From: Sedimentisphaerales bacterium
GTDB lineage: Bacteria; Planctomycetota; Phycisphaerae; Sedimentisphaerales; UBA12454
DNA: 45,243 nucleotides
NCBI GenBank assembly: GCA_016930635.1
Contig: JAFGGI010000003.1
Location: 1-45,243 of the forward strand
Direction of reading: 5' to 3'
In this document: piece after piece, positions 1 through 45,243 of the stretch
Layout: each line of letters starts with the position of its first letter
How positions within the stretch are numbered: position 1 is the stretch's first letter
Translations under genes and position numbers: made by a program
Notes under the pieces: generated by a model
Told to the model about the DNA's origin: nothing
Seen by the model: the letters and a program-made list of their open reading frames with translations, nothing else
Database searches by the model: none

Positions 1-265
1 GTTGTGGGTGCATATATCATTTTCAGGAAACCCCCTCCATCACTGTCGGGGCTCTGTTTCGCCGGTATATAAAACCCCGTCATGCGGAGATGGCGGGGCT
101 AAACGATAATAACAACCCGCCGTGAAACGGCGGGCTAAATATCGCCGCCGTGCCGGCGGCGGCTAAACAACCCCCGACCACAGGGGTCGGGGCTAACCGC
201 GTTGTGGGTGTACATATCATTTTCAGGAAACCGGCAGGATAAACCTGGGGCTAACCGAGAACCCC
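1..265. repeat. Array of GC-rich hairpins (REP-like) inside a 200-bp spaced direct repeat
   Basis: No gene is visible in the first 300 bases. Instead there is a run of short perfect or near-perfect palindromes, each followed by ctaa(a): 75-98 (CCCCG..CGGGG), 116-134 (CCCGCCGT..ACGGCGGG), 143-161 (CGCCGCC..GGCGGCG), 172-192 (CCCCGACC..GGTCGGGG) and a weaker one at 235-247. A 32-bp sequence at 1-32 recurs at 201-232 with two mismatches. The stems differ in sequence but share length, the ctaa tail and spacing, as in REP-type elements known from Planctomycetes. It may act as an RNA or DNA hairpin barrier upstream of the fatty-acid cluster; function is inference. Confidence 0.6.
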
Positions 266-328
266 CTTATCCGCCATAATTAAAAAAAGCTGGTAAAGGC
301 AGATTAATTGACTACAATATGCGGCCTA

Positions 329-811
329 ATGAGATTTATTCTTATTGATAAGATAGTTAAAATAGAGCCTGGTAAAGAGATAATCAGCGTTAAAAACGTA
401 TCTTTGAGCGAGGAATATCTGGCGGACCATTTTCCGACTTTTCCGGTTTTGCCGGGGGTTTTTCTGCTTCAGGGGCTGATAGAATCTGCCAGTTGGCTGG
501 TTCGTGAGACGGAAAATTTTGCCCATAGTATGGTATTGCTTGAGCAGGCGAAAAATGTAAAATATAAGAGCTTTGCCGGGCCCGGCTCAACTATTGAGTA
601 CACTGTGACGGCAAAGAGTATAGAAGAAAATGCAAGTTCGTTTTCGGGTAAAGGCAGCTGCAACGGTGAGGCTATCGTTGAGGCGAGATTCAGCTTGAGG
701 CATTTTAATCTTGCTGAGAAAGAAGCCAGGCTGGCTGTTGAAGATGCCTACATAATAAATAAATTAAAAGAACGTTATAAAATTTTAGCAACCGGCATTA
801 ATGCAACTTAA
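329..811 (+). CDS. FabZ-like hotdog dehydratase, subunit A (His kept, catalytic Glu replaced by Gln)
   Basis: Hotdog-fold protein of the 3-hydroxyacyl-ACP dehydratase family, which removes water from 3-hydroxyacyl-ACP in fatty-acid elongation. The signature HFPTFPVLPG starts at His34 (numbered from the ATG at 329). The residue 14 positions later, a Glu in FabZ, is Gln48. I prefer ATG 329 over the in-frame TTG at 308 because from there the protein aligns without gaps to the second dehydratase at 1324 (MRFILIDKI against MRWIWIDKF), although the aagg at 295-298 would suit the TTG. At 160 residues it is slightly longer than typical FabZ (about 140-150). First gene of a cluster with ACP and two ketosynthases. 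It is probably active only together with subunit B. Confidence 0.85.
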   Translation: MRFILIDKIVKIEPGKEIISVKNVSLSEEYLADHFPTFPVLPGVFLLQGLIESASWLVRETENFAHSMVLLEQAKNVKYKSFAGPGSTIEYTVTAKSIEENASSFSGKGSCNGEAIVEARFSLRHFNLAEKEARLAVEDAYIINKLKERYKILATGINAT

Positions 812-825
812 TTTAAAATTATGGA

Positions 826-857
826 GTGCCTACGGCACGAAATTTTTATTTTTTTAT
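826..857 (+). terminator. Hairpin with T-rich tail between dehydratase A and ACP
   Basis: The stem GTGCC-tac-GGCAC (826-838) is followed by a T-rich stretch to 857. It has the form of a weak intrinsic terminator or attenuator and sits 15 bases after the dehydratase A stop, before the ACP gene. Its stem is only 5 bp, so partial read-through is likely. Confidence 0.45.
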
Positions 858-910
858 TCGGATTAACCTTGTAACAAGAAGAAATGTAGTTTTTTATGGA
901 GGCCTAACAT

Positions 911-1309
911 ATGGCTATGACGCGGGATGAGATTTTAAAGGAAATTCAAGAGGTACTGGTTGACGCTCTCGGCGTTGATGATGATGAAGTTACACCGGAT
1001 GCGACTTTAATGGCAGATTTGGGCGCAGAGAGTATAGATTTTCTCGATATAGTCTTCCGTATGGAAAAAGCTTTCGGGTTGAAGATTCCGCGTGAGGACC
1101 TGTTTCCTGCTGAAAGTCTTTTGAGCAATACAGAATATATCAGTGACGGCAAACTTACCGAAAAAGGTGTGGCAGAGCTGCAGGCACGTATGCCGCATAC
1201 AGACCTTTCCGGATTTGCTGCTAATCCTGAAATCAATAAGATCGGCGATCTGTTTACCGTCGAAACATTAGTGAATTTCATCGACAGCAAATTAAACGCG
1301 GCAGCATAA
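911..1309 (+). CDS. Acyl carrier protein (long form)
   Basis: Acyl carrier protein that carries the growing acyl chain on a phosphopantetheine arm. The attachment serine is Ser41 in the motif LGAESIDFLDIV, within a four-helix ACP pattern (residues 5-60 plus a C-terminal helix). At 132 residues it is longer than the usual 75-85. The extra part, about residues 60-105, separates helix II from the last helix (VETLVNFIDSKL). A strong ribosome-binding site (tggagg, 897-902) precedes ATG 911. It lies between the two dehydratase subunits, so it is probably the dedicated carrier of this cluster rather than the housekeeping AcpP. Confidence 0.9.
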   Translation: MAMTRDEILKEIQEVLVDALGVDDDEVTPDATLMADLGAESIDFLDIVFRMEKAFGLKIPREDLFPAESLLSNTEYISDGKLTEKGVAELQARMPHTDLSGFAANPEINKIGDLFTVETLVNFIDSKLNAAA

Positions 1310-1323
1310 CATGGAATTAATCG

Positions 1324-1815
1324 GTGCGATGGATCTGGATTGATAAGTTTATTGAATTCAACAGCGGCTCAAATGCCGTGGCCATAAAAAATGTAACTAT
1401 GGCAGAGGAGCATCTGGGCGACAATTTTCCCGGTTTCCCGATTATGCCCGAATGTTTGATGATCGAGGCAATGGCCCAGACGGCAGGTATTCTCGTAGGC
1501 GAGGCCGGCGGGTATAAGGAGAAGGTAATCCTTGCAAAAATTAATAAGGCTGTGTTCCACAATTATGTCCGGCCTGGGGATACGATAAAACTTCACGCTA
1601 ATATAGAATCAATTGCTGCTGAGGCTGCTTCGACGAAAGGTAAGATAACCCGTGAAGATGAAACTATAGCAGAAATAGATTTGATGTTCAGTCATATCGA
1701 TAAGAACCTGGCGGGCAAGGAATTCCCGGAAGAAAATTTTGTATTTACTGATCTGTTCGGTATCGTGCTCAGGGCTTCGGGTATCGACGCACCGGCTTTG
1801 GGGAAATCCAAATGA
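1324..1815 (+). CDS. FabZ-like hotdog dehydratase, subunit B (Glu kept, catalytic His replaced by Asn)
   Basis: Second hotdog dehydratase-like protein, 163 residues, GTG start at 1324 with a GGAA 9 bases upstream. The signature reads NFPGFPIMPE, so the catalytic His of FabZ is Asn34, while the partner Glu is kept at Glu48 (MIEAMAQ). This is the mirror image of subunit A. In FabZ the two catalytic residues come from opposite subunits at the dimer interface (established for the family), so an A/B heterodimer would regain exactly one complete site per dimer. The stop overlaps the start of the next gene (ATGA at 1812-1815), indicating translational coupling. Confidence 0.88.
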   Translation: MRWIWIDKFIEFNSGSNAVAIKNVTMAEEHLGDNFPGFPIMPECLMIEAMAQTAGILVGEAGGYKEKVILAKINKAVFHNYVRPGDTIKLHANIESIAAEAASTKGKITREDETIAEIDLMFSHIDKNLAGKEFPEENFVFTDLFGIVLRASGIDAPALGKSK

Positions 1816-3125
1816 CTGAGCAGATGCCGGTAATTACAGGACTGGGGGCAATTACGCCGCTTGGTCTAAGTTATAAAGACCTTTGGCAGGGATTGTGCGA
1901 TGGCAAGTGCGGGATAGATAGAATCACAGCATTTGATCCTGCCGGTTTTACCTGTCAGATTGCGGGCCAGGTACCGGAGTTTAAAATTCGTGATTATGTT
2001 CCCAAGTCGATGCGTAAAACAACAAAGCTGATGTCGCGGGATATCGAGCTTGCCGTTGTTGCAGCCGATGAGGCATTTAAAGATGCGGGGCTGACGACTA
2101 AAGCAATCGATGAAGCAAATATCACTATCAATCCGGAAAGAACCGCGATAATTTTCGGAGCGGGTCTGATAAGCTGTGATCTGGTCGAACTTGCCCCTGC
2201 TGTTGCGAAGAGTATCACGGACGGCAAATTCGATATAAAAAAATGGGGTGCAGAGGGTATAGAACACCTGACGCCTTTGTGGCTGCTCAAGTATCTGCCT
2301 AATATGCCGGCCTGTCATGTTGGTATAATCCACGATATTCAGGGGCCGAGCAATTCGATAACCTGCGCTGAGGCGGCCAGTCAGCTTGCTATCGGCGAAG
2401 CTTTGCAGATAATTGTTCGAGGCAGTGCGGATGTTGCACTTGCGGGCGGCGGAGAGGCAAAGGTCAATCCGCTTATTATGCTAAGACAGTGTCTTAATAA
2501 AAGAGCCGCAACAGAATATAACGATAATCCGAAAGACGGATGCAGGCCTTTCGATGCTGATGCGAAGGGGTCGGTATTCGGAGAGGCTGCGGGGTGCCTG
2601 GTATTAGAGCGGCTGGAAAATGCAAAACAACGCAGCGCGAAAGTCCATGCTCAAATTGCTGGTGCCGGGGCAAGCTGCAGCATAAATGCACAATATGAAC
2701 ATCTCGAACCTGATGGAAAAGGTGTTCAATACGCGATCGAGTCGGCTCTTGAACAGGCAAAGATAAAACCTGAACAGCTCGATTTGATAATTCCGCACGG
2801 CACAGGTATACCACAAGATGATATTGCAGAGGCACGAGGGATAAGAGGCGCTCTTGGCAGTGCTGTGGATAAAATTCCGGTTTTCCCAACGAAGAGTATG
2901 ATAAGCAATACCGGTGCGGCAGGCGGCGCTATCGATGTTATTACGGCGTGCTGTGCGATTAAAGATGGAATTATTCCAGCCGCCAAAAACTGTGACAATA
3001 TAAATAAAGACTGCAAGCTGAATATCTCCGGCAAAAAGGTCAATAAAGAGATCAATTACGTTCTGTGCTGCAGTTATACATACGGCGGCCAAACGGCAGC
3101 AATTATATTGAAGAATGAAAATTGA
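1812..3125 (+). CDS. Beta-ketoacyl-ACP synthase-like protein with C-H-N active site
   Basis: FabF/KAS II-type condensing enzyme of 437 residues (normal length about 410). The nucleophile Cys185 (ITCAEAAS) and the first catalytic His329 (PHGTGIPQDD) are present. The second His of the KAS I/II triad, normally in KSMxGHxxGA, is Asn366 (KSMISNTGAAGG), giving a C-H-N set as in KAS III and chalcone synthases. It could be a chain-length-factor-like partner of the intact ketosynthase at 3293 or a synthase with altered decarboxylation chemistry. It overlaps the upstream dehydratase gene by four bases. Identity as a thiolase-fold ketosynthase is firm; activity is uncertain. Confidence 0.88.
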   Translation: MTEQMPVITGLGAITPLGLSYKDLWQGLCDGKCGIDRITAFDPAGFTCQIAGQVPEFKIRDYVPKSMRKTTKLMSRDIELAVVAADEAFKDAGLTTKAIDEANITINPERTAIIFGAGLISCDLVELAPAVAKSITDGKFDIKKWGAEGIEHLTPLWLLKYLPNMPACHVGIIHDIQGPSNSITCAEAASQLAIGEALQIIVRGSADVALAGGGEAKVNPLIMLRQCLNKRAATEYNDNPKDGCRPFDADAKGSVFGEAAGCLVLERLENAKQRSAKVHAQIAGAGASCSINAQYEHLEPDGKGVQYAIESALEQAKIKPEQLDLIIPHGTGIPQDDIAEARGIRGALGSAVDKIPVFPTKSMISNTGAAGGAIDVITACCAIKDGIIPAAKNCDNINKDCKLNISGKKVNKEINYVLCCSYTYGGQTAAIILKNEN

Positions 3126-3262
3126 AGATTGACAAACTAAGTAATATCGGTGTGGTTATCGGTATCGGTAACGTCACGTTGGCCGGTATCGGTTTCGGTA
3201 ATGTTGCTCATATCAAGGCACGTAACGTTACCATTACCTATACCGAAAACGAAAACCTTTAA
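3122..3262 (+). repeat. GGTATCGGT inverted-repeat spacer, also an open 46-codon frame
   Basis: The 167-base gap between the two ketosynthase genes holds the word GGTATCGGT at 3161 and 3185 and its inverted form in 3223-3246 (acc..tatacc), giving an imperfect long stem with about 50 bases of loop. The same stretch is open from a TTG at 3122, overlapping the upstream stop, to a TAA at 3260, encoding a Gly/Val/Ile-rich 46-residue peptide (NIGVVIGIGNV..). There is no clear ribosome-binding site, so I treat it as a repeat with a chance reading frame. Confidence 0.4.
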
Positions 3263-3292
3263 TACTTTGGTATAATTTTATTGGTGTAATTT

Positions 3293-4612
3293 GTGATTGA
3301 TAAAACAAAACAACGTGTTGTAATAACAGGAATGGGCATTGTCTGTCCGCTCGGCAATGATGTTGCGACGATGTGGGATGGTATTTTGAACTGCCGAAAT
3401 GAGACAGATATGACCACTATCTTCGATGCATCCGGTTTTCCGACAAAATTCAGCTCGGAAGTTAAGAATTACGATATCACAAAATATATAAAGAATCCTG
3501 AGCTGCATAAAGACGGCAACCGGCATTGTAAATTTGCAATTGGCGCAGCGGCCCAAGCGTGCAGGCAAGCAAAAATAGATATAGAGACTTCAACTCCGCA
3601 GGATGGTATCGACCGCAGAAGATTAGGTATATATTTCGGGTCAGGTGAAAGCTCTGTCGATAACGAGAATTTCTTCGGTGCCATTGCTGAAGGCTGGGAC
3701 GATGAGAAGGGCCAGATGGACTGGAAGAAATGGGCCTCTGCAGCCTTTGGTAAAATGCAGGCTTGCTATGAGCTTGAGCAGGAATCGAATATGCCTGCCG
3801 CTCATGTGGCGATGCTTGCCGGGGCGCGAGGGGCATCGAGGAGCTGTCTTACCGCATGTGCGGCAAGTACGCAGGCGATCGGCGAGGCGTTTAAGATGAT
3901 ACAGTCAGGTGCGGTTGATGTTGTCATCGCAGGCGGTGCACATTCGATGATACATCCGCTGGGTGTTACGGGGTTTAACCGTCTTACCGCCCTTTCGACG
4001 AGAAACGATAGTCCAAAGACGGCATCAAGACCGTTCAGCGCGAGCAGAGATGGTTTTGTTCTCGGCGAAGGCGCTGCGATGGTCATTTTAGAGACGCTCG
4101 AATCAGCAAAGAAGCGAGGCGTTGAAATTCTCGCTGAGATAATCGGCTATGGCAGCAGTAATGACGCCTTTCGCGTAACCGATATGCATGAAGAGGCTCG
4201 CGGTGCAGTCCAGGCGATAGAGGCGGCTTTGAAAGACGCAAAACTGTCCTATAAAGATATAGACTATGTAAGTACGCACGGCACGAGTACGGGGGAAAAT
4301 GACTCTATCGAGACGGTGGCATTGAAAAAGGTCTTCAAGGAAGAGGCTAAAAATACGCCTGTAAGCAGCGTAAAGAGTATGTTAGGGCATTTAATCGGTG
4401 CTGCAGGGGCGGCAGAATTAATTACCTGTGTCCTTGCGATTCGTGATAATATATTACCGCCGACGATCAACTTAAATGAGCCTGATCCGAGCCTTGATCT
4501 GGACTATGTGCCGCTCAAGCCGCGGAAGGCAAAAGTCGATATAGCTATAAACGAGTCTTTCGGCTTCGGCGGCCAGAATAATGTTGTTATTGTAAGACGA
4601 TTTGAAAATTAA
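3293..4612 (+). CDS. Beta-ketoacyl-ACP synthase II (FabF-type, complete C-H-H triad)
   Basis: Condensing enzyme joining malonyl-ACP to an acyl chain. At 439 residues it carries the whole KAS I/II triad: Cys189 (TACAAST), His329 (THGTSTGEND) and His366 (KSMLGHLIGAAG), plus the C-terminal glycine-rich FGFGGQN loop. GTG start at 3293 with weak upstream signal. Same strand and spacing as the preceding genes, which supports one functional set: ACP, two dehydratase subunits, two ketosynthase subunits. A ketoreductase is missing here and must come from elsewhere. Named FabF-type rather than FabF because it probably serves a specialised pathway and pairs with the C-H-N protein. Confidence 0.9.
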   Translation: MIDKTKQRVVITGMGIVCPLGNDVATMWDGILNCRNETDMTTIFDASGFPTKFSSEVKNYDITKYIKNPELHKDGNRHCKFAIGAAAQACRQAKIDIETSTPQDGIDRRRLGIYFGSGESSVDNENFFGAIAEGWDDEKGQMDWKKWASAAFGKMQACYELEQESNMPAAHVAMLAGARGASRSCLTACAASTQAIGEAFKMIQSGAVDVVIAGGAHSMIHPLGVTGFNRLTALSTRNDSPKTASRPFSASRDGFVLGEGAAMVILETLESAKKRGVEILAEIIGYGSSNDAFRVTDMHEEARGAVQAIEAALKDAKLSYKDIDYVSTHGTSTGENDSIETVALKKVFKEEAKNTPVSSVKSMLGHLIGAAGAAELITCVLAIRDNILPPTINLNEPDPSLDLDYVPLKPRKAKVDIAINESFGFGGQNNVVIVRRFEN

Positions 4613-4650
4613 CCACGAATGAACACGAATTAACAAAGAGCTTTATTTTT

Positions 4651-5214
4651 ATGATAGAATCAATAAAGAGACAGCAAAGGGTATCAGGTGATCAGGAAAT
4701 CAGGGTGCAGGATACCAGAAAATCAGAATATCAGGAAAAACCTGTAGCAGAGATGAACCCAACAAAGACGCAAAAAAGGGTATCAGGTGATCAGGAAATC
4801 AGGGTGCAGGATACCAGAAAATCAGAATATCAGGAGAAATCCGTAGCAGGTTTTGAGAAGCTCTGGGTGTGGCAAAAATCATATAAACTTATGCAGGAAA
4901 TCCATAAGTTTTGCAAGCAATTGCCGAGAGAAGAAAAGTTCAGATTAAAAGACCAGATCGAACGTAGTTCATCCTCAGTATGCGATAATATAGCTGAAGG
5001 ATATACGGCATATTACTATAATGAAAAGATAAAGGGATTTAACATATCAAGAAAAGAAGCTGGAGAGAAACAAAATCATATACGCAAAATATCAGGTAAA
5101 GGCTATTTGGATTCTGATTTGGCACAGAAGTGGGTAGAAGCATATGAAGAAGTGATTCGGGGCATTAATGGCTATAATCGTTATATTAGAGAGAAAAAAG
5201 GTGCAAAAAAATAA
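4651..5214 (+). CDS. Four-helix bundle (S23/IVS-type) protein with repeat-encoded N-terminus
   Basis: Residues about 68-185 match the S23-type four-helix bundle family (FEKLWVWQKSYKL..., IERSSSSVCDNIAEGYTAYYY..., a GINGYNRYI end). The family includes proteins encoded in 23S rRNA intervening sequences and Avd accessory proteins of diversity-generating retroelements; most members have unknown function. The first 67 residues are unusual: they are the translation of a 99-bp tandem DNA repeat (RVSGDQEIRVQDTRKSEYQEK twice). True translation may begin later, for example at ATG 4753, or the repeat may have been captured in frame. The gene lies between fabF and serS with ATCAGG-rich DNA on both sides. 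No reverse transcriptase is present. Confidence 0.75.
   Translation: MIESIKRQQRVSGDQEIRVQDTRKSEYQEKPVAEMNPTKTQKRVSGDQEIRVQDTRKSEYQEKSVAGFEKLWVWQKSYKLMQEIHKFCKQLPREEKFRLKDQIERSSSSVCDNIAEGYTAYYYNEKIKGFNISRKEAGEKQNHIRKISGKGYLDSDLAQKWVEAYEEVIRGINGYNRYIREKKGAKK
4676..4849 (+). repeat. 99-bp tandem repeat rich in ATCAGG
   Basis: The 61 bases at 4676-4736 recur exactly at 4775-4835 (offset 99, a multiple of three, so the frame is kept); similarity continues with a few mismatches to 4750/4849. Within each unit ATCAGG or close variants recur every 8-12 bases. It forms the start of the four-helix-bundle reading frame. Confidence 0.85.
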
Positions 5215-5218
5215 AACA

Positions 5219-5276
5219 TCCTGTTGTCCGGATATCCTGATATCCACTACCTGATATCCTGATAATCTGATATACT
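5219..5276 (-). repeat. Inverted ATCAGG-type repeat downstream of the four-helix gene
   Basis: Four to five copies of CCTGATA/CTGATAT occur here. The reverse complement reads like the TATCAGG-rich repeat at the other end of the gene (4676-4849), so the four-helix gene is bracketed by inverted, low-complexity ends, as a mobile cassette might be. It also lies just before serS and could fold with the upstream copies in the transcript. Confidence 0.65.
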
Positions 5277-5292
5277 AACCTGGAAACAAATT

Positions 5293-6570
5293 ATGATAGA
5301 TATAAAAGAAATTCGCGAAAATCCTGAAAAGTTCAAGAAAGCCTGTCAGGCGAAACATTTCGATGTGGATATTGACAAGCTGCTTGAGATCGATGCGAAG
5401 AGGCGCAAGGTAGAAGCTCGTTTGCAGGAAATTACTACAGAAAAAAATGCCTTAGGCAAATCTATCCCCAAATTAACAGGCGAAGAGAAAAAATCTGCAT
5501 TAGATAAATTAAAACAACTTAAGGAAGACGAGGCTGAAGCCCGTCGTACATATACCCCTGTTGATGGGACAGAACTTGAGATTCTCATGCGTCAAGTCCC
5601 CCAGCCACCTGATGAAGATGTACCAGAGGGTAAGGACGATACGGAAAATGTCGAGATGTCCAAATGGGGCGATATCCGCAAGTTCGATTTCGAGCCGAAG
5701 GACCATATCCAGCTCGGACTGGGGCTTGACATAATTGATATTGAAAGAGCGGTTAAGCTGGCAGGGACGAGGAATTACTTTTTGAAAGGTGCAGGTGCAA
5801 TGCTGCACTGGGCGGTTCTTCGCTTCGCGATGGATTTTATGGTCAAAAAAGGTTACGTGCCTTTTTCGGTTCCGATGCTTATGCGAAATGAGGCAATGAC
5901 GGGGACCGGTTATTATCCCGGCGCTGAAGAGCAGACCTATCTGATGGAGCGGGATGAGCTGAATCTGGCAGGTACTGCGGAGGTGCCTTTGACTGCCTAT
6001 TTTATGAATGAAATTGTATTGCAGGAGAAATTACCCTATAAATTTGTGGGGTTGAGTACCTGTTATCGCAGGGAGGCAGGAGCTGCGGGGAAAGATACCT
6101 ACGGCCTTTACAGGATTCACCAGTTCGATAAGGTAGAGCAGGTAATAATCTGTGAAAATGATAACGAGGCAAGTGCGAAATTCCACGAAGAGATACAGGC
6201 CAATGCTGAAGCTGTGATGCAGGGGCTGGAACTGCCCTACCGTGTTGTAAAGGTCTGCACAGGAGATTTAGGGCGCGGCCAGGCGAAAAAATATGATATC
6301 GAGGCGTGGATGCCGTCACGGAACAGCTTCGGTGAGACACACAGCGCAAGTAAATTTTATGATTTTCAGGCAAGAAGAATGAATTTGAGATACAAAGACG
6401 GCAAGACCAAAAAGAATCTGTTCTGCCATACGCTTAATGATACTGTTATTGCTTCGCCGCGAATACTGATACCAATTCTGGAGCTTAATCAGAACAAGGA
6501 CGGCTCGGTCAATATACCAAAGGTTTTGCAGCCTTATATGGATGGTATGAAAGTAATTAAGCCTGGATAA
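5293..6570 (+). CDS. serS: Seryl-tRNA synthetase
   Basis: Class II aminoacyl-tRNA synthetase charging tRNA-Ser (and tRNA-Sec where present). At 425 residues it has normal length. The N-terminal coiled-coil arm spans about residues 25-110 (EARLQEITTEKNALGKSI...). The class II core includes TAEVPLTAYF (serine/ATP pocket), motif 2 around CYRREAGAAGKDTYGLYRIHQF, and motif 3 near the C-terminus (NDTVIASPRILIPILELNQ). ATG 5293 follows ctggaaacaaatt, with GGAAA as ribosome-binding site. Conserved single-copy housekeeping gene; its insertion between the fatty-acid cluster and a secreted protease carries no clear functional link. Confidence 0.96.
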   Translation: MIDIKEIRENPEKFKKACQAKHFDVDIDKLLEIDAKRRKVEARLQEITTEKNALGKSIPKLTGEEKKSALDKLKQLKEDEAEARRTYTPVDGTELEILMRQVPQPPDEDVPEGKDDTENVEMSKWGDIRKFDFEPKDHIQLGLGLDIIDIERAVKLAGTRNYFLKGAGAMLHWAVLRFAMDFMVKKGYVPFSVPMLMRNEAMTGTGYYPGAEEQTYLMERDELNLAGTAEVPLTAYFMNEIVLQEKLPYKFVGLSTCYRREAGAAGKDTYGLYRIHQFDKVEQVIICENDNEASAKFHEEIQANAEAVMQGLELPYRVVKVCTGDLGRGQAKKYDIEAWMPSRNSFGETHSASKFYDFQARRMNLRYKDGKTKKNLFCHTLNDTVIASPRILIPILELNQNKDGSVNIPKVLQPYMDGMKVIKPG

Positions 6571-6595
6571 ATATTAACTTTATTTCAGGAATGTG

Positions 6596-8230
6596 ATGAA
6601 AAGAGACGGAGAGGGTAAAATACTTAAGTCGGCTGTACATACTTTTCTATTATGTCTGATAGTTACTGCATCGGCACAGGTATGTAATGGCCGAACAGGT
6701 AAAAATAATCTGCCTGCAAGTTTTTCACATCGCGTTAAATCCATCGAAGCAGTGGATGTAATTGTAACCGAAGATATAGATTTAACGGCGGTACGTCTTG
6801 AGGATAAAAAAAGGAAACGCGAGGGAGGGCCGGAGCGTTTTGCGATGCGGCAAAACGTTCAGGTCAATACTGAAACTGACGGAACGTGGGAGCAAATCGA
6901 TTCTCGAACAAAATTATGGAGATTTCATATTGTCGCACCGCAGGCTAAAACATTAAGTCTTGGATTTACGAGCTATCAAATGCCCGCAGGGGGAAAATTA
7001 TTTATTTACTCTGCTGACGGTGAGAAAATACTCGGGCCATATACTAAAAAGCATAATGCCCGGCACCGTCAGTTATGGACTCCGATAATATCTTCTGATG
7101 ATATTTTGGTCGAATTGACTATAGGCATAGATGAGATAGACAATCTCGAACTTACATTAGGTGCGGTCAATTACGGCTATGAAATTACACCTGTAACGAC
7201 AAGCGGGATAGGAGATTCCGCTTATTGTGAGATAGATGTCGTCTGTCCGGAAGGTGCCGGCTGGGAGGACCAGATACGCAGCGTCGGGCTTTACCAGATG
7301 ACACGGTCAGACGGTTCGTACTGGTGCGTGGGAGGTTTGATAAATAATACTGCCGAAGATGAGACGCCATATTTTCTTACAGCATTTCACTGTATTGATG
7401 AAGAAGAAGACGGGGTTCTGGCGGATCCTAACGGCGTAGCGGCTTCAATGGTTATATACTGGAATTTTCAGGCTCAGACGTGCGGCGGGGATATCAGCGG
7501 GCCGAACCAGATACAAACAGGGGCATACTTTTGCAGTGCGTATTATCCAAGCGATTTTGCTTTGGTAGAGCTTGATGAGGCACCTGTCCCGGATGCTAAT
7601 GTTTACTATGCCGGCTGGGACAGGAACAATGTCGCACCTGCCAGCGGCGTCGCTATTCATCATCCGAAAGCTGACCTGAAGAAGATAAGTTTTGAAAATC
7701 ATTCGCCGGATATTGCCTCATATCTGTGCAATCCCGGCGATCCATGTGCAATACCTGGAGACGGGACACATCTTTGTTTGTGGCATTGGGAAGACGGTTC
7801 TATCGAGCCGGGCTCTTCGGGGTGTCCTTTGTTCGATCCGAATAAACGGGTAGTGGGACAGTGTCATGGAGGATTGCCGTTCGCAGATTTTTGCGACGAA
7901 AACGGAGGAGCACCCACCTGGTTCGGATTCTTTTATAAGTCATGGACCGGCGGAGGAACGATTGAGAGCCGTTTAAGCGACTGGCTCGATCCGATCGCGA
8001 CAGGGCAAACAACACTGGACGGCAAAGATGCGTATTTATGCACAATCACAGGAGATTTTGATTGCGATAAGGATGTCGACTTTTTAGACTTGCTCATTCT
8101 TGCAGACCAGTGGCGAAGCGAGCCGGGAGAACCATCTGCAGATATAGCACCAGAAACGCCTGACGGTATAGTGAATATGCTTGACCTGGATGTATTCGCC
8201 CAGAATTGGCTTGAGGATAGTGCGCCATAA
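6596..8230 (+). CDS. Secreted trypsin-like serine endopeptidase with dockerin-like C-terminal tail
   Basis: Extracellular or cell-surface protease. A signal peptide covers about residues 10-30 (numbered from GTG 6593: hydrophobic FLLCLIVTASA). The chymotrypsin-fold triad is visible: His266 in LTAFHC, Asp321 in PSDFALVEL and Ser409 in EPGSSGCP, with the Cys-rich pattern of lysyl/arginyl endopeptidases of the Achromobacter protease I group. Residues about 487-542 are a dockerin-like pair of calcium loops (GDFDCDKDVDFLDLLILADQW and DGIVNMLDLDVFAQNWL), a tail frequent on secreted Phycisphaerae proteins. ATG 6596 is preferred over GTG 6593 because agga at 6587-6590 is correctly spaced for it. Substrate is unknown. 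Confidence 0.88.
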   Translation: MKRDGEGKILKSAVHTFLLCLIVTASAQVCNGRTGKNNLPASFSHRVKSIEAVDVIVTEDIDLTAVRLEDKKRKREGGPERFAMRQNVQVNTETDGTWEQIDSRTKLWRFHIVAPQAKTLSLGFTSYQMPAGGKLFIYSADGEKILGPYTKKHNARHRQLWTPIISSDDILVELTIGIDEIDNLELTLGAVNYGYEITPVTTSGIGDSAYCEIDVVCPEGAGWEDQIRSVGLYQMTRSDGSYWCVGGLINNTAEDETPYFLTAFHCIDEEEDGVLADPNGVAASMVIYWNFQAQTCGGDISGPNQIQTGAYFCSAYYPSDFALVELDEAPVPDANVYYAGWDRNNVAPASGVAIHHPKADLKKISFENHSPDIASYLCNPGDPCAIPGDGTHLCLWHWEDGSIEPGSSGCPLFDPNKRVVGQCHGGLPFADFCDENGGAPTWFGFFYKSWTGGGTIESRLSDWLDPIATGQTTLDGKDAYLCTITGDFDCDKDVDFLDLLILADQWRSEPGEPSADIAPETPDGIVNMLDLDVFAQNWLEDSAP

Positions 8231-8244
8231 TATATTGAAACACT

Positions 8245-10752
8245 GTGGATAGTATAGACCGGAAAATCAAGGAGTTCCAAAATCAGCTAACCGACGAAAC
8301 TTTTCTGCCTCAAAAAATCGCATCAATTTATCCTGCAGCTTTGGGCGCTATCGGCCTGATTACCGGCCTTGTTTTACAATTCTACTTCAAACTGCCTTTA
8401 GTCATTTATATTTCCATTCTGGCTATATGCACGGCTGGGCAAGTTATCCAGATACTTTTAAAAAAAATCTCAATAAATCTAACCTTTGTTGTTATTTTTT
8501 TCTGTTTTTTATCACTCGGTTCTATCAGGCTGATAAAATACAACAGGTACGGACCGAAAGATATTCGTAATATTGCCGCTGAAGATTTTACCTTTGCTCA
8601 TATAAGGGTTCGAATCATTTCCGACCCTAAAATTGTAACTGCAGATGAGGATGACTGGTTATTTGCAGGATTTTCACATTCCTTCCCTTATACAACCTTT
8701 TACGCAAAAGTTACTGATATAAAAACTAACGAAGGCTGGACAGAAGCGGCCGGCAAAATAAAATTTTATATTTCCGGAGATGTAAATAATTTAAATATCA
8801 ACGATACGTTTCAGGCATTTTGTAAATTACAAAAATTTTATCCGCCGGAAAACCCCGGTCAGTTTGAAACTGCTCGATATATGAAGCGCAATGGTGTTTT
8901 TCTGGCGGCTACTCTTAAATCTTCAGATGCCATAACAATGTTTGACAGCAAAGAGGAGATATCAAAATCATTATTTAATGCAGCAAGGGCAAAATTGCGC
9001 CAGCTTGCAACTATTGCCCTGGGCGATGATGCCGAACCCGGTGATTCTTACGGTCTGGTTGCAGCATTACTGCTGGGCGAGCGGGGGAAAATCAGCCCGG
9101 AACTTTATGACGCTTTTATAACAACAGGCCTTGCACATCTTATCAGTCTTTCGGGCCTGCATGTCGGTATCATAGCAGCTTTTGCCTGGTGGCTGGCAAA
9201 AAAGTGCGGCCTTTTGCACAGGGGCCGAGCCATTGTTGCTGTCTTTGTGATAATTATATTTTTACTTACAGTTCCTGCCCGGACACCAACGCTTCGAGCG
9301 GGGATAATGTTTATCATTCTCTGCTTCGGTCGAATATTAGACCGTCCGGCAAAAGCCTTTAATAACCTGGCTATTGCAGCCATCGTAATCCTGCTTATAA
9401 GGCCAATGGATTTTTTAAGCCCGGGCTTTCAACTTTCTTTTAGTGCGGTTATTGGCATAATCTTATTCAGCACTTCGTTTTTTAACTTTCTTTTCGGGCC
9501 TTTCGGCAGCTTGAACAGAAATTATATTTATACAACCCTGCAGACAATACTTGGAGTTTTTTCTATTGGATGTGCTGCCTGGCTGGCAACAGCACCGATA
9601 CTTGCCTGGCATTTTTATCAATTTCAGCCTTTTACCGTTATCTGGACTATTCCTGCGTTCTTTCTTGTTGCAGCTATTCTTATTCTCGGCGTATTTAAAA
9701 TCATATTTGCTGCTTTACTGCCGACGTTAGCCGCTGGTTTTGGTTTCGTGACAGAGTTTACCGCCGGTGTGCTTTCATCGCTTGTCATATTATTTGCCAA
9801 AGTACCGTTTTCTCATATAACCATCGGCAAGCCTTGTGTTTCTGTAATACTGGCTTTTTATATATTGATCTTACTATGGCGATTTTGCCCATTTAGAAGG
9901 CCTGTTAGAAATCTCATATATCCAGCTGCAATAATACTTTTGATTGTCTTTGGGCTTTTTGTAAGACATATTAGAAATTCGGATAATCTGCAACTGACTA
10001 TTCTATCCGTCGGTCACGGGCAGGCTGTTGTCGGCCAACTGGGCAGCGGAAAGAATATAATTATAGATGCAGGTTCAATATCAAAAAATGATGTCGGTGA
10101 TAGAATCGTAAATCCATTTTTCGATTACGCCGGGCTTGATGAAATTAATACTATCTTTATAAGCCATGACGATATCGACCACTATAACGGTGTACCGGAG
10201 ATACTTAAAAAACACAACTGTGAAAATATCTTTACAACCCCGCGATTTATTCAGAATATAAGCCAGTCGAATACCGCTTCTTTGTTCAATGACTTTCTCA
10301 AATCGAAAAATCTGTCTTTAGTCGAGATGCCTGAAAAAATCCTGTTCGATAAAACCACAATCACACTGTTATGGCCTAAAAATATACCGGCCCAAGAGAT
10401 TTCGTCAGACAACGAATCTTCTCTTGTGCTTTTGGTTGAATATGCAGGCAGAAAAATCATGTTTTGCAGCGATATAACTAAAAACGTACAAGAGAAGCTT
10501 ATAGAAGAAAATCCTCAATTAGATATTGATATAATGACAACCCCACATCATGGTTCAGCGAGGAATATCGAGCCGGATTTCTTGAGCCACTTCAAACCGG
10601 AGATACTGATAACAAGCTGTTCAGCGTCCAGGCTCGGCGGCACAAGCAAGGCAATCGCAAATTTTGAGCAAAGCTATTATACCCCTAAAGACGGTACTGT
10701 AACCGTTCTGATAAACCGTAATGGGCAAATAAAAGTGCAGACATTCAAATAA
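8245..10752 (+). CDS. comEC: ComEC/Rec2-type DNA uptake channel
   Basis: Inner-membrane channel that passes single-stranded DNA into the cytoplasm during natural transformation. At 835 residues all three ComEC parts are present: an N-terminal DUF4131-like domain (after two membrane segments, about residues 30-90), the multi-pass Competence domain (about 265-560, with the characteristic HLISLSGLHVGI), and a C-terminal metallo-beta-lactamase-like domain (about 580-835) with ISHDDIDHYNG and TTPHHGSARN. GTG start at 8245, 14 bases after the protease stop, without an obvious ribosome-binding site. It ends one base before the convergent nrnA-type gene. Confidence 0.93.
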   Translation: MDSIDRKIKEFQNQLTDETFLPQKIASIYPAALGAIGLITGLVLQFYFKLPLVIYISILAICTAGQVIQILLKKISINLTFVVIFFCFLSLGSIRLIKYNRYGPKDIRNIAAEDFTFAHIRVRIISDPKIVTADEDDWLFAGFSHSFPYTTFYAKVTDIKTNEGWTEAAGKIKFYISGDVNNLNINDTFQAFCKLQKFYPPENPGQFETARYMKRNGVFLAATLKSSDAITMFDSKEEISKSLFNAARAKLRQLATIALGDDAEPGDSYGLVAALLLGERGKISPELYDAFITTGLAHLISLSGLHVGIIAAFAWWLAKKCGLLHRGRAIVAVFVIIIFLLTVPARTPTLRAGIMFIILCFGRILDRPAKAFNNLAIAAIVILLIRPMDFLSPGFQLSFSAVIGIILFSTSFFNFLFGPFGSLNRNYIYTTLQTILGVFSIGCAAWLATAPILAWHFYQFQPFTVIWTIPAFFLVAAILILGVFKIIFAALLPTLAAGFGFVTEFTAGVLSSLVILFAKVPFSHITIGKPCVSVILAFYILILLWRFCPFRRPVRNLIYPAAIILLIVFGLFVRHIRNSDNLQLTILSVGHGQAVVGQLGSGKNIIIDAGSISKNDVGDRIVNPFFDYAGLDEINTIFISHDDIDHYNGVPEILKKHNCENIFTTPRFIQNISQSNTASLFNDFLKSKNLSLVEMPEKILFDKTTITLLWPKNIPAQEISSDNESSLVLLVEYAGRKIMFCSDITKNVQEKLIEENPQLDIDIMTTPHHGSARNIEPDFLSHFKPEILITSCSASRLGGTSKAIANFEQSYYTPKDGTVTVLINRNGQIKVQTFK

Positions 10753-10753
10753 G

Positions 10754-11761
10754 TTATTTGTTTGACAAAGCTTTTTTGAATTCGGTGAGGATATTATTTT
10801 TGGCATTTTCAAGCGGGCCTTTTAGATTTACACCCGCTGCGACTTTATGTCCCCCGCCGCCGAACTTTTGGGCGATCTGTCGGACATCAACTGAACCGTT
10901 GCTTCGGAGTGAACATCTGAACCCGCCATCACTGAGCTCAACAAATAGTGCAGCAGCCTCGACAGAAGCTACACGCTGACACTCATTGACGAATTCTTCG
11001 GTATCCGTGCCGGTCGCGCCGGTGGCATCAAAATCTGAACGCATAATAATCTGCAGAGCGATTCTGCCGTCACTGTGAAGCTCGAGATTATCGAGCATCC
11101 TGGCAAGGAGTTTAAGTCTTGCGGGTGAATAGTTCTGGTACATCTTATGATAGATCCTGGAAGGTTTGGCTCCAAGTTCGATAAGGCTTGATGCGTTGCG
11201 CATCACCCGGGCATCGGTATTGTCAAATCTGAACCAGCCTGTATCGGTTGAGATGGCGATATAAAGAGCTTCTGCAATTTGGGGGGTGATTTCCCAATCG
11301 GCAGCCTTGAGCAGGTCAAATACTATTTCGCCGGTAGCTGCCGCGGTTGAATCGACAAGTTCAACCGTTCCGAGTCCGTCGCCGGAAATATGGTGGTCAA
11401 TAACAAGTACAGGGATATTAGAATCCTTGAGCCATTTATCGAATTCGGTAAGTTGAACATAGCTGTTGGTATCGACTATCACTACAAGGTCGAACGAGCC
11501 AAACGAGCCGTTTTTGAGTTCTTCAAGTTTTACCTCGTTGCCGAGCACGGGTACTGGTTCGTCGAAAATAAATTCATACCACTGTGCAGGCGGGGAAAGC
11601 AGAATCGGCTTGGCACTTTTGCCGAGTTGGGAGGCGATTTGACACATACTTTTCATACACCCGACCGCATCGCCGTCTGGCCTGGTATGCGAAGTAACTA
11701 TCCAGCTTGTCGATTTATTGATTAAATCAATAGCTTTCTTAAAATCATCGGCTGTTGTCAT
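10754..11761 (-). CDS. nrnA: DHH-family phosphoesterase (NrnA-like oligoribonuclease/pAp phosphatase)
   Basis: Soluble DHH/DHHA1 phosphoesterase that degrades nano-RNA and dephosphorylates 3'-phosphoadenosine 5'-phosphate in characterised NrnA proteins. The sequence shows motif I SHTRPDGDAVG (24-34), motif II VIVDTN (94-99), the name-giving DHH at 122-124 (VIDHHISG), and the DHHA1 substrate loop GGGHKVAAG near residue 305. Length 335 is typical. Since related DHH proteins have different substrates (pAp, c-di-AMP, short RNA), the exact one cannot be read from sequence. It converges on comEC with a single base between stops and starts just downstream of the membrane-anchored unknown gene. Confidence 0.9.
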   Translation of the reverse strand: MTTADDFKKAIDLINKSTSWIVTSHTRPDGDAVGCMKSMCQIASQLGKSAKPILLSPPAQWYEFIFDEPVPVLGNEVKLEELKNGSFGSFDLVVIVDTNSYVQLTEFDKWLKDSNIPVLVIDHHISGDGLGTVELVDSTAAATGEIVFDLLKAADWEITPQIAEALYIAISTDTGWFRFDNTDARVMRNASSLIELGAKPSRIYHKMYQNYSPARLKLLARMLDNLELHSDGRIALQIIMRSDFDATGATGTDTEEFVNECQRVASVEAAALFVELSDGGFRCSLRSNGSVDVRQIAQKFGGGGHKVAAGVNLKGPLENAKNNILTEFKKALSNK

Positions 11762-11786
11762 AACAATTCCATATATAAACCTTAAT

Positions 11787-12497
11787 CTATTTTTTCTGCA
11801 AAGCCTTCATGAGAGACCGCAAAGTTCCTGATTTTAATTTTTCAGCTTTACCCGAGAAAGTAAATAATTTAAATCTCTTTTCATTATAAGTTGTAACTAC
11901 CTGGCCCTGATGAATGGTGTAATCTGGCCCAAGCCAGCCAGATACATAAATAATACCCATAACCTTCCTCGGCCTATCACCCTTATTATCATACTCAACT
12001 CCAACAAAAGTTCCATATGAAAGAAAATAAATTTTATTAGGATCATTACTAATATCCAAACCTGCACGAGTTGCATCAGGTATAATATAGCCTTTAAATT
12101 CACCCTTCAGGTCAAGTTCCTTGGTTTTGTTAGGATCTGAATAGTAAGAGCCTAACCAGTCTCCCTCGATAGTATAATCAGAAAAAAACTCTAATATAAT
12201 CGTTCCCCTTTTATCCTGCTCTTTAAAAAGTGTTGCACTTAATCCCAAATGCTCGGTGATCTTCGGCTGTTGCGGACTAAGTACTTCCTCCTCTTCTTTA
12301 GACAAATATTCCTGATAAGCTCTCCATTGCCGCCAGGGAGGATTTTTTAATTCCACGCCATCACATACTACTGGTCTGGAACCTTTCCATACTGTGCAAT
12401 AAAGATACACGGCTATTAATACAGCAACCAGGAGCAATAATAACAGGACAAAACCTGAACGTTCATGATTTCGTTTTGTTCTGTAATCATTTCGCAC
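11787..12497 (-). CDS. Membrane-anchored protein of unknown function
   Basis: I do not recognise this family. The 236-residue product begins with a short basic cytoplasmic stretch (MRNDYRTKRNHERSG) and one strong membrane helix at about 16-34, so most of the protein is outside the cytoplasmic membrane. The external part has a Pro/Trp motif (NPPWRQWRAYQEYL), an acidic stretch and alternating beta-strand-like segments with repeated aromatic-Gly (SDYTIEGDWLGSYY). It lies between ribF (28 bases upstream) and the nrnA-type gene (25 bases downstream), on the same strand, so probable co-transcription. No catalytic motif is visible. Confidence 0.75.
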   Translation of the reverse strand: MRNDYRTKRNHERSGFVLLLLLLVAVLIAVYLYCTVWKGSRPVVCDGVELKNPPWRQWRAYQEYLSKEEEEVLSPQQPKITEHLGLSATLFKEQDKRGTIILEFFSDYTIEGDWLGSYYSDPNKTKELDLKGEFKGYIIPDATRAGLDISNDPNKIYFLSYGTFVGVEYDNKGDRPRKVMGIIYVSGWLGPDYTIHQGQVVTTYNEKRFKLFTFSGKAEKLKSGTLRSLMKALQKK

Positions 12498-12525
12498 TTT
12501 TTATCCTTTTGTCAAAACATATAAA

Positions 12526-13494
12526 TCATTTTTTTTCATTAGATAAAATATTTTCTGTTTTTTTGCAATCGGCAGTGATTTGTTCTTTCAGTTTTTCTTC
12601 TGTTTCGAACCGTTGTTGGCCGCGGAGAAAATCGACAAAGTCCATCGCGAGGTATTTATCATATAAATCTTCTACCTTTTCATCGAGAATATGGGCTTCG
12701 ATAAGCAGCGGATGGTCGGAAATAAATGTCTTTGCCCTGCCGAGACTGAAAACCGCAGGTATTTTCTCATCAGATGTGCAAAGCTCTTCAACACTTTGGG
12801 CAACAGAGACAAAACCCGCGTAAACACCTTCGGCAGGAACAACCTGCTGGTGCGGTTCGATATTAGCTGTCGGGAAACCGAGATGAGTACCTTTGCCGCG
12901 GCCTTTTATAACCTTGCCCATAAGACGGTAATTTCTGCCGAGAGTTTTGGCGGCATTAGCTGCATCACCAGCATGCAATAAATGGCGAATAAGCGTGCTT
13001 GAGACTTTTTCGGTGCTGCCGGAGAGCTTTACTTGTTGGGGGGCAACAATTATCACATCAAAGTTGCGATCTTTTCCAAGTGCGGCAAGTACTTCGGCGT
13101 TGCCGGAGCGACCGTAGCCGAAATGAAAATCATCACCTTCGATTACAGCCTTTGGCTTGACGGTTTTCATCAGAAAATCATCTACAAAATCGGCCGGCGA
13201 CAAAGTCAAAAGTTTGTAGCTGTCTTTTACAACAATCAGATAATCAACACCAGCTGCTTCAAGCAAAGCAGCTTTTAACGGCAGAGGTGTAAGGACCTGG
13301 GGTTCTTTTTCAGGATGAAGGATAACAACCGGATGCGGGTCAAAGGTCATAGCAACGACAGGACCGACAGCAAGGCCGGCGGCAGAAGCGATTATTTTCC
13401 TGTGGCCCAGATGGACACCATCAAAGTTGCCTATAGTAAGACAGCAGCCTTTTATTTTGTCATCAATCTTTTCAAGTGTATCTATAATCTGCAT
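12526..13494 (-). CDS. ribF: Bifunctional riboflavin kinase / FAD synthetase
   Basis: Makes FMN from riboflavin and then FAD from FMN. The N-terminal nucleotidyltransferase domain carries GNFDGVHLGH (22-31), the ATP-binding HxGH-type signature, and RHLLHAGDAANAAKTLGR just before the flavokinase domain. The C-terminal flavokinase domain carries KGRGKGTHLGFPTANI (about 195-210). Length 322 is normal. I looked for an FMN riboswitch upstream and saw none. It heads a minus-strand run with the unknown membrane gene and the nrnA-type gene. Confidence 0.95.
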   Translation of the reverse strand: MQIIDTLEKIDDKIKGCCLTIGNFDGVHLGHRKIIASAAGLAVGPVVAMTFDPHPVVILHPEKEPQVLTPLPLKAALLEAAGVDYLIVVKDSYKLLTLSPADFVDDFLMKTVKPKAVIEGDDFHFGYGRSGNAEVLAALGKDRNFDVIIVAPQQVKLSGSTEKVSSTLIRHLLHAGDAANAAKTLGRNYRLMGKVIKGRGKGTHLGFPTANIEPHQQVVPAEGVYAGFVSVAQSVEELCTSDEKIPAVFSLGRAKTFISDHPLLIEAHILDEKVEDLYDKYLAMDFVDFLRGQQRFETEEKLKEQITADCKKTENILSNEKK

Positions 13495-13499
13495 ATACG

Positions 13500-13558
13500 A
13501 AAATTAAAAATTAAAAGTTAAAATGCAAAATTGCGGAATCCACCTTCGGCGGATAACC
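13500..13558 (+). repeat. AT-rich stretch plus GAATCC-GGAT mini-palindrome, copy 1; spacer 13495-13772
   Basis: The gap between divergent ribF and the LeuA-like gene holds an AT-rich run (aaaattaaaaattaaaag) ending in the mini-hairpin ggaatccaccttcggcggat. A second copy of the same layout occurs at 26630-26690. Both have the same order: A-rich words, then GAATCC, short loop, GGAT. Apart from this I see only presumed promoters for the two divergent genes. Confidence 0.45.
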
Positions 13559-13772
13559 TTTTTATACATTTAGATAACTTATTTACCAGAAGATAGTTAA
13601 AATATATACAAATCATTTATCGGCCAATTCAGGTCTTCCAAGCTTAAACAACGCAAAAGTTATTTTACGCCTATCCAGCGGTTCGGGCAAGCAGGAAAAA
13701 AAGAGGAGTTTTCTGTCGCAAATGCAGAATCTTTCTGATAAATTAGCCCTGATAATTATGGAAGATTAGAGT

Positions 13773-14354
13773 ATGGTCCTGTTAAATCCTGATAAGCCGA
13801 TATTCAGCAGTAATAACCCTCCTGTTCATGAAATCGTACATGCACAAACAGCTGCGATGGGAAAGGAACTGACGGCTGAACAATTCAAGCAGGCCTATGA
13901 GCGGATTCGTAATCTTTATGATCTGAAGGAAAGAATCTTTACCGAGGAAATCGAGGCTATTGCAGACGAAATTCTGCTCCAGCCCGAAATCGGCTGGGAC
14001 CTTGTCTCGCTCAAAATCACCATAGGACCAAATGTTCTGCCGGGGGCAACCATAGTGCTGACCAGTCCGGACGGCCAAAGGGTTACATCCCAGGCGGCAG
14101 GTTTCAGCTCTACCGATGCGATATGCTCAGCTATCGCAGAGGCTACCGACATTAGAATATTTCTGAAGGACTTCGAATTTTACACAATAAGCAGCGGTTT
14201 AAAATCTCTCGGCCGGGCAATGATGACTACCGAATATCACAACAGGCAGGTCAGAACTACAGCCTGTTCGGTTGATATGCTCGAAGCAACTGCGAAAGCG
14301 TATCTTATTGCAATAAATATCGTGCTGGATAAAATTAATCAACAGCTGGAATAA
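13773..14354 (+). CDS. Stand-alone LeuA-type regulatory (alpha-isopropylmalate synthase allosteric) domain
   Basis: The protein (193 residues) matches only the C-terminal part of 2-isopropylmalate synthase: a helical subdomain (MGKELTAEQFKQAYERIRNLYDLKE, about 30-54) and the leucine-binding dimerisation domain (GPNVLPGATIVLTSPDGQ..., FSSTDAICSAIAEATD). The TIM-barrel catalytic domain is absent; bases upstream have stops in all frames and show no remnant. ATG 13773 has GGAAG at 13759-13763. It may be a truncated leuA relic, or a free leucine-sensing subunit that partners another LeuA/citramalate synthase. The reading frame is intact and codon use normal, which favours a functional gene. Confidence 0.8.
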   Translation: MVLLNPDKPIFSSNNPPVHEIVHAQTAAMGKELTAEQFKQAYERIRNLYDLKERIFTEEIEAIADEILLQPEIGWDLVSLKITIGPNVLPGATIVLTSPDGQRVTSQAAGFSSTDAICSAIAEATDIRIFLKDFEFYTISSGLKSLGRAMMTTEYHNRQVRTTACSVDMLEATAKAYLIAINIVLDKINQQLE

Positions 14355-14557
14355 AAGAGCCACAAAGGCACAAAGTCACAAAGTTCAAATAAGTTTATAA
14401 GTATATAATATAGAATATATGAAAAGTCTTAGGAAGTTATCAGAATTTAGATATGGATTATGAAGTATTTATCTGGCCAACAACTTTAATATGACTATAA
14501 TTACAACAGAAGCAAAAACATAATATTTTTTTAGTGTCTTAGTGTCTTGGTGGCTAC
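14355..14557. repeat. Inverted CCAC-AAAG/CTTxGTGG repeats bracketing an AT-rich spacer
   Basis: Bases 14357-14383 (gccacaaaggcacaaagtca...) and 14531-14557 (ttagtgtcttagtgtcttgg...) are imperfect inverted copies with a period of about 9 (cAC-AAG). The 150 bases between them are AT-rich and non-coding. Such ends commonly flank small cassette genes in environmental Planctomycetes genomes (recollection, not checked), so this may be an emptied cassette. Its right end contributes the Shine-Dalgarno-like GGTGG of aroDE. Confidence 0.5.
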
Positions 14558-14559
14558 AT

Positions 14560-16116
14560 ATGACTTATCTTGCGGTTCCAATTTCAGGAAAAGATTTAGA
14601 AAGCTGTAAAGAGCAGATACAGGCTTCGGTAAAAGCCGGGGCACAGATGCTCGAGCTGCGGACAGATTACATCGAGTCTCTGAATACAGAAAAGCTGGCC
14701 CAGTTAATCGCCGATGCAAAGCAGACCGCCCTGCCGATAATCGTTACATGCAGAGACAGTGCCCAGGGCGGAATGAATAACTTAAGCAGCGACATTCGCA
14801 AAAAAATCCTGACGGAAGCGATAAAACTCGGCGCTGATCTTATCGATTGTGAATATGCAAATTTCATAAAAAAGGATTTCGCCGAGCGCATAAAGCAGGC
14901 ACTTGCACAAAACAGTAAAACAAAACTGATACTTTCGGCACATAATTTTAAGGGACCGTTTAAAAACCTGAGCGGAACTTACGAAGAAATATTCACAGCC
15001 TGTCCCGATGCGATCGCCAAGACTGCATATCACGCCAAACATATAAATGATTGTTTCGAATCATTTGACATTATTGAAAAATACGGAAAGAAAGTTATCG
15101 CTTTGTGTATGGGGCCGAACGGCACTATCAGCAGAATCATCGCAAAAAAGCTGAGGGCGTTTCTGACTTTTGCCAGCATTGCCGATAAGGCGGCAACTGC
15201 AGCAGGTCAGTTAACAATAGAAGAAATGAAAACACGATATCGGTTCGACAAAATAAGTAATAAAACTGAATTTTTCGGTCTTATCGGCGACCCGGTAGGA
15301 CATTCGATAGGCCCTGTTGTTCATAATGCCTGCTTTGATGCCGAAAAATTGAACAAAGTCTATCTGCCTTTGCTGGTGGAAGGCGGGCAGATAGAGTTTA
15401 ATGAATTTCTCGACAATGTAATTACCCGCAACTATCTCGGATTACGGGGATTTAGTGTAACTATTCCACATAAAAGAAATGCCCTGGAATACGCAAGGAC
15501 AAAAGGTGAATACATTGAGCCGTTGGCAGTAAGTATTGGAGCAGTTAACACAATGGTGATCGGCGTTAATGAAAGGATAAGCTGCTACAATACTGATTAT
15601 GCCGGGGCAATGGATGCATTGACACAGACTTTAGGGATAAACAGGAAAAATCTTAACGGCAAAGTTGTTTCTGTTGTAGGTGCCGGCGGAGCGGCAAGAG
15701 CGATCGTCGCAGGTCTTGCTGATGTCGGCGCAAAGGTTACTATCTATAATCGCACGGTATCAAAGGCACATAACCTGGCTCTTGAGTTCGGCTGTCATTA
15801 TGCCGGGCTTGATAAAATTGAAAAATTAGATGCTGATATCATTATCAACTGTACCAGCATCGGGATGCATCCGAAGGTTGACGCGACAGTTGTACCGGCA
15901 CATCTTTTGAAATCTTCAATGACTGTATTTGACACGGTTTACAATCCAATGGAAACTCTGCTTTTAAAACAGGCCAAAGAAGCGGGAGCAAAGCTCGTCA
16001 ACGGCGCCGAGATGTTCATCGGCCAGGCCGCTGAGCAGTTCAGACTATTTACTCACAAAGACTGTCCGATGCAAACCATTCGTCAAACTGTACTTGCAGC
16101 ACTTGCGAAGAAATAG
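14560..16116 (+). CDS. aroDE: Fused type I 3-dehydroquinate dehydratase / shikimate dehydrogenase
   Basis: Bifunctional enzyme for steps 3 and 4 of the shikimate pathway, 518 residues. N-terminal AroD (1-225): His128 in LSAHNF and Schiff-base Lys154 in AIAKTAYHA. C-terminal AroE (about 236-518): substrate motif GDPVGHSIGPVVHN (243-256), catalytic Lys305 in VTIPHKRN, Asp346 in CYNTDYAGA, and the NADP-binding VVGAGGAARA (372-381). The domain order is the same as in plant DHQ-SDH and some Planctomycetes and Chlamydiae. ATG 14560 (GGTGG eight bases upstream) is preferred over the in-frame GTG at 14542, which would add residues coded by the flanking repeat. Confidence 0.94.
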   Translation: MTYLAVPISGKDLESCKEQIQASVKAGAQMLELRTDYIESLNTEKLAQLIADAKQTALPIIVTCRDSAQGGMNNLSSDIRKKILTEAIKLGADLIDCEYANFIKKDFAERIKQALAQNSKTKLILSAHNFKGPFKNLSGTYEEIFTACPDAIAKTAYHAKHINDCFESFDIIEKYGKKVIALCMGPNGTISRIIAKKLRAFLTFASIADKAATAAGQLTIEEMKTRYRFDKISNKTEFFGLIGDPVGHSIGPVVHNACFDAEKLNKVYLPLLVEGGQIEFNEFLDNVITRNYLGLRGFSVTIPHKRNALEYARTKGEYIEPLAVSIGAVNTMVIGVNERISCYNTDYAGAMDALTQTLGINRKNLNGKVVSVVGAGGAARAIVAGLADVGAKVTIYNRTVSKAHNLALEFGCHYAGLDKIEKLDADIIINCTSIGMHPKVDATVVPAHLLKSSMTVFDTVYNPMETLLLKQAKEAGAKLVNGAEMFIGQAAEQFRLFTHKDCPMQTIRQTVLAALAKK

Positions 16117-16120
16117 AAAA

Positions 16121-16363
16121 TCATCTATGAACGCGTCTATAATTATCTAAAAGTCTTTCTTCATTATTGAAAGATAAAATCTTATCACCTGAACTGATAT
16201 TGAAAATTTTTATTATTCCCGTACGGGTATCCATGACAGCAATAGTATCTGCATCATTACTCATTTGTATCTGATATGTTCCAACACCGCCTGTGTGTAC
16301 TAATCCGAGTGAAAATATTAGTAAAACCACTAACAACAATCCTATTATATATTTCTTATCCAT
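16121..16363 (-). CDS. Small membrane-anchored hypothetical protein
   Basis: An 80-residue protein with a single hydrophobic helix (IIGLLLVVLLIFSLGLV, about residues 5-21) and a small beta-rich external part (GTYQIQMSNDADTIAVMDTRTG), which looks like one WD/beta-propeller-like blade repeat. ATG 16363 is chosen because GGAAG lies six bases upstream; an in-frame GTG at 16387 would add eight residues. It converges on aroDE with four bases between stops. I do not recognise the family. Confidence 0.6.
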   Translation of the reverse strand: MDKKYIIGLLLVVLLIFSLGLVHTGGVGTYQIQMSNDADTIAVMDTRTGIIKIFNISSGDKILSFNNEERLLDNYRRVHR

Positions 16364-16527
16364 TATCTTCTTCCTTTTATTAACCACAGAATTTGTGTAA
16401 AAAATTAAGACATCCCTGAAAACACTAAATCATCCTCTGAAATAGCAATTCTATTCATTTTAGCTGCTTAAATCAAGAAAAATAGGGATGAATTGGCTGT
16501 GCAAAAACCTTTATATGCTCATAAAAA

Positions 16528-16602
16528 TCGGGGTGACTGGATTTGAACCAGCGGCCTCTGCGTCCCGAACGCAGCGCTCTAGCCAAGCTGAGCTACACCC
16601 CG
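16528..16602 (-). tRNA. tRNA-Pro (anticodon CGG)
   Basis: On the minus strand the acceptor stem CGGGGTG pairs with CACCCCG. The D-arm GCTCAGCTTGGCTAGAGC, anticodon stem CTGCG-TTCGGGA-CGCAG with anticodon CGG and G37 typical for proline, and T-arm CTGGTTCAAATCCAG are all intact. Discriminator is A; CCA is not encoded. Confidence 0.95.
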
Positions 16603-16643
16603 GAAAAGCTATAATTATACCATAACAACCTGCAAATTACAAT

Positions 16644-16895
16644 TTACTTTGAAATAGCAGCCAATTTCTTTTTTTCCTGAGACCCCTGAATACCTTTGAG
16701 GTATCGTTCTCGTTTGGCCGCAGAAGAACGGTCTTGGTGTGACTCGCTGTAAAGTAATATCCAAGGACCATTTTGTTTGGTATATTCGCCTCCACAACCA
16801 CTATTATGTTCTTCTACCCTCCGAGCCAAATTGTTAGAGTGTCCGATGTAAAGTTTTCCCGTTTTAAGACTTTGGAGTATATAAACATAATACAT
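16644..16895 (-). CDS. Small GIY-YIG nuclease-domain protein (UPF0213/YhbQ-like)
   Basis: An 83-residue single-domain GIY-YIG protein. The motif appears as YYVYILQSLKTGKLYIGHS (residues 2-20), followed by the conserved Arg in NNLARRVEEHN and the family ending RERYLKGIQGS...KKKLA. The family includes YhbQ-type nucleases and relates to the catalytic domain of UvrC and homing endonucleases; cellular role of the small stand-alone types is unsettled. The start codon lies only about 18 bases after a rearranged copy of tRNA-Pro, and the intact tRNA-Pro follows 41 bases after the stop, an arrangement suggesting a mobile cassette. Confidence 0.88.
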   Translation of the reverse strand: MYYVYILQSLKTGKLYIGHSNNLARRVEEHNSGCGGEYTKQNGPWILLYSESHQDRSSAAKRERYLKGIQGSQEKKKLAAISK

Positions 16896-16912
16896 ATATG
16901 CCTTCTATAAAA

Positions 16913-16993
16913 TTTTGAACCAGCGGTCTTCCCTAAGGGACGCTCTAGCCTAAGTGGCGTAAGCCATCCCTGACGGGACTGAGCTACACCCCG
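16913..16993 (-). pseudogene. Rearranged tRNA-Pro-like sequence with hairpin insertions
   Basis: On the minus strand it starts like the nearby tRNA-Pro (CGGGGTGTAGCTCAG), then departs into three mini-palindromes: TCCC-gtca-GGGA, TGGC-ttac-GCCA and, after a shared GCTAGAGCG, TCCC-tta-GGGA. It returns to tRNA sequence at CCGCTGGTTCAAA and stops before the 3' acceptor strand. It cannot fold as a functional tRNA. The GIY-YIG start codon follows at 16895. Confidence 0.75.
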
Positions 16994-17031
16994 GAAACCT
17001 TATTTTACAAAACCTTTATCATTTTTGCAAC

Positions 17032-19404
17032 CTACAATAAATTGACAGGGTCAACATCGACCTGAAGGCCGACAGCAGAATTTACGGATTTGAGCCTGCG
17101 AAACTGACCAAAAAGAATAGAAAAATTACTGATATCCGCTGTCTGCAGGATAATTTGCATCCTTGAAAACCGCTGAATCCTGGCAATAGTCGAAGGCATT
17201 GGGCCGGTGAGCTTTATGTCCAACTTATGCGAAGAAATAATATTAATTAACTGCTGTGCGACAAAATTAGCAGTATCATTAAGGCGGTCATATTTTATGT
17301 CTTTCATCCTTACTAAAGCTACCCTGCCGAAAGGCGGCAGTAGACAATTTTTACGATGCAGCAGCTCTTCCTTAAGGAACCCTTCAAAATCATCCTCAAC
17401 TGCAAACTTAATAGCAGGCTGGTTCGGTAGAAAAGTCTGAACGAAGACCGTCCCGCCCTTTTTGCTTCTGCCTGCCCTGCCTGCAACCTGGCAGATAAGA
17501 TGATATGTACGTTCATTAGCGCGAAAATCAGGAAGCTGCAGTGAAGTGTCTGCGCTTATTATCCCGACAAGTGTGACATTGGGAAAATGCAGGCCCTTTG
17601 CAAGGATCTGTGTCCCGGCCAGGATATCAATTTTACCTGAATCGAAATCAGACAGCAGACGATAGTAATCATGGTTTTGCATAGAGTCACTATCGACCCT
17701 GACCACACAAGCGTTCGGCAATTTACTCGCAAGCTCATCTTCGAGACGCTGTGAGCCAAGGCCTATCATAGTAACTGCCTTATTACAAATGGGACAATTT
17801 TTCGGTACAAGTGTTTGTGCCAGGCAATAATGACATACCGCGAAACCTCCTTTGAGCCGGCCGGTTAGATTCACCGGCTTTTGATGTTTTTCGGTCTTAT
17901 GAAACGTCAAAGTTACATCGCAGTTTTTGCACTTGAGCGTATATTTACAGCTCGGACAATATATAAAGTTGCTGTAGCCTCTGCGGTTGAGCAGCAAAAT
18001 CGCCTGTTCTTTTCTTTCCAACACCTGCTTCAAGGCTGACAAAAGTTCAGAGCTGATAAGATTTACGCCAGCAAGTTCGAAACGTTCTTTTGTCATATCG
18101 ATAATTTTCATTTGAGGTCTTTCCAGGCCCATTACACGTTTTGGTAAAGCAAGCCTGGTGAAATGATTTTTTGTCTTACAGTTATAAAGGGTCTCAAGAC
18201 AAGGTGTAGCGCTGCCGAGTATGCAAACGGCATTTGACAGTTGAGCAAGTTTTATCGCAGCATCTCTGCCATTATACCTGGGGGCCATATCCTGTTTATA
18301 ACTTGGTTCATGTTCTTCATCGACTATAACAACACCGGGGTTATCAACTGGGGCAAAAACCGCACTTCTGGCGCCGATGACAACTATTGGTGATGTGGTT
18401 TTTATTTTCTGCCATTGTGCGTTTCTTTGTGAGGCTGTAAGCCGGCAGTGCATTACCGCTATATTCTCAAATCGGCTGCTGAAACGCTGAATAGTCTGAG
18501 TGGTCAGTGTGATTTCAGGCAAAAGTACAATGGCGCTTTTGCCTTGTTTGACGGCTTTTTCAATCGCCCTGATATACACCTCTGTTTTTCCGCTGTCAGT
18601 TACGCCGTGAAGAAGTACAACTGAAAATTTATCGCTTTCTATTCTATTTTCAATTTGGCCAAGGGCTTTTTTCTGGTCATTATTTAATATTACTTTGCCT
18701 GCTCTCAATAACAATCCTTTTGGGATAACCGGCAGTTCCTTAATAAATGCCCTTCCTGTTAATTTTACAGTTCCTGTCTCGATTAGTTTGTTTAATGGTG
18801 AAAGCCCGCTATTTAGCTGCTTAAGTAAGCTCTTGGATTCAATTGCGGATTCTTTGTCAAAGGCATCAGCATTTTTTAAAGCCTGAATAATCTGTTTTTG
18901 TTTTTTGCCGCGAAGTTTATCAATTAATTCATGAATATTTTTTTTACCTGTTGTCAGGTAGATATGTTTAAGCATTTTAACGCCGGTGCCTTTTTTCACG
19001 GCCGCCGGTACCATCGCACTTAAAACCTGTCCCAGAGGACAGACATAAAAATCACTTATCCATCTGCCGAACCGGAGCAATCTGTCATCTAATAACGGTT
19101 CAGCATCGAGGATCTTTTTTACAAATTTAAGTTTTCTTTTCGTCTGGTTATAAGACTTTGCATCTTTTACTTCTACACAGAAGCCTGTGATAATCTTATT
19201 TGCCCTGCCGAAAGGCACTTCAAGCCGTCTGCCTGGAGAAATCGGGCCCAACCGGTCCGGCAGGAGATAGTCAAAAACATCATCAACACCTGTATCGAGA
19301 GCAACAGTTACAATTTTGCTGCAGGAAATTTTCTTATCTTCGACTCGACCGAGCTCGCCGAAGTCTGAAATGTCAAACAGACTATCTTCTGAAAATGGCA
19401 TCAT
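17032..19404 (-). CDS. priA: Primosomal protein N' (replication restart helicase)
   Basis: 3'-5' helicase that recognises stalled forks and reloads the replisome. At 790 residues it has the PriA layout: N-terminal 3'BD domain (about 30-130), Walker A GVTDSGKTEVY (about 267-277), Walker B DEEH in VVIVDEEHEPSYKQ, and a zinc-binding module with cysteine pairs CPSC, CKNC, CHYC and CPIC. The zinc region contains a short additional stretch (HKTEKHQKPVNLTGRLKG) between the second and third pair compared with the usual spacing. It begins six bases after the histidine kinase stop, so translation is probably coupled within this minus-strand operon. Confidence 0.95.
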   Translation of the reverse strand: MMPFSEDSLFDISDFGELGRVEDKKISCSKIVTVALDTGVDDVFDYLLPDRLGPISPGRRLEVPFGRANKIITGFCVEVKDAKSYNQTKRKLKFVKKILDAEPLLDDRLLRFGRWISDFYVCPLGQVLSAMVPAAVKKGTGVKMLKHIYLTTGKKNIHELIDKLRGKKQKQIIQALKNADAFDKESAIESKSLLKQLNSGLSPLNKLIETGTVKLTGRAFIKELPVIPKGLLLRAGKVILNNDQKKALGQIENRIESDKFSVVLLHGVTDSGKTEVYIRAIEKAVKQGKSAIVLLPEITLTTQTIQRFSSRFENIAVMHCRLTASQRNAQWQKIKTTSPIVVIGARSAVFAPVDNPGVVIVDEEHEPSYKQDMAPRYNGRDAAIKLAQLSNAVCILGSATPCLETLYNCKTKNHFTRLALPKRVMGLERPQMKIIDMTKERFELAGVNLISSELLSALKQVLERKEQAILLLNRRGYSNFIYCPSCKYTLKCKNCDVTLTFHKTEKHQKPVNLTGRLKGGFAVCHYCLAQTLVPKNCPICNKAVTMIGLGSQRLEDELASKLPNACVVRVDSDSMQNHDYYRLLSDFDSGKIDILAGTQILAKGLHFPNVTLVGIISADTSLQLPDFRANERTYHLICQVAGRAGRSKKGGTVFVQTFLPNQPAIKFAVEDDFEGFLKEELLHRKNCLLPPFGRVALVRMKDIKYDRLNDTANFVAQQLINIISSHKLDIKLTGPMPSTIARIQRFSRMQIILQTADISNFSILFGQFRRLKSVNSAVGLQVDVDPVNLL

Positions 19405-19410
19405 CTGATA

Positions 19411-21021
19411 CTATTCTTCATCCTCATCAGCTCTGACGACAGGCAGATCAAGCCAGAAGTTGGCACCCTTGCCGGGCTTACTTTCAAGGTCTATCTTGCC
19501 TGACAGAAGTTTGGCAAGTTCGGTACTTATTGCCAGGCCCAGGCCTGTGCCGCTTTGGTCTCTGGTCAGGGAACCATCTGCCTGGCGGAATTTTTCAAAT
19601 ATTTTTTCCTTATCAGCTTCGGCAATTCCCGGGCCGGTATCAGTAATAGATATTCTAACTGTTTGCGGGTCAGGCAGGAATGCCTTTATCTCAATCTTAC
19701 CTTTTTCAGGTGTAAACTTTACCGCGTTATTGAGAAGATTATAGAGGATCTGCTGAACTTTACCTGCATCAGTTTTAATTATAGGGATATTTTCATCAAC
19801 GGTCAGACGCACTTTTATCTTCTCTTTCTCCGTCAATGGTGAAAAGAATGCCACAAGCCCACGGCACAATTCAGGTATGCTGGTTTTTTCTATGTGTAGC
19901 TCTATTTTGCCGGCTTCTGCTTTGGCCAGTTCGAGCAGGTCGGTAATCATATTAAGAAGATTTTTCCCGCTGGTTATAATATTTTCAGCATAACGTTTGT
20001 TCTTCGCAGCATCAGCATCCGGCTTTTCACGCATAATCTCAGCAAAGCCGAGAATGGCGTTTAACGGCGTTCTGAACTCATGCGACATATTCGCAAGAAA
20101 TTCACCTTTAAGTTTATTTGCTTTATACAATTCGATATTTCTGTCTGAAAGTTCGGTGATTTTTGCATCGAGTTGTTTGTTTGCCTGGCGAAGCTTTTCC
20201 TGGCCCTCTGTCAGATTGTCAAGCATTGTATTCAGTGCGTCACCAAGTTTTTGAAATTCATCTCTTGTTTTTATGCCGCACCGGACATCGAGATTACCCT
20301 GTGAGACATTATTAACTATAGCCCTTAACTGCCTGATAGGGCTCAAAATTACACGCTGTGCAATTATATAGAAAGCAACTATCGCACCTCCGCCGGCAAG
20401 AAGACCGGCAATAACAAGACAGATTTGGTTTAACAGCATTGTTCTACTCATTCCTCTTGGGGGCATTTGAACAAACACCACTCCAACAGCTTCTAAAAGA
20501 CTAAATGCAGGCGCCGAACCTTCAGAGCTGTGACAGGCCAGACACTTTTTATTGGCACGAACAAGATTAAGATAGATTGTCTCAGGATAACCTTTAACAT
20601 CCTCTTCCCAGGCAAGCTCACTGACATTATCTGGTTCCCTTAATTTTTCAATTGCCTCGTTTTGTTCTTTGGTAAGCTGCGGTTGCCATTCTTTTTGAGA
20701 TGGACCGAATCTTAGCCATTTAACTCTGCTCGATTGAGCCTCTTTTCTGGCTCCACTCTCTTCGAGCATAACCCGGCCTTTTTCCTTTTCGCCGGCAATA
20801 TCGAAGTGTCTTTCGTAAACAGTATTTACTACTGCCCTGCCGGAATCCATTACAGTCTTTTCAGTTAATTTAACCATCCAGAAATAAGGTATCAACAGAG
20901 CAAGAGCCAGAACAAACAGAATTGCTGTACCAAAAAGGAGCCTGCACTTACCGGCAAGAGAGGCCGGCCTTAAATGCAGAGTTTTTAAAAGCTGCCAGAA
21001 TTTGCTTATTATTTCTCTCAT
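19411..21021 (-). CDS. Membrane sensor histidine kinase with haem-binding CxxCH periplasmic domain
   Basis: A 536-residue kinase. Membrane helix 1 (about 29-49) leads into a periplasmic Tll0287-like (DUF3365) domain (50-195) holding one c-type haem motif, CLACH at 160-164. Membrane helix 2 (197-220) is followed by HAMP (220-272), a coiled coil (275-305), HisKA with the phospho-acceptor His314 in MSHEFRTPLNAI, and a complete HATPase (NLLNNAVKF, DTGPGIA, GTGLGLAI). It probably senses redox state, oxygen or NO at the periplasmic haem. No response regulator is adjacent. It sits between aspS and priA on the same strand. Confidence 0.92.
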   Translation of the reverse strand: MREIISKFWQLLKTLHLRPASLAGKCRLLFGTAILFVLALALLIPYFWMVKLTEKTVMDSGRAVVNTVYERHFDIAGEKEKGRVMLEESGARKEAQSSRVKWLRFGPSQKEWQPQLTKEQNEAIEKLREPDNVSELAWEEDVKGYPETIYLNLVRANKKCLACHSSEGSAPAFSLLEAVGVVFVQMPPRGMSRTMLLNQICLVIAGLLAGGGAIVAFYIIAQRVILSPIRQLRAIVNNVSQGNLDVRCGIKTRDEFQKLGDALNTMLDNLTEGQEKLRQANKQLDAKITELSDRNIELYKANKLKGEFLANMSHEFRTPLNAILGFAEIMREKPDADAAKNKRYAENIITSGKNLLNMITDLLELAKAEAGKIELHIEKTSIPELCRGLVAFFSPLTEKEKIKVRLTVDENIPIIKTDAGKVQQILYNLLNNAVKFTPEKGKIEIKAFLPDPQTVRISITDTGPGIAEADKEKIFEKFRQADGSLTRDQSGTGLGLAISTELAKLLSGKIDLESKPGKGANFWLDLPVVRADEDEE

Positions 21022-21073
21022 AGCTCAACAACCGCTCGTATCGGTATTCCGGCTCGCCTGGAAAGGCCTGATA

Positions 21074-22861
21074 CTAATGATGCGTTTGAGTTCTAAGGTT
21101 CAAATCATCAAGCTGACTCTGCTCAACTTCGCTTGGAGCATCGGTCAACAGACACTGGCCCTTCTGAGTTTTCGGAAATGCAATAACATCACGGATATTA
21201 TCAGTCCTGGTTAAAAGCATAACAAGCCTGTCAAGGCCGAAGGCGATACCGCCATGCGGCGGAGCGCCATACTTCAGGGCCTGCAGGAAGAATCCGAATC
21301 TTTCCTGGGCCTGGGTATCGGAAATATTCAGCAGTTTAAAAACTTTAGCCTGTTTGTCGGGCTGATGAATACGAACACTGCCTCCGCCGATTTCCGAACC
21401 ATTGACAACAATATCATAAGCCTGCGACCTGATCGAAGCAGGGTCGGTATCGAGTTTTTCAAGGTCCTGTGGCACAGGTGCCGTGAAAGGATGATGCAGA
21501 GAATCATATCTATTGTCTTTCTCGTTCCATTCAAAGAGCGGAAAGTCAACTATCCAGACAAACTCATAGACATTTTCATCGATCATATCTAATTCTTTAG
21601 CCAGTTTTATACGGAGTGGCGCAAGGGCCTTATTTGCAGCGTCCATCGTATCGGCAATAAGCAATATCAAATCGTTCGGCTTGGCGTCGAATGTCTCAAT
21701 TATCTGCTGTTTCTGCTGTGGTGAGAAAAATTTAGCTATACTGCTGGCCAAATCCGCTTTTTTAGCCTGCTCATCGGCAACAACCTTGAACCAGGCCAGC
21801 CCTTTCGCACCATAATCAGCAGCAAAATTAGTAAAAGTTTTTTCTATATCGCTGCGGGAAAACTTTCCGCCGCCCGGAGCACAAAAACCTTTAACGACTC
21901 CGCCCCTGCCGACGGTATCAATAAAAACTTTGAACTGACTTTGTGCAGCAATTTCAGAAATGTTCTTCAACTTCATATCGAACCTTAAATCAGGCCTGTC
22001 AATGCCGTAGTCGTCCATAGCCTGGCGATAGCTCATTCTTCTTATCGGCACCTTTACATCGATACCAAGTATCTCTTTGAATATCCTGGCAACAAGTCTT
22101 TCGTTGACATCGATTACATCATCACTGTCAACAAAACTCATCTCAACATCGATCTGTGTAAATTCTGCCTGTCTGTCCGCACGAGGGTCTTCATCCCTGA
22201 AACAGCGAACGATCTGGAAATATCTGTCAATCCCGCTTATCATCAGGACCTGTTTGAAAAGCTGAGGCGATTGCGGCAGCGCATAAAATTCTCCGATGCA
22301 CAATCTGCTTGGCACAAGAAAATCTCTCGCCCCTTCAGGGGTACTTTTGCCTAAGAAAGGTGTTTCTATTTCCCAGAAACCTTCGCTGTCATAAAAATCA
22401 CGGGTTATTTTTGTGACCCTGTGACGAACCTCAAGCTTGTTTTGCATTTCGGGTCGTCTAAGGTCAATATATCGATGTTTAAGTCTTAATTCCTCATCTA
22501 CACTGCCGGCATTGTCGAGCTCAAAAGGCGGAGTTTTAGCGGTATTGAGAACCTCAAGCTGGTCTATAAGAACTTCAATTTCACCTGTAGGCAGCTTCGG
22601 GTTTGTCAATCCTTCGCCTCTCATACGAACTGTGCCGCTGGCGCCTAATACCCATTCGCATCGCAACTGGCGGGAGAGCCTGTGCATTTCGGGCTGTGTT
22701 TCCGGATTAAATACAAGCTGAGTTATGCCGTATCTGTCCCGCAGGTCGATAAATACAAGATTGCCGTGGTCACGATATGAATCGACCCAGCCGCAAAGGC
22801 TTACTTTGCTGCCGGTATCACCGGCACGCAGTTGTCCGCAATTATGAGTTCTTTTAATCAT
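21074..22861 (-). CDS. aspS: Aspartyl-tRNA synthetase
   Basis: Bacterial-type class II synthetase, 595 residues. An N-terminal OB-fold anticodon domain (1-105; LCGWVDSYRDHGNLVFIDLRDRYG) is followed by the class II core with motif 2 (FRDEDPRADRQAEFTQIDVEMSF), the inserted GAD domain (about 290-420), and motif 3 GGIAFGLDRLVMLLT with the bacterial ending DVIAFPKTQ. Whether it is discriminating or also makes Asp-tRNA-Asn cannot be read from this window. It lies 60 bases downstream of trxA; a GTATC..GATAC hairpin occupies the gap to the histidine kinase gene. Confidence 0.96.
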   Translation of the reverse strand: MIKRTHNCGQLRAGDTGSKVSLCGWVDSYRDHGNLVFIDLRDRYGITQLVFNPETQPEMHRLSRQLRCEWVLGASGTVRMRGEGLTNPKLPTGEIEVLIDQLEVLNTAKTPPFELDNAGSVDEELRLKHRYIDLRRPEMQNKLEVRHRVTKITRDFYDSEGFWEIETPFLGKSTPEGARDFLVPSRLCIGEFYALPQSPQLFKQVLMISGIDRYFQIVRCFRDEDPRADRQAEFTQIDVEMSFVDSDDVIDVNERLVARIFKEILGIDVKVPIRRMSYRQAMDDYGIDRPDLRFDMKLKNISEIAAQSQFKVFIDTVGRGGVVKGFCAPGGGKFSRSDIEKTFTNFAADYGAKGLAWFKVVADEQAKKADLASSIAKFFSPQQKQQIIETFDAKPNDLILLIADTMDAANKALAPLRIKLAKELDMIDENVYEFVWIVDFPLFEWNEKDNRYDSLHHPFTAPVPQDLEKLDTDPASIRSQAYDIVVNGSEIGGGSVRIHQPDKQAKVFKLLNISDTQAQERFGFFLQALKYGAPPHGGIAFGLDRLVMLLTRTDNIRDVIAFPKTQKGQCLLTDAPSEVEQSQLDDLNLRTQTHH

Positions 22862-22921
22862 AGAATCTCTCTGAAAAAATAAAAAGGCAGGCCGAGGCGG
22901 TCACATCCTGATAAACGCTGT

Positions 22922-23251
22922 TTAGCCAAGCAATTCATTAATAGCATCAGTGATATCTGTTTCGCTGACCAGTCCCACCCATTTTTTTGCCATCTGACCT
23001 CCATTAAACAGAATCACGGTAGGAATAGCATTAATGCCGAACTCGACAGCCGCTTCATGATGCTCATCGGTATTGAGCTTGCAAATCTTCGCCTTTCCTG
23101 CAAAGTCGGTGGCAACTTTTTCGATCACGGGTCCCATCATCTTACAAGGCCCGCACCACGGAGCCCAAAAGTCAACCAATACAGGTTCTGCACTGCTATG
23201 TACAAGACTATCAAATTCTGCGTCTGTCAGTTCAACTACATTTCCTGCCAT
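22922..23251 (-). CDS. trxA: Thioredoxin
   Basis: Cytoplasmic dithiol-disulfide oxidoreductase of 109 residues. The active site is WCGPCK (Trp32-Lys37) and the cis-proline loop NAIPTVILFNGG is present, as is the invariant Asp in VDFWAPWC. A good ribosome-binding site (aaaggagttgag) precedes ATG 23251. It lies between scpA and aspS on the same strand. No signal peptide. Confidence 0.96.
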   Translation of the reverse strand: MAGNVVELTDAEFDSLVHSSAEPVLVDFWAPWCGPCKMMGPVIEKVATDFAGKAKICKLNTDEHHEAAVEFGINAIPTVILFNGGQMAKKWVGLVSETDITDAINELLG

Positions 23252-23328
23252 CTCAACTCCTTTCTATACAATATTTTCCCATTGCCAAACCGGGATTTTA
23301 TTTACATTTGCGGCAAAAGTCAAATGAT

Positions 23329-24312
23329 TTAGTCGACATTATCCTCGTCGCCAAAACCGACATTTTCATCATCTAAAAGCTGCTTTTGCTCAACCTCTAA
23401 AGGCTCATCGACAGTCGTTTTCGGCTCAATATCCCTTATAGGCACAGGCGGCTCAATAGAAGCTGGTTTAGGCTCGACGCTCTCTATAGGTATCATACCC
23501 TGCTGGGAATATTCTTCGCTGATTTCGCTTTCTTCCTGGGCCTGGGCAAAAATAGCGTTTTGGACGGCCTGTTCGGCAGGTTCATCGGTCAAGGCCCGCA
23601 GATAAATGGGCATCTCAGGTTTGGCCTGTTCTGCGGTGATAAGTTTTTCCCTTACGAGCTCAAGTATAGCAAGAAACAGGCCTATCATAACCAGCCTGTT
23701 TTTCTTGTCCTCGAATATCCTGACGAAATTCATCGCCCCTTCATTTTGCAGGCGATGTAATATCTCTATCTGGTAAAGGTCTATCGGCGTATCATCGGTG
23801 ATATGACTGATATCCATCAGGTTGCCGGTAGCCTTCATCAAATTATCAAACGCATTGAGCAGATCCCAGACGCTGATCTGGTCCAGGTCAAGCTCAGGCT
23901 CGGCATCAGGTTTGAGGCTGGTAATAATATTATCGCTGCGGGCAAATTTCTGCTCCTGCTCCTCGGCAGAGAGCTTGAGCATATTCGCAGCATCCTTGAA
24001 TTTCTTATATTCGAGAAGCTGCCGGATAAGTTCGCTTCTTGGGTCATCACTATCCTCAGCAGCCAGCGCATCAAGCTCATCAGCAGGCAGCAGCATAGCA
24101 GATTTTATCTCCATTAAAGTCGCTGCCATCACAAGAAACTCCCCTGCCAGTTCGATATTGAGCAGTTTTATCATTTCAATATGACGGATGTACTCCTGGG
24201 TAATCCGCGATATGGGAATGTCATAGATATCGACCTCTTCCTTGCGTACCAGGTAAAGCAGCAAGTCCAAAGGCCCGGAGAAAATATCAAGATTTATCTT
24301 ATAATCCGACAA
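23329..24312 (-). CDS. scpA: Segregation and condensation protein A
   Basis: Kleisin subunit of the SMC-ScpAB complex that organises and segregates the chromosome. The N-terminal SMC-binding region is clear (FSGPLDLLLYLVRKEEVDIYDIPI, 10-33; LNIELAGEFLVMAATLMEIKSAMLLP), as is a C-terminal winged-helix segment (about 205-255). At 327 residues it is longer than the usual 240-270; the extra C-terminal tail (about 265-327) is acidic and Pro/Glu-rich, predicted disordered. scpB is not in this window. Downstream of trpS on the same strand after a repeat-filled gap. Confidence 0.93.
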   Translation of the reverse strand: MSDYKINLDIFSGPLDLLLYLVRKEEVDIYDIPISRITQEYIRHIEMIKLLNIELAGEFLVMAATLMEIKSAMLLPADELDALAAEDSDDPRSELIRQLLEYKKFKDAANMLKLSAEEQEQKFARSDNIITSLKPDAEPELDLDQISVWDLLNAFDNLMKATGNLMDISHITDDTPIDLYQIEILHRLQNEGAMNFVRIFEDKKNRLVMIGLFLAILELVREKLITAEQAKPEMPIYLRALTDEPAEQAVQNAIFAQAQEESEISEEYSQQGMIPIESVEPKPASIEPPVPIRDIEPKTTVDEPLEVEQKQLLDDENVGFGDEDNVD

Positions 24313-24330
24313 ATTTACACCTTTTGTTTA

Positions 24331-24434
24331 TCGTCCTTCGGTTGCGATACTCGTTTCGTCTATCAGTATACGGTTGCGTATTAAATTACGTTTTACGCTC
24401 GACGCAACCGATACAAGCGTCGCAACCGCAACCG
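24331..24434. repeat. CGGTTGCG / CGCAACCG inverted repeat cluster between trpS and scpA
   Basis: The octamer CGGTTGCG occurs at 24339 and 24371, and its complement CGCAACCG at 24403 and 24421, with an overlapping GCAACCG at 24428. The spacing is about 32 for the first three. The cluster fills nearly the whole gap between two genes and could form alternative hairpins. Confidence 0.6.
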
Positions 24435-24442
24435 TTTAACTT

Positions 24443-25405
24443 TTAATCTAATCCGACAGCCTTTCTGGCACGGGCCAGCGTTTTGCTTGCCACCGCTTTG
24501 GCCCTTTGGGCACCGTCTTTGAGCACTTTATTTACATAGCCTAAGTCTTTTTCAAGCTCTTCGCGCTTTTGCCTGTAAGGTTTGAAGTACTCTATCAAAA
24601 GCTCGGCAAGTTTCTTCTTGGCATCGCCGTAACCTGTGCCGCCTTTGCGGTACTTTTGGTCCCATTCCTTCAATTCACTTTCCGAAGCAACCAGCCTCAA
24701 TAGTGCAAAAACATTACACTTGTCCGGGTCCTTCGGAGCCTCGACAGGAGTAGAGTCGGTAACCATTCGCATTACCTTTTTCTTTACGCTCTTTTCAGGC
24801 TCGAATATCTCGATGGTATTATTATAGCTTTTACTCATCTTCTGCCCGTCAACGCCCGGCACAACCGCAACGGATTCTACAATATGGTCCTTGGGAATGA
24901 CAAAAGTCTCGCCAAAAGTATTGTTGAAGTAACCTGCGATATCCCTTGTAACTTCTATATGCTGTTTCTGGTCGGCACCGACGGGTACAATGTCACTGTC
25001 GAAAATTAAAATATCGGCGGCCTGGAGGACCGGATAGGCAAACAGTGCGTGATTTGCACTTAGTCCCTGGGCAACCTTGTCCTTATAGCTTACACATCTC
25101 TGCAAAAGACCCATCGGCGTAACACAGGACAAAAGCCAGAATAATTCGGTCACTTCAGGCACATCAGACTGGCACCAGAAAACAGTTTTTTCCGTATCCA
25201 GCCCTAAAGCCAGGTAATCCATAGCAACCGCTAATTTATACTGCCTTAAATCCTCCGGCTTGGGCCCGCTTGTCATCGCGTGATAGTCAGCTACAAAATA
25301 GAAGCCCTCGTTTTCGGCCTGGAGCTGAAGGTGCTGACGTATAGCACCGAAATAATTGCCTATGTGCAGTCTGCCGCTCGGCTGAATACCAGATAGTACT
25401 CTCAT
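24443..25405 (-). CDS. trpS: Tryptophanyl-tRNA synthetase
   Basis: Class I synthetase charging tRNA-Trp, 320 residues, normal for the short bacterial form. HIGH-type motif is HIGN at 14-17 (SGRLHIGNYFGA), and KMSKS lies at 189-193 (DGQKMSKSYNNTI). The tryptophan pocket segment GADQKQHIEVTRDIA is present. GGGAA six bases upstream of ATG 25405 serves as ribosome-binding site. It starts the minus-strand run trpS-scpA-trxA-aspS-kinase-priA. Confidence 0.96.
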   Translation of the reverse strand: MRVLSGIQPSGRLHIGNYFGAIRQHLQLQAENEGFYFVADYHAMTSGPKPEDLRQYKLAVAMDYLALGLDTEKTVFWCQSDVPEVTELFWLLSCVTPMGLLQRCVSYKDKVAQGLSANHALFAYPVLQAADILIFDSDIVPVGADQKQHIEVTRDIAGYFNNTFGETFVIPKDHIVESVAVVPGVDGQKMSKSYNNTIEIFEPEKSVKKKVMRMVTDSTPVEAPKDPDKCNVFALLRLVASESELKEWDQKYRKGGTGYGDAKKKLAELLIEYFKPYRQKREELEKDLGYVNKVLKDGAQRAKAVASKTLARARKAVGLD

Positions 25406-25551
25406 TTACAATTCCCAAATCAAAAAGTTAAGCCACTGTCAGTGTCGGTCTGTGTTTAAGTCCGTGTCAATCAGTGTACACAACTATTTACAAACTAAAG
25501 ACATAAAGGTAACAACGCCGGCAGTTATTGTCAAGCAATTCCTTTATACCA

Positions 25552-26070
25552 CTATGACGATACCTTTATGGCTGGCTTATTGGGCTCGCGGTGTAGCCAC
25601 AATTCAATTGATGCTAACTTGTCTACTTGTGTCGAAATCTCCTTTACTCGTGCAGGAATACCATCTAAATCATTGCCATAGAACAAATAAATTGCGCGTT
25701 GGTAGCCGACTTTATTTTTGAATATTGACAAAGTTTCCAAGTCTTTCAATATACCTTTTTTCTCAGCTTGGGAGGATTTCACTTCAATGATGGCATGATT
25801 TCCCTTCATGTATCCAGGTTGATGAACAAGCAAATCGGGTTTCGCATAATCGGCCCCTAATTCTTTCAAAATTGGATGGGCAGCTTTGTCGATTTCACCG
25901 TTGAGATAAAACTTCGAGTTTTCAGGCCAGCATAAACGCATCTGATGATAAAGTTCATAGCAATAAACTCGCTCCCGATATATGGAATCACCTCCATCTA
26001 TTCTAAGATAGAAATACTCGGCACTAATTCCAGCAGTAGCTTTCTCGATAATTGTTGTTAACTCTTCCAT
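25552..26070 (-). CDS. PD-(D/E)XK nuclease-like protein of unknown role
   Basis: 172 residues without signal peptide or membrane segment. A plausible PD-(D/E)XK core is visible: Asp79 in KPDLLVHQ, then Glu96-Val-Lys98 in AIIEVKSS, with a preceding helix (YRERVYCYELYHQMRLCW). This fold is typical of restriction-type and repair nucleases, but no DNA-binding domain or partner methylase is nearby. Such proteins are usually annotated as hypothetical. It starts 8 bases after the cupin gene ends, so the two are likely co-transcribed. Confidence 0.65.
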   Translation of the reverse strand: MEELTTIIEKATAGISAEYFYLRIDGGDSIYRERVYCYELYHQMRLCWPENSKFYLNGEIDKAAHPILKELGADYAKPDLLVHQPGYMKGNHAIIEVKSSQAEKKGILKDLETLSIFKNKVGYQRAIYLFYGNDLDGIPARVKEISTQVDKLASIELWLHREPNKPAIKVSS

Positions 26071-26078
26071 CTTTGTTG

Positions 26079-26507
26079 TTAATCCTTTTTTGGGTACTTT
26101 TTTATCACCAGATATTTCAATTCCGTATCGCCTACATTACGTATGCCATGCATACTGTTCGGAGGACAATAGAAACTGGCATATGCACTTGCTGTTGTTG
26201 TTTGTCCATCCAGACAAAATTCAGCAGTACCCTCGAGCACAAAAAAGAATTCATCTTCCGAATGCGAGTGGGGCGCATGTGTCGCAGAATGAGGCCTGGC
26301 CATGCTCATTTTCAGTGTTCGGCCATCGAGAAATTCCTTGTCGACAAACCAGAATTGATAACCAACTTTGGTTGGATTAACGTTATTTGGATCGAATTTG
26401 GTTACACAATTTTCTAACGTGAATTGTTGTTGAGCCGAATCGGTCGGTGTTTGAGCTAATACAAGCAAGGTCACGAAAAACAAAATAATGAATAAATATT
26501 TTTTCAT
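26079..26507 (-). CDS. Exported cupin-domain protein
   Basis: 142 residues with an N-terminal signal peptide (MKKYLFIILFFVTLLVLAQT). The single cupin_2 barrel shows metal-binding motif 1 (APHSHSEDEFFFVLEGTAEFCLDG; two His, one Glu) and motif 2 (PPNSMHGIRNVG; one His). Probably a periplasmic metal-dependent sugar or small-molecule binding protein or enzyme; the substrate is not evident. Upstream lies tRNA-Arg on the same strand, downstream the PD-(D/E)XK-like gene. The ribosome-binding site is ctggaggcaaaatg-like. Confidence 0.85.
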   Translation of the reverse strand: MKKYLFIILFFVTLLVLAQTPTDSAQQQFTLENCVTKFDPNNVNPTKVGYQFWFVDKEFLDGRTLKMSMARPHSATHAPHSHSEDEFFFVLEGTAEFCLDGQTTTASAYASFYCPPNSMHGIRNVGDTELKYLVIKKYPKKD

Positions 26508-26542
26508 TTTGCCTCCAGGAAAATTTTCAAAGAATAATCTAA

Positions 26543-26616
26543 CGTCCCCGGGCCGATTCGAACGGCCAACCTTTGGCTTCGGAGGCCAACGCTCTATCCA
26601 ATTGAGCTACGGGGAC
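26543..26616 (-). tRNA. tRNA-Arg (anticodon CCG)
   Basis: On the minus strand acceptor GTCCCCG pairs with CGGGGAC. D-arm GCTCAATTGGATAGAGC, anticodon stem TTGGC-CTCCGAA-GCCAA with anticodon CCG, variable AGGTT and T-arm GGCCG-TTCGAAT-CGGCC are all complete. Discriminator is G; CCA is not encoded. Confidence 0.95.
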
Positions 26617-26629
26617 CGGTAAAACTAAC

Positions 26630-26690
26630 TAAAAATTGAAAGTTTAAAGCTAAAAACTATAGAATCCGCTTTCAACGGATATTATCTCAC
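26630..26690 (+). repeat. AT-rich stretch plus GAATCC-GGAT mini-palindrome, copy 2
   Basis: Same layout as 13500-13558: A-rich words (aaaattgaaagtttaaag) ending in gaatccgctttcaacggata. It lies in the gap between divergent tRNA-Arg and rpmH. Confidence 0.4.
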
Positions 26691-26701
26691 TGGGGCCAAA
26701 A

Positions 26702-26806
26702 TTGTCCAGAGATTTCGACTATTCGGCCTATAAGACAAAAAAACGTGGTTCTAAGAAAAAGGTTGAAATCCCGGACAAGTTAGTGCAGAATACGCAAAAA
26801 TATTAA
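26702..26806 (+). CDS. Possible 34-residue basic small protein upstream of rpmH
   Basis: An open frame from TTG 26702 to TAA 26804 encodes a Lys/Arg-rich 34-residue peptide (SRDFDYSAYKTKKRGSKKK near the start). GGGG seven bases upstream may serve as ribosome-binding site. The frame stays open from about 26660 but contains no ATG or GTG. It ends 10 bases before rpmH. The biased, charged composition and position suggest a leader or small ribosomal accessory protein, but chance cannot be excluded. Confidence 0.3.
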   Translation: MSRDFDYSAYKTKKRGSKKKVEIPDKLVQNTQKY

Positions 26807-26816
26807 CGGAGACAAA

Positions 26817-26948
26817 ATGGAAAATCATCGTATAAGCAAGATAAAGAAGAAACGTAAAAGCGGCTTCAGAGCAAAAATGAGAACCAAAGGCGGAAGAAAT
26901 GTCCTCAGCAGAAAAAGACGCAGAAAAACGTCTCTGTCGCTGAGATAA
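26817..26948 (+). CDS. rpmH: 50S ribosomal protein bL34
   Basis: 43-residue basic protein of the large ribosomal subunit. The bL34 core is visible: KRKSGFRAKMRTKGGRNVLS (13-32), corresponding to the conserved KHGFRxRMxTxxGRxVL stretch, followed by an Arg/Lys-rich tail (RKRRRKTSLSLR). The N-terminus differs from the usual KRTYQPS form. A well-spaced ggag (26808-26811) precedes ATG 26817. In many bacteria rpmH is followed by rnpA and yidC; here neither follows, so the gene is isolated from that operon. Confidence 0.85.
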   Translation: MENHRISKIKKKRKSGFRAKMRTKGGRNVLSRKRRRKTSLSLR

Positions 26949-27193
26949 CCGCCCTGCTGTCATAAACATGCAGACACATCAATACTGGACAAAATCTCTT
27001 AACAACAGATAGTTAGAAACTGCAAGGTCCTATAACTAAAAAACACACCTGCCATATAAGATTTCTATCCGTATCACTGCAAATAAAGCTTATTTTCACC
27101 ACTTTTTGCGCCGATAAAAATCATACCAGGAAAGGTTTTCAGTATAGAAAACGGATTTTAAGGACACAATTACAGAAAATTAAGGAGTTTTTC

Positions 27194-27340
27194 GTGGGCT
27201 CGACAGCGAAGGACAACTCGCTTAAAAGTGCCACTGTTGTCAGTCAGACTGGCAGCAAGGGGCATTTCTGCGTTCTGAAAAAATCAACAACACACAGAAA
27301 AGATGTTCTCTATGAGAAGAGAACTATACAAGAGGAATAA
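27194..27340 (+). CDS. Small 48-residue protein preceding the Cache-HAMP sensor
   Basis: Open frame from GTG 27194 to TAA 27338 with a perfect ribosome-binding site (aaggag, 27182-27187) and stop three bases before the next start at 27344. The product is hydrophilic and basic (KSATVVSQTGSKGHFCVLKK in the middle), with one Cys and no membrane helix. The coupling suggests co-translation with the sensor, as a leader or partner. No family recognised. The 245 bases upstream (26949-27193) hold no other gene that I can see. Confidence 0.55.
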   Translation: MGSTAKDNSLKSATVVSQTGSKGHFCVLKKSTTHRKDVLYEKRTIQEE

Positions 27341-27343
27341 AAA

Positions 27344-28780
27344 ATGAGAATAAGCCAGAAACTAATCTTGGGATTCATAACTATTGCACTGCTGGTCGCA
27401 GTCGTGGGATTTGTCTCCATAAGAACCAGCCAGAAAGCGCTACAGGACAGTATTGGTAAATCATCTGCAACATTAGTGGACAATATACTCGGGCACATTG
27501 ACAGAACTATCTACAGAAGGTTAGAAGCCTTTCAGGAATACTCCCGGGACGCTGAAATAATACAGTCCGCTCAGGAATCCAACAAAGAGTTTGAAAAGCT
27601 GCCTGATATACAGGCATATATAACTGAAAAAGATCAGCAATGGACCTCTGTACCAAGAGGACAGGTCACAGGATTTATGCAGGAGATAACATCCTGCAAA
27701 ATATCAGAGAAATTAAGAAACAAAGTAGAATTCTACGAGAATAAATACGGCTATAAGGTTTTCGGCGAGATATTCATAACAAACAAGTATGGCGCCAATA
27801 TTGCTCAGACAAGAAAGACTTCCGATTATTACCAGGCAGATGAGCAATGGTGGCAGAACGCAAAGAACCGGGGTTCATTTATAACTGATGTACAATACGA
27901 TATTAGCGCAGGTGTCTATTCCACCGATATCTGCACAAGAATAGAGGATGATTCGGGTAATTTCCTCGGAGTTATGAAAGTTGTGTTGAATATCGATGAG
28001 GCTATTAACCTCATAAAAGAAGCAGAAAAAGCAGGTAAATTCAAGCTGCTTACCAAAGATGGAAAAGTCATTTATTCCACAGAGGAATTCAAGTTCTTCG
28101 GCAGTATATCTGAAGAATTGCTTTCTTATTTGAACAGACCGGAAACACATGATTCTGCTCACTATTTCATAACTGCTGATGATAGTCTCAAACACAGAGA
28201 AAAGCTCATCGCCCATGCTCATTCAAAAGGCTACAAGGATTATGAAGGTCTGGGCTGGAGTTTGATGGTAGAGCACAAGGCTGAAGACATGTTTGCTGAT
28301 GCAGCTCAGATCAAAAAGCTCATACTCATCAGCACAACAGCAATTGCAGCATTAGCTATTCTTTTTGGTTTACTTATTTCCAAGGCCATTTCCAGACCTA
28401 TCAGCAAGCTAACCACTGCCGCAAAGAATATCGGCAGCGGCAATCTGAACACCCGGGTTGATATTGAACTAAATGACGAGATCGGCCGATTGTCTGAATC
28501 CTTTAACAAAATGGTCAATGACCTGAAGAAAACAACCACATCAATAGATACTCTTAACAGTGAAATCGCTGAACGCGAAAGGGCCCAGAGCGAATTGCGA
28601 AGAGGAATGGAACAACTCGAACAATGCGCTCAGCGAGGTATGGAGCGACAGGAACAGGTCATTAAACTCAAGCGGGAAGTCAACGAGCTGTTGGCAGCAC
28701 TCGGCAGAGAACCAAAATATATGTACACAAAAAATCTTGCCGAAAGCATTCATCACAGCGACGACAAAGAGCACTCCTGA
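27344..28780 (+). CDS. Membrane sensor with Cache and HAMP domains but no output domain
   Basis: 478 residues: membrane helix 1 (about 8-27), a periplasmic dCache-like ligand-binding domain (30-320; GEIFITNKYGANIAQT, DEQWWQNAKNRGSFITDVQYD, GWSLMVEHKAEDMF), membrane helix 2 (about 327-348), HAMP (349-401; SRPISKLTTAAKNIGSGNLNTRV) and a coiled coil (402-455) ending in KREVNELLAALGREPKY. No histidine kinase, methyl-accepting, GGDEF or phosphatase domain follows. The EVNELL-LG-PKY ending recurs in some phosphorelay sensors. It must signal through a partner; the adjacent small protein is a candidate. The ribosome-binding site gaggaa is within the end of the upstream small gene. Confidence 0.87.
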   Translation: MRISQKLILGFITIALLVAVVGFVSIRTSQKALQDSIGKSSATLVDNILGHIDRTIYRRLEAFQEYSRDAEIIQSAQESNKEFEKLPDIQAYITEKDQQWTSVPRGQVTGFMQEITSCKISEKLRNKVEFYENKYGYKVFGEIFITNKYGANIAQTRKTSDYYQADEQWWQNAKNRGSFITDVQYDISAGVYSTDICTRIEDDSGNFLGVMKVVLNIDEAINLIKEAEKAGKFKLLTKDGKVIYSTEEFKFFGSISEELLSYLNRPETHDSAHYFITADDSLKHREKLIAHAHSKGYKDYEGLGWSLMVEHKAEDMFADAAQIKKLILISTTAIAALAILFGLLISKAISRPISKLTTAAKNIGSGNLNTRVDIELNDEIGRLSESFNKMVNDLKKTTTSIDTLNSEIAERERAQSELRRGMEQLEQCAQRGMERQEQVIKLKREVNELLAALGREPKYMYTKNLAESIHHSDDKEHS

Positions 28781-29026
28781 AAAACAGCACAATCTATAAG
28801 GCTTGTTATATAAAACTTAAAATATACCTTCTATATCTGTTTCTGTGGGAAATTTGCCTTGTTTTTTCTATAAGTCTTTATTCCAATTGACACCAAACAG
28901 ATAAGAAAATAACAACAAATCCGCTTTTTTAGCTTAAAAATGGTCATATAAAACCTTGTGTCTTAATCAAACGACATCTAAACCCCATTTCCTGTCCTGA
29001 TAGTATGATTCTAATAAAATTTTTTC

Positions 29027-29055
29027 TTGACTCTTTACCCTATCTTGTCTATTCT
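29027..29055 (+). promoter_or_regulatory. Sigma-70-type promoter upstream of the TATA array and pilin-like operon
   Basis: TTGACT (29027-29032), 17-base spacer, TATTCT (29050-29055). Expected transcription start near 29062, giving a leader of about 200 bases that contains the 9-bp array. The preceding stretch 28781-29026 after the sensor gene shows no gene and no clear terminator. Confidence 0.6.
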
Positions 29056-29076
29056 ATCTGAAACGTCTGTAGCGGT

Positions 29077-29170
29077 TATAGTGCCTATATCGCTTATAAT
29101 GGCTATAGTTCTTATAATTCCTATAGCACTTATAACAGCCATATAGCCTATAACAGCTATAATGCGTATG
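29077..29170 (+). repeat. 9-bp periodic TATA-N5 array
   Basis: TATA starts at 29077, 29086, 29095, 29104, 29113, 29122, 29131, (29142, shifted by two), 29149, 29158, and TATG at 29167. Thus eleven units keep a strict 9-base phase over 94 bases, with different N5 sequences. Three units read TATAAT exactly (29095, 29113, 29158). One frame reads as Tyr-x-x repeats without a start codon, another as a hydrophobic peptide. It lies between the promoter and the first pilin-like gene. Confidence 0.9.
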
Positions 29171-29262
29171 ATGTTTAGTTTAATGTAATAGGGCCTGAAC
29201 GCCTATAACACCAAATTTAATTAGTCCGTGCATGTAGACACGGGCGGAAAGTGAGGCTTGTT

Positions 29263-29820
29263 ATGAAGAGGAAGATGTTGGCTATCGTAGCTATCATGAT
29301 GATGGTTACAAGCGTTGCATCTGCAGACCTTAGTGGCGAAGCAGAAGCACACGTATTTGTTGATGTAGTCGCTAACGTATCCGTTGGTGTTCTCACATCA
29401 AACGTCGACCTGGGACAGATCCAGACAGGTTCATTCCCTGCCAATCTGGTCTTCAGAGTAGACGCTAATGTTGAGCAAGTAAAATTCACAGTGATAGCAA
29501 CCGACCTTTACAAAGGTGATGATCCTGCCAGTTTATTTACAATTCCTGTAGCAGGTGACGGTGCTGTCGTTCAACCAACAAACGCTAACCCAATTCAGGG
29601 CGGAACCAATCTGTTAGTATGGCTCGCAGGCGATGGAAGCCTCCAGCTGAATGGAATGTCTGCTACTCAGAGCGAAACAAAAGCTTATGAGAGTGGTCAG
29701 AATCAGCACTTCAGCCAGGATGTCGATGTAACAGTCGAGTACGATCAGATTGATCCTGAACTTCCCAGAGGTGAGTATAGCGGTTGGGTAAAACTGGTTT
29801 GCGAAATCGACCCAGTATAA
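29263..29820 (+). CDS. Secreted pilin-like subunit 1 of a chaperone-usher-like system
   Basis: 185 residues with a signal peptide (MKRKMLAIVAIMMMVTSVASA). The mature protein is all-beta in pattern, starting with a strand of alternating hydrophobics (AEAHVFVDVVANVSVGVL) as a donor strand would, and ending with PRGEYSGWVKLVCEIDPV, which resembles the C-terminal edge of spore-coat-U/DUF4402-type fimbrial subunits. It is a paralogue of the protein at 31710 (shared KFTVxATDLYxxxDPAS and xGxYxGxxKLVCExxP). ATG 29263 has GAGG seven bases upstream; GTG 29251 is less likely. The chaperone gene follows. Role as a surface-fibre subunit is inferred from context. Confidence 0.75.
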   Translation: MKRKMLAIVAIMMMVTSVASADLSGEAEAHVFVDVVANVSVGVLTSNVDLGQIQTGSFPANLVFRVDANVEQVKFTVIATDLYKGDDPASLFTIPVAGDGAVVQPTNANPIQGGTNLLVWLAGDGSLQLNGMSATQSETKAYESGQNQHFSQDVDVTVEYDQIDPELPRGEYSGWVKLVCEIDPV

Positions 29821-29878
29821 TTTCGTTTTAAGTTCAATGCTAACCAAAAGGTTGTTCAGGCCTTTACATTAAACGAAA
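29821..29878 (+). other. Long inverted repeat between pilin-like subunit and chaperone genes
   Basis: TTTCGTTTTAA at 29821-29831 pairs with TTAAACGAAA at 29869-29878; an inner stem AAAGG (29847-29851)/CCTTT (29861-29865) lies within. It begins directly after the subunit stop codon. There is no U-run, so it is more likely an mRNA-stabilising or attenuating structure favouring excess subunit over chaperone than a full terminator. Confidence 0.55.
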
Positions 29879-29904
29879 TAAAAGATAGTTAAGAGATATT
29901 TAAT

Positions 29905-30795
29905 ATGTTGCGAGATAAATATTTTAAGATTAAACGATCTTTTCCGGCCGTCTTTGTGATTTTCTGCCTTGTTAATATTCTTTATGCAGGCATAGGAATC
30001 AAACCTGCTTATGTCGAGCTGGAACTGGACAAAGGACAGGCTGCAGGGAAGTTTATAATCTCAAATCTCGGTGAAGAGGAAGAGCGTTTTCGTGTTAACG
30101 CCATCCATTTTACATACTCAATTGACGGCGGTTTAAGTCAAATGCCGACAGGACCGAATTCACTGGCTACATGGATACACTTCAACCCGAAAGAACTTGT
30201 GATGCCGCCAAACAGCCAAAGAGCCGTCCGTTTTGCCATTGTTCCCAGAGGAGAACTCAAACAGGGATCTGAATATTGGGCTGCAATGGAACTGGAGTCC
30301 CTGAGAACATCTGAAACCACTTCAACAGATGAAGAGTCCGGCAAATCTGTCAAACTAAGAGTAGTATCAACCATAATGGTCCCTATGTTCGGAACTGTCG
30401 GAGATGTTGTATATGAGGGAAATATAGAGGACGTAAATATTGTTACGCGTTCTGACGGTGTATTTATACACTCTATAGTTAATAATACCGGCGCCGGCAG
30501 AATAGGTGCCAAGGGAGAATATATAATTACAGACGCTTTGGGCCAGGTTGTCTACGAAGGAAAAATCGGAAAAGGTTATGTTCTCGGCGGGACAAAAAGA
30601 AGATTCCTCCACAAGATCGCAGATGAGCTGCCGGAGGGAAAATATAATGTAAAAGTTACATACAGTGCTCTGCACTTTAATGAGCCGCTTACCAGTGAAA
30701 TCGAGATCGACTGGAAGCCGCAGCAGACAGAAGTTGCATCAGATAATGCTTCCAGCAGCCTGACGGATAAATCCAGGCATTTAGCCAAAAAGTAA
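29905..30795 (+). CDS. PapD-like periplasmic fimbrial chaperone
   Basis: 296 residues with a signal peptide (about 1-28). Two Ig-like domains are visible: domain 1 (about 30-155) with GIGIKPAYVELELDKGQAAGKFIISNLGEEEERFRV and the edge strand VKLRVVSTIMVPMFGTVG, domain 2 (about 165-270) with GVFIHSIVNNTGAGRIGAKGEYI. This layout matches PapD-type chaperones that complete subunit folds by donor-strand complementation in the periplasm. The C-terminal 25 residues are Ser/Lys-rich and look disordered. It lies between two secreted subunit genes with a usher-like gene nearby. Sequence is far from the classical proteobacterial chaperones, nearer the alternate types. Confidence 0.75.
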   Translation: MLRDKYFKIKRSFPAVFVIFCLVNILYAGIGIKPAYVELELDKGQAAGKFIISNLGEEEERFRVNAIHFTYSIDGGLSQMPTGPNSLATWIHFNPKELVMPPNSQRAVRFAIVPRGELKQGSEYWAAMELESLRTSETTSTDEESGKSVKLRVVSTIMVPMFGTVGDVVYEGNIEDVNIVTRSDGVFIHSIVNNTGAGRIGAKGEYIITDALGQVVYEGKIGKGYVLGGTKRRFLHKIADELPEGKYNVKVTYSALHFNEPLTSEIEIDWKPQQTEVASDNASSSLTDKSRHLAKK

Positions 30796-30816
30796 TAAAA
30801 TCTGATAACATGCTTT

Positions 30817-30843
30817 TGAAGGCTGATTAATTAACCTTCATTT
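30817..30843 (+). terminator. Weak hairpin after the chaperone gene
   Basis: TGAAGG (30817-30822) and CCTTCA (30835-30840) form a 6-bp stem around ctgattaattaa, followed by ttt. Its position 20 bases past the chaperone stop suggests partial termination before the PEP-CTERM gene. Confidence 0.35.
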
Positions 30844-30867
30844 GCCGCTATGGAGAGAGGTGATAAT

Positions 30868-31548
30868 ATGAAGAAGCTGTGTATAATAACGCTCGTTATT
30901 TTTTTGGTCAACAGCAGTATATTTGCAAATCCAATAATTCACGTCGATGGACAAGGCTACGGCAAGAAAAAGACTTTTACTGACGGGACTATTGCCTTTG
31001 CCGGCGAACTAAAGCTGACCGCAATGAACATTCCATCTATTGCTGACGGTCAATTCATATCCTTTTGTATTGAGATTGATGAGGAGATTTCAACAGGCGC
31101 TTACTATGACGCAATCGTTAATACAGAAGCGATAGAAGGAGGAAAGGGCGGTCCCAGCCCGGACCCGCTGAATAATGAGACCGCATGGTTGTATCTTTAC
31201 TATCTGGATAATATTGCCCCGACAATGCTGCCTGCAAACTGGCTCGCGAATAATAAGATAGCTGAGGACTATGGAATGACAATATGGGCTTTGGAAAATG
31301 AAATCCATCCGGGCTATCTGAGTACTGAAGCCCAGGTGATATATAACGAAGCCCTGAATCATACCGACTGGGAAAACGATTCGGTAGAGGTTCTCAATCT
31401 TTACGCTATGGGAACTTATGACAGTAATGAGCCAATACTTCGTCAGGATGTCCTGGCAAGAAGAATCCCGGCACCGGGAGCAATCTTCCTGGCTTGTATA
31501 GGATTGGGTATGGTCAGACTCAAAAAAAAGAGATTCCTTGATATTTAA
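30868..31548 (+). CDS. Secreted PEP-CTERM-type surface protein
   Basis: 226 residues with signal peptide (MKKLCIITLVIFLVNSSIFA). The middle has a motif common in planctomycete exported proteins (SFCIEIDEEI, then NETAWLYLYYLDN). The C-terminus is a sorting tail: IPAPGA motif, a hydrophobic helix (IFLACIGLGMV) and a basic end (RLKKKR), a PEP-CTERM variant recognised by exosortase. ATG 30868 is chosen over 30850 because gaggtgat lies directly upstream. Its place within the chaperone-usher-like locus suggests a tip or base protein anchored at the surface; this is inference. It might also be an independent cargo protein. Confidence 0.8.
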   Translation: MKKLCIITLVIFLVNSSIFANPIIHVDGQGYGKKKTFTDGTIAFAGELKLTAMNIPSIADGQFISFCIEIDEEISTGAYYDAIVNTEAIEGGKGGPSPDPLNNETAWLYLYYLDNIAPTMLPANWLANNKIAEDYGMTIWALENEIHPGYLSTEAQVIYNEALNHTDWENDSVEVLNLYAMGTYDSNEPILRQDVLARRIPAPGAIFLACIGLGMVRLKKKRFLDI

Positions 31549-31644
31549 TTATATACAAAAAAAAGACCGGGATTTCCTGTTTTACAAGTTCTGCAGAATA
31601 TCTCTATGTAAAATGACTGCACTTTTCAACAATCAACCTTCCCT

Positions 31645-31672
31645 TTGACGATATATTTAATTATAGTATATC
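31645..31672 (+). promoter_or_regulatory. Possible promoter upstream of pilin-like subunit 2
   Basis: TTGACG (31645-31650), 16-base AT-rich spacer and TATATC (31667-31672), 38 bases upstream of the start codon. The close match at -35 and the AT-rich context support a separate promoter for the second subunit. Confidence 0.35.
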
Positions 31673-31709
31673 TCAACGGAATGCTGAAAAATAGCTAAAG
31701 GATTTGGCT

Positions 31710-32306
31710 ATGACAAAAGGATTGACAGTCTTAGCTATAGGTGTAATCGGTCTGGCCGCCTATACGCATGGAGATTTAAGAACAATTTCCCACCAGGCTC
31801 AAGTCCACTTAACTGCAAATGTTATCCCAAACATCTCAGTTCAGGTTATCAGTACTAACATAGCAAGTCCGGATGAAGGCAGAGTTACTCTGGAAATCAA
31901 TGGTCTGGGAGGCGGTATTGTTGAAGCAGAAGTTTTGTTCCATGTTATTGCTAATGTAGAACGAATAAAATTTACAGTGTTAGCAACAGACTTATACAGG
32001 GATGAAGATCCTGCCAGCTCGTGGAGGATACCGGTAAGAACATCACAAGGTCCTACAATCGAAGCTTCATATGCCCAGCCGACACAAGACAGCAGCAAAT
32101 CACTGGACTGGGCGCAAAATATAACTTATTCAAACGGGATGAACGCCTGGCAAAGTCACAGCCGGGAATATGCAAGTTCTCAGCCCAAAGGCACCTTTAA
32201 TCAGAACATATCGGTAAAAGTTGAGTATGAATCGACTGAGCCAACGATTCCGAGGGGAACTTACGGTGGATTCATAAAACTGGTTTGTGAAGTTGAACCA
32301 CTGTAA
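31710..32306 (+). CDS. Secreted pilin-like subunit 2 of the chaperone-usher-like system
   Basis: 198 residues with a short signal peptide (MTKGLTVLAIGVIGLAAYTHG). It is a paralogue of subunit 1 over the whole mature length: an N-terminal hydrophobic-alternating strand (AQVHLTANVIPNISVQV), the shared block ERIKFTVLATDLYRDEDPAS, and the end IPRGTYGGFIKLVCEVEPL. ATG 31710 has aaagga seven bases upstream; the TTG at 31704 would overlap that site. Its last 46 bases overlap, in the opposite direction, the end of the usher-like gene. Possibly the minor or adaptor subunit. Confidence 0.75.
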   Translation: MTKGLTVLAIGVIGLAAYTHGDLRTISHQAQVHLTANVIPNISVQVISTNIASPDEGRVTLEINGLGGGIVEAEVLFHVIANVERIKFTVLATDLYRDEDPASSWRIPVRTSQGPTIEASYAQPTQDSSKSLDWAQNITYSNGMNAWQSHSREYASSQPKGTFNQNISVKVEYESTEPTIPRGTYGGFIKLVCEVEPL

Positions 32307-35300
32307 TGTTCTTTATCATCTTCTCTGGGAGTCAAAATGCCTTTAAAGTCGCCCATCAGCAACTGCTGAAAATCTTCTTGAGGTATAACCTCAATTTTAC
32401 GTTTAGGTTCACCAAAATTACAATCCGGCGGTATTGTTTTCATATCAAGCTGTAAATTATATTCGCCGGGTCTTATATCACCGAGATAATAGCTGCCGTC
32501 GCCCGCAGTGATAGAATCGGCTACAAATTTATCTGTATTCGGGTCCGTCAGCAACACCCTGATACCGGGAATTGCCTTATAAACATCATTTGGGTCAACC
32601 GATATAACCTTTCCTGAAATTGAGATTAACGGTGTCAGACCAAGATTGACCTTGGCAAGACCCCAGCGTGAAAACTTTACAAGCTGCATGCCATGTGTAG
32701 GAGAATAAATCGCCGGCACCGTATCTATGTCCAGATATATCCGGGCTTCTTTTATATTTCTCGGCGCAGACAGGATATAATATCCATCTTTATCCGTTGT
32801 TGCTGAGTACGCCCTGCTGAGATTGACTTTTATACCCGGCACACCAGGCTCATTCGGATCAAGAATTGTGTTGGCATTGTAATCCATAAAGACCTTGCCG
32901 TGTACACCTCCAATATCACCTCGAACTCGTCTATCATTTGATGCAATCAGTCTGCCTTCATATTGTGAGAACAGATCATTCATAGTCAGATAGAGCATTG
33001 TTTCCCATTTGCCGCTTCTGAATTCGGTCTGAAGACCAAACCGGCTGCGGGCTGTATCATTCAGCAGATAGTCAACACGGTTCCTGAATATATATTTGTC
33101 CTCATGAACAGACGCTTCAAGGTCCCGTGAAAACTCTGTATGAATCCGCAGGCCGCGTTTAAACGGGATACTGACATCATGTGATAATGTTATCATTTCA
33201 TTTTCAGGCATCTCAGGCTGAAGCAGATAATGGAACGAAATACTATTCGAATTCGGCAAGGATTTCCTTACTGACAAAGACAGCTCCGGTTCTCTGGCCC
33301 GCGGAGTATCCGGCAGTTTAAGACCGGTAAACAGTGCACTGTTACCAGCCAGGTCCAGCGTATCTCCCCAGGAACATTGTCCATAGATATCAAATCCAGG
33401 CCAGGGTGATGTCCTTACCTTAATCTCCTTGAGAGTTTGTGTATTCGGGTCCCAGCTTGATTTCAACTGGTCCACAGTAAATACCACAGTTGTACGCGGC
33501 AGAATAGTAGTTCTTATACTCATACTTCTATATTTTCCTGAAGTTGTCTCATCTAAACTGCCGTCTAAGTTATTCTTTGATTTTCCTATGGTTCCTTCCA
33601 GCGTCCATTTCTTATGCGGGCTCCATCTGCCGCTAATTGCCATTGCCTGTCTGTCTGAAAGACTCAAGCTGCCGCCGTCGAAATAGTCTTTGCCCAAATT
33701 TAGATAATCAACATTAAAGCTCAGGTTAGGATAAGGCAGATATTCACCCCTTAACCTGTATGCCGTATCGTTATATGAACTGTCACCAACACCCTGACTT
33801 TTGGCTACATCGCCGGAGAAAAGCAGTCTGTCGGTGGCAAGCCAGGAAAACGAGGTGCCAAAATGCTGGCTGGAATCAGGGTATGAACGATAACCTGAAA
33901 GAGTAGATGCCCTGGAATAATGTCTGAAGAAATCTCTCTGCAGACCAACCATCGCTCCTAAGGTCAGCCTGTCGGTAACGCCGTGCAGAAACCTGCCGCC
34001 GATAAACTTGCCTATCATCTCACCAAGTTCAGGGTTATTGCTCTCGTATTGATAAAGACTGGTATCTCTTCTCGAGCCAAGTGCACCCAAATAGGCGGAT
34101 TTTCCTGCAGGAAGCAGTGACGGGCTTCCAAAAATAGCCTTTTCGATCTGTGTCTCTGTCCCGTCAAGCTCTGTAATTTTGATAGTTATCTCGTTTAGAA
34201 TACCGTTCGGCAGTCTGACATCATCAAACCGGTATGTACCTGTTCCGAGAGGTGTTTTCTGATCGGAGAAAACCTCCGCAGTATCCACAACATCGTCATT
34301 AAGCAATAATTCCACTGTTGCACCTACCGGAGCCACTCCCTCGAATACATAAGGCATATTGAAATACTTATTCAATCCGAAGTCGGATTTGTCACCCTCG
34401 AGTTCTTCTTCAGAAAAACCTATAAGGCCGTTAAACCTGAAACCTGCCAGTCGCGAATTCGGAAAAACTAATTCACCCAGTCCAAAACTGGAATCACCAA
34501 CAGCAAATTCCGCAGAGGATGAAATCTGTTTTACCCACTCAAAATAACTTAATGTAGCTACAGCCTGTTTTTTCTCCGCCCAGCGAAGACCTTCCGGGGT
34601 ATCATCCCATACGGCAGATCTCTCTGACATCTGCATTTTATACCGTCCGCCAAGCAGCTGGCCCCATAAAGTCTGCATAGGCGAAGATAAAGTCAGCGTA
34701 TGTGCCGGGTCATCTTTCTGATCAGGTCTCTGCCATCTGTAAGTCAGACCTACCTTGGATTCGAAGAAATGAATCAACGAATCACTGATCTGTGCCATCG
34801 GATGAGCCTCAGGTATATCAGTAGGAATATAAAACGTATCGATCGCAAATAATGAAGTACTTTCTTTACGTTTCCAGATGCTTAGTTTGCGGTCTAACTG
34901 AATATAATACTCATAAAGCTCATTATCCCATTTAATGTCCATATTTAAAATTTCTGACATTACTTCGGGAAGAAGATATAAATCTCGTTTCATCGTAACA
35001 ATAGAGGAGGCTTCCAGGAATAACAGGTCCCTACGCTCGGGGCCGATTTCGATATCCCTGGCCTGGAGGTCAATAACCACCCGTTGAGCACCTTCAGGAT
35101 GGAAGGTTATGAGATTATCTTCCTCTGCAAATTGTATCTGAAAGGCCCGCAGTATTCTGAATAAAGGCATAAGCCTTTGGTCCCTGCCTGTAACAATAGT
35201 GTCGAGGTCTTCAACTACTAATCGCTCGTGCACCCTTCTTCCCTTGACTCTTAATCCGACAATTTCACTCTGCCGTTCACTGCCGAAAACACTGATTTCC

Positions 35301-35716
35301 TCTTGCAGTTCCGGAACAGGTATACGGTCTATGTTGTTCATATCCTCAGCAGTTCCGAGTGATGTACTGATATCAAGTTTTCTGCGCCTGGTTTTTTTTA
35401 CTCCTCTTAAATCCAACAGGCCGAAATTAGCATTAACAGGCCGTGCCGGGTATCGCAAATCCGGTATCGATGAATTTCTGTAAATTGAATGAGGCGCAAA
35501 CAGAGACTTTTCATCGTAATACCTCCACGATTCCAGTCCCTGATGAACTTTCATTTTACATCTGAAAGGCAAATGCAAAAGCGATGGCAGTCTTTGGCTT
35601 TCACTAACAGCAGCAGAACTCGGGCAGTTGCGCATAGATGTTGCGCGCAATAAAAGAGTTGTAAAGATTGCACCAAGCAACAACAGCTTGACTAAATTGT
35701 TACGACTTACCCCCAA
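32261..35716 (-). CDS. Usher-like outer-membrane protein with C-terminal Ig/SdrD-type domains
   Basis: 1151 residues, TTG start at 35716 (ggggga upstream), signal peptide about 8-27. Residues about 200-280 carry a copper-amine-oxidase-N-like motif (DLYLLPEVMSEILNMDIKW). The middle shows usher plug features: FEGVAPVGATVELLLNDDVVD...GTGTYRFDDVRLPNGILNEITIKI, followed by about 400 residues of alternating strands with aromatic edges like a 24-strand barrel (about 520-925). The C-terminus has two carboxypeptidase-regulatory/SdrD-like folds (from about 937, GKVFMDYNANTILDPNEPGVPG; second from about 1034, ISGKVISVDPND). The final 15 residues are read through the opposite gene. It is the likely assembly pore for the subunits encoded next door. 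Confidence 0.72.
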   Translation of the reverse strand: MGVSRNNLVKLLLLGAIFTTLLLRATSMRNCPSSAAVSESQRLPSLLHLPFRCKMKVHQGLESWRYYDEKSLFAPHSIYRNSSIPDLRYPARPVNANFGLLDLRGVKKTRRRKLDISTSLGTAEDMNNIDRIPVPELQEEISVFGSERQSEIVGLRVKGRRVHERLVVEDLDTIVTGRDQRLMPLFRILRAFQIQFAEEDNLITFHPEGAQRVVIDLQARDIEIGPERRDLLFLEASSIVTMKRDLYLLPEVMSEILNMDIKWDNELYEYYIQLDRKLSIWKRKESTSLFAIDTFYIPTDIPEAHPMAQISDSLIHFFESKVGLTYRWQRPDQKDDPAHTLTLSSPMQTLWGQLLGGRYKMQMSERSAVWDDTPEGLRWAEKKQAVATLSYFEWVKQISSSAEFAVGDSSFGLGELVFPNSRLAGFRFNGLIGFSEEELEGDKSDFGLNKYFNMPYVFEGVAPVGATVELLLNDDVVDTAEVFSDQKTPLGTGTYRFDDVRLPNGILNEITIKITELDGTETQIEKAIFGSPSLLPAGKSAYLGALGSRRDTSLYQYESNNPELGEMIGKFIGGRFLHGVTDRLTLGAMVGLQRDFFRHYSRASTLSGYRSYPDSSQHFGTSFSWLATDRLLFSGDVAKSQGVGDSSYNDTAYRLRGEYLPYPNLSFNVDYLNLGKDYFDGGSLSLSDRQAMAISGRWSPHKKWTLEGTIGKSKNNLDGSLDETTSGKYRSMSIRTTILPRTTVVFTVDQLKSSWDPNTQTLKEIKVRTSPWPGFDIYGQCSWGDTLDLAGNSALFTGLKLPDTPRAREPELSLSVRKSLPNSNSISFHYLLQPEMPENEMITLSHDVSIPFKRGLRIHTEFSRDLEASVHEDKYIFRNRVDYLLNDTARSRFGLQTEFRSGKWETMLYLTMNDLFSQYEGRLIASNDRRVRGDIGGVHGKVFMDYNANTILDPNEPGVPGIKVNLSRAYSATTDKDGYYILSAPRNIKEARIYLDIDTVPAIYSPTHGMQLVKFSRWGLAKVNLGLTPLISISGKVISVDPNDVYKAIPGIRVLLTDPNTDKFVADSITAGDGSYYLGDIRPGEYNLQLDMKTIPPDCNFGEPKRKIEVIPQEDFQQLLMGDFKGILTPREDDKEHYSGSTSQTSFMNPP

Positions 35717-35798
35717 ATATCCCCCAAAGACATTTAGCTAACTTACATCTGGACCAAATGGTATAACACTGCTAATCCCCAAGACTTACGTAGAGACC

Positions 35799-35827
35799 AT
35801 TATACCCGAAAAACCTCTGAAAATCAA
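35799..35827 (-). promoter_or_regulatory. Sigma-70-type promoter of the usher-like gene
   Basis: On the minus strand TTGATT (35822-35827), 17-base spacer and a perfect TATAAT (35799-35804), placing the transcript start about 75 bases before the TTG start codon. The rest of 35828-36004 has no gene; it contains loosely repeated GTCAAC/GTTGAC and CTTGTCA/TGACAAG words. Confidence 0.65.
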
Positions 35828-36004
35828 GTAAAAAGGGCAGATATCCGGCTGTCAACTTGTCATAATATCTAAATTCTTTTTTAATGAAAATACCTGCTGA
35901 ATACGATGGTTTTATCGGATGTTGACGCCCTGACAAGATAAAAAATAATGCAAAAATAATGCCGATTATTATGCTGAATTCTACAGTAGTTGGCGCTTTT
36001 TGAT

Positions 36005-37411
36005 TTATCTTACGATTCTGTAAGTCGGATAAGCAAAATTGACCTTTTCCTCTTTTGCAAAATCATCAAGGATCGCCTTGCAAAGTACGTCCTGAGTCGT
36101 TCGCCTTTTCCTGGCTTCTGTCAAATAACGAAGGGTCAACTCAACTCCGCTGTCTTTAATATTAACATATACTATCGGGGTCAATTTACCATAACGGATC
36201 ATATAGTGCCTTGTCATCTCCTTGATTTTTCTTTGCACAATTTCTGCCATCCCCTTAGCCTGCTCCTGGGCATGACCAAGCATAATTTCCTCGGCCCGTT
36301 TCCAGTCACTTTCAAATGTAACCAGTATCTTTATCTCGTTCCAGATAAATTCGAACCCCCTGCTGTAATTATAATTTGCTTCTTTAAACACAGCACTATT
36401 AGGAATATTTACAATCCTTCCGGTGCTCTGGTCGGCATCAACCCAGTTACCTATCTCAAGCAGAGAAGTCTGAAAAAGGCGAATATCCATCACATCGCCC
36501 TTTACCCCTCCCAACTCGATCCTGTCCCCGATCTCAAACGGACTCCGCACAAGGATAAAAAGCCAGCCCACCATAGAAAGTATCGGGTCCTGCAGGACCA
36601 GAACAACACCTGCACTGATCACACTAAGAAAGATAGTTATAGCCCCAATATCCTGGACCCAGAGAAAGATAATACATAAAACGATCAGTATTTTGATAAC
36701 GTAGCCGACATTCCTTCTCGTCAGGTGCCTCAGCTTCAAGTCTTCAATACGAGTATTTACAACACGCCTTAAAGCAACAATTGATATATATCCTATCAGT
36801 ATAATCAGACCTGTTTGGATCAGTTTTTTGTATATAACATTGCGCTGCCGTTTGACCTTAGCTTCTACTACAGCGGTTTTTTCCAGAGCTAACCCTAATT
36901 CTTCCTCTGCGATCCTTGCCTTTTCCTGTGCAGCTGCCATCTTTTCTTCGGCAAGCCTCACTTTTTCCTGGGCAGCTAAGGCCTCCTGCTCTTTTTGCTT
37001 GGCCTCCTCGACAGCCTTTTTAACCTCAGCTTTGCTCTTAGCTGTCTCCTTTACAATTTCGACTTCTTTTTTCGCAACTTCAGCCTCTTTGAGTTTTATT
37101 TCCGCCCTTTTCTTTTCAAGATCTACTGCTTTTTCCTGAATCTCGGCTTCTTTTTTCGCATCCTCTACAACAGCCTGGGCCTGTTGGGAATCCTCTTTTA
37201 CTTTTTCAACTTCCTGCTCCTGTGAATCTGCCGGTGCCTTTTGGACAGATTCCTCACTGGCAGTATTTTCATTCTCAAGGGATGGTTGTGATGTCTGTTT
37301 AACAGTTGTCTTAGCGGTTTCGGTCTGCGTTTTTTCAGAATTACAGGAGACGAGCAGACAGAGAAATAAAACAGACGTGAATACAATAATCCTTGGCCAA
37401 TATTTTCTCAT
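36005..37411 (-). CDS. MscS-family mechanosensitive channel with lipobox and long coiled coil
   Basis: 468 residues. The N-terminus is a lipoprotein-type signal (LCLLVSCN, lipidated Cys23), followed by a Glu/Gln-rich linker and a Lys/Glu/Ala coiled coil (about 75-205; AEIKLKEAEVAKKEVEIVKE). Then come membrane helices at about 212-230 and 252-272, the pore helix (ITIFLSVISAGVVLVLQDPILSMVGWLFIL), and the MscS beta domain (FEIGDRIELGGVKGDVMDIRLFQTSL). It opens under membrane tension to release solutes. A lipid-anchored periplasmic coiled coil in front of the channel is unusual and may connect to the envelope. It lies just downstream of a tRNA fragment, apart from phoU. Confidence 0.88.
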   Translation of the reverse strand: MRKYWPRIIVFTSVLFLCLLVSCNSEKTQTETAKTTVKQTSQPSLENENTASEESVQKAPADSQEQEVEKVKEDSQQAQAVVEDAKKEAEIQEKAVDLEKKRAEIKLKEAEVAKKEVEIVKETAKSKAEVKKAVEEAKQKEQEALAAQEKVRLAEEKMAAAQEKARIAEEELGLALEKTAVVEAKVKRQRNVIYKKLIQTGLIILIGYISIVALRRVVNTRIEDLKLRHLTRRNVGYVIKILIVLCIIFLWVQDIGAITIFLSVISAGVVLVLQDPILSMVGWLFILVRSPFEIGDRIELGGVKGDVMDIRLFQTSLLEIGNWVDADQSTGRIVNIPNSAVFKEANYNYSRGFEFIWNEIKILVTFESDWKRAEEIMLGHAQEQAKGMAEIVQRKIKEMTRHYMIRYGKLTPIVYVNIKDSGVELTLRYLTEARKRRTTQDVLCKAILDDFAKEEKVNFAYPTYRIVR

Positions 37412-37434
37412 AAATATTGCTTCCTTTCAACATA

Positions 37435-37477
37435 CGCCAAACAGGATCTGAACCTGCGGCCTTTGGTTTAGGAATCC
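37435..37477 (-). pseudogene. 3' half of a tRNA-Arg(CCT)-like gene (integration scar)
   Basis: On the minus strand: anticodon loop TTCCTAA, 3' anticodon strand ACCAA, variable AGG, T-arm GCAGG-TTCAGAT-CCTGT and acceptor strand TTTGGCG. The 5' half is absent: the sequence changes to unrelated DNA exactly at the anticodon loop, the usual crossover point of tRNA-targeting integrases. The gap 37478-37653 holds no gene but has a direct repeat tgacgaac at 37604 and 37616. Probably a leftover att site. Confidence 0.65.
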
Positions 37478-37653
37478 TTACCTCGATATATAATAACAGC
37501 TATAACAACAGGTTACAAGCGTATTTTTGGCCAAAAATGAGGGTTTCAAGTGGTTGGCAAGTCAATATATTAAGTAAATTACAACTCAGTAAATACTGCT
37601 CACTGACGAACTTTTTGACGAACTGTGCGATTTAAAATGATAATGCTCAACGT

Positions 37654-38319
37654 TTATTTATACTCCTCTGCCCTGTGCCGGACGATTTGGCCTTCAATCA
37701 TATAAATCACATCCTCTGCAATGTTAGTGGTATGGTCGGCTATCCGCTCCAGATGCCGAGAGGCGGATAATATATGGATAAGAGGTGCTATTTGCTCCGG
37801 ATTTTTCACAATAGCGTCCTGGACCTTTAAATACATCTGGCGATTCATCTCATCAACGATGTCATCACTTGTGCAAACTTCGTGAGCAAGCTTGGCATCG
37901 TGATTGATCAAAGAATCAAGACTCTTTTTTAACATTAACTGAGCGTTACGAGCCATATCAAGAAGATCGGTCGAGATATTAAATTTAGATTGATTTGCAA
38001 GAAAAATTGCTCTTTCGGCAACATTGACGGCTAAATCACCAATACGCTCAAGATCGTTATTTATCTTAAGGACAGCTACAATAAAACGAAGGTCAACAGC
38101 TACCGGCTGATGCAGTGCAAGAATTTTCAGGCAGTCTTCTTCAATCTCAACTTCCATGTTATCAATATCAATATCGTTGTCTATTATTTTCTGGGCCAGT
38201 TTGACATCCTGTGTTTCAATAGACATTGTTGCATCTCTTACTGAACATTCTATTTTTGCACCCAGTGCCAGTAATTTCTTTTTTAGATTTTCTATTTCTC
38301 TTTGTAAATGCTTTGCCAT
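37654..38319 (-). CDS. phoU: Phosphate signalling and transport regulator PhoU
   Basis: 221-residue all-helical protein with two PhoU repeats (residues about 15-105 and 115-205). Both contain the metal-binding helix pattern with acidic residues (DIDNMEVEIEEDCLKILALHQPVAVDLRFIVAVLKINNDLERIGD and DDIVDEMNRQMY...SRHLERIADHTTNIAEDV). PhoU links Pst transport to the PhoR kinase and limits phosphate uptake. It is the last gene of the pst operon here, 18 bases after the small unknown gene. Confidence 0.95.
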   Translation of the reverse strand: MAKHLQREIENLKKKLLALGAKIECSVRDATMSIETQDVKLAQKIIDNDIDIDNMEVEIEEDCLKILALHQPVAVDLRFIVAVLKINNDLERIGDLAVNVAERAIFLANQSKFNISTDLLDMARNAQLMLKKSLDSLINHDAKLAHEVCTSDDIVDEMNRQMYLKVQDAIVKNPEQIAPLIHILSASRHLERIADHTTNIAEDVIYMIEGQIVRHRAEEYK

Positions 38320-38337
38320 TTTTCAAACCTTCCCGTT

Positions 38338-38688
38338 TTAATATCTATTGTCATAGGAAGACGACAGAACACAATCAATTTTCCCATCACTTAGAGTTAT
38401 TTTCCCATCTTTGTCAGAGGCAGGCTCGGCTTTGGAATAATCAAAAGAAGATGCAAGCTCGTTAATTATCTCTATGCGATTCCATGGCAGGATTCTCACA
38501 CCCTTTTTGCCGACCCTTATATCCTTAATGCTGCTGATGGCCTTGCCGAAGTGATATGTTCGGCAATCCAGGCGGACATAAGATTGGGTTACACTAAGAA
38601 CCTGTCCAATAAATAAGTGGTTATGTGCTTCGGGGTAATTCTTTACCGTACGAATCTTCCATATTTTTTTGTCTTTCTGCTCGCTCAT
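38338..38688 (-). CDS. Conserved-looking hypothetical protein within the pst operon
   Basis: 116 residues, no signal peptide or membrane helix. It opens with a charged stretch (MSEQKDKKIWKIRTVKNYPEAHNHLFIG) and continues with short beta strands (QVLSVTQSYVRLDCRTYHFGK, IRVGKKGVRILPWNRIEII), like a small SH3 or Sm-type barrel. ATG 38688 follows the pstB stop by one base and has GGAAGG upstream; an in-frame TTG at 38697 is less likely. The tight spacing between pstB and phoU argues for a role in phosphate transport or signalling. Family not recognised. Confidence 0.7.
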   Translation of the reverse strand: MSEQKDKKIWKIRTVKNYPEAHNHLFIGQVLSVTQSYVRLDCRTYHFGKAISSIKDIRVGKKGVRILPWNRIEIINELASSFDYSKAEPASDKDGKITLSDGKIDCVLSSSYDNRY

Positions 38689-38689
38689 T

Positions 38690-39553
38690 TTATCCAAACC
38701 TTCCTGTTACATAATCTTCCGTTTGTTTTTTGCCCGGGTTGCGGAATATTTTTACTGTCGAATCATATTCTATCAACTCGCCCAGACAGAAAAAAGCGGT
38801 TCTTTCGCTGACCCTTGCAGCCTGCTGCATATTATGAGTTACAATAACGATTGTATAGTCATTTTGCAGTTTGTCTATCAGATCTTCTATCTTGCCGGTG
38901 GCGATTGGGTCCAAGGCTGAACATGGCTCATCCATCAGGATAATGTTTGGCTTGGTAGCTAACGCACGGGCTATACAGAGACGCTGCTGCTGACCGCCTG
39001 AAAGAGACAAAGCTGATTTTTTCAATTCATCTTTTACCTCATCCCATAGAGCAGCGGCCTTGAGACTATCTTCCACGATTTGCTGCAGTTTGGAGCGGCT
39101 CTTTATTCCCTGCAGTCTTGGCCCATAAGCAACATTGTCAAATATGCTCTTTGGAAACGGATTTGGCTTTTGGAAGACCATACCGACCTGCTGGCGAAGA
39201 TTTACAAGATTAGTGTTTTTATCATATACATTGTGGCCATTGACAAGCAGCTTGCCCTCTATATGAGTATTGGAAATAAGATCGTTAATTCTGTTAATGC
39301 TTCGCAGGAATGTACTCTTGCCGCATCCGCTTGGACCGATTATTGCGGTTACGCTGCAGGGCAGAATATCCATAGTAATATCTTTGACACCGACTTTGGA
39401 GCCGTAATAGAAGCTGAAATTCTCAGATTTTATCACAGCACAGCTGCAGTCCAGTTCTTCATCTTTATTTTCGTGAGCCGCTTTTTGTCCCAGACTTACA
39501 GCAGATTTAATTTGACCAATATTTATGTCGTTTTCTAAAGCAGATGCCGGCAT
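38690..39553 (-). CDS. pstB: Phosphate ABC transporter ATP-binding protein
   Basis: ATPase of the high-affinity phosphate transporter. Shown by Walker [10 protein letters not shown], the Q-loop [22 protein letters not shown] typical of PstB, signature LSGGQQQR, and Walker [14 protein letters not shown]. The usual N-terminus is extended by about 40 Ser/Glu-rich residues. I chose ATG 39553 because GGAAAG lies six bases upstream; an ATG at 39574 would add seven residues. Upstream is pstA (43 bases), downstream the small unknown by one base. Confidence 0.94.
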
Positions 39554-39596
39554 GTTTTCTTTCCTTTTTTCCATAGCAGTTAATCTTAATACCAGG

Positions 39597-41222
39597 TTAA
39601 TTTCCCCTTAGCCTTCTGAATACTTTCGCTCGTAAAATAATTGCAACAGCATTAAGACAAAGTATAAGCAAAACAAGCGTTACAACCATACCGTACTGTT
39701 TATGCGGCACCATCATTGCAAGCCTGTCTCCCACAGCAATATCATAACTTCCATAAGATAAAGTTCTTGTTGGATCAAATAATGATTTCGGTAGCGGCCC
39801 AAGTGCAACCGCTCCGGTAAATAGAATTGGAGCCGTCTCGCCTGCGACTCTGCTAAGACTAAGTATTATCCCTGTCAGGATCCCCGGCAGAGCGGCAGGC
39901 AAAGTTACCTTCATAAAAGTCCTGAATCTGCTTGCTCCAAGTCCTAAAGAAGCTTCTTTATAAGTCTGCGGAACCGACCGGATCGCTTCTTCACTGGCCC
40001 TGATCATTACCGGTAAGGTTAATACCGCCAGCGTCAGAGAAGCTGCTAAAATACACGGCTTAGAAGCACCACCAAATAACGGAATTAAAAACAAAACAAA
40101 AAATGCCAAACCAAATAGTCCAAAAACTATACTTGGTACGCCGGCAAGTGTATTTATGCCCATGCGAATTATCCTGACAGCCATATTATCTGAAGCACAT
40201 TCGACAAGATAGGCAGCGGAGATTATTCCCAGAGGGATCACAAAAATCATAGCTAAGAGAGTTAGTAATAACGTGCCTAAAATCTCAGGCCCGACACCGC
40301 CGAAATAATGCCCGGGTGTACTGTCATCAATGAAATACCGCCAGTAAAATGTGGGCATTGGTTTCATCATCCTGTCAAGATTGCTTTGGACATATCCAAA
40401 AAGCGGTTCTAATTTAGTGCCTTCGAATTGCTCGGCCCGCAAGGTGCGAACTTTAATCATTGGCTGGTCAGCTTCCTTTTGCACCCACTTTTCAGACCAG
40501 AGTAACTGATCCAATAGTTTTTGGGCCAAATCCCAGCGAGTTGCTCCATATCGGTCCATACTCAAAGCAGGAACGGGGTCATCAGGCTTGGGGCCTAATA
40601 GATGAAGAATAATATCTTCGACTTTTTGAAGCGCCCCGGCATATTCCTGACGTTTATCCAGGTCAATATTTTCGACGGATTTAAGAAAATCTTCGCCAAG
40701 AGTAAAAAATCCAGCCGCAGCAGTATCAACGAATTCTCCGTTCGTGCGGTATTGCAGAATATAATCAATATTTTCTTGTATTATTTGTTTATCATTGCTT
40801 TGAAAAGTTGCCTGGAGTTTATCTCTTATTTCTCTTGCAAGTGAACGGATTTGCTGATATTCCGCGCCAGATGTCCCTTTATATTTCAGTTCTTTGCCAA
40901 ACTGACGGTAAATCTGTTTTGACTCATCTATAAGTTCATCAGTATCTATGCCATGCTTGAATTCATCTATGATTAGGTATGCAGCATCACGAAATTGATG
41001 AACTTCGGCTATTTCGCTTTGCAAATCTTCATAATTACCCCTGTGATACAGGGCAAACTGCATTTTACGAAATTCAATTGTGTCTTTAAATATAACGGCC
41101 TTCGCACCTCGCCAGGTTATGGGACCCAGAACAATCAGCAATACAACTGTAAGCAGTACAACACTTGCCCCTGTCAGAACGGTGAATGCTTTATCAGTTA
41201 TTTGGCGGGTATTTAGATGCAT
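39597..41222 (-). CDS. pstA: Phosphate ABC transporter permease PstA with large periplasmic insertion
   Basis: The C-terminal half (about 305-541) is a normal PstA permease: [31 protein letters not shown], the EAA loop [26 protein letters not shown], and [10 protein letters not shown]. Total length is 541 instead of the usual 280-300. The extra about 240 residues (50-290) sit between membrane helix 1 (14-34) and the helix starting near 312, so they face the periplasm; they are helical, charged and have no recognisable fold. They might contact PstS or a sensor. The gene lies three bases after pstC. Confidence 0.92.
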
Positions 41223-41225
41223 AGT

Positions 41226-42206
41226 TTAGGATTTCCCCGCTTTCTTCTTTGCCGAGGCAAGAAAATATTCGCCTACTATATTAAGCAAAAATGTCATAAC
41301 CAAAAGTACAACACCTATCGCAAAAAGAGACCAGTAGTGAGGCGAATCTTTAGGTGTCTCACCCATATCTCCTGCTATGGTTGCCGTCATAGTACGAACA
41401 GATTGAGACAGATCCCACCAGGGAGAAGGAATCTGATTAGCATTACCTGATGCCATCCATACAACCATTGTTTCACCTATGGCACGCATCATTCCTAAAA
41501 CGATCGCTGCGATGATTCCGCTGTGGGCCGCGGGTATTATTACTCGGAAAATAGTCTCGAACCGGGTCGCACCTAAACCATAGGATGCTTCCCGGAGTTC
41601 TCTGCCGACAGCGGAGATAGAGTCCTCGGCGACGCTGATAATTGTAGGAAGTGCCATAATAGAAAGAACGATTGAGGCGTTTAGTGCATTTGTGCCGGTA
41701 GTAAAACCGAACTTATTCTGCAGCCAGGGAGCCAGTACCAATACCGCAAAGAAACCATAGGCAACGGATGGGATAGCTGCCAGGATTTCAATGATTGGTT
41801 TGACAAAGTCCCTTACTTTCAGCGAAACAATATCGCTTAAAAATATCGCAGCCAGAATTCCGACAGGTACAGCAAATATAAGTGCCGCTATAGTCACATA
41901 TAAGGAGCCGACTATCAACGACAATGCTCCAAATTTTGGTACAGTAGCTTCTGGATACCACGATTTTGTTGTTAAAAATTCGCTCAGACTGAATTTCATA
42001 AAGAAAGGCAGTCCTTCGCGTACAACAAAGAAGAAAATGAGCAGTACTAAAAAAACGGAACTGCAGGTTACCGCAAAAAGCAAAAAACGCCCCAGGTGGT
42101 GAAATAAAAATCCTTTCAAATCCTGCAAAGGCGTAAGAACCAGCAACTGATTCCTATCAACCGCTGGTCTGGTTCGCTGGATTTGGGTAATATTATTCAC
42201 AGTCAT
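41226..42206 (-). CDS. pstC: Phosphate ABC transporter permease PstC
   Basis: 326-residue inner-membrane permease that forms the transport channel with PstA. Six membrane helices follow an N-terminal cytoplasmic stretch of about 38 residues. PstC hallmarks are FFVVREGLPFFMKFSLSEFLTTKSWYPE, the EAA loop SAVGRELREASYGLGATRFETIFRVIIPAA, and the end AIGETMVVWMASGNANQIP. Starts four bases after pstS and is followed three bases later by pstA. Confidence 0.95.
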   Translation of the reverse strand: MTVNNITQIQRTRPAVDRNQLLVLTPLQDLKGFLFHHLGRFLLFAVTCSSVFLVLLIFFFVVREGLPFFMKFSLSEFLTTKSWYPEATVPKFGALSLIVGSLYVTIAALIFAVPVGILAAIFLSDIVSLKVRDFVKPIIEILAAIPSVAYGFFAVLVLAPWLQNKFGFTTGTNALNASIVLSIMALPTIISVAEDSISAVGRELREASYGLGATRFETIFRVIIPAAHSGIIAAIVLGMMRAIGETMVVWMASGNANQIPSPWWDLSQSVRTMTATIAGDMGETPKDSPHYWSLFAIGVVLLVMTFLLNIVGEYFLASAKKKAGKS

Positions 42207-42210
42207 ATTT

Positions 42211-43044
42211 CTAATAATTCGTCACCGGTATGAACCCTTTTGCTTCAATAATTTCCTGGCCGGTTTCAGACAAATAAAATGTACAGAATTTATATATCAT
42301 GCTGCCAAGCTTTGGGTAACCATTTGTGAACATAAATAAAGGTCTTGCAACTGGATACTGACCTGTTGCGATTGTCTGTCTCGAGGGCATAACGCCGTCA
42401 ACTTTTAAAGCCTTGACATTGGCATCAAGGAAGCCGATACCGACATATCCGATAGCACCAACAGTAGTTTTTACTCTGGCATGGGCCTGAGGATTGGAAT
42501 TTACATATTCGACCCCGGCAGCCATCTCTTCTTTTTTCATTACAAGGCCATGAAATGTTTCATAAGTTCCAGAAGAGGTGTCCCTGCTGATAGCAACGAT
42601 TTCAAGGTCCGGTCCTCCAACCTGTTTCCAGTTTGTTATTTTGCCCTGGTAAATGTCGCGTATCTGCTGGGTCGTCAGCTGAGCAACAGGATTTGAAGGA
42701 TGAACAACGATGCAAACACCATCCATTGCTACTACGTGAGCTACAGGAAATATGCCGTTTTCCACAGCCTTTTTGTACTCTTTTTCCTTCATAAATCGGC
42801 TCATAATAGCAATATCACATCGCCCATCCACCAAAGCCGCTGCTCCGTCACCACTTCCGGTCTTCTTGACTGTTATATCAAGGTTTGAATATTTACTATT
42901 AAACGCCTCGGCGAAAGCATCCGCTATTGGACCAACGGTAGTTGATCCCTCAATTTGCAAAGTCTGCTTTTGGCTAGCAATTAGCTCAGAGGCCAAGACC
43001 AGACTCAGCATAACCAGTCCGCATACTATAATTTCTTTTCTCAT
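42211..43044 (-). CDS. pstS: Phosphate-binding periplasmic protein
   Basis: 277 residues with signal peptide (MRKEIIVCGLVMLSLVLASELIA). Phosphate-binding motifs of the PstS family are present: EGSTTVGPIADAFAEAF, KKTGSGDGAAALVDGRCDIAIMSR, and ISRDTSSGTYETF. First gene of the pstS-pstC-pstA-pstB-unknown-phoU operon. The promoter carries three exact GTTAGA words (plus a weak fourth) 11 bp apart, with a -10-like element at 43072-43077, so phosphate-starvation control is likely. Ribosome-binding site aaggag lies just upstream of ATG 43044. Confidence 0.95.
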   Translation of the reverse strand: MRKEIIVCGLVMLSLVLASELIASQKQTLQIEGSTTVGPIADAFAEAFNSKYSNLDITVKKTGSGDGAAALVDGRCDIAIMSRFMKEKEYKKAVENGIFPVAHVVAMDGVCIVVHPSNPVAQLTTQQIRDIYQGKITNWKQVGGPDLEIVAISRDTSSGTYETFHGLVMKKEEMAAGVEYVNSNPQAHARVKTTVGAIGYVGIGFLDANVKALKVDGVMPSRQTIATGQYPVARPLFMFTNGYPKLGSMIYKFCTFYLSETGQEIIEAKGFIPVTNY

Positions 43045-43071
43045 TTCATAATCTCCTTTTCATTCACTTTA

Positions 43072-43126
43072 ATTTTACGATTCAAATGTTAGAGTTCTGT
43101 TAGAACCAGGTTAGAGTTTTGTAAAA
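43072..43126 (-). promoter_or_regulatory. Pho-box-like promoter of pstS
   Basis: On the + strand GTTAGA occurs at 43088, 43099 and 43110, with a degenerate GTAAAA at 43121: exact 11-bp spacing. On the coding (minus) strand this reads as repeated TCTAAC. A TAAAAT -10 element (43072-43077) lies 10 bases downstream of the last repeat, the distance at which PhoB/PhoP boxes replace the -35. Confidence 0.8.
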
Positions 43127-43132
43127 TAATCA

Positions 43133-44386
43133 TTAAAACTTGAATATAATATCCGCCTGGAGCAGTCTGAAGTCTTCTTTTGTGCTGCTGACATTTTGTT
43201 CGTTCATGAAATAATTAAGGCCGAATTGTACATTTTCGTCCAATTGATACTTAAAACCTATTACATGGCCTTTGCCATCAGTACCGCCGCCAATGAAGTC
43301 AGAATCACAAATACCTCCTAAAACAGCATCCTTTTCGACATCTCTGTAATTGTAAGAAACTTCCCATGAACCGGGGTCCTTGGCCTTATTGTATTTTGTT
43401 CCAATAAGCCAGGCTGTATCGCCGGAGGTGTTCGCTGCTATGTTGTTTACATAGGTGCCGAAAACAGAAGCTGGTATATCGCCCAGCTTGAAGCCATATT
43501 CTGCAAAACCTTCGATAATATCATAATCACTGGTATACATACCACCGGAAGTAGTATTTCCATTAGCACTTATGCCGGACAATGCTTGACCGTTTATATT
43601 GCCGAAATCATAGTAGCTTAGACCGGCAAGAATATGACTGTCGTCTGAGAGCTTGTGTTTGACCAAACCCTGAATGCCAAAAAGACTGGTATCCGCATCG
43701 GTGCTTCTTTCACGCATCCAGAAGGCTCCGCCTGCCAGTTGTGCAGTTGTGGAATCACTCATTTTCCACTTATACTTTGCAGCACCACCTTCAGGGCTCA
43801 GGTCGCCATCAAAAATAACCTGATTGCCACCGACCGTGTAAAACGGATTGCCCATTTTACCCAGCAGAATATTCAGGCCGGGCTTCCATTTAGGATGATA
43901 ATCAGCATATGCCCAGTCGAGCCAGAGTTCCTTGCTGCTGAAGGAGTCATCGCTTGAATCACCTAATGTGTGATTGGTGGAAGTCGGAGAATCGCTGCTG
44001 CCGGTAGCAATTCTAAAGATAGCATCCCACTCATCGTTGACCTTAGCCTGCATTTTCAGCCTTGCACGTATTCTGTTCCTGTTTCTCTTTGTTGCTGCGG
44101 TATCGTCGGAAATTGATTCATGTCTGTATCTGAAATCACCACCCCATTGAATTCTTTCAACCCATTTCATACTGTCGGGCAGGGAATCTACCTGCTTTTC
44201 CTCGACCGCCTTGGCAATCTTTTTCTCCATCTGTGCATCCTGCTGATTCTGTTGTGTCTCGATTTTCTCAATCCTCTGCTGTAACATCTTAATTTGTTCT
44301 TTTAATTCTGCCAGTTCGTCGGCTTTCGCATTTGTTCCCAAAGTCAGAACAAACAGGCATACCACTGTGTAAATTATTTTTCTCAT
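43133..44386 (-). CDS. Phosphate-regulated outer-membrane porin
   Basis: 417 residues: signal peptide (1-22, ending NAKA), a coiled coil with heptads (about 25-60; LAELKEQIKMLQQRIEKIETQ) that may trimerise or bind the cell wall, then a beta barrel (about 80-417) with alternating strands (WGGDFRYRHESI, RIRARLKMQAKVNDEWDAIFRIA, GLSYYDFGNI, FGLNYFMNEQ) and a C-terminal Phe (ADIIFKF) as BAM recognition signal. It fits the Porin_5-type putative porins. A Pho-box-like promoter upstream and the pst operon downstream suggest a phosphate or polyphosphate uptake channel, comparable in role to PhoE/OprP but unrelated in sequence. Confidence 0.85.
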   Translation of the reverse strand: MRKIIYTVVCLFVLTLGTNAKADELAELKEQIKMLQQRIEKIETQQNQQDAQMEKKIAKAVEEKQVDSLPDSMKWVERIQWGGDFRYRHESISDDTAATKRNRNRIRARLKMQAKVNDEWDAIFRIATGSSDSPTSTNHTLGDSSDDSFSSKELWLDWAYADYHPKWKPGLNILLGKMGNPFYTVGGNQVIFDGDLSPEGGAAKYKWKMSDSTTAQLAGGAFWMRERSTDADTSLFGIQGLVKHKLSDDSHILAGLSYYDFGNINGQALSGISANGNTTSGGMYTSDYDIIEGFAEYGFKLGDIPASVFGTYVNNIAANTSGDTAWLIGTKYNKAKDPGSWEVSYNYRDVEKDAVLGGICDSDFIGGGTDGKGHVIGFKYQLDENVQFGLNYFMNEQNVSSTKEDFRLLQADIIFKF

Positions 44387-44407
44387 TTTATACCTCCAAA
44401 AAATAAA

Positions 44408-44440
44408 CCTTCAATCTGGTCCCTCAGACTGCCCTGAAGG
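44408..44440 (-). other. Hairpin in the porin mRNA leader
   Basis: CCTTCA (44408-44413 on +) pairs with TGAAGG (44435-44440), enclosing TCTGG..CAGA, a two-layer stem in the 5' leader about 20 bases before the ribosome-binding site ggaggt. It may stabilise the transcript or bind a regulator. Confidence 0.4.
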
Positions 44441-44453
44441 AACTTTAATTAAA

Positions 44454-44497
44454 TATATAAATAGGGATTGTTAGACAGATATAAGAGGAGTGTTAGA
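44454..44497 (-). promoter_or_regulatory. Pho-box-like promoter of the porin gene
   Basis: GTTAGA at 44470 and 44492 (22 = 2 x 11) with a degenerate ATAAGA at 44481 between them. A TATATA/TATATT -10-like element lies 10-12 bases beyond, in the direction of the porin gene. Same orientation and geometry as the pstS box. Confidence 0.7.
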
Positions 44498-44500
44498 GTT

Positions 44501-44710
44501 TTATTGAGGTGAAAAAATATTTATTTCCTTGGTATCAATATCAGTGAGATTTCGACAACGGATTCCTAATGTTGTTTTTATAGCAGATATGTCCTCCGGG
44601 TCGTTGGATTTAAATGTTAATAGTAGTATAGCCCGCAGGAATCTGACAACTCGCACAATCAAGTAAATTATCCCAACTGCACACAAGATATTAAAACTTA
44701 ATTCATACAT
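44501..44710 (-). CDS. Small single-pass membrane protein, probably phosphate-regulated
   Basis: 69 residues from ATG 44710 (aaggga upstream; a TTG at 44731 would add seven). One membrane helix (about residues 5-24, FNILCAVGIIYLIVRVVRFL), then a positively charged short tail with no known motif. The Pho-box-like repeat at 44772-44810 stands about 60 bases upstream and the porin's Pho box starts directly after the stop, so it is enclosed by phosphate-control elements. Function not known. Confidence 0.6.
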   Translation of the reverse strand: MYELSFNILCAVGIIYLIVRVVRFLRAILLLTFKSNDPEDISAIKTTLGIRCRNLTDIDTKEINIFSPQ

Positions 44711-44755
44711 TTCTGCGTTTCCCTTCAACAAATATTAATGTTTCTTTACACAGAT

Positions 44756-44810
44756 AATGTACGATAAAGAAGTTAGAGTAATATTTAGGGATTGTTAGAG
44801 TTTTGTTAGG
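44756..44810 (-). promoter_or_regulatory. Pho-box-like promoter upstream of the small membrane protein
   Basis: GTTAGA at 44772 and 44794, GTTAGG at 44805, and degenerate ATTTAG at 44783: four words at exact 11-bp steps, same orientation as the other two boxes. A TACATT -10-like hexamer (44756-44761) lies 10 bases downstream. Confidence 0.72.
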
Positions 44811-44845
44811 CCGAATTTTTGAACAGCCAAAGAAAGAATTTAGTC

Positions 44846-45243
44846 TTACTTGAATATGAGAAAATAAAGACCAACCAAAGCGAGGAAGATGGTAATAAAC
44901 AGACGAAATGACCTCTGCGGAATATAATCAACAATTTTCTTGGCTATCCTGGCACCGAGAAATGAAACAGGTATAAAAATAAGCATACCGTATAACAACT
45001 TCGATTCAAGCCTTGTGCCGCCTTTTATATAGGTAATAATACGAGCCGAATCAATTAGTAATGCGATCGCACCGGCGGTAGCAATATACATGGCTTTAGG
45101 CAGGTCAAAAGCCGTAAGAAAAGTTGACCGAACAGCTCCTCCGACTCCGAAAATACCCGCAAAGAAACCTGATAACGCTCCGCCGGTTACCATGTTCCTG
45201 TTGTTTTTTGCTAAGCGGAAATTGGGCTTGATAGAAAGGAAGA
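44846..45243 (-). CDS. TSUP-family (TauE/SafE-like) membrane permease, partial
   Basis: The frame is open to the right edge of the window, so only about the last 132 residues are seen. They form the second half of a TSUP permease: the glycine-rich repeat GGALSGFFAGIFGVGGAVRS, three further membrane helices, and the family ending LFITIFLALVGLYFLIF. Members export or import sulfite, sulfoacetate or organic sulfur/carbon anions; substrate is not evident. An internal ATG at 45193 is unlikely to be the start, since coding sequence similar in character continues upstream (NFRLAKNNRN). Confidence 0.8.
   Translation of the reverse strand, partial: FLSIKPNFRLAKNNRNMVTGGALSGFFAGIFGVGGAVRSTFLTAFDLPKAMYIATAGAIALLIDSARIITYIKGGTRLESKLLYGMLIFIPVSFLGARIAKKIVDYIPQRSFRLFITIFLALVGLYFLIFK

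Follow-up and report, generated by a model that had tools for sequence, protein, structure and literature searches.

Gene content of the locus and its subunits

The window, a stretch of 45,243 nucleotides that represents an entire contig (G000:C12) of a 2.45-Mb Sedimentisphaerales assembly, contained a cluster of five genes, and all five open reading frames that an earlier note had recognized between positions 29263 and 35716 were intact. The first four genes were located on the plus strand. Specifically, these encoded a putative 185-aa subunit (sub1; 29263-29820), with a signal peptide, an N-terminal alternating strand, and a C-terminal GxYxGxVxL strand; a predicted periplasmic chaperone of 296 aa with two Ig domains (29905-30795), recognized from its AlphaFold (AF2) model, Foldseek matches, and the invariant Pro95; a secreted protein with a PEP-CTERM-like C-terminus (30850-31548); and a second putative subunit of 198 aa (sub2; 31710-32306), which was a fast-evolving paralog of sub1. 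The fifth gene was on the minus strand (35716-32261) and encoded a predicted outer-membrane usher of 1151 aa, recognized from its AF2 model, Foldseek, the Pfam Usher family, and an hhalign match in the plug. It was convergent with sub2, and the 3′ ends of the two genes overlapped by 46 bp.

An alternative start for sub1, GTG, was present at 29251. Approximately 100 bp upstream of sub1, Tandem Repeats Finder identified an imperfect tandem array of 5.1 copies of an 18-bp unit, TAGCGCTTATAATAGCTA (29070-29161). The array motif was present nowhere else in the window (0.01 expected), and the array possibly represents a regulatory region. No Rfam elements were found in the locus. The GC content of the locus genes (44-47%) was close to that of the window (43%), such that base composition gave no sign of a recent foreign origin of the locus.

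The two subunits had been described as paralogs, as was borne out by their identity (~38%) and by their placement as sister sequences, with support of 100/99, in the subunit tree. The end branch of sub2 was long (1.73). We also considered sub2 as an ortholog of a second, convergent subunit present at another locus (L021); this was rejected because sub2 paired with sub1 in the tree, making local duplication the likelier origin. Seventeen family sequences, two of which were cut off by contig ends, had in common the C-terminal GxYxGxVxL strand and, at the mature N-terminus, a strand in which hydrophobic residues alternate. The N-terminal alternation ranked joint strongest within the protein, with 0.8% of shuffles being equally strong. 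In each of the relative loci that were complete, a sub1 homolog adjoined the chaperone. Second subunits were also present in most other genomes; their branches were usually longer, and in some cases they were encoded far from the operon.

Known pilin families were not detected for the subunits, either in Pfam (including SCPU, PF05229) or in profile searches. An hhalign link to classical pilins (probability 70) rested on the signal peptide and disappeared after trimming. The signal-peptide-trimmed subunit profiles did not match known pilins, a comparison in which shallow profiles of the known pilin classes miss each other too. For the PEP-CTERM-like protein, the C-terminal layout was as expected for this type (IPAPGA, a hydrophobic stretch, and a basic tail) and the genome had two exosortases; its TIGR02595 score of 12.4 bits was below the cut-off of 16, making the PEP-CTERM assignment weak at the level of the model.

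Predicted structures of the usher and chaperone

Because sequence searches of the PDB (single-sequence and profile) recovered no pilus proteins with either the chaperone or the subunits as query, we turned to fold comparison; in the same searches, the usher profile found SdrD only. The usher matched Pfam Usher (PF00577) at 25.8 bits (E 6.2e-6, residues 823-1001), missing the curated cut-off of 27.1, which governs detection and does not reflect a biological trait. Its AF2 model, built from nine sequences (mean pLDDT 68.9), began with a signal peptide (~1-28) and a disordered tail extending to ~147, and then comprised an N-terminal domain (NTD; 149-273), six barrel strands (317-432), a plug (456-529), approximately 18-20 additional strands of the barrel (540-919), and a pair of small beta domains, CTD1 (~937-1022) and CTD2 (~1025-1128). 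The barrel strands totaled 24 or 26. The large usher-like barrel with C-terminal Ig domains proposed from the sequence was therefore recovered in the model, which shows an NTD, a barrel with its plug, and a pair of C-terminal domains, as in an usher. The C-terminus also matched SdrD_B and CarboxypepD_reg in Pfam. These domains occupy the ordinary CTD1 and CTD2 positions, and what had been regarded as a novel fusion of an usher to SdrD-like domains involves no added fusion.

In a Foldseek search of the PDB with the usher model, places 1-17 were all taken by FimD or PapC (E 2e-30 to 1e-15), with FimD matched at 2e-30 over 1015 columns, and up to 1067 columns aligned among the FimD/PapC matches. 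Next came SdrD and other Ig proteins, with E values from 8e-11 upward; among unrelated, non-usher barrels, the best reached only ~4e-7. Additionally, hhalign paired usher residues 401-586 with FimD 258-410, a region spanning the plug together with its flanking segments (E 0.002), at a probability of 14, which was low because both alignments were small. Two archaic-type ushers, L076 and L077, were also detected by the family usher profile, with matches located in the plug (1e-7 and 3e-6) as well as the CTDs (2e-6 and 1e-6). Of these, L076 was confirmed as archaic (Usher 1e-29, PapD_N 4e-13, SCPU 7e-30), and L077 was taken as archaic-type from its position close to L076 in trees. On the basis of its model, we identify the 1151-aa protein as an outer-membrane usher.

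The AF2 model of the chaperone (pLDDT 73.7) comprised a pair of beta-sandwich domains, with a long hairpin at the F1-G1 place (122-141/148-165), in agreement with the two-Ig-domain periplasmic chaperone that had been anticipated. Foldseek placed WxLIP of Enterococcus faecium first (5e-10), followed among pilus chaperones by CfaA (3e-8), CsuC (1e-7), and CupB2 (4e-7), and then EcpB, FimC, PapD, and Caf1M. Confidence in both the usher and chaperone models was moderate (pLDDT 69 and 74, from 8-9 sequences), and rmsd values were large for this reason. At the level of sequence, no Pfam family was above its cut-off in any of eight family chaperones, PapD had no match, and hhalign against the K-12 chaperones gave nothing useful.

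The chaperone was aligned with classical, archaic, ECP, and WxLIP-like proteins, with gaps near strand G1. Pro95 aligned with the strand-D1 proline that is the sole invariant residue of the superfamily (PMC4654587), and Arg109 aligned with an arginine found in most of the pilus chaperones in the alignment. The place of Arg89, a mark of archaic and alternative chaperones (PMC4654587), was occupied by Trp125 in the family. Conserved residues of the chaperone comprised Arg61, Arg63, Arg109, Trp125, and Tyr225, which are candidates for the C-terminal anchor. The classical carboxylate anchor, comprising an Arg in strand A1 and a Lys in strand G1, was not seen in this alignment, which is gapped near G1. 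Judged by alignment, the chaperone appears to carry neither of the known carboxylate-anchor signatures.

Distribution, gene order, and phylogenetic placement

Full-length ushers were present in five of 298 class-level genomes, including that of the window, and in none of 12 genomes of the same family. The nearest relative having the system within the same order was a Phycisphaerae bacterium (G277, corresponding to L030). A genome-wide scan exposed eight loci, four of which were shared with the class-level usher finds. Among 246 Planctomycetota genomes, the chaperone profile detected the window and one distant protein of 436 aa, while PF00577 at 1e-5 detected none.

A subunit, a chaperone, and an usher are encoded together in the window, and in eight other loci (L019, L021, L022, L029, L031, L033, L036, and L074) the three were contiguous, in this order, and on one strand, bringing the co-occurrence to nine loci in several lineages. 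One further locus, L023, had an usher without other genes of the system, on a 6-kb contig. Thus, the clustering and its strong recurrence in relatives held as the earlier note had supposed, while several traits that it took to be characteristic did not. Specifically, the operons of the relatives were unidirectional, and no PEP-CTERM gene was located between core genes in any relative locus examined. Convergence of the usher and insertion of the PEP-CTERM gene are therefore local features, peculiar to this genome; neither a convergent usher nor an exosortase-sorted partner was supported as a defining trait of the system, and the PEP-CTERM-like protein is probably outside the core machine. Nor was the system exclusive to planctomycetes. 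Carriers included Phycisphaerae as well as MAGs labeled Syntrophobacterales (L031) and Acidobacteria (L036), and the presence of the family outside Planctomycetota is supported by L074, which is on a 4.24-Mb contig and shares its phylum with L031. The L031 and L036 MAGs could be wrongly binned.

In the usher tree, the family formed one supported clade (100/100) apart from the K-12 classical, archaic-type, and ECP representatives, and the same was observed in the chaperone tree (98/98). These sequences suggest a separate chaperone-usher class, and the assignment goes only this far because branches were long and sampling was thin for the archaic and alternative classes, the latter being represented by ECP only. 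Of the composition said to match no described clade, then, the separation from the classes tested stood, and the SdrD fusion, convergent usher, and exosortase partner fell away.

Proposed assembly and relation to known systems

Escherichia coli builds hair-like pili with chaperone-usher machinery. At the planctomycete locus, we computed an usher fold and domain order, a chaperone fold, a conserved co-occurrence of three genes, and a separate clade. The initial recognition of a chaperone-usher-like locus was upheld by the Ig-like chaperone fold and usher fold found by structure prediction, and the presence of a chaperone and an usher rests on fold and synteny. We consider it very probable that the locus is a divergent chaperone-usher operon, most likely one that builds a thin surface fiber. 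By analogy with known systems, Sec would export the subunits to the periplasm, where the chaperone G1 strand would complete the incomplete Ig fold of each. The usher NTD, at the outer-membrane pore, would receive the chaperone-subunit complexes, and the plug would shift aside. Polymerization would proceed by donor-strand exchange, in which the N-terminal strand of the next subunit replaces the chaperone strand. Sub1, likely the major fiber subunit, would form the main building block, sub2 would be a minor or specialized one, and the resulting surface fiber may have an adhesive role.

Alternatively, the chaperone and usher could export surface proteins that remain in short oligomers or form an amorphous coat instead of a long fiber. 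Capsule-like coats are made by some chaperone-usher systems, and the small number of single-domain subunits in each genome (one or two), with no two-domain tip adhesin found, would suit such a product. However, each subunit apparently keeps its own N-terminal strand, as a polymer would be expected to do, and we view a coat or short oligomers as a credible but unlikely outcome. The locus might also represent an equivalent of the WxL system in Gram-negative bacteria, in which the chaperone-like protein would anchor small proteins at the wall or surface, and the barrel would only display or export them. WxLIP was the top fold match (5e-10), ahead of any pilus chaperone, the family grouped in the chaperone tree with sequences that were WxLIP-like or otherwise divergent (98/95), and Trp125 was common to the family and the WxLIP-like sequences. 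Weak WxLIP_PGBD matches were also present in two chaperone relatives, L074 (0.07) and L075 (0.0012). Set against this, none of the eight family chaperones scanned had a WxLIP Pfam match, the chaperone model was without a C-terminal membrane helix, Pro95 and Arg109 agree with the pilus chaperones, and the partner is predicted to be a full usher with a plug, rendering a WxL counterpart improbable. Lastly, no gene exceeded the curated Pfam cut-off for a chaperone-usher family, as might be expected of an unrelated large barrel with Ig domains that merely adjoins unrelated secreted proteins, but chance is an extremely implausible explanation given the usher-specific fold matches and the recurrence of subunit, chaperone, and usher relatives side by side in the eight other loci.

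If the locus is a divergent chaperone-usher operon, its family may have broader implications. Tentatively, and with rather less than even confidence, we propose that it constitutes a further major class of the superfamily beside the classical, archaic, and alternative classes, present in Planctomycetota and at least one other phylum, with a third kind of C-terminal anchor and a chaperone intermediate between pilus chaperones and WxLIP, which would point to a common origin with the Gram-positive WxL system. The family would provide a new outgroup for the origin of pilus chaperones and for the anchoring of subunit C-termini, and it bears on whether the WxL and chaperone-usher systems have a common ancestor. 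Planctomycetes are often described as having fimbriae, for which the abstracts give no molecular basis. Our literature search, which did not reach many subscription papers, found no chaperone-usher system in Planctomycetota, and since the family falls below the Pfam thresholds, surveys using those models miss it. According to PMC4654587, archaic systems are distributed across Proteobacteria, Cyanobacteria, and Deinococcus-Thermus, with the remaining classes assigned to Proteobacteria.

In their predicted structures, the usher and chaperone conform to the structural definition of the chaperone-usher superfamily, while by sequence they lack the marks of every named class that was tested. As in the classical systems (FimC/FimD, PapD/PapC), the usher model is ordered NTD-barrel-plug-CTD1-CTD2, with six strands before the plug as in FimD, and the chaperone has two Ig domains and the invariant Pro. 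Unlike them, the usher has a long disordered tail before the NTD, the chaperone appears by alignment to be without the Arg/Lys carboxylate anchor, identity in the fold matches was 9-12%, and both usher and chaperone fell outside the classical clade. With the archaic systems (sigma, Csu-type), the family shares the gene order subunit-chaperone-usher, a Tyr-x-Leu-(Pro)-Gly-like motif in chaperone domain 2, and plug and CTD regions through which its usher profile detects archaic ushers. It differs from these in its subunits, none of which were SCPU-type (PF05229; 7e-30 in the positive control, L076), in having Trp125 at the Arg89 place, and in its separate clade. The alternative systems (alpha, CFA/I and ECP) provided the best pilus-chaperone fold match, CfaA, whereas TcfC and CooC_C (PF16967, PF15976) were unmatched in nine ushers, Arg89 was absent, and the usher and chaperone did not group with EcpC and EcpB, ECP alone being sampled. 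Finally, WxLIP of the Gram-positive WxL cluster (DUF916/DUF3324) has the same two-Ig fold and was the top Foldseek match. The resemblance is one of fold only, in that the family chaperones scanned had no WxLIP_PGBD and HBD Pfam match, the chaperone model had no C-terminal membrane helix, and, unlike WxLIP, the chaperone would work beside an usher.

Features of the window operon

In the window usher, the signal peptide is followed, before the N-terminal domain, by about 120 disordered residues (29-147) that form a poorly conserved tail, and long tails, often proline-rich, were also present in the ushers of its relatives. Upstream of subunit 1 lies an imperfect tandem array of 18-bp TATA-rich units (29070-29161).

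Similarity to the usher in other genomes

One more divergent usher-like operon, the L075 cluster (7249-14074), encodes four small secreted proteins and a chaperone that the family profile matches at 2e-26. Its large protein is barrel-like, 992 aa long, and contains SdrD-like domains as well as an OmpA domain at the C-terminus. Subunit, chaperone, and large protein were also clustered in L078 (4308-8378) and L079 (1157-5943); these large proteins resemble the usher mainly at the C-terminus, and that of L079 ends in a PKD domain. Additionally, the usher profile matched proteins of 725-1066 aa in 10 genomes (L096-L105) from the phylum of the Acidobacteria MAG; these matches fell in both C-terminal domains, at E values from 1e-24 to 1e-13.

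Chaperone-like proteins paired with a secretin

Finally, we noted a conserved locus, distinct from the window operon, in five genomes that belong to the same family as the window: L024 (3266-6225), L025 (7370-10260), L026 (2410-5372), L027 (6613-9454), and L028 (5865-8726). Its chaperone-like protein contains WxLIP domains, with PF06030 E values between 1e-11 and 2e-5 for the four proteins scanned, and is immediately adjoined by a secretin (PF00263, E about 1e-40), with small secreted proteins on the flanks of the pair. An usher was absent from all five of these loci, and the pairing of chaperone and secretin may represent a separate, undescribed export system.

Follow-up and report, generated by a model that had tools for sequence, protein, structure and literature searches.

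Putative Pho boxes of YTAACA-type words at the pst and porin genes of a Sedimentisphaerales genome

The pst-porin locus and its phased words

The DNA studied here (the window) is the entire contig C12, 45,243 bp long, of a Sedimentisphaerales genome of 2.45 Mb in 64 contigs that is 96% complete; the nearest named relatives of its PstS belong to Phycisphaerae and Sedimentisphaerales MAGs of the Planctomycetota. On the minus strand, its right end carries in order a cut TauE/SafE gene, an ORF of 76 aa, a porin gene, pstS, pstC, pstA, pstB, an ORF of 119 aa and phoU. Three promoter spans within this locus, 43072-43126, 44454-44497 and 44756-44810 when the -10-like elements are included, contain tandem words that we interpret as Pho boxes:

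44772..44810, minus strand: putative Pho box 3 (site 3), CCTAAC-N5-TCTAAC-N5-CTAAAT-N5-TCTAAC
44756..44761, minus strand: -10-like element of box 3, TACATT
44501..44731, minus strand: ORF of 76 aa with a TTG start and a hydrophobic stretch, the sole gene candidate downstream of box 3
44470..44497, minus strand: putative Pho box of the porin gene (site 2), TCTAAC-N5-TCTTAT-N5-TCTAAC
44454..44459, minus strand: -10-like element of the porin promoter, TATATA
43133..44386, minus strand: outer-membrane porin (PF16930, 8e-48), weakly like phosphate-selective porin O/P (PF07396, 4e-6)
43088..43126, minus strand: putative Pho box of pstS (site 1), TTTTAC-N5-TCTAAC-N5-TCTAAC-N5-TCTAAC
43072..43077, minus strand: -10-like element of the pstS promoter, TAAAAT, with the last word 10 bp upstream
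42211..43044, minus strand: pstS, phosphate-binding protein (NCBIfam TIGR02136, 276.6 bits against a cut-off of 206.6; Pfam PF12849)
41226..42206, minus strand: pstC, permease (PF00528 and gene order)
39597..41222, minus strand: pstA, permease (PF00528 and gene order)
38690..39574, minus strand: pstB, ATPase (PF00005)
37654..38319, minus strand: phoU (PF01895, in two stretches)

An earlier note on this DNA had described three sites with words in 11-bp phase and a single orientation, and all of them are present in the sequence. It had given the word as GTTAGA; the repeats are real, but this is a reading of the non-coding strand, and with the genes on the minus strand the functional word would be TCTAAC(A). 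Read in the direction of the genes, the repeating unit becomes YTAACA-N5, here CTAACA, and TCTAAC is mostly followed by A. CTAAC is the form of each of the three strong words before pstS; sites 2 and 3 are weak in their middle words. The -10-like element, which had been placed 10-12 bp away, does occur at each site, with a spacer from the last word of exactly 10 bp in all three. The locus hence displays both the 11-bp tandem direct repeats and the distance of about 10 bp to the -10 by which Pho boxes are recognized, together with a placement upstream of phosphate-uptake genes that is conserved at orthologous promoters. The placement of every site at pst and porin genes holds for sites 1 and 2; site 3 instead precedes the unnamed 76-aa ORF. 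This ORF has no Pfam match and no relative in the 25 loci examined. Lying between two putative Pho boxes, it could encode a phosphate-controlled small membrane protein or be a mere leader.

Two further features of the contig deserve mention. An unnamed 119-aa product of the pst operon, without a Pfam match (38338-38697, minus strand), is encoded between pstB and phoU and is 77-78% identical to its counterparts in locus L113 and in the related genome G004. The region 29251-35716 encodes a cluster of proteins that look secreted, along with one resembling a chaperone and an outer-membrane-like protein of 1151 aa; judged from ORFs read by eye, it has the look of a planctomycete surface system of the chaperone-usher type. 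An Rfam search of 43000-45243 returned 0 matches.

In the window, the word pair TCTAAC-N5-TCTAAC with up to two mismatches has 8 matches against 3.2 expected, a number reached in 2 of 100 shuffles, and six of these eight belong to the three sites. Across the whole genome, the pattern of three words plus the -10 element has its sole zero-mismatch match at the pstS promoter; three matches differ from it at one position, among them site 3, and eight at two positions, among them site 2. Looser patterns behave differently. The scan that the earlier note had proposed for listing a regulon yields, for the triple word with up to three mismatches, 3 matches against 3 in the reversed control, and the word pair with up to one mismatch yields 9 against 12. 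A genome-wide regulon drawn from the loose pattern was accordingly rejected. As the loose patterns lack genome-wide enrichment, the signal is confined to the pst/porin locus, and either the regulon is tiny or its remaining sites are too weak to be detected. Elements with 0-2 mismatches away from pst, at nine loci (six of relatives and three of this genome), led to no recognizable phosphate gene, and those of this genome are all internal to long open frames.

Boxes and spacing in relatives and beyond

A PstS match is found in 11 of the 13 family genomes, including the genome studied here, and the upstream DNA was read for 20 PstS matches of relatives. Phased YTAAC/YTAAT words stand directly before pstS in G001, G002 (two copies), G004, G006, G007 (two loci), G011 and G012, and in G010 the box lies about 200 bp upstream. 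The other PstS copies among these 20, mostly more distant ones, have no phased words upstream. TTAACA and CTAACA coexist in orthologous pstS boxes of the family. From the 20 matches, nine boxes were picked by their likeness to TCTAAC for training a position weight matrix (PWM), leaving out the near copy L025 and matches without a likely box; the resulting family profile is TCTAATnTTnTnTTAACAnAATnCTAACAATTA. Against it, the pstS site of the window scores 29.2 (43083-43115), with 100 window shuffles giving a mean maximum of 11.1 and a highest value of 18.7, a partly circular score, as resemblance to the window's own word had guided the choice of training boxes. Box 3 scores 13.6 (44789-44821), and the porin box 8.1, which is weak alone, with 3.3 such scores expected per window. 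A profile model of the nine boxes has matches at E <=1 in 12 of the 13 genomes; site 1, at no better than E 0.06, and site 3, at 0.11, are its only matches in the present genome.

The results at phoB and porin promoters and at the -10 are free of this circularity. Untrained sites before phoB match the PWM in L055, L057, L058, L059 and L064 (18.5-23.6), the last preceding an operon that contains phoB, and more weakly in L054 and L056 (11.0, 11.4). The porin promoters of relatives score 32.6 in L063, 17.1 in L056 and 16.4 in L060, with a weaker match in L054, and all of these sites before phoB and porin point in the gene direction. Further porin promoters score 15.7 in L114, 17.9 in L116 and 22.3 in L120. 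The L114 locus, whose PstS is an 82% relative, has the order phoB-phoR-box-porin-box-pstSCAB-phoU.

A wider set comprised 80 named loci, 77 of them evaluable and three with too little upstream DNA; neighborhoods were inspected for 44 of the 80 in one pass and for the first 25 in another. With a YTAACA box called where the triple score was equalled by at most 2 of 200 shuffles and lay above that of CTGTCA, 26 of the 77 loci carry one. Of 18 loci with Planctomycetota in their titles, 17 were evaluable and 14 have the box. None was called before pstS in L120, L127 and L135; L120 has box-like sites before the porin gene and pstC instead. YTAACA boxes also precede pstS in records labelled Verrucomicrobia, Omnitrophota and Deltaproteobacteria, so the epithet "lineage-specific" of the earlier note was too narrow. 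Before the pstS genes of close relatives, triples of the E. coli-type word CTGTCA score at best at chance level.

The distance to the -10 played no part in site selection. Among 38 boxes (three of the window, nine of the family and 26 of the wider set), 24 have TANNNT at offset +10, and any other offset has it in four at most; the family contributes 7 of 9, with other offsets at two or fewer, and the wider set 15 of 26, with other offsets at one or none. The PhoB/PhoP-box geometry proposed earlier, 11-bp direct repeats at a fixed spacing to the -10, thus stands, with position and spacing conserved in relatives.

Two of the loci titled Deltaproteobacteria, L158 and L161, encode a planctomycete-type PhoB (63% and 55% identical to that of G004) along with YTAACA boxes, which suggests either a joint transfer of regulator and operator or a binning error.

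The regulator and its residue 201

Seven family genomes have phoB and phoR within or close to a pst cluster, and the pst-linked PhoBs form one clade (support 100/99) that includes the PhoB of G001 from another contig. A PhoB of this clade was not found in the 96% complete assembly, nor was a near PhoR, the best match being 31% identical. The contig ends less than 900 bp from the porin gene, so phoB and phoR may be just beyond, and the genome's own phoB probably falls in a gap or past the point where the contig stops. The assembly does have one OmpR-type regulator, which falls outside the pst-linked clade:

L065, 10682-11413 and 8713-10695 (contig C57 of the same genome, G000): the sole regulator of OmpR type detected in the genome, placed on a long tree branch, and its kinase

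In the E. coli PhoB-DNA structure (Blanco 2002, as cited in the part of PMC3973317 used here), Arg201 forms a hydrogen bond with a guanine. When aligned to E. coli PhoB chains from the PDB, the L114 protein has Gly opposite Arg201, a residue number obtained by counting backward from the end of the sequence, and the PhoB clade of the relatives as a whole has Gly, Ser or Ala at this position. A regulator was found in 34 of the 80 loci, of which 17 are without a clear call or have another residue at 201 (11 Arg, one Gly and five Met/His/Asn). A small residue goes with YTAACA in 10 of 10 called loci of this set, and among seven called loci with Arg, six have CTGTCA and one, L159, has YTAACA; the His row L182 and the Met row L128 were called YTAACA as well, and the other three of the five had no call, nor had the 11 Arg rows and the Gly row. 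In the eight family genomes used in addition, the word is always YTAACA and the residue Ser or Gly. On the regulator tree, two changes of box type suffice, which makes this nearly one event that cannot prove a residue code, and a Fisher value of 6e-4 for residue 201 against box type was dropped as evidence for the same reason. In an exploratory test on related rows, the first letter is C in 19 of 24 words at Gly/Ala loci against 13 of 27 at Ser loci (p 0.004). It is tempting, if rather doubtful, to suppose that the residue at the Arg201 position sets the word, a small one specifying YTAACA and Arg CTGTCA, with Gly/Ala favoring C and Ser allowing T. If true, the missing PhoB of this genome should have Gly or Ala. 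Cyanobacterial SphR reportedly has the same contact residues as the E. coli protein and nonetheless binds CTTAACCT (PMC1906773, in the part consulted), and hence one residue may not suffice.

Relation to known Pho boxes and interpretation

The earlier note regarded the word as different from the known consensus sequences, a view that finds no support on the gene strand, where CTAACA stands beside TTAACA in the family. The PhoP box word of Bacillus is TTAACA; CTAACA is one base away from that of Bacillus subtilis, and the boxes of the relatives contain TTAACA itself. B. subtilis PhoP is a regulator of a Gram-positive with a different activation layout. The E. coli PhoB box (CTGTCAT, in repeats of 7+4 bp) is similar in its 11-bp direct repeats 10 bp upstream of the -10 and in its association with pst genes and an OmpR-family regulator (PMC4415409 and PMC1906773, in the sections covered); it differs in having CTGTCA where the present boxes have YTAACA, usually in three words, and in the Arg201 of its PhoB in place of the relatives' Gly/Ser/Ala. 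The cyanobacterial SphR box (CTTAACCT, 8+3 bp, three copies) shares the TTAAC/TTAAT words, the 11-bp period, the arrangement as three tandem copies and the pst genes (Table 1 and section 6 of PMC1906773); the first letter of YTAAC is C or T here and mostly T there, and TAAC is usually followed by A here rather than C. The parts of a review that we consulted (PMC4415409) define a Pho box as two 11-bp units whose word varies by species with the regulator contacts. As published boxes vary in word and the cyanobacterial ones have TTAAC at 11 bp, the boxes of the window belong to a known kind. No description of a planctomycete Pho box turned up in a literature search that covered its sources in part.

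Taken together, the evidence makes it very likely that all three sites represent Pho boxes of the ordinary activator type, which in this Phycisphaerae genome were detected only at the locus of pstSCAB-phoU and the porin gene. Other readings can be weighed against the same observations. One is that the repeats have no function and are AT-rich phased words of chance or leftover origin. This might be read from the loose patterns, which are no commoner than in the reversed controls, and from the poor score of site 2, but the fixed -10 spacing and a position kept at orthologous promoters in many genomes make this very remote. An operator word that is truly lineage-specific, read by a regulator of new specificity confined to the family, would agree with the uniform CTAAC of the strong pstS-box words and with the bias toward C at Gly/Ala loci; the alternation of CTAACA and TTAACA in orthologous boxes, the YTAACA boxes of other phyla and the published cyanobacterial TTAAC boxes (PMC1906773, as far as consulted) render it improbable.

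It is likewise quite improbable that the boxes are bound by the OmpR-type regulator of C57 with its neighboring kinase, rather than by a PhoB. That protein is the only PF00486 match in the assembly, and among NCBIfam models it scores best, though below the cut-off, with PhoB TIGR02154. Against this, it sits on its long branch outside the well-supported pst-linked clade, has Lys at the 201 position and a helix that differs, and its own locus, L065, has no box scoring above 10; moreover, the relatives pair the YTAACA box with the other PhoB and not with the C57 type. As a candidate PhoB it was therefore rejected on tree and helix.

Under the Pho-box interpretation, which draws on sequence comparison, low phosphate would lead PhoR to phosphorylate a PhoB-type response regulator of the OmpR family. 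The phosphorylated protein would bind the tandem 11-bp half-sites head-to-tail, replacing a -35 element, and from its fixed position 10 bp upstream of the -10 would recruit the RNA polymerase, thereby switching on pstSCAB-phoU, its porin and the small ORF. CTAACA would then be one variant of YTAACA, the word read by the PhoB clade with Gly/Ser/Ala at the Arg201 position. The three YTAACA-type words, the 10-bp spacer and TANNNT would constitute a scannable Pho-box model for Phycisphaerae, allowing the prediction of phosphate-responsive genes in uncultured planctomycetes, and the boxes may offer a natural case for how PhoB changed its operator word.
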